Virus record (IMG/VR): IMGVR_UViG_3300037225_000230
Span: 1-23,397 of that record
Length of the DNA: 23,397 bases
Source: a virus
Direction: 5' to 3' (one strand)
In this document: positions 1 through 23,397 of the stretch, one piece after another
How the letters are laid out: every line of letters starts with the position of its first letter
How positions within the stretch are numbered: the first letter of the stretch is position 1
Program-made: the position numbers and the translations under genes
The notes under the pieces: generated by a model
What the model was told of the DNA's origin: nothing
The model's input: the letters and a program-made list of their open reading frames with translations, nothing else
Database searches by the model: none

Positions 1-145
1 AGTTGCCCCAGCCATAGGCCGTGTTCCAATTCTGTCCGAACTGTTCATTTGTATTTAGAGTAATCTTACCATTAGGACCATAGACAAACATAGAGTCAAA
101 TTCTTGCGACCGCGTCTTGTCCGATATTCTCACGACTCTTAACAT
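1..145 (-). CDS. Hypothetical tail protein, 3' part outside the window
   Basis: An ATG at 145, 8 nt after the hub-gene stop, opens a frame that runs to the window edge (48 codons seen). It begins MLRVVRISDKTRSQEFDSMF and continues with VYGPNGKITLNTNEQFGQNW. The Shine-Dalgarno is weak (AGGCCAG about 4 nt upstream). The position after the hub gene suggests another tail-tip protein. It is too short to assign. Confidence 0.65.
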   Translation of the reverse strand, partial: MLRVVRISDKTRSQEFDSMFVYGPNGKITLNTNEQFGQNWNTAYGWGN

Positions 146-153
146 TTTCTGGC

Positions 154-3100
154 CTATTGTAAAATAAGTTGCAAGTTCAATTTCCCGTTCAAGGCATCTG
201 TTTCTATTTTCTCAATCCAGCCGAGCCGGGCAACGCCGCTTGTAAAAAGGATGTCGTTCAAATCAATGGGCATCATCATATCAAGTTGTGCCGTATCCGC
301 GTTGATCGGCACCGAATATGGAACCGTGTCTTTCTGTTTGGTAATATATATTATTAGTTTATTGAGAAGTAACCACGCCGAACTTCCTGTATTAATTCCA
401 ACGGTGTTTAATGCCGGGTCCGAAAGTAATGTGCGGTCATTAAACCAGTTTAACTGTGATAGGTCATTTGGCACTTGTTGAATTGTAAACGATTTCAGCC
501 ACGAATCATGGCAAATATTCCACAGGGTTTGCGCGGCTGTCCACGCCGCTTGATACGCCGTTGAATTCCATGTCTTTGCAGTCGTCCACGTATAGTAATT
601 ACCCGATATCCAACTTCCCGCCGTCGCCGTCGCGTAGTAGGTGTCACCAACAGCGTTCAAAGCCGGTTGCGAAGGCTCCGCCGCCGCTTGCCCTTTGTAA
701 TTAGGGATACCCGTCCACGATGTGTACTTAATCCACAAAGGTACACCGTCACCGTCAAGACAGCCAATCGCGGGGAAGCCGTCGCCGGGTGCATGTCCCG
801 ACACGGTTACGCCGGGTTCACGGTCGTCAACGTGAGTAATGATGATACTATGGTCAAGTTTGCTTAATCCGGGATTGATGTTGTATTGCAAATTGAAGTC
901 ATTGTAGACACAGGAAATGTCTGTCTTAATCAACCCGCCAATTGAATTCCTCGCAACAATTGAAGCGTCATGTGTTGCAATAGGCGAGGTATTGTCCTGC
1001 CAAGCTGTGAAGGAATGCTTGCCCGTTCTCGAAAGGAAATATGCGAGAAAGCCATGTCTGCAAAGTTCAATTATGTAGTCAATTGAATTTTGCTGCTCTT
1101 GAACTTGTCGGCCCACGTACCAAGGCGTTGTCGCGGATAGACCACGCGTCGTTGCCAGATTTCCATAATCAATTAGCGGCACTGGAATTTTATCGTAGTC
1201 TTCCATGATGTGCTGTATTGCGGTATGAATAGTATTCGTCGCCGTGGCCCCGTCGTTGCCAACGGTTTCTCCCTGTATTTCCGCGAACAAGTCTTTGTTT
1301 GCGGTCGAAATGGTTTTTTGAGACACAAAGCCTATTTGATTAATTTGTAAAGTAATGTCGGTATCTGCCGATCTAATGTTGCTGGAAGAATAAGGAGTTG
1401 AAGAGTTTTTTGTACTGACAGTATAGCCGTATCCGCCTCCGGGTCCTGTTAAATTTCCAATTCGTCCAGACCCGTCAACAACATCTACCGTCATAACCCC
1501 CTTGTATCCACCGGAAACAAGAATTTGGTCCCCGTGAGAATAGCCTATGCCGCGATTGTATGGGTTGACTTGTGCTCCCAAGATTGCACCAGGAGGAACA
1601 CTGCTAGAATCAATCCCGGTTATGTCAACCAGCGCACCAGACCCAACACTTTTTGCTGTATTCCCAATAATCACAAAGTCTACAAGAAGTACTGGTTGTG
1701 CTACTCGACTTTTTATCAGAGATAGAATGGTTTTGAAATCAATCTCTGCAAAGGCATTCCCCGACCCCTCTTGCGGATAAGATGCAAGAAAAAATCTATC
1801 AGATTCTCCGTTACTATTTCCACCTCCGGCATAGTAGTCTTTGGGCAAAAAGTTTTGATGAGTATTCCCATATGCTGATTTGGTGACAATAAAATTTCCT
1901 ATTGGGTCTATGAATCCTTGAGCCCCGCAAGCTAGTGCGCCATTATTCACGTTGTCGCCAAGAGAAATAGGACGGTTTTGCTGGTCTAGCAATCTAAAAT
2001 TCAGACCATAAGACAGGCCTACTTCTGGCGAATTTGTTGATTGTGCTACAAAGTCAATTCCAAAAAACGCCTTGTCTATTTCCGTGTCAATAATTGAGGT
2101 CATGTCTATCGAAAAGGTAACCATGTAACCACGCGGGCTTGCTATGTCTTCGGCTCCGTTTGTGTCAAATCGGTCATGAATATACCCCGCTCCAGTTGCA
2201 TTATTAGTATAGCCAGACCCCGAAACAAGAGGTGTGTTTTGAATTGCAGTCCCGGTTTCGTCAATGTACCCTATCGTTAGCGGTGTTCCACTGGAATCAA
2301 CGGAAAGGACTTGGACTATTGCCGCTTTGCCTGAGCCTGAGTCGGGCGTTACCTCCAACAGGTCATAAGGCTTATATCCGGTAGGTGAAGAATAGGTGGT
2401 GTTGTCAATAAAAATATGATAAATTCTTCCATAGCTATCGGTCGCGTATTTTAGCGGCAAGCGGTGCCCCGCACCTTCTCCGCCGCCAAGACTTCGATAA
2501 TTGTCGTAACTTAAAACAATAGAAGGAAAATGGGTTGTTCTATCTCTGTCAACCAGATTGTTAAAATCGCTTGCGTTAAAAACTGACTGTCCCGAAAGCT
2601 TTGTTGAATCTGCCACAAATGGAGGAGCGCCTCCTACGGGAGTACCGTACAAGATACTGCGAGACATTGGATTCATAAAGGCATCATGGGAGGGGACGGG
2701 GTCGCTTGTGTCATTGCTATTGTTGCCAAGGAAGGTGAATTCAATCTTCTGAATAGCTTTTGCCGGAAGAAGCAATGGATTCAACAGTGAAACGCCATTT
2801 TGTTGCACGTCTGCGGATGCCTTGATTTGTAAGTATGGAAACTGTGACAGCGGATCGGCAACCGGATTTACAACAGCAGATTGAATAATGTTGTTTACAT
2901 TTTCGTATATTTTCAAGTTGCTGGAAAAACTCCTAAGAACTGGAAGCGCCTGAGCGTTATTTGTGTTCGCTGGTACATTTCCATTCAGCAAGGCTGGCGT
3001 GAATTTGATTATTTTGAAATTGCTTACAACTTGGGTAATAAGATTTTTGCAGACCTGCCAAAACGTCGTACCATCCCCTTGAACAAAAGAGGCCTGCGTA

Positions 3101-4668
3101 TTACCGCCAATCGGAGTACCCGCCAATTGAGATACCGCATCTGTTGGTGTATACCCGCGCCCTGGAGGAATGAGAATATTTTCTGATGTAACATTGTCCG
3201 GGCATTCCGCAAGCAACAAAACAGTGACAAACAAATATCGGTATGCCGCCGGACTTGACCCCGTAACGAGATATGCGGCATAGGATGACGTGCTGTGAAG
3301 TATGCGAATCCCCTTCTGATCCCCTTGCTTGAACACGAAAAAGTCCTTGAATTTGTCAACATTCCCGGCATATCCGGCTGGCCTAAAAAAGGCACCACCA
3401 GCAATTAGGCTGTCAGCCATTGGGCAAGGTGTATTTCCATATCCGGCATAAGATGATGTAAGATTACCCAAGTCTTCAAGGACCATGACAAGATTATAGG
3501 TCCAATCAGCGAAGGCTATTCCAGCGGAATTACCCTTGTCATCAATATATGATAGCACCGAAGCGTCAACCGGCCCAGTCATTACCGACGGGTCAACGGC
3601 TTCCGCGTCAAGAGGGTTAACTGCGCACGATATGTCAAACAAGTTGGAATGGTTCGCCGGGGGAGTTATGCCACGTCCCAATATGGCTATCTTCTCCATC
3701 GTTGGAACGCCGTTGATATTGAATAATTGAGCATAGGGTATGTCACCAAAGCAAACAGGCAATACAGAGCTTGCTACTGTCGCGTTCGCCGGAATATTTG
3801 ACTGCGGCGATACCGCACCAGATATTGTAACCTGTGACGTTTGCTCGTTGCCTATGCCGATATTGGGAAGCGTGGTAATGGTAATCATGTTCGGCGGCAG
3901 GGTTTTGTGTACCGTCAAGTCGGGTCCGCAACTGAGGTGGTAATCCACTTCCGTAAATGGATTATTTGTGATTACTCCAACCCACCGGGAGTACATAACA
4001 TCGTCAATAAAAATAACAAACCGTACTTTTCTGCCGATCAACGAAATAGGGTTTCCGGCGTTCCCTGTTTCAACGGCATTCCAAAACGTGCCATTTATAG
4101 GCAGGGTCGCGTATATGGCATTGTCGGTATATCCAGTTCCCGGCGCCGTCACCGTGAAGGCTGTCGGAACTCCCGCGGTTGCCGCAGAGACTTGAACGAC
4201 CCCACCGACACCTCCCAAAACCGTCAGCTTGTCGCCCACAGTATATCCGGCGCCGGTTCCGGACGCAACAATGGATGTAATCGCCCCGCCCGTTGATTCT
4301 GTTTCGACCAAACAGCCACTAGCCAATCTGGTATTGGTGACGACGAATTCAAATTCAGATAATGTCGCCGCTCCACCCGACGTTGACACGTCAATCTCGT
4401 TCGATGGGTTAGCGAGGATTCCGGCCTTCTGAAAAAAGTCCTGATAGTACACGTTGGCATTGGGGCCAGAAAGCGGCGTTCCAAAATTGTCAATTTCGTT
4501 CGGGCCATACGTCGGGACAACAGTATGCCCATCGTATCCGGGCCGGTCCGACACGATGCGTATTACACCATTAATCATTGCCAACGCTGGGTTTGTTATA
4601 GCAAGAGGTGTGTGTGCGACGTCGCCCTGGTCCGTGGTTATCTCTACGCCATAATACAGCTTGCTCAT
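154..4668 (-). CDS. Large tail hub / fibre-like protein
   Basis: 1504 residues from the ATG at 4668 (MSKLYYGVEITTDQGD), which overlaps the preceding stop as ATGA; the frame is open further upstream but would cover the preceding gene. The N-terminal 150 residues and the C-terminal part (DLNDILFTSGVARLGWIEKI, then KLNLQLIL) are of tail-hub style, and the segment PWYVGRQVQEQQNSIDYIIE (about residue 1160) resembles the hub region that joins the tail tip. The long middle is Gly/Ser/Asn/Tyr-rich and includes GxGY modules near 4260-4100, 2240-2180 and 1560-1490. It probably contacts the host surface, so it is the likely host-range determinant. No lysozyme or peptidase motif was recognised. Confidence 0.68.
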   Translation of the reverse strand: MSKLYYGVEITTDQGDVAHTPLAITNPALAMINGVIRIVSDRPGYDGHTVVPTYGPNEIDNFGTPLSGPNANVYYQDFFQKAGILANPSNEIDVSTSGGAATLSEFEFVVTNTRLASGCLVETESTGGAITSIVASGTGAGYTVGDKLTVLGGVGGVVQVSAATAGVPTAFTVTAPGTGYTDNAIYATLPINGTFWNAVETGNAGNPISLIGRKVRFVIFIDDVMYSRWVGVITNNPFTEVDYHLSCGPDLTVHKTLPPNMITITTLPNIGIGNEQTSQVTISGAVSPQSNIPANATVASSVLPVCFGDIPYAQLFNINGVPTMEKIAILGRGITPPANHSNLFDISCAVNPLDAEAVDPSVMTGPVDASVLSYIDDKGNSAGIAFADWTYNLVMVLEDLGNLTSSYAGYGNTPCPMADSLIAGGAFFRPAGYAGNVDKFKDFFVFKQGDQKGIRILHSTSSYAAYLVTGSSPAAYRYLFVTVLLLAECPDNVTSENILIPPGRGYTPTDAVSQLAGTPIGGNTQASFVQGDGTTFWQVCKNLITQVVSNFKIIKFTPALLNGNVPANTNNAQALPVLRSFSSNLKIYENVNNIIQSAVVNPVADPLSQFPYLQIKASADVQQNGVSLLNPLLLPAKAIQKIEFTFLGNNSNDTSDPVPSHDAFMNPMSRSILYGTPVGGAPPFVADSTKLSGQSVFNASDFNNLVDRDRTTHFPSIVLSYDNYRSLGGGEGAGHRLPLKYATDSYGRIYHIFIDNTTYSSPTGYKPYDLLEVTPDSGSGKAAIVQVLSVDSSGTPLTIGYIDETGTAIQNTPLVSGSGYTNNATGAGYIHDRFDTNGAEDIASPRGYMVTFSIDMTSIIDTEIDKAFFGIDFVAQSTNSPEVGLSYGLNFRLLDQQNRPISLGDNVNNGALACGAQGFIDPIGNFIVTKSAYGNTHQNFLPKDYYAGGGNSNGESDRFFLASYPQEGSGNAFAEIDFKTILSLIKSRVAQPVLLVDFVIIGNTAKSVGSGALVDITGIDSSSVPPGAILGAQVNPYNRGIGYSHGDQILVSGGYKGVMTVDVVDGSGRIGNLTGPGGGYGYTVSTKNSSTPYSSSNIRSADTDITLQINQIGFVSQKTISTANKDLFAEIQGETVGNDGATATNTIHTAIQHIMEDYDKIPVPLIDYGNLATTRGLSATTPWYVGRQVQEQQNSIDYIIELCRHGFLAYFLSRTGKHSFTAWQDNTSPIATHDASIVARNSIGGLIKTDISCVYNDFNLQYNINPGLSKLDHSIIITHVDDREPGVTVSGHAPGDGFPAIGCLDGDGVPLWIKYTSWTGIPNYKGQAAAEPSQPALNAVGDTYYATATAGSWISGNYYTWTTAKTWNSTAYQAAWTAAQTLWNICHDSWLKSFTIQQVPNDLSQLNWFNDRTLLSDPALNTVGINTGSSAWLLLNKLIIYITKQKDTVPYSVPINADTAQLDMMMPIDLNDILFTSGVARLGWIEKIETDALNGKLNLQLILQ

Positions 4669-5498
4669 ATTGTCGTTTCTTCCACGATTGTCAACTTGGC
4701 AATCCAACGTGACACGCCGAACATTCGCTCGTCTTCGATGTTTTTCAATTTCACGCTGTACGGATACCCACCTGTTGCCGCATGCCTGTTGATTCCGAAC
4801 GGATAAAGCACCCCGCCAATACCCGCCAGACTGAATGTCGCCCCGCGGTTCACGGCAAAGAAACGGCGCAAATTTTGCATTTCCGAATCCAAAAACATGC
4901 AGTCCCCGGACCACGTCCCAGCGTCGCTGCGCGGATCGGCATAGTACATGGTGTTGTTATAGCTGTCGACCAATTGCAGCGTCCTATCCGAATCTGCGTC
5001 GTACCCAACAGGCACCCACCGCAAAGAAGGGAGGGTGGGCGATCCCGCAAATGAGGAGGGGAGACCGAGGAACCTCAATTTACAGGTCAATGCCCACCCC
5101 TTCCATGTGTTTTGTACGCGCCGGCCGATTTCCGTCACCGATACAGGGATTGTAGTGGCGTTGGTTGCTGGGTGAACGATATCCGCACCAAAAATGTGCT
5201 CGTTGGATGCGAAGGTTGACAGAAACAAAATGTTGGCTCCAAAACCTTGCAACCGGTTAGTCTCTATGTTCGCAATGAAGGCGTTCACGCTCTGCGTACC
5301 CAGCGCCCCGGACTCCGTGCCGTAAATTGTGACATTCTCCGCTTCGTAGTAATCGGCCGTTGCGCCGCGGTCGGTCGTGCGCCAATTACCGCTTGATAGT
5401 TGCGCCCACTTCGTTTCAAAGTCGGGGTGATAAGCCGGCTTGAAGTCGGGTTTGATCTTCGCGGTGAAGTCGGTTATTCCTGTGGCAGATATCAGCAT
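4665..5498 (-). CDS. Distal-tail-like (baseplate) protein
   Basis: 277 residues between the tape measure and the large hub-like gene, the position of the distal tail protein (Dit) in siphoviruses. The sequence is beta-rich with many aromatic residues, for example MLISATGITDFTAKIKPDFK, GNWRTTDRGATADYYEAENV and FAVNRGATFSLAGIGGVLYP. A phage Dit-type N-terminal domain is plausible but I see no diagnostic motif. The ATG follows the tape measure stop by one nucleotide, and its stop overlaps the next ATG as ATGA, so the three genes are translationally coupled. Confidence 0.65.
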   Translation of the reverse strand: MLISATGITDFTAKIKPDFKPAYHPDFETKWAQLSSGNWRTTDRGATADYYEAENVTIYGTESGALGTQSVNAFIANIETNRLQGFGANILFLSTFASNEHIFGADIVHPATNATTIPVSVTEIGRRVQNTWKGWALTCKLRFLGLPSSFAGSPTLPSLRWVPVGYDADSDRTLQLVDSYNNTMYYADPRSDAGTWSGDCMFLDSEMQNLRRFFAVNRGATFSLAGIGGVLYPFGINRHAATGGYPYSVKLKNIEDERMFGVSRWIAKLTIVEETTI

Positions 5499-5499
5499 T

Positions 5500-7533
5500 T
5501 TATCCCCTGTACCGTGCTGCTGCGAGCTGCGTTTGTTTTAACTGCTTCACCATTGACATTTGGCTCTGCTTGATCTGCCCGATTGTCGCGCTATTGGTAT
5601 TGCCCATGACCGTTACGCCCATGTGATAGTGGTGGACATCCCCACTACTGCTCGAAGACCTGCGCCCGGCCAGGGCCGCCATCTGTTCGGGGCGAAGAAC
5701 CCACTCCCCGGGCGTGAGCATCGCGGGCTCTGAGTCCGTGCCTCCACCACCCACCCTGCGCTGCACCGGACCCGCGTCCAAGCCCTGCGCGAAGTGCTGG
5801 GACGCAATGCTCGCAACCTCTGTCGCGGTCACCGCGGCCATGAGCACGGCCTCTATGGTGCCAACAATCGGGCCGCTCTGCGCGTACCCTTTCATAATCG
5901 CCTCTGCCCCCGATATAACCGCCGAAATCTCCGACATGGTCTGTTGCTCTTTTTTGACCCCTCGCTCTTTTTCCAGCGCCTCTTTGTTGATTGCCTCGAT
6001 GCGCTTTTGCTTCAATTTTGCGCTCACGTGGGAGTGCTCAACCGCTTCTGTCTCGGCGGACTTCTGTGCCTCGATGTTGTTCATTTGGACTTGGGAAACG
6101 TTGTTACCAATCTGGATAACCTTCTGCCCCATGTCAAAATAAGCTTTTGTATTGTCAATGAGGTCTTGCGCGTTGTCCTTGAAGGTTTTCTTGTGGATTT
6201 TCTCTATTTTTTTGGCAGCCTCGTCTTCCATCTTTACTTTCTTGTCAAATGCTGCCTTTAGAGCCTTCTCGTTCTTGTCCATTCCTTCGGGAAGGTTTGC
6301 GGAGCCGCGCTCCGGTAAATCGAGAAAAACGCCCTTGGGCGGTTCCTGATCGTAAAACTTATCCCAAGAATAACTTTCGTCAAACGGCTTCCCCTCTTTC
6401 GACGCTTTGGATTTTTTACCACCGCGAAGCTCGTTTTCAATAGCTTCGTCCGTTGTTGTGGTCGCCGATGCGGCCACTCTTGCTTTGGTCTTTTGCGCCG
6501 CCGACATGAGCGCGTTTTGCGTTTTAGTTGTCCGCATGACGGCAAGAGCGTTTTCAACAGTCCCGCCGGTAATATCCTGAATTGTTTTTGCTGCCGCCAT
6601 TTCTCTTGAAAATTCGTCAGTAGATTCGTTCGATGAAAAATCGCCCGATTCTGAGGCGTGCGCCGCCTTGAGCGACTGAATGGCTCTCGCCGCAAGCGCG
6701 ACCTTCCTAACCTTTTCGGGGTCACCCATCCAAGATGAAGCAGCATCTGCCATTGATTCTTCGGTTCCTTTTGAACCGAACAGTTTTTGTAAAAGCGGAA
6801 TATAGGTTTCCATTGCGGGGATAAGAAATGTCGTAAGGTTGGCAGCCGACACCTTCCACGCTGCTGCCAAAGTCTCTTGCGCTTTTTTACCTTCTTCGAG
6901 TTGTTTCAATACCTTCTTGTCTATTATCAATCCGTAGCGATCTGTTTCATCAGCCAACTCTTTGAGCTTGTCCTTTCCCTGTGAAGCCATCGCGTACACT
7001 TCCCGGCCAGCCATTCCGAAAACTTTCATGGATGTGGCAAGGCGCTCCGTGGGGTTATGGATTTCCGATATTTTCAGGAGTAGCTCTTGAAACAATACCC
7101 CGGAATCTTTGATATTCCCATTCATATCCCTAGTGGATATTCCCAAAATAGCATTATGAGCAACAGCTGTTTTCGCAAGCGTTGAAAAGGCCCGCCCCAT
7201 ATTGTCAATGTCGGCACCACTCATTTTTGCCATGTACGAAAGTTTTTGATACGAGTCCGTGGAAAGATTCATTTTGCGCGAGGTGTCTTCGATGTGCATA
7301 CCGAGATTGAGCGAGTCCTGCGCTATATCCTTGATCTTGCTCGCTGCCCACATAGCAGAAAACGAGATCCCAACAATACCAGCCATCTTAGTAAATGCAG
7401 TTCCTACGCCATCTGCGGCAGTCTGCATTTTTGAAGTGGAGCCGTGGACGTCGCTTTCCGCTTGCTTAATAGTCGCGGAAAGCTCGTTCTTAAGCCTGAG
7501 TACTGCCTCAATTACAGCTTGATCTTCGCTCAT
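5500..7533 (-). CDS. Tape measure protein
   Basis: 677 residues, setting tail length and probably entering the host envelope during infection. The N-terminus (DQAVIEAVLRLKNELSATIK) and a hydrophobic segment KMAGIVGISFSAMWAA near residues 49-64 are typical. The middle is helical, and residues about 450-530 are a charged coiled coil (KKVKMEDEAAKKIEKIHKKT; EAVEHSHVSAKLKQKRIEAI). The C-terminus has an Ala/Val-rich hydrophobic part and a GGGGTDSEPAMLTPGEWVLR motif found in many phage tape measures. By the usual 0.15 nm per residue this suggests a tail near 100 nm. The start overlaps the chaperone-extension stop as TAATG. Confidence 0.92.
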   Translation of the reverse strand: MSEDQAVIEAVLRLKNELSATIKQAESDVHGSTSKMQTAADGVGTAFTKMAGIVGISFSAMWAASKIKDIAQDSLNLGMHIEDTSRKMNLSTDSYQKLSYMAKMSGADIDNMGRAFSTLAKTAVAHNAILGISTRDMNGNIKDSGVLFQELLLKISEIHNPTERLATSMKVFGMAGREVYAMASQGKDKLKELADETDRYGLIIDKKVLKQLEEGKKAQETLAAAWKVSAANLTTFLIPAMETYIPLLQKLFGSKGTEESMADAASSWMGDPEKVRKVALAARAIQSLKAAHASESGDFSSNESTDEFSREMAAAKTIQDITGGTVENALAVMRTTKTQNALMSAAQKTKARVAASATTTTDEAIENELRGGKKSKASKEGKPFDESYSWDKFYDQEPPKGVFLDLPERGSANLPEGMDKNEKALKAAFDKKVKMEDEAAKKIEKIHKKTFKDNAQDLIDNTKAYFDMGQKVIQIGNNVSQVQMNNIEAQKSAETEAVEHSHVSAKLKQKRIEAINKEALEKERGVKKEQQTMSEISAVISGAEAIMKGYAQSGPIVGTIEAVLMAAVTATEVASIASQHFAQGLDAGPVQRRVGGGGTDSEPAMLTPGEWVLRPEQMAALAGRRSSSSSGDVHHYHMGVTVMGNTNSATIGQIKQSQMSMVKQLKQTQLAAARYRG

Positions 7534-7868
7534 TATTTTCCACTCTTTTGTTTCTCGAAAAAGTCCACGTATGATTCAAATATGTCAATGGCTTCAAGAA
7601 ACCTACAAGGCATTTTGTCGTACCCTTCGCTCCGCGTCCACCCTTTTTTCATAAAATCGTACCTTGCCAAGAAATCCAAAACCGAAGGGTTGAACCTTAC
7701 CCACAGAAACGGACAGTTGAAAAAATCATCTTCGTCGTCGCTGAATGTGTTTGGCGCCTTTGTCGATTCACTACATCCCCACTCTTTTTTCGCTTGTTCA
7801 GTGCATTCCCCGCAGTCAGGAGCGAACAGGCCGACCCGGATGACTGCGGCTATCTTAAAGAGAGTTTT
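7533..7868 (-). CDS. Tail assembly chaperone T-like extension, reached by -1 frameshift
   Basis: About 110 codons open in the -1 frame relative to the preceding gene, from just before its stop to a TAA at 7535 that overlaps the tape measure ATG. No ATG or GTG begins the frame before residue 69, so separate initiation is unlikely. The protein reads KIAAVIRVGLFAPDCGECTE, then an acidic run, FFNCPFLWVRFNPSVLDFLA and a charged C-terminus. A -1 TGA at 7871-7869 means the slip must occur between about 7868 and 7853, where frame 0 reads GAA AAA CTC TCT TTA AGA TAG. The AAAAA run is the best slip candidate; it is not a classical heptamer. The fusion would have about 277 residues. Confidence 0.7.
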   Translation of the reverse strand, partial: KTLFKIAAVIRVGLFAPDCGECTEQAKKEWGCSESTKAPNTFSDDEDDFFNCPFLWVRFNPSVLDFLARYDFMKKGWTRSEGYDKMPCRFLEAIDIFESYVDFFEKQKSGK

Positions 7869-8365
7869 TCACCTGGGAAGATGCCGGACATTCTGAGAAT
7901 GTAATAGAAAATTTCCGAGACTCTCCCATCCGTGACAAGCCTGAAAATCTCCCTGTCGCAACCGCCCTGCGGATCGGCTTTGTATGCAACGAAATCCTTT
8001 TTCGCCGGGTCGTAAAAGTCTCGCCAGTCCGTCGTGGCGGCCCTGGCAAGTTCACGTATCTTTGGGTTGAGGTCATAGGTCCGGCTCTTTGAGCCCTCCG
8101 CTCGAAGTTCGCATATAAGGCGCTCGGCCTTGTCGTTTTCGGCTTTTGTGAAGCTCCTCAAAACAAACGTCGGGAAGTACCCATGCAAGTCCTCGGCTAT
8201 TTCAAACTCCGGTAAGTCCTCGAATTCTCCCGTCGCCTCATTGAGTTTCTGCTTGTGCTTGAGATATGCGGAGGGCGGGAATTCAACAGTAGCCTCACTC
8301 GAAAAAGACATGTGTCCCGCAAGTTCTCGCCTCAATTCCTCGGTCATTTCTCTGCGCTCTGCCAT
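7850..8365 (-). CDS. Tail assembly chaperone, G-like (pre-frameshift product)
   Basis: 171 residues, an acidic and helical protein located directly before the tape measure gene, where siphoviruses encode the tail assembly chaperones. AAAGGGGG stands 5 nt upstream of the ATG at 8365. Residues 20-50 contain FPPSAYLKHKQKLNEATGEF, and the rest is of mixed alpha/beta character. The frame ends at 7850, but the -1 frame is open from about 7868 to 7533 and ends in TAATG against the tape measure gene, the arrangement expected of a G/GT programmed frameshift. Function is assigned from position and this architecture rather than from a motif. Confidence 0.7.
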   Translation of the reverse strand: MAERREMTEELRRELAGHMSFSSEATVEFPPSAYLKHKQKLNEATGEFEDLPEFEIAEDLHGYFPTFVLRSFTKAENDKAERLICELRAEGSKSRTYDLNPKIRELARAATTDWRDFYDPAKKDFVAYKADPQGGCDREIFRLVTDGRVSEIFYYILRMSGIFPGEKLSLR

Positions 8366-8523
8366 GTGGTCCCCCTTTTGATTTTGTGTAATAGCTTTCG
8401 ATATGTCCGGTCAAATTCTTTGGAGTGCTTGTTTACCACTATACCCACGGCCTTCATTCTCACGCAAGCCATTAGGTTGATTTCTGCCTCTGTCAACACT
8501 TTACACTTGCGCTTCCGGTTCAC
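8344..8523 (-). CDS. Small basic protein between Psd-like and tail chaperone genes
   Basis: An open frame that fills the 135-nt spacer after the Psd-like gene and ends 22 nt inside the next gene. Possible starts are GTG at 8523 (59 residues, AAAGG about 8 nt upstream, overlapping the Psd-like gene) or GTG at 8499 (51 residues, one nucleotide after the Psd-like stop). The protein is Lys/Arg-rich with a helical stretch TEAEINLMACVRMKAVGIVV and a basic end KHSKEFDRTYRKLLHKIKRG. It is not recognised; a nucleic-acid-binding role would fit the charge only. Confidence 0.5.
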   Translation of the reverse strand: MNRKRKCKVLTEAEINLMACVRMKAVGIVVNKHSKEFDRTYRKLLHKIKRGTTWQSAEK

Positions 8524-9289
8524 CTTCCGCGCCTTTCTTGTCCGGCAATGATTCGTCTTGCTTTTTGTGCTTTTGCCCCTCGCTCTTACCACGAACATAA
8601 ATAAGCCTATCCAGCCCTGCCCGAACATGGCGCTCTTTTGTTTCCATCAGGTCGAATTCAAAGCAGTCGGTCAACGGAAGAATAATCGACACCTGTGAAC
8701 CATACCGCACCACAGAAAACCTTTCGTTCTGCCCGTAGTGCTTGCCCTGCCGCGTTGTAAACGGCGCGACTACATTCACGTCGGAATCACAAATCTGCAC
8801 AAGATAGTACACGTACCGCCCGTTGTAAATTGTATTCACCGTTCGGCCGTTTTTTGTTGGGTATCCCATGTGCTTATAGTTGATATGCCCGGCCAACAAG
8901 TCGCGCTCTTCAAAAATCATTGGAATATTCTTGGTTTGCAATGGTGCAACCTGTTTGAAAAACACGTTACCATTTGTCGGCATCCTGTTGATGTGTACGT
9001 CGTATTGCGACATAAAAATACTTATCACAAGTGACGTTTTGTCAAAAGACGCGTCCTCAATGAGCTTTTGGGGCGTGTATGTAATGCCTTTCACTTCCGC
9101 GATTTCCTCATCGGCTTTCTTGAACCCTTGATCTATGATAGTCCCGTCAGCCGGGGAAAAAACATAATCAGAATCCTTGTAAACGGGACGCGAAGGATCA
9201 CGGAAAAAGAAAACGGACGCAAGGAAATCGGGGTCCATTTTCTTGAACGGTTTTATTTCGTCAAGCCACTCGTTGAGAGAGGAAGACAT
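8501..9289 (-). CDS. psd-like: Phosphatidylserine decarboxylase-family proenzyme
   Basis: A 262-residue protein with the Psd signature: FFRDPSRP (28-35), SPADG (45-49, Asp48), IFMSQYDVHINRMPTNG (91-107, His99), GKHYGQNERFSVVRYGS (182-198) and the self-cleavage Gly197-Ser198 before SIILP. In the family Asp, His and Ser form the charge relay for autocleavage, and the new N-terminal Ser becomes the pyruvoyl cofactor; all three are present. Cleavage would give chains of 197 and 65 residues. The usual Asn-Glu-rich and ArgArg-Ile segments in the middle are altered, and the last 30 residues are charged and low-complexity. No membrane segment. Psd makes phosphatidylethanolamine, but family relatives also decarboxylate amino acids such as tryptophan, so the substrate is open. 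Confidence 0.9.
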   Translation of the reverse strand: MSSSLNEWLDEIKPFKKMDPDFLASVFFFRDPSRPVYKDSDYVFSPADGTIIDQGFKKADEEIAEVKGITYTPQKLIEDASFDKTSLVISIFMSQYDVHINRMPTNGNVFFKQVAPLQTKNIPMIFEERDLLAGHINYKHMGYPTKNGRTVNTIYNGRYVYYLVQICDSDVNVVAPFTTRQGKHYGQNERFSVVRYGSQVSIILPLTDCFEFDLMETKERHVRAGLDRLIYVRGKSEGQKHKKQDESLPDKKGAEGEPEAQV

Positions 9290-10263
9290 TAAAACACGTC
9301 CCCTTGATCGGACTGGTAGTCAACATAATTAAGGTGCATGACCAAGCACGACAAAGCTGCCCCCGATTTGTTAAATTCTCCCAAATTGAATGGAACCAAC
9401 CCTAATCCGTTTTGGCTGCAAATATGATTCAATCTCTCTATCTTTGTCACCTCGGTCATATAGTTTTTGTCGCTTGCGCGTAGAGATGTAAGATCGGATG
9501 CAACTATTATATTAGCCCCCACTCTTACGCAATTACACGCCATCGCATAGGCTTCCGGTTTTGGTATGTCAATAACCTCAACCACCTTTTCCACCTCTTT
9601 CAGGTCAGCAGGTTGAAGTAGCTCCGTTGCAACCAAAGCCTTTTCCATGGTCAAAGGGAAAAAATTACAATCCCAATGATATTGTCTTTCGTCACTTATC
9701 AGGCACTTGACAATCTTGATGCCGAATTGCTTTTCCATCCACTCGTATGCCTCAATATCGCTCCGCATCCCATACCCGCCGACAAAAATATTGTCTCGCA
9801 CAAATTTCAAATCGGCTTCACCTTCAAAATGACAATCTGGTGGAGGAGCGATAACCGTGTACCCATCGCTCTCGAAGTACGCCTTGCCTACTTTCTCCTC
9901 TCCGCGTCGTGGCTCAGACGTGAAATTTGAAATGACAATAACATCGGCGGGCTCAATGTATAGCCCCATGTTCGCCACATAAATGAGGTCTTGTAGTTTT
10001 CCCGTGTGCGGGATTAGGTCAACACTGCCGGAGTTTGCGGCGATCCATTGGTAGAGTTCATTCCACTGCGCCCACGCCTTATCGTAGTCAACTTCGCGGT
10101 CTTCCGGGGCAATCTCCTGCATCCACACATTATTTGGATCATCCACGTTGAAGTTTTTCTTGTGTGGCTTAACCATGCAGAACGTAGGCCACCGGAGATC
10201 GGAAGGGGTCTCCGCCTCTCCGGTGGGAATTATCTTGTCAAAGCTATTTTTTACTCTTGCCAC
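9289..10263 (-). CDS. DDAH / arginine deiminase-like amidinohydrolase
   Basis: A 324-residue member of the guanidino-group-modifying superfamily (amidinotransferase/DDAH branch). Motifs in order: YVANMGLYI (95-103), NFTSEPRRGEE (113-123), FEGEADLKF (146-154, catalytic acid Glu147), GYGMRSDIEA (163-172), QYHWDCNFFPL (194-204, catalytic His196) and SGAALSCLVMHL (300-311, nucleophile Cys306). All three catalytic residues are present, so the enzyme should be active. Relatives hydrolyse methylarginine or arginine to citrulline, or transfer amidino groups; the substrate is unknown. No signal peptide. Start is a GTG with an AGGTG Shine-Dalgarno inside a hairpin. The stop and the next start overlap as TAATG, coupling it to the decarboxylase-like gene. 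Confidence 0.87.
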   Translation of the reverse strand: MARVKNSFDKIIPTGEAETPSDLRWPTFCMVKPHKKNFNVDDPNNVWMQEIAPEDREVDYDKAWAQWNELYQWIAANSGSVDLIPHTGKLQDLIYVANMGLYIEPADVIVISNFTSEPRRGEEKVGKAYFESDGYTVIAPPPDCHFEGEADLKFVRDNIFVGGYGMRSDIEAYEWMEKQFGIKIVKCLISDERQYHWDCNFFPLTMEKALVATELLQPADLKEVEKVVEVIDIPKPEAYAMACNCVRVGANIIVASDLTSLRASDKNYMTEVTKIERLNHICSQNGLGLVPFNLGEFNKSGAALSCLVMHLNYVDYQSDQGDVF

Positions 10264-10298
10264 AAGTACACCTGATTGTTAAGGTTGACGTGTACTTG
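10263..10298 (-). promoter_or_regulatory. Hairpin covering the ribosome binding site of the DDAH-like gene
   Basis: The whole 35-nt spacer between the tail-tube stop and the GTG start of the next gene forms a perfect 9-bp inverted repeat, CAAGTACAC and GTGTACTTG, with an 18-nt loop. The 3' arm includes the end of the AGGTG Shine-Dalgarno and reaches the first base of the start codon, so the folded mRNA would hide the ribosome binding site. No U tract follows, so it is not a terminator. Confidence 0.6.
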
Positions 10299-12125
10299 TT
10301 ACGACCTCGACCCGATAAGGATTTCAAATGCGCACTCATCCGGCAACGCGCTTTGTACAGGCCCGGCGCCGAGATTGTTCCCGTGTAGCCCCAGCACCTT
10401 CCCCAACTCGATGAACCCATTTGCATCAACGGGAGACGGGGAAGCTACTTGCCCGCGCGGGCATTCGATTGACAGGTTTGGGCTAAATAGCGCGCTCTGA
10501 ATCAGCACGTCGACTTCTTGCTGTGCAAGCACGTTCGCAATCACGTCTTCCTCTGTTTTTGTTTTCATCAACGGGTTAATCGTGAGCTTGGGCGCAGCTT
10601 CGGTGCGGCAATAATAGTCGTGGCCCGTGGAGTCTTTCTGGTTGGGCAGCGCCGCAATCTTGTTGCCAAAGGCCAGCGAGAACTTGCTGATATTCTCCTG
10701 AAGAACCGTTCCTGTCGTGGTAGTTCCGGCCGACGCGATTGTCGGGCACCCGCCGGCAATGACCTCGCAAACGTTGGCAATCATTTTCTCTGGGGTCGTG
10801 ATGTCTGGGCCAGTCAGCACGGGCCAAATTGAATCCGAGGAAAGAATCTCCGCGGTCCCGGTGAACTTTCCCTGATATTTTCCCTTAAACTTATACGCCT
10901 GTGTGGATTCTCCGTCCAGTGACCCATCGCCGAAGCATCCTGCGTACATCCACGCCATCGCCTTCGGTGATGCGCCAGTCTGTATGTCGACCTTCCACAG
11001 AGTCAAGGTAACATCGTCGCAAGCGGCCAGGGATTGGAAACCCACGCCGGTTGTGCCGTAGAAACGCACCGCATGACCCATGCCACGCATGAATTTATAC
11101 CACTGCGGCAGCAGCACAGCCGCCGTTGTGTCGGCACTCGTGGTAGAATAGGCCACGCCAGGGGCGACAACAAAGAGTGACGCGACGGCGCCGCCTGTTG
11201 TGATTGACGTCACCAACAGGTCGCCCCCCTGCGCCGGGGCAGCATCGTTGACCGTTACCAGGTCCCCAACCTTGTACCCGGTTCCGGCTTCCGCCGTGTG
11301 GGGAACGGCGGACAAAATCGAGCCGTTGCCGTCAATGGTAATATCCACACACAGGCCCGAGCCTTTGCAAATACTCACCGCGACCTTCTCGTCAAACCCG
11401 ACCTCGCCTTCTTGCGTGGTCATGATGGACTGGTCCTTGCGGTGGTCGCCGGTGGCGAACTGTGCAGACTCCTCGTCCGGGGTAATTTTAGGAGCGTTGG
11501 TAAGTGCCCGCATCCTGGTGTTGAAATGAAATGGCTGGAGTGACACAGGACAACCCGGCGTCAAGATTGACGCATACGGCATTACGTAGGAGTTGGCAAG
11601 CTGAGCAGCGAGCAAAACAGAATATCCGTACCCGGCAATGGCGGCCGTCTTGTAGCTTATTCCGGTGATGCTGATGCGCTCCGTTTTTGGCATATTGGAA
11701 ACTGTGGACAGGTCTTGTATCACAAACGTGTGCGGAAGTTCCCATGCGAATTGAGGCAGAAAAACTGTATATGCCGTACCTGCGGCATATCCGGTTCCAG
11801 CGTTTACAACAAGAAGAGATGCCACAACCCCGCCGGTTGTAATTGTTGACACCTGAAGTATTCCATTCCACGACAAGTGCAAAGTCCCGCACGAAACGAG
11901 AACGAGCTGGCCAGGGGCATATCCGGTCCCGCCGGAAACTATCGACACACCAGTTATCACCCCGCCCGTTTCCGACACCGTAAGGGTTAATCCGCTCGCG
12001 TGAGTAGAGGGGGGATAAATCCCCGACAAGTCAACGTACTGCGGGCTCGCTGGCACAACGCCTTTGGGAATAAGAACCTCTTCCACCGCCCCGACGAGAA
12101 CCGATTTGTTGGTCATGAACGACAT
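10299..12125 (-). CDS. Probable major tail (tube) protein with duplicated GxGY modules
   Basis: 608 residues from the ATG at 12125, chosen for the GGAGG site 7 nt upstream; the frame opens further upstream without one. Its place before tail assembly genes and after the terminator candidate suggests the tail-tube protein. It is much longer than usual (150-350 residues) because of inserted Gly/Thr/Val-rich beta modules: VSIVSGGTGYAPGQLVLVS, STITTGGVVASLLVVNAGTG, then a second set EAGTGYKVGDLVTV and TSITTGGAVASLFVVAPG. Thus one module pair is repeated about 215 residues later. The C-terminal third (TTPEKMIANVCEVIAG...) may hold the tube fold. A tail spike/fibre-like role cannot be excluded. Confidence 0.62.
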   Translation of the reverse strand: MSFMTNKSVLVGAVEEVLIPKGVVPASPQYVDLSGIYPPSTHASGLTLTVSETGGVITGVSIVSGGTGYAPGQLVLVSCGTLHLSWNGILQVSTITTGGVVASLLVVNAGTGYAAGTAYTVFLPQFAWELPHTFVIQDLSTVSNMPKTERISITGISYKTAAIAGYGYSVLLAAQLANSYVMPYASILTPGCPVSLQPFHFNTRMRALTNAPKITPDEESAQFATGDHRKDQSIMTTQEGEVGFDEKVAVSICKGSGLCVDITIDGNGSILSAVPHTAEAGTGYKVGDLVTVNDAAPAQGGDLLVTSITTGGAVASLFVVAPGVAYSTTSADTTAAVLLPQWYKFMRGMGHAVRFYGTTGVGFQSLAACDDVTLTLWKVDIQTGASPKAMAWMYAGCFGDGSLDGESTQAYKFKGKYQGKFTGTAEILSSDSIWPVLTGPDITTPEKMIANVCEVIAGGCPTIASAGTTTTGTVLQENISKFSLAFGNKIAALPNQKDSTGHDYYCRTEAAPKLTINPLMKTKTEEDVIANVLAQQEVDVLIQSALFSPNLSIECPRGQVASPSPVDANGFIELGKVLGLHGNNLGAGPVQSALPDECAFEILIGSRS

Positions 12126-12156
12126 TGGAACCCTCCGTTGAAAAAAGTATACATTG

Positions 12157-12942
12157 TTATGCTGATGCTCTTTGTAAAGGCTCTGCCCTGTCCTGGCAAT
12201 ACTTGACAATCCATTGTATTTTTATTTTTGACGGGCGTTGAATATCGTTTTGGTCTTGATTGAGAATCTGATGGCTCCGGTACAGAATCATGTCGCAAGA
12301 GTCGTTCACTGAGTCGCCCATGACTATTCCGCGCGCGTCGGGCTTTGGCCCGAAACACCGCTTAAGGTCGTCCATTATCATCCGCAGCAGACTACGGATT
12401 GTGAAGTTTGAACAGTTTGACCACGCCTGATCACCCTTCGCATACATGGTAAACAAAACGTCATTGGTGTACGCTTGGCAGTTGGGCGTGTTCGGAGAGT
12501 CAGTATTTGTCTCTGCCGGTGACTCGATGACTACGCGGGGATATCCCGGCACCGCCGCTTCGTCCGGTTCGTTTACAACCTTCCAGTCAAAATTGTATCC
12601 GGTCGCTTTGGTGATTCCCAGAATGCGGATTTTCATATTCAATTCAACATTGTCAAGTATTGAACAGGCCAGCGCAACCCAATTTGTAACAAGAACCGTA
12701 TCGTCGATGCTGTTTCTTATCGTGCAATTGTAAATGTCGCAATCGTTTCCCGTGGGGTCGCACGTCACCGCAGGGAACGACAAGGACGCAGAAACCGATC
12801 CCTGGATAGGGGTCAGGTACTTATTCCACTGATAATAAATTACCGCTGTCGGGTCCGTGTGTGTAGCAACAACAGAGAATGACGTCGCGGACCCAAGGGC
12901 GACCAACTGCGAAACCGGCTGCGATGTAATTGAAAGGCTCAT
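12157..12942 (-). CDS. Ig-like domain fused to a probable tail terminator
   Basis: 261 residues. Residues 5-90 look like an immunoglobulin-like domain: SITSQPVSQLVALGSATSFS, a core Trp39 in YYQWNK, and D69-x-Y71-x-C73 in the F-strand position with Cys61/68 nearby. Such domains are common on phage surfaces and bind sugars weakly. Residues 100-261 resemble tail-terminator (gpU-like) proteins in style: MKIRILGITKATGYNFDWKVVNEPDEAAVPGYPRV, then FTIRSLLRMIMDDLKRCFG, with a beta-alpha arrangement and position just before the tail-tube gene. An AAGGA Shine-Dalgarno stands 4 nt before the ATG. The terminator role is inferred; the Ig-like call is the better supported part. Confidence 0.65.
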   Translation of the reverse strand: MSLSITSQPVSQLVALGSATSFSVVATHTDPTAVIYYQWNKYLTPIQGSVSASLSFPAVTCDPTGNDCDIYNCTIRNSIDDTVLVTNWVALACSILDNVELNMKIRILGITKATGYNFDWKVVNEPDEAAVPGYPRVVIESPAETNTDSPNTPNCQAYTNDVLFTMYAKGDQAWSNCSNFTIRSLLRMIMDDLKRCFGPKPDARGIVMGDSVNDSCDMILYRSHQILNQDQNDIQRPSKIKIQWIVKYCQDRAEPLQRASA

Positions 12943-12948
12943 GCGTCC

Positions 12949-13065
12949 TTAAAAAAACGGGAAAATGTTTGTGGCTGTTATCCCGGTTTTCCATATACCC
13001 GAGAAAGCTCCGGTTTTTTCCCAACTATCATTCGCGGCAACCGTAGTTGCTATAAATGCTGGCAT
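12949..13065 (-). CDS. Small 38-residue protein
   Basis: An ATG at 13065 preceded by GGGGGG at about 6 nt opens a frame encoding MPAFIATTVAANDSWEKTGA and a further 18 residues, ending with TAA at 12951. The stop overlaps the TAAGGA Shine-Dalgarno of the next gene, and the frame fills the spacer between two tail genes with tight packing on the downstream side. There is no signal peptide or long hydrophobic segment. It is not recognised; a small virion component is possible. Confidence 0.55.
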   Translation of the reverse strand: MPAFIATTVAANDSWEKTGAFSGIWKTGITATNIFPFF

Positions 13066-13095
13066 TGCAAACCCCCCGTTAAGGTTGATTTATTA

Positions 13096-13689
13096 TTAGC
13101 AGCTTATGTCAAACCCATTGCTTACCGCTCGTGTGAAATTCTGCTGCATAGACGCAGTATTGAATGCTTCGTAGGTGATTTTCTTCTGCCAATCCATGCG
13201 CATGTCGTAGTAATCGCGTTTCTTGCCACGAAACTTATCCGCAACTCCGTCCACGCTGTCGTTTAACCCTATGTTGTCCGTGCAAAGTTGCTCATGCAAA
13301 TACGCAATTTGCCATTGTATAATTATGTAGTGCATGGGAATTACAGAGTTCAATTGCGACTCGTCAATTCCCTTTTGGTTTGCCAGGTCAATGAGCGCCT
13401 TCGCGGTGTTGTAATAATAGTTTTTGTGGGAGACCTGGATTGCCGCCCCGGTCGTGTTCGTGATTGTCAACTTTCCGACAGGCGCGGATGGATCGGTTGT
13501 GGCGATTTGATAAATGGACGTATCCGTCAACTGCATAGACTGGCCGATAGACAACGATATCAAGTTCGGGTCTGGCTTCTGCGTCAAAATGGTATCACCA
13601 AATTTTTTAATAACTTCATCAGTGAGATCGGTGAAATTTATGAGCCATCCGCTCCATCGCGGGAACATATTCACAGACGGATAATTCAT
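13096..13689 (-). CDS. Hypothetical structural protein, head-tail connector candidate
   Basis: 197 residues with no motif that I can assign with certainty. Helical N-terminus (TDLTDEVIKKFGDTIL), a central beta-rich insert (ISLSIGQSMQLTDTSIYQIA...VGKLTITNTTGAAIQVSH), then helices (YYYNTAKALIDLANQKGI; MHYIIIQWQIAYLHEQLC). Helices flanking a beta insert and the position between gp10-like and tail terminator genes suggest a head-tail adaptor, but this is inference. The C-terminal half has several aromatic residues and two Cys. Confidence 0.6.
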   Translation of the reverse strand: MNYPSVNMFPRWSGWLINFTDLTDEVIKKFGDTILTQKPDPNLISLSIGQSMQLTDTSIYQIATTDPSAPVGKLTITNTTGAAIQVSHKNYYYNTAKALIDLANQKGIDESQLNSVIPMHYIIIQWQIAYLHEQLCTDNIGLNDSVDGVADKFRGKKRDYYDMRMDWQKKITYEAFNTASMQQNFTRAVSNGFDISC

Positions 13690-13696
13690 TGTTTCC

Positions 13697-14119
13697 TCAC
13701 AAGGAGTTTATGGCTTCCGCAACAGCACGACCTATGCCGTTGATAATCTCGTGGCGCTGAATAGCAAGAGCCTGATATACAAACCTGTCGGGCTCCCATG
13801 ATCTTTGCCCCTCATGCACGTATGGTCCGTAATCAGCAACACCCGTGTCAAGGTAAACCCGTCCGCCATCGCCCGTCATTTCCACTTGCACGGATTTTTC
13901 CAGTTTGTGCGTATTCTTGTAATAGCACGCCTTTTTTCTTCCCCAAGCTGGCCGCAATCCCGACGTGCTTTGAAAACGATGCGCGACGCGGGCCACACGC
14001 TGCACGTCCGTCAACTGCTTCTTTGCCTCACGCATGACCGCGCGCTCGACCTTTTCGGGAAGCGCGTTAAGCACTGCCTCAAACTTTGTCAAGTCAATGG
14101 TGAGCGTATTTTCCGTCAT
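13697..14119 (-). CDS. HK97 gp10-like tail-completion / neck protein
   Basis: 140 residues. The middle segment VYLDTGVADYGPYVHEGQRSW (residues about 88-108) carries the Y-x-x-YVHEG pattern of the HK97 gp10 / DUF646 family. These proteins sit at the head-tail junction of siphoviruses. The N-terminal helix (EAVLNALPEKVERAVMREAKKQ) also fits. ATGA overlap with the gene before. In many phages this gene follows the head-tail connector; here the connector candidate comes after it. Confidence 0.75.
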   Translation of the reverse strand: MTENTLTIDLTKFEAVLNALPEKVERAVMREAKKQLTDVQRVARVAHRFQSTSGLRPAWGRKKACYYKNTHKLEKSVQVEMTGDGGRVYLDTGVADYGPYVHEGQRSWEPDRFVYQALAIQRHEIINGIGRAVAEAINSL

Positions 14120-14355
14120 TTTTCCACTACCGACACAGGCTGACTAGTTGCTTTTGCTATTCTGTCAATTTCTTCTTGTAACCTCGCAAACTCTTCGATC
14201 TTGTCAACAACAGAGGGTGCTTGATTTACGAATTCACGCAATTCAAGTAGAGCCGCCAAGGCTCCGTTAGTCTCGTTAAGTTTCTTTTTTAGAGCTACTT
14301 GTTGCTCTTGTAGAACTTGAATCCGTAAATCAAGCGTCCCTTCCGTTATCTGCAT
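14116..14355 (-). CDS. Small coiled-coil protein
   Basis: 79 residues from the ATG at 14355, one nucleotide after the preceding stop, with no clear Shine-Dalgarno; translation is probably coupled. An upstream start at 14406 would overlap the head fibre gene and is less likely. Almost the whole protein is a heptad-like charged helix (LRIQVLQEQQVALKKKLNET, then KIEEFARLQEEIDRIAK). The stop overlaps the next start as ATGA. The function is not recognised; a small virion or assembly protein is inferred from position only. Confidence 0.68.
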   Translation of the reverse strand: MQITEGTLDLRIQVLQEQQVALKKKLNETNGALAALLELREFVNQAPSVVDKIEEFARLQEEIDRIAKATSQPVSVVEK

Positions 14356-14356
14356 A

Positions 14357-14764
14357 CTAGGTGCACGCGCCCATGTTTTTGATGAGCGTTTCCAGCCTGT
14401 TGACATACGCGCCCAACAGGTTGATCTGCGCGTTGCACGACGTGATTGCGGTAGCCGCGTTCGAGTCCGTCACGCTGCCGACCGATATGGTGATCGGCGC
14501 CGTGAACGCTCCAATCACCGGGACGCCCACGGCGGTTTGGGCCGCGTTGTAAAACCTCGTGACCGCCGCAGATATGTTAGTCTCAATCGGGTAGTCTGTG
14601 GGGTCCAGATACGCGAGCGAGCCCCACGCCGTGGCACCGTCACCGTATTTGATCTTGCCCGTGTCGGACTCGTGCCCCACTACTGCGAGGGGCAGGATGG
14701 GATTTGAAGATGTCCAGTGTGCCGCGGTGTCGGTTCTGTTTTCGATGTCTTTCGTAACTGCCAT
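14357..14764 (-). CDS. Putative head fibre / decoration protein
   Basis: 135 residues from the ATG at 14764 (AAAGGAA upstream; an in-frame TTG lies 6 nt earlier). The N-terminal half carries RTDTAAHWTSSNPILPL followed by ESDTGKIKYGDGATAWGSLAYL. This GDGxTxW motif is typical of the N-terminal anchoring domain of phage head fibres and tail fibres, where it forms a small beta domain. The C-terminal half is Ala/Val/Thr-rich with a terminal helix. Its place directly after the capsid gene suggests that it decorates the head rather than the tail. It contains only the anchoring type of domain and no obvious receptor-binding part. Confidence 0.68.
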   Translation of the reverse strand: MAVTKDIENRTDTAAHWTSSNPILPLAVVGHESDTGKIKYGDGATAWGSLAYLDPTDYPIETNISAAVTRFYNAAQTAVGVPVIGAFTAPITISVGSVTDSNAATAITSCNAQINLLGAYVNRLETLIKNMGACT

Positions 14765-14789
14765 TTTCAATTCCTTTGCAAAAGGTGAA

Positions 14790-14810
14790 GGCGGGGAATT
14801 TCACCCCGCC
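14790..14810 (-). terminator. GC-rich hairpin after the capsid gene (partial terminator or 3' stabiliser)
   Basis: A perfect 7-bp stem GGCGGGG/CCCCGCC with a 7-nt loop. It is followed on the minus strand by TTCACCTTTT, a poor U tract, so termination is likely incomplete. Such a site after the most highly expressed gene could reduce transcription of the tail genes or protect the capsid mRNA 3' end. Confidence 0.55.
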
Positions 14811-14813
14811 AAA

Positions 14814-14829
14814 TGTTTCACGTGAAACT
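14814..14829. promoter_or_regulatory. parS-like: parS-like palindrome at the end of the capsid gene
   Basis: The sequence TGTTTCACGTGAAACT contains the perfect 14-bp palindrome GTTTCACGTGAAAC and matches 15 of 16 positions of the chromosomal ParB-binding site (TGTTNCACGTGAAACA). It overlaps the capsid stop codon and lies 3 nt from a GC-rich hairpin. ParB proteins of most bacterial phyla recognise this site. No parA or parB gene is present in the window, so host ParB would be the expected ligand. Binding is inferred. Confidence 0.6.
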
Positions 14830-16057
14830 AGCCAAGAACGACGAAAAGATTCTGCGGGTTCGGTACGCCAACACCCCAAGCAAGGCCGACCTCGACGACG
14901 ATCTGCCGATGTTCGGACCAGGCGCAGAGCTGGTAAATCAGGCCCGTGCGCGTGTCAGGGAGTAGCCGGTTCTCCACAAGCGTTCCCACTGCTCCGGTGA
15001 TGCCGGCGCCCGTGCCGCCGATGCCCGTGGGCAGTTGCGGCTGACGCGCGATAAGATGCACAGAGTTGCGCTGGAATGCGAAGTTCTGGATGAACGGGTT
15101 ACCCGCGCCGCTCTTGCCGGTTGCGACAATCGTGTCACCGTTGCCCCACGCTACGAGCGGGCCAGGAGCGGCCAGTGTAAGCGTATTAGCATCAGGCACA
15201 GCTATAACAACGTACTGCCGGGTCGCGTCGGCCGTGCTGTTGACGATGAGGTCGCCCGCCCCGTAGCCCGCTGAGCTCGCCACGGAGATGTTAACCGAAA
15301 CGCGGGACTTCCCGCCGGTCGGCAATGCGTATGCCGCCGAGGTCGTGGTGCTGGACCCACCGGTTGTGTGCTTCGACATGATATTCGAGGAGCTGCCGAC
15401 GTTGAAAATTTCGATTTTTCCGATGGCGCCGGTGCGGAGCTGCCTGTCAGATCCCGCTTCGTTCGCCCGGAACAAGTTCGGGACTTTGAGCAGTGCGCCT
15501 GTTGCAAGGCCACCCAGGATCATGTGGACATCACTGGTGGGGCAACCATTGTCGATCATGGCCGCCGTGACGTCACCGAACATGTCCATTCCGGAAGTGG
15601 TTGTTCCGTTGAACGCGAAAGGCGTAGTCCCCGCGGTTCCAATGGCCCGGCACGCGCTGTTGTTCATGGCGGTAATGACCGATGCGGAAACAGCGTTGCG
15701 GATAGCGCGAAGGCATTCCTTGATGTCGTCCAGGTACTTCATGCTGATTCCACCGAGCGCGAGCTGCCTCTGCTCTTCGCCGGTGTACTTGAATGCGGCC
15801 GCTTGGATGTTGTTGATTGACATCGTACCCGTACCAGGCGTTTCCCCGTTGATATCCAGCGGAAGCGCCTGTGATGCGATTGTGTACGTGGATTTCGGCA
15901 ACGATATCGGATAGGTGATTGTCTGATTCATTGCCGCCTGTTCGAGGCTCTGGTTCATGTAGACGGCATCAATTTCGTCCGTCCACTCGTTGTTTACATC
16001 AACCAGTGCTTTGAAAAAGGTAGGCATGAGGGAGGTGATGATATTGGAAGTAGTCAT
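14828..16057 (-). CDS. Major capsid protein (P22 coat-like)
   Basis: 409 residues from the ATG at 16057, which has AAGGA about 8 nt upstream; an upstream in-frame start lacks one. The N-terminal MTTSNIITSLMPTFFKALVDV, the body, and the C-terminal FAFQRNSVHLIARQPQ segment resemble P22 gp5-family coat proteins, which assemble the shell without a separate protease. Between about residues 250 and 330 there is a Gly/Ser/Thr-rich beta insertion (SSAGYGAGDLIVN) that resembles the repeat module found in the tail proteins of this phage, and probably projects from the capsid surface. Gene order (portal, Mu F, scaffold, this, head fibre) supports the role. The stop codon overlaps a parS-like palindrome. 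Confidence 0.88.
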   Translation of the reverse strand: MTTSNIITSLMPTFFKALVDVNNEWTDEIDAVYMNQSLEQAAMNQTITYPISLPKSTYTIASQALPLDINGETPGTGTMSINNIQAAAFKYTGEEQRQLALGGISMKYLDDIKECLRAIRNAVSASVITAMNNSACRAIGTAGTTPFAFNGTTTSGMDMFGDVTAAMIDNGCPTSDVHMILGGLATGALLKVPNLFRANEAGSDRQLRTGAIGKIEIFNVGSSSNIMSKHTTGGSSTTTSAAYALPTGGKSRVSVNISVASSAGYGAGDLIVNSTADATRQYVVIAVPDANTLTLAAPGPLVAWGNGDTIVATGKSGAGNPFIQNFAFQRNSVHLIARQPQLPTGIGGTGAGITGAVGTLVENRLLPDTRTGLIYQLCAWSEHRQIVVEVGLAWGVGVPNPQNLFVVLG

Positions 16058-16104
16058 TTGTCGTTCCTTTTCTGATTGTTGAAAGTTCGTTTTTGAAACA
16101 CACA

Positions 16105-16157
16105 ACGTACTCTAAAAAACGACGTACTTCCAAAAACTTACTCAGGAACAACGTACT
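16105..16157 (-). repeat. Three AGTACGT repeats between scaffold and capsid genes
   Basis: The spacer of about 110 nt between the scaffold stop and capsid start holds three copies of AGTACGT on the minus strand (at 16151-16157, 16122-16128 and 16105-16111); the first two extend to GGAAGTACGTYGTT. A fourth copy lies between the Shine-Dalgarno and start codon of the scaffold gene (16965-16971). No promoter or small gene is evident in the spacer. The function is unknown. Confidence 0.5.
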
Positions 16158-16167
16158 TCCGATGGAC

Positions 16168-16962
16168 TTACTCCCCTATCGTTCCACCCTCTGTGAAAAA
16201 CTTCGAGAGTTCTTGCGCGAAAGCGGGGCTGGCGCTTTTCGCGTTATATTCATCGCTGGACATGATTTTTGCCCCAGCGGCTTTCCCACCCGAGTGCGGT
16301 GTCGCGCCCGATCCGGGCCGCGTGCTTGTAATGACAAGATCAGCGTGCAGTTTTTTGAGCGCCGTTGCAGCTTCGGCAACATTGCTAACAGGGACAAGAT
16401 TGTCGCCGTCCTTGATGCAAATTTCCCCGGCGTCGTTCTCCACAATCTGCCCGTCCGCCATTGCTGTTTTCAAAACATACGGAGCGGCTTTCCCAAACAG
16501 TTCGGGCAAGAGGGGCTGCAATGCCGACCGTCGAGCGGATACCTGTTGCGCCGCCTGCGCCGCCGCGACCTTCGCGTCGCTGTCGGTTATTTTTTTTGTC
16601 AAGGTTTGAACCTGTTTTTCCAGCGCGACATACTGCGGAGATTTTTCCACGTTCTTTGACACGGTTTCGGTGACGTTCTTTGTTAACCCCTCCAACTGCT
16701 CCTTCAACGGTGTCTCCGGTTCAAGCCCGTACTCTCCGCCTTCGGGGTCAAGGCCCGCGTCCTTCAACGCCTCTTTTGTTGCCTGCATTGCGCGCTTCCT
16801 CGACACTTGTTCGCTCGTGAGTTTTCTGTTCTTTGCTTCGAGATTCCGGTTGGTTTCGGTGAATGTCGCGTTTGCCGTTTCGATCGAGTCAACCTCTGCC
16901 AAGATGTCCGCGCCTCCGGCGATCTTGCTGATTGCGTCTTTCTGCGACTGTGAAAGTGCCAT
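16168..16962 (-). CDS. Putative capsid scaffolding protein
   Basis: A 264-residue protein. Residues 20-170 are strongly helical and charged, with coiled-coil character (FTETNRNLEAKNRKLTSEQ; VALEKQVQTLTKKITDSD), then Ala-rich helices. The C-terminal 40 residues end in an amphipathic stretch (SPAFAQELSKFFTEGG) of the type that binds coat protein. The position immediately before the major capsid gene, the size and the composition all fit a scaffold. No protease domain is visible, so a fused maturation protease is unlikely. The ATG is preceded by AAAGGAG at 7 nt. The call rests on position and composition, not on a diagnostic motif. Confidence 0.72.
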   Translation of the reverse strand: MALSQSQKDAISKIAGGADILAEVDSIETANATFTETNRNLEAKNRKLTSEQVSRKRAMQATKEALKDAGLDPEGGEYGLEPETPLKEQLEGLTKNVTETVSKNVEKSPQYVALEKQVQTLTKKITDSDAKVAAAQAAQQVSARRSALQPLLPELFGKAAPYVLKTAMADGQIVENDAGEICIKDGDNLVPVSNVAEAATALKKLHADLVITSTRPGSGATPHSGGKAAGAKIMSSDEYNAKSASPAFAQELSKFFTEGGTIGE

Positions 16963-16992
16963 TGACGTACTCCTTTTGTGACGTAATGTGAC

Positions 16993-17076
16993 TTATTTCA
17001 GTAGTTGGATAGCCTGCAAAATTACTTCCACTACCATGAGTAAAATAACGTAATCAAGTTTTTCAAGCGGCTTCAC
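16993..17076 (-). CDS. Possible 27-residue hydrophobic peptide
   Basis: A GTG-started frame (GTG at 17076, stop TAA at 16995) in the spacer between the Mu F-like gene and the scaffold gene, overlapping the former by 14 nt. A GAGGG site lies about 5-7 nt upstream. The peptide is a short charged N-terminus followed by one hydrophobic segment, YVILLMVVEVILQAIQLL, which could span a membrane. It is too short to assign. It may be a chance frame in an otherwise empty 100-nt spacer, but the ribosome binding site and composition make it worth recording. Confidence 0.35.
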   Translation of the reverse strand: MKPLEKLDYVILLMVVEVILQAIQLLK

Positions 17077-18058
17077 GTTCGCCCTCATCTTCGGTATCGA
17101 GCAATAGGTCGTTTGGTATAGTCGAGTCGTCGGTGTCGCCAAAATCCTTCGTTGTCAATTCGGACTTGTCTCCATAGAACTTTGAGAGGTTGCAACTACA
17201 ATGTGGATGAGCCGGATACTCCGGCAATTCATCAACGGGGAATATCTGTTGATCTAATTCCTCGCATTCTTCGCAGTGCCCCTCACCACTGGAAAGATCC
17301 CACATGATACCAACACAATCCTCGTCGTTGTTCGCTTCTGTCCGTACCGCTGCACCGTAAGCCCGCGCCGTTTCCGTGTGTGCTATCCGGTACGCTGCGG
17401 CCCTTGCTTTTTGATTGATAGCCCTGTCAACGGCACTGTCCAACCCAGCTTCGTTCAACCGATCCGCCGCCTTGGTAATGCGCAAATAGGATCGCTTAAG
17501 CGGCGTTTCGTCGCCGCTCTTGATTGCCCGCAATGCGGTTGCCTTTTCCCGCTTAAGCACTTTATTGAAATCATCAAACGCTTCCACGTCGCCCGCCATT
17601 ACCTTACGCGCCATGCGTTCAAGTTCAAGCAATCCCTGCGGCAGCTCTTCTTCGGTAGTGTACTCCGCAAGATTCGTCACAAGCGTCCCAAACCGTTCCT
17701 CGTTATCAAGGTTTGACTGAATCTCGCTCACCACGTCCTTTTGGAACGCCATCTTGGTTACGCGCTTACTTAGGCTAACGCCGTCGGGCTGGAAGGCTTT
17801 GTTCAAGAAAAAATTTCGTCCAACAAGATCGGATACAAATTTCACGCCGCCATTTTCTGCGGCATCAACACACGCAGTAGAAATCCAAAGTTTCAACTTG
17901 TCAACCAGGTTGTGGCTCTTGAACACTGATTGAACCGCCTTCACTGGTGACACACCGCGCTCTACCAATGCCAATATCTCGCTCTGCAAATCCGGGGCAA
18001 GGTCTTCCCAACTGCTATTAAAGACATTCATCACACGCGCAAAAGGGGAAGGCTTCAT
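17063..18058 (-). CDS. Phage head morphogenesis protein (Mu F / SPP1 gp7-like minor capsid)
   Basis: A 331-residue protein with the C-terminal signature of the Phage_Mu_F family: RIAHTETARAYG (224-235), WDLSSGEGHCEECEELD (253-269, with a Cys262-x-x-Cys265 pair) and HPHCSCN (284-290). The Cys and His residues probably bind a metal. Family members are minor head proteins that associate with the portal and are needed for capsid assembly or DNA delivery. The N-terminal 200 residues are mainly helical. It is translationally coupled to the portal gene (ATGA overlap), the usual arrangement. The last 30 residues are very acidic. Confidence 0.92.
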   Translation of the reverse strand: MKPSPFARVMNVFNSSWEDLAPDLQSEILALVERGVSPVKAVQSVFKSHNLVDKLKLWISTACVDAAENGGVKFVSDLVGRNFFLNKAFQPDGVSLSKRVTKMAFQKDVVSEIQSNLDNEERFGTLVTNLAEYTTEEELPQGLLELERMARKVMAGDVEAFDDFNKVLKREKATALRAIKSGDETPLKRSYLRITKAADRLNEAGLDSAVDRAINQKARAAAYRIAHTETARAYGAAVRTEANNDEDCVGIMWDLSSGEGHCEECEELDQQIFPVDELPEYPAHPHCSCNLSKFYGDKSELTTKDFGDTDDSTIPNDLLLDTEDEGEREAA

Positions 18059-19743
18059 GCCGTCACTGCCTCCTTCTTCTTAAACGCCGGCGCCGGTTTC
18101 TTTATCGCGCCATTGGGCAACCTGTTTTTGTCCTGCAAAAAGCTGATTATCTTGTCATTCGCCGCGCCTTCTTCACCAATCTCCGGCGGAGTCTCTTCTT
18201 TTTCAAACGTGGTGTTGTCTGTGATCCATTTCATAATCTTCGCCGCTTCGGCGTCTTCGATACCGTCATACGTTGATTCCGCGTACTCGCGCACGCCTTC
18301 GGCCACAACGGGATTGTACGGCGTTGATAGTGTTGACACGTCGGAAAGGAAACGGCTAAACTGGTTGCCCTTTGCCAATTGGTCAACAATCTGATAATCC
18401 ATCGTGTAGTCGGCGGTATAGGTAAACTTTTCTGATGTCACGTACAAACCGAACATTTCTACGATCTTTTCTTCCGCAGACTTTGCCGAAAGCGCGGTCT
18501 GTCGCAAAATCCACTCCTGCCCTTGCCAGTCGTAGGCTTTGCTAATGCCACTTACTGCTTGCTGAACGCCAGTAACGCCCTGCTGCCCAGCGAGCTGGTA
18601 AAGGTCGGATTTTAGATCGTTGATGTTCTGGGAAATCTCCGAATACGGCCCGGTCGGAGGCGCACAATAAAACGGCAGCGGGTACTTTTCCCCGGTGATG
18701 GAATTGTCTGGCTTAAGCTCAAAGCCGCGTTGCGGCGACGTTCCAAACCCAGCGTTCATTCCTGGTGCGCAGAAAATGGCGAACATTTGGGACCGCATCA
18801 GACGGTTTTGCGAGGAGCACATATTGAATAACGCCCAATTGCATCGCGCGACATCGTAGAAGTTCGGCTTGGGGAGCAGCGTCCCATCTTCACATTCGCC
18901 ACTAAAAACAGGCACAACCGGAGTTTTTCCCAAATTGTGCTCCGTGCGAGTGTCGGGTACCTCGACAAACTTTCCATCTTTGTCTTTGGTGATTTTGTAC
19001 GAAGACGTTTTATTCCAGACCTTCCAAATCTCTTGTTCGCCTTCGTTTGGCTCCTTGAATGCAATCTGCTCAATCTCCATAAAATTGTCGAGAATCAACA
19101 GCTCGCGTTCAACTTGCTGCGGCAATCGCAACACGCAATACGGAAATTTCCTTCCCGCGACAGCATCCGCGACGAGTGCCGGGATGTCTTCGCGGGCTAC
19201 ATTGTCCACGACAACAAACGCCACGCCGAGCATGTTGCTATATCGGGTTGTCTTCTTCATAAACTTCCCGATGTCGCTTTTCCTTCCGTCAACGTCTTTT
19301 AAGAACGCCGCCAACTGAGGAGCGGACGTACCATTTTTGTCCACGACACCGTTAACCTGAACTTCGCGCTTCACCGGCTTTGTGAATACCGGCGCGTATG
19401 TGGCGTCAATGATGGGACGCGTGTAGTTCTTGTAGTAAGAATTGGCGCGACGTTCCTCGTACTGCTTGTCAGGTTCAATTTGACTCTTGACAAGGATTGT
19501 TCCGTCGTGGAATCCACCTTGACCGAAATAGGCGTTGAGCATGAAGTCGTAAACGTCGTACTGGTATATGCGAGGTCCTACTTGGGAGTTCTGATCGGTG
19601 ATGATTGGGCCGGTTTGTGGTGCGGACTGAATCCCCATTGACGCGGTAATAGGCGAGTTGCCGCCGGGGTTCGCGCCCTGATAAGAGCGCACACCGCTTG
19701 CCGTGTTAGCGGCGGAGTTTAAGCCCGTGGGGAGTCCAGCCAT
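18055..19743 (-). CDS. Portal protein (DUF4055-like)
   Basis: The dodecameric portal forms the DNA entry channel at one capsid vertex. The protein has 562 residues from the ATG at 19743, chosen because AAAGGAA lies 6 nt upstream; an in-frame ATG at 19758 would place that site inside the gene. The first 50 residues are Gly/Ser/Asn-rich, followed by a helix-rich body with HNLGKTPVVPVFSG, FYDVARCNWALFNMCSSQNRLMRSQ and a Gln-rich stretch LYQLAGQQGVTGVQQAVSG, all in the style of DUF4055 portals. The Lys/Pro-rich tail is probably disordered. Position after terL and before a Mu F-like gene supports the call. The stop overlaps the next start as ATGA. Confidence 0.9.
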   Translation of the reverse strand: MAGLPTGLNSAANTASGVRSYQGANPGGNSPITASMGIQSAPQTGPIITDQNSQVGPRIYQYDVYDFMLNAYFGQGGFHDGTILVKSQIEPDKQYEERRANSYYKNYTRPIIDATYAPVFTKPVKREVQVNGVVDKNGTSAPQLAAFLKDVDGRKSDIGKFMKKTTRYSNMLGVAFVVVDNVAREDIPALVADAVAGRKFPYCVLRLPQQVERELLILDNFMEIEQIAFKEPNEGEQEIWKVWNKTSSYKITKDKDGKFVEVPDTRTEHNLGKTPVVPVFSGECEDGTLLPKPNFYDVARCNWALFNMCSSQNRLMRSQMFAIFCAPGMNAGFGTSPQRGFELKPDNSITGEKYPLPFYCAPPTGPYSEISQNINDLKSDLYQLAGQQGVTGVQQAVSGISKAYDWQGQEWILRQTALSAKSAEEKIVEMFGLYVTSEKFTYTADYTMDYQIVDQLAKGNQFSRFLSDVSTLSTPYNPVVAEGVREYAESTYDGIEDAEAAKIMKWITDNTTFEKEETPPEIGEEGAANDKIISFLQDKNRLPNGAIKKPAPAFKKKEAVTA

Positions 19744-19772
19744 TTTGTTCCTTTGCATCCGGGAAAAGAAAA

Positions 19773-19811
19773 GGGACCCAAATGAAGTGGATGAGCACTC
19801 ATCTGCGTCCC
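19773..19811 (-). promoter_or_regulatory. Structured 5' leader / possible attenuator before portal
   Basis: Between the promoter and the portal ribosome binding site the transcript can form nested hairpins: outer arms GGGAC and GTCCC (19811-19807 with 19777-19773) and an inner GATGAG/CTCATC palindrome (19803-19790). The outer 3' arm is followed directly by TTTTCTTTT, as in an intrinsic terminator. The outer stem is only 5 bp, so read-through is probably high. No small ORF with a ribosome binding site is seen in this leader. Regulation is inferred only. Confidence 0.45.
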
Positions 19812-19903
19812 TATTTCTTTTGTTTCGCTTTGGATGGCCGTCCGCCGCGAGAACCCGGATATTTGAAAAAACTATTCTACAATAAAAACGTCCTCTTTAT
19901 GAC

Positions 19904-19932
19904 AATATATCATGTTTAGGGCAATATGTCAA
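19904..19932 (-). promoter_or_regulatory. Strong sigma70-type promoter for portal and downstream virion genes
   Basis: Minus strand: -35 TTGACA (19932-19927, consensus), a 17-nt spacer, and -10 TATATT (19909-19904, five of six) preceded by TGA, giving an extended -10. The T-rich tract of the preceding terminator lies just upstream and could act as an UP element. Transcription should start near 19897, leaving a leader of about 150 nt before the portal ATG. An imperfect inverted repeat (TGACATAT and ATATTGTCA on the minus strand) covers the -35 and -10 elements and might be an operator, but it may simply follow from the hexamers. Confidence 0.82.
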
Positions 19933-19942
19933 ATAAATAATA

Positions 19943-19970
19943 AAGAGGCCCGGATTGCTCCGAGCCTCTT
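19943..19970 (-). terminator. Intrinsic terminator after the deiminase gene
   Basis: On the minus strand a 12-bp stem (AAGAGGCTCGGA paired with TCCGGGCCTCTT, one G-T wobble) closes on a GCAA tetraloop of the stable GNRA class and is followed by the T-rich run TATTATTTATTT. The first arm overlaps the stop codon of the deiminase gene. It separates the terminase transcription unit from the head genes. Confidence 0.88.
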
Positions 19971-20871
19971 ACTCCACCACGTTCCACGAAGTACATGACA
20001 TTAATCCGCCCTCCATCGACAGCTCTTTGCAATCAATGGCAATCACAGCATGCTTCGGATACCATTTCCGCAGCGTCGCAATCGCGGCCTCGTCCTTGTC
20101 GATACCGAACGCCGGCGCAAGGACAACGCTCTTTGTCAACAGAAAGTTAATGCAGTATCCCACTGCCGGATTGTTGTCGTCCGCGAGAGGGTACTGCGCG
20201 TGGAAATCCGCGTCGGTAAGCTGCGGGCAAAGCCCATACGCATACGGCATGAGTTCCACGGTTATTCCGGCCTTACCAAGCCGCGTCATAAGCTCGTTGT
20301 GGAATTTCAAGTAAGGCGGGAACATGCTTGAATAGTCGTTGACAAGAAGGTGTTTGTCGCCGTCAATGAACTTGCATATCCCATCTGAATGCCCAAGGGT
20401 ATCTCCGGGCTCTATCGGAATAATCACTACATCAAGGTTGAAAATCTTTTGCAGCTTTGCGATCAAGTCGGGCCGCTTCACGCTGGGATTGTCGAGGAAA
20501 ACTTTCTCGGTGATGATCGCCGTGGTCTTGCTGCGGATCACGCCGCCGCCGTCGAGAACTATTTCCGACTTCACAAGGGGCTTACACACGTCAAAACATT
20601 TCTCTGGAACAATCAGCCATGGATAATCTTCGTACCCGGACGCGAGCCCGTCGGAGCTGTACCCCTTGTATCCAAATTGCACGAAGTGGTCGCCAACCTG
20701 TAGGGGCATGTAGTCTCGGCACCAGATATTGAAGTTGCCAGGGATGAGGCGCACCTGAATACCGTTTGCTTTGAGATTAGTTTTGGATGGCCCAAACACG
20801 CCGGGAAATCGGTGCGCGAAAAATTGCGAGAAGTAAACCACATTAGTGTCGAGGTCACTAAACTGCTTCAT
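19969..20871 (-). CDS. Agmatine deiminase / peptidylarginine deiminase-like enzyme (PAD_porph family)
   Basis: A 300-residue member of the guanidino-group-modifying superfamily. Family signatures in order: WCRDYMP (50-56, the WxRDxxP substrate-binding motif), VLDGGGV (105-111), GDTLGHSDGICKF (156-168, with catalytic His161 and Asp163) and EGGLMSCTSWN at the C-terminus with nucleophile Cys293. Many agmatine deiminases have His-Cys at this last site; here it is Ser-Cys, followed by TSWN as in peptidylarginine-deiminase-like relatives. Agmatine deiminase converts agmatine to N-carbamoylputrescine and ammonia; the PAD-type relative converts arginine to citrulline. The substrate cannot be fixed from sequence. 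There is no signal peptide, so it is cytosolic. A GAGG Shine-Dalgarno and an ATGA overlap place it at the end of the terminase transcription unit, immediately before a terminator. Confidence 0.9.
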   Translation of the reverse strand: MKQFSDLDTNVVYFSQFFAHRFPGVFGPSKTNLKANGIQVRLIPGNFNIWCRDYMPLQVGDHFVQFGYKGYSSDGLASGYEDYPWLIVPEKCFDVCKPLVKSEIVLDGGGVIRSKTTAIITEKVFLDNPSVKRPDLIAKLQKIFNLDVVIIPIEPGDTLGHSDGICKFIDGDKHLLVNDYSSMFPPYLKFHNELMTRLGKAGITVELMPYAYGLCPQLTDADFHAQYPLADDNNPAVGYCINFLLTKSVVLAPAFGIDKDEAAIATLRKWYPKHAVIAIDCKELSMEGGLMSCTSWNVVE

Positions 20872-21212
20872 TTGCCCGCCTCGCCGCCGCTACTCCCTTG
20901 TCTACCGTTGTCGTGGTTGCTATGGTCTTGCCCGTCCCGATTTCCCGTATTTTGATCGGCCTCTTGTCTCCCTTTTTCGACGGCGACTGCTGCGCTGTGG
21001 CGTGCATCAAGCCTCCTTTTTGCATTGTCTATGTCGATTGCGGTCCAACTCTCAAAACGCCGGTGATTGGGGGCAACTTCAAATAAGTCAAGGTACAGGT
21101 TTTCATATTCAGAGTTCAATAGGACAAGCGCACGCTCCAAGCCTGGCCGCGAGATTTGGCTCTCACGCTTGGCACCCATCAGTACCATAACCTTTGTCGT
21201 ATAGACCGACAT
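20868..21212 (-). CDS. Hypothetical protein, disordered C-terminus
   Basis: A 114-residue protein that I do not recognise. The ATG has a GAGG Shine-Dalgarno 6 nt upstream, inside the end of the lipoprotein gene, and the stop overlaps the next start as ATGA, so it belongs to the same transcription unit. Residues 1-50 look structured (SVYTTKVMVLMGAKRES and an amphipathic stretch), 50-85 helical and charged, and the last 30 residues are rich in Gly, Asn, Asp and Gln and probably disordered. There is no signal peptide or membrane segment. Translational coupling to the deiminase gene suggests co-expression, though nothing in the sequence shows a functional link. Confidence 0.72.
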   Translation of the reverse strand: MSVYTTKVMVLMGAKRESQISRPGLERALVLLNSEYENLYLDLFEVAPNHRRFESWTAIDIDNAKRRLDARHSAAVAVEKGRQEADQNTGNRDGQDHSNHDNGRQGSSGGEAGK

Positions 21213-21219
21213 TGCTACC

Positions 21220-21570
21220 TCAAAGCCTAAAAACCGTATCCTTCGTCACGACCAACTTTTCCACAACAGTAACGGCGCTCTTGTTCCTATACGTCAAAGT
21301 AAAAAGAGAATCGGGAGCCACTATGAAAAACATAGTGTCGAGATATAGCGCACAGCCACAGGCCGGTGCATTAACCCATCCCACGTATTGACCGGACGGG
21401 AGGCCATAAAAAGCCCGCTCCGAATCAGCCAGGGTGGCGGCTCCAAGCACAACAACCTCGTACCCGGCACTTCGCTCGATCTGCTGAGCCGCGTCGAGCT
21501 TCGGCGTGGGCGACGTGGGAGAAGAACAGGCCACAAAACAACCGAGAATAAAAAGCAGTAAGATTTTCAC
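21220..21570 (-). CDS. Small putative lipoprotein
   Basis: A 116-residue protein when started at the GTG at 21570, which has an AAGGGGGA Shine-Dalgarno about 5 nt upstream. An upstream ATG at 21600 overlaps terL and lacks such a site. The N-terminus is one Lys, a hydrophobic run (ILLLFILGCFVAC) and a lipobox-like FVAC ending at Cys15, followed by SSPTSPTP, a typical flexible linker after a lipidated Cys. Phe at -3 of the lipobox is less usual; Cys11 (ILGC) is an alternative site. The mature part is a small probably beta-rich domain with a CGC motif. Phage lipoproteins are known to block superinfection (for example T5 Llp, TP-J34 Ltp), but no homology is claimed here. The exact function is unknown. 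Confidence 0.75.
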   Translation of the reverse strand: MKILLLFILGCFVACSSPTSPTPKLDAAQQIERSAGYEVVVLGAATLADSERAFYGLPSGQYVGWVNAPACGCALYLDTMFFIVAPDSLFTLTYRNKSAVTVVEKLVVTKDTVFRL

Positions 21571-21583
21571 AGGGTCCCCCTTT

Positions 21584-23089
21584 TTAGTAAACTGGTGCAT
21601 CCAGCATAGCGTTCCCAGAATGCCCGATACGCGTATGCCATATTAGCGCTTGACTCATGGAGTCCACACGGTCCTTAAATTCTCCCTTTGGAAACGCCAC
21701 AATCTCTGTCAGGTAGTGCGAGCGCGTGTATTCGGTCTCGGGAAGAAATATATTTCCCGCTTCCCACAAATACAAGATTGTTTCTGCGCGTTTTTCTTTG
21801 CCGCCGAACTTGGCAGGGTTGAACGAGAACACGCCCTCGTGTTTTTTCTTTAACGCCTCGATTATTCCAAACCCTGACGCGGCATTTTCTACAAGTATTT
21901 GGCAGCCCGGATATGCACCCGCAATAGCGTCAATGCGAATCAATGCCAGGCCAGGCGTCATTTGTCGTGTCTCGTCGTAAAGCAGATAGAAATTTGGTCG
22001 CCCCAGTTCTTTGCCCCACGCCTGTATTGATGTCGGGCACGATTTCGCGTCACTGGTGTTTGATGTGTCTGCACTCACTATAATGCGCTCCATAACTGGA
22101 ACTTGTTCGGGCGTGTACCAGCGCGGGTACTCGTCGCGGAACAGGTTGCCTCCCTCCGCAACAGGGTCTTGGCGCACCTGGCCGGAATAGGCATTACGGA
22201 ACTGTATACGCATGATATTAAGGACTGGCATCGAGAACCGCACGGGGTCCAATAAGCCGTCAGTGTACTTTTCCCGAAGAGACGATGGTTCGACCTTATC
22301 GGAAAGTTCACCCGGCAACACTACAAAACGATAGAGGCTTTCTTGATACTTGCGCAGATGTGCGGTCACGTCGTCGCCGTGTAGGCGCTGTTGGATGTTG
22401 ACCATGACACTCACCATCTTGTCCACGGCGCGGCTGCTTATTGTTTCATCAAGCCAGCGCTGCACAGTAAGCCGGTACACTTTGCTGTACACTTCTTCGG
22501 CGTTCTGCAAATCATCGTTGATGTTAAAATCGAAATGGTATCCGGTGCCTATCTTAGATCCGGGCGAGGTCGTAATCCTGTACCCACCCTTATCGTTTTT
22601 TGTTTCAGTGGCGAGAGTCTTGGTTAGTTCAAATTTACTACCCCAATTTTCCTTAAACCATTCCGATTGCATCAATCGCGTTGACGCGTCATTGTTGTCT
22701 TCGGCGAGCTTTGGCGAGTACGAGGTTGTGATAAATCGCTTGGTCGGGTCTTTAAGCCACACCCACACCGGGCCGGCAATAGACAGCGCGCTTGTTTTTC
22801 CACTACCGGGGAGTATGTTTACATTGAGGTGGCTTTCGCGCGGGAGTTTGGCAAGATTTCGATCAACCCTTGACTGAAATTCATCGCACAGATATTTGTA
22901 ATACCACGAATTTACATAGGGGATGTTGGGCCAGATTGACGACCAGGCGCTTCTAAAAAACTCGTAGAAACTCGCCTCACAAAGTCGGCGCTGCTTCTCC
23001 CTGCGAAGAAGCAACTCCTTGATCTTCAACCGTCTGAGATGATCGGAGTGCTGCGAGTTCCCCGTCAAGGTCGCTGTCGCTGATAACAT
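21584..23089 (-). CDS. terL: Terminase large subunit (ATPase and nuclease)
   Basis: This is the packaging motor, 501 residues, typical for the family. The N-terminal ATPase domain shows a Walker A motif NILPGSGKT (residues 91-99) and a Walker B-like FNINDD (188-193). The C-terminal RNase H-like nuclease shows the expected acidic residues: D341 in VSADTS, E401 in LVENAASG and D473/D476 in FKDRVDSMSQA. The SFYEFFRSAW...PYVNSWYYKYLCD stretch (40-69) matches the adaptor region before Walker A in this terminase group. The ATG at 23089 has only a distant AAGGA (about 11 nt upstream) and gives a long overlap with the preceding gene; a TTG such as that at 23029 is an alternative. The stop overlaps the start region of the lipoprotein gene. 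Confidence 0.96.
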   Translation of the reverse strand: MLSATATLTGNSQHSDHLRRLKIKELLLRREKQRRLCEASFYEFFRSAWSSIWPNIPYVNSWYYKYLCDEFQSRVDRNLAKLPRESHLNVNILPGSGKTSALSIAGPVWVWLKDPTKRFITTSYSPKLAEDNNDASTRLMQSEWFKENWGSKFELTKTLATETKNDKGGYRITTSPGSKIGTGYHFDFNINDDLQNAEEVYSKVYRLTVQRWLDETISSRAVDKMVSVMVNIQQRLHGDDVTAHLRKYQESLYRFVVLPGELSDKVEPSSLREKYTDGLLDPVRFSMPVLNIMRIQFRNAYSGQVRQDPVAEGGNLFRDEYPRWYTPEQVPVMERIIVSADTSNTSDAKSCPTSIQAWGKELGRPNFYLLYDETRQMTPGLALIRIDAIAGAYPGCQILVENAASGFGIIEALKKKHEGVFSFNPAKFGGKEKRAETILYLWEAGNIFLPETEYTRSHYLTEIVAFPKGEFKDRVDSMSQALIWHTRIGHSGNAMLDAPVY

Positions 23090-23397
23090 TTAGCGGATTA
23101 TCCTTCTGCCCGCCGAGGTCTACGGCTTGGCGGGGCTTGCCTTCCACGCGGTCGACAAGTTCGCTTATCGCTTGCACGTTTCCGTCCATGCCCTCTTTTA
23201 TCAGGGCAGCAACAAGGCTGTCATTGATTGTTGTCGTTGATTCAAGATGAAGTTTACTTGTGACAAGCTTCCCGTTTTTGGGAAAAGTATATTCAATGTT
23301 TACTTCCCGTGCTTCCAGCATGCGCTTTGCAGCTTCGGAGAAGCGTTCTGCTTTGGGAGGAGCGCCGTTCGGATTAGCGGTATTCCCAGGCCCAAAT
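22977..23397 (-). CDS. DUF5681-like / putative small terminase subunit, 5' end cut by window
   Basis: The reading frame runs in from the window edge, so the start is not seen; 139 codons are visible. The first in-frame ATG is at 23321, but the frame stays open upstream and encodes FGPGNTANPNGAPPKAERFS, which resembles the GxxGNPxGRPPK-type N-terminus of DUF5681 proteins. These commonly precede large terminase genes in phages. The rest is charged and partly helical, with a motif around ELVDRVEGKPRQAVDLGG that recurs in such proteins. The gene lies directly before terL and overlaps it by 113 nt if terL starts at 23089. The family assignment rests on the N-terminal motif and position; a DNA-recognition role in packaging is inferred. 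Confidence 0.72.
   Translation of the reverse strand, partial: FGPGNTANPNGAPPKAERFSEAAKRMLEAREVNIEYTFPKNGKLVTSKLHLESTTTINDSLVAALIKEGMDGNVQAISELVDRVEGKPRQAVDLGGQKDNPLNVISDSDLDGELAALRSSQTVEDQGVASSQGEAAPTL

Follow-up and report, generated by a model that had tools for sequence, protein, structure and literature searches.

Why a phage should carry a protein of the phosphatidylserine decarboxylase (PSD) family among its tail genes, and on what substrate such a protein would act, are the questions raised by the locus shown above. The window, by which we mean the whole stretch of 23,397 bases analysed here, is an IMG/VR virus fragment in which every large gene lies on the minus strand, including those for a terminase, an agmatine-deiminase-like enzyme, a portal protein, a head morphogenesis protein, a scaffold-like protein, the major head protein, tail proteins, a tape measure protein and a long tail-end protein. 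A sequence-only reading had described the decarboxylase as a solitary enzyme between tail genes. Its neighbourhood is indeed a structural operon, with the tape measure gene downstream and a tail-like gene (10299-12209) upstream, but the enzyme is not alone, since a second enzyme gene overlaps it on the upstream side and a related third lies about 9.7 kb upstream of the pair, near the portal gene:

8501-9289, minus strand: decarboxylase proenzyme with the PSD fold, putatively a pyruvoyl ornithine/arginine decarboxylase (262 aa, ATG start; Pfam, phrog_12670, AlphaFold/Foldseek, 50 relatives)
9289-10263, minus strand: arginine-dihydrolase-like enzyme with the ArgZ/AgrE fold (PDB profile, model, conserved residues)
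19969-20871, minus strand: PAD_porph / agmatine-deiminase-like enzyme, third member of the cassette (Pfam, PDB profile, linkage, catalytic residues)

The start codon of the decarboxylase ORF and the stop codon of its upstream partner overlap by one nucleotide (TAATG), from which the two ORFs are predicted to be translationally coupled, and a Shine-Dalgarno stretch (AAGGGGA) lies just 5' of the decarboxylase ATG.

The decarboxylase belongs to PS_Dcarbxylase (PF02666; 80.1 bits against a cut-off of 22, E 2e-22) and matches phrog_12670. Its AlphaFold model (pLDDT 80) found E. coli PSD (7cnw) as the top Foldseek match with a probability of 1.00 and an E value of 6.5e-7 (VIA Z 10.8). The structural matches also included enzymes acting on amino acids, namely the tryptophan decarboxylase PsiD (8zia, Z 9.7) and an Aspergillus oryzae arginine decarboxylase (Z 9.1), with scores slightly below that of the ordinary PSD, although this common superfamily fold does not indicate the substrate. 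IIA-glucose proteins and M23 peptidases also scored against the model through a hybrid beta fold held in common, which is functionally uninformative. The residues and motif on which the argument below depends are the following:

8696-8701, minus strand: Gly197-Ser198 codons (GGT TCA), where self-cleavage is predicted to generate the pyruvoyl group
8768-8797, minus strand: residues 165-174 (QICDSDVNVV), with acidic residues in the place of the QIAGxxARRI motif that ordinary short PSDs have
8993-8995, minus strand: His99 codon, equivalent to His144 of E. coli PSD by profile alignment (PMC7952604)
9146-9148, minus strand: Asp48 codon, equivalent to Asp90 of E. coli PSD by profile alignment (PMC7952604)

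Mutagenesis of E. coli PSD has given D90/D142-H144-S254 as the best-supported cleavage residues (PMC7952604), and these align with D48/D97-H99-S198 of the window protein, the first three mapped by profile alignment and S198 by the Gly-Ser site. Among 50 non-identical relatives, Asp48 was found in 49/49, His99 in 50/50 and Ser198 in 48/48 wherever the position was aligned, and Gly197 in 48, with Ala in one more. Conservation without exception at three positions and with a single exception at the fourth shows that selection maintains a self-cleaving enzyme here; the triad is intact on careful alignment, and the earlier claims of an intact proenzyme, of Asp48, His99 and Gly197-Ser198 at those places and of the absence of a transmembrane segment all stand. 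The E. coli residue His147 was considered as the catalytic histidine and set aside, its equivalent here being Arg102, whereas the main role in E. coli falls to His144 (PMC7952604), which is conserved. A lone AMG or a host relic is ruled out by the conservation together with the linkage described below, and a role in defence or anti-defence was rejected, as none of the three enzymes had a match in PADLOC.

For the upstream partner, a family profile searched against the PDB retrieved AgrE (6lrf, E 7e-37) and ArgZ (5e-34) far ahead of the next match, a DDAH (1e-6). The partner model (pLDDT 90.7) agreed, with ArgZ (6jv0) at Z 34.5 and an rmsd of 1.8 over 266 residues. DDAH and N-succinylarginine dihydrolase (Z 27), arginine deiminase (26) and amidinotransferases (24) followed, so that DDAH, arginine deiminase and amidinotransferase were rejected as the nearest fold. 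Residues N98, R119, E147, H196, D198 and C306 are conserved among the relatives, with Cys306, His196, Glu147 and Asn98 as the catalytic equivalents; Asn98 aligns with Asn71 of AgrE. R119 (48/48) and R167 (47/48) align with Arg90 and Arg139 of AgrE, which we take to hold the substrate carboxylate, a group that agmatine lacks. On the basis of ArgZ and AgrE as closest solved relatives, the partner is predicted to be arginine-dihydrolase-like, converting arginine to ornithine, CO2 and two NH3. A role of the asparagine in the second hydrolysis would fit the PDB entry 6juz, in which ArgZ N71S holds a trapped intermediate, though Asn98 by itself does not prove dihydrolysis, because it is also kept in a DDAH-like relative (L047). 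That relative, at 198-1097 of its contig, is diverged and scores best with a model of DDAH, and no decarboxylase lies on its visible side, the contig ending on the other. The partner of one bacterial locus, L057, likewise scored slightly higher with DDAH than with the arginine dihydrolase model. The window partner itself reached 119 bits against NCBIfam NF052232, below the cut-off of 450, and a BLAST search of plasmids gave only distant relatives of it.

The third enzyme meets the Pfam cut-off for PF04371 (PAD_porph) with 90.3 bits, and its profile retrieved the agmatine deiminases 2jer, 2ewo and 1vkp from the PDB. It resembles AguA in family and in its His/Asp/Cys residues (His161, Asp163 and Cys293, in 16/16), and differs from it in scoring below the equivalog level (45.2 bits against the TIGR03380 cut-off of 381.8). 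A separate IMG/VR search with this family found 14 contigs, in 13 of which the gene is contiguous with genes of the pair: 11 have all three genes contiguous, and in two the decarboxylase and the deiminase-like gene stand together where the contig ends. The remaining one is the window's nearest relative (L001), whose decarboxylase is 74% identical to that of the window and whose genes have the same separated arrangement. The deiminase-like gene was found in no bacterial locus of the pair. A distant relative (26%) of this enzyme is encoded at 8189-9049 of an unannotated phage record from human faeces (MT836602.1).

The two genes of the pair travel together well beyond the window. With tblastn against isolate phages, both proteins were found in the same two groups, the Campylobacter phages and the Bacteroides phages DAC16-DAC23 and SJC03; the genes are adjacent in DAC19, and the Campylobacter phages keep both at a distance (33.7-34.6 kb and 76.6-77.4 kb in NCTC12673, about 40 kb apart). 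Separate IMG/VR searches with either family led to the same contigs. Besides the window, 32 distinct non-Campylobacter viral contigs have both genes, and each non-Campylobacter viral locus that is complete enough and has one gene of the pair also has the other, the exceptions being three in which the decarboxylase is cut at a contig edge (L010, L094 and L097) and L047, also at an edge, with only its DDAH-like relative of the partner. The partner comes first in most contigs and the decarboxylase in four (L033, L036, L040 and L046); L018 has the two on opposite strands, with 1.6 kb between them, and L019 has them separated by another ORF. This intervening ORF (9466-9993, 176 aa) is possibly homing-endonuclease-like. 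In bacteria the pair was adjacent in 13/13 loci, from Actinomycetota, Verrucomicrobiota and one Methylococcaceae. Across 39 loci, the distance matrix of one family correlated with that of the other at r = 0.94, a value reached in 0/2000 permutations. Taken together, the shared contigs, the adjacency and the matrix correlation are not a product of chance.

In a tree, the decarboxylase family was separated with full support from ordinary short PSDs, of which three were included. The question of a phage-only clade, raised by the sequence-only reading, was answered in the negative, as the phage sequences need three label changes on the tree. This pattern would accord with transfer between bacteria and phages on several occasions, and the phage sequences may also have had a single origin.

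From three enzyme families with intact catalytic residues, linked genes and joint inheritance, we infer the likely substrates, products, timing and purpose of the cassette. In our preferred reading, to which we give a probability of about 0.6, it would be a phage pathway that is expressed late and leads from arginine to a putrescine-type amine, the PSD-fold protein serving as a pyruvoyl decarboxylase of ornithine (or arginine). The ArgZ-like enzyme would hydrolyse L-arginine to L-ornithine, CO2 and ammonia. The PSD-fold protein would cleave itself between Gly197 and Ser198, turning Ser198 into a pyruvoyl group, and would then act on ornithine to give putrescine or, with lower probability, on arginine to give agmatine. 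In the subset of phages that have it, the agmatine-deiminase-like enzyme would convert agmatine, whether of host origin or made by the cassette itself, to N-carbamoylputrescine. The amine might help to offset the charge of the DNA during packaging, or assist translation late in infection.

The choice of substrate is the point at which the competing explanations part. The sequence-only reading had put forward a change of the host membrane lipid as a possibility, and a decarboxylase acting on phosphatidylserine or a related phospholipid late in infection would accord with PF02666 membership, with E. coli PSD as the best Foldseek match and with the annotation of the Campylobacter phage copies as PSD. 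The window protein shares with E. coli PSD (6l06, 7cnw) the fold, the D-H-S triad for self-cleavage at a Gly-Ser bond and the KG-Y lid segment, but only 17% identity, and it differs in its cleavage site (GSQ against LGST), in the surroundings of the pocket and in having an arginine-enzyme partner. Against the NCBIfam PSD equivalogs its best score was 74.7 bits, far below the cut-off of 183. The family motif is QIADxDVDxI where ordinary short PSDs have QIAGxxARRI, placing acids at the arginine and glycine positions (Asp168 in 48/49 relatives, an acid at position 170 in 45/49), and this change from basic to acidic would fit a cationic amino acid substrate. The hydrophobic helix found at the N-terminus of the ordinary short PSDs compared is missing from this family, yet short helices are predicted in the N-terminal part of the model, and E. 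coli PSD binds the membrane by amphipathic helices (PMC7952604). The PSD-like protein was also rejected as the main PSD of its bacterial hosts, where this could be tested, with a separate and far better scoring ordinary PSD in 10/12 carriers. The second PSD, the acidic motif without a hydrophobic helix, and the chemistry of the co-inherited partner all argue against a phospholipid, and we consider a change of membrane lipid unlikely and the phospholipid decarboxylase itself highly improbable. The gene stands almost always beside an arginine-breaking enzyme, in phages and in bacteria, so the likely substrate of the decarboxylase is an amino acid derived from arginine, and of the options that the sequence-only reading had entertained, the amine pool is one option that gained support.

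Whether this amino acid would be ornithine or arginine is a finer distinction, on which the surroundings of Ser198 cannot tell. Two points favour ornithine: it is what the partner would produce, and the bacterial pairs come without an agmatine enzyme. Alternatively, the PSD-fold protein would be an arginine decarboxylase and its agmatine would pass to the ArgZ-like protein, acting as an agmatine dihydrolase, and/or to the deiminase-like enzyme to give N-carbamoylputrescine. This version is kept in play by the solved PSD-fold precedent from A. oryzae (9jf5, 9jer) and by the third gene, which agrees with an agmatine intermediate; we nevertheless regard it as unlikely, given the conservation of R119 and R167, presumed binders of a carboxylate, and the bacterial pairs without a deiminase-like gene. 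The A. oryzae enzyme and PsiD resemble the window protein as PSD folds turned to free amino acids, and differ from it in being fungal, larger and without a sequence match detectable by profile. A profile search of solved structures gave no match to the fungal arginine decarboxylase. We know of no arginine dihydrolase partner for the fungal amino-acid decarboxylases with this fold. The partner is closest to the cyanobacterial ArgZ and AgrE (30% identity, catalytic residues kept) and differs from them in being free-standing, without the ornithine cyclodeaminase domain, and in being coupled to a decarboxylase gene. Since in AgrE a single polypeptide unites a dihydrolase with an ornithine-using enzyme (PMC8262935), the gene coupling here may by analogy join a dihydrolase to an ornithine decarboxylase.

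The bacterial loci bear on what the amine might be used for, and their neighbouring genes are these:

L049 7743-9125, L051 2956-4173 and L061 7869-9086, and also in L052, L054 and L057-L060: MATE efflux gene beside the pair
L056 (Streptosporangium) 10453-12777: NRPS condensation/AMP-binding gene near the pair
L053 (Saccharothrix) 101-2638: AMP-binding gene near the pair

The MATE exporter gene (PF01554, 130 bits) lies beside the pair in nine loci from two phyla, co-directional in three, and suggests that these bacteria export the product. A PotD-like polyamine-binding protein (175 bits) is encoded after the pair in L054, weak evidence confined to one lineage. The actinomycete neighbours make a use of the amine in natural products possible, and the bacterial neighbours as a whole fit a small cation that is exported or incorporated. 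Some phages modify their DNA with groups derived from amino acids, and the cassette might likewise supply an amine or guanidine side chain for hypermodification of DNA or protein, or for a small bioactive molecule, in place of a free polyamine. The NRPS domains, the AMP-binding gene and the MATE exporter would all suit such a role, but no nucleotide-modification gene was found beside the pair in the loci read, the window itself being a fragment, and we think this explanation improbable.

If the preferred pathway from arginine to a putrescine-type amine holds in bacteria as well, the module might stand in for a classical one. It was present in 5/113 Verrucomicrobiales genomes. Nearly all the others have LysA and a SpeA-sized PF02784 protein, whereas four of the five carriers have LysA only; a SpeA-type match was missing from 4/5 carriers against 6/108 others (Fisher p 1.6e-4), in genomes that are related, non-independent and in some cases incomplete. 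AguA was absent from 7/9 Verrucomicrobial carriers and present in 12/12 SpeA-bearing relatives checked. This looks like a replacement of SpeA by the module, to which we give moderate weight only because of that relatedness and incompleteness. Against the preferred pathway stands the Methylococcaceae carrier, which also has SpeA, SpeE and AguA. The Verrucomicrobiales carriers are also without Sacchrp_dh_C (homospermidine/carboxyspermidine enzymes), SpeY and SpeD and so may have dropped classical polyamine synthesis altogether; carriers such as L052, L054 and L057 would have either a new polyamine route or none. Searches for SpeE, SpeD, SpeY and Sacchrp_dh_C in the bacterial carriers indicated no downstream use of putrescine. 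With somewhat less than even odds, we tentatively propose that bacteria of several phyla have an undescribed two-enzyme route to putrescine, composed of an arginine dihydrolase and a PSD-derived pyruvoyl ornithine decarboxylase, which diverse phages would have taken up, some adding the agmatine-deiminase-like enzyme, and placed in a late structural operon.

Polyamine enzymes are already known from viruses, among them the pyruvoyl ornithine/arginine decarboxylases that phages have derived from SpeD (AdoMetDC) (PMC9992855, PMC10407285). Those enzymes and the chlorovirus PBCV-1 route (ADC, agmatine deiminase, NCPAH, HSS) are alike in being proposed for viral polyamine making, and the SpeD-derived enzymes are, as here, pyruvoyl decarboxylases recruited from another substrate; their decarboxylases differ in having the AdoMetDC or PLP fold and not that of PSD. 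The same two papers make no mention of PSD, arginine dihydrolase or Campylobacter, and the portion of the open-access literature available to us contained no description of the module and nowhere linked a phage PSD with an amidinotransferase. The study of polyamine synthesis in phages is young and expanding, and its surveys have sought the known polyamine enzymes. If our reading is right, a new biosynthetic route lies behind the labels 'phosphatidylserine decarboxylase' and 'amidinotransferase', even in the well-studied Campylobacter phages, the annotation of dozens of phage genomes would be corrected, and whether phages make amines for DNA packaging could be tested directly.

At its 3' end, the decarboxylase gene of the window is overlapped by a 94-aa ORF on the same strand (8344-8628, minus), which is without a Pfam match and for which a shorter start 3' of the decarboxylase stop codon is possible. 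The decarboxylase itself ends in a charged C-terminal tail (SEGQKHKKQDESLPDKKGAEGEPEAQV; 8501-8580, minus) that is absent from the copy in L001.
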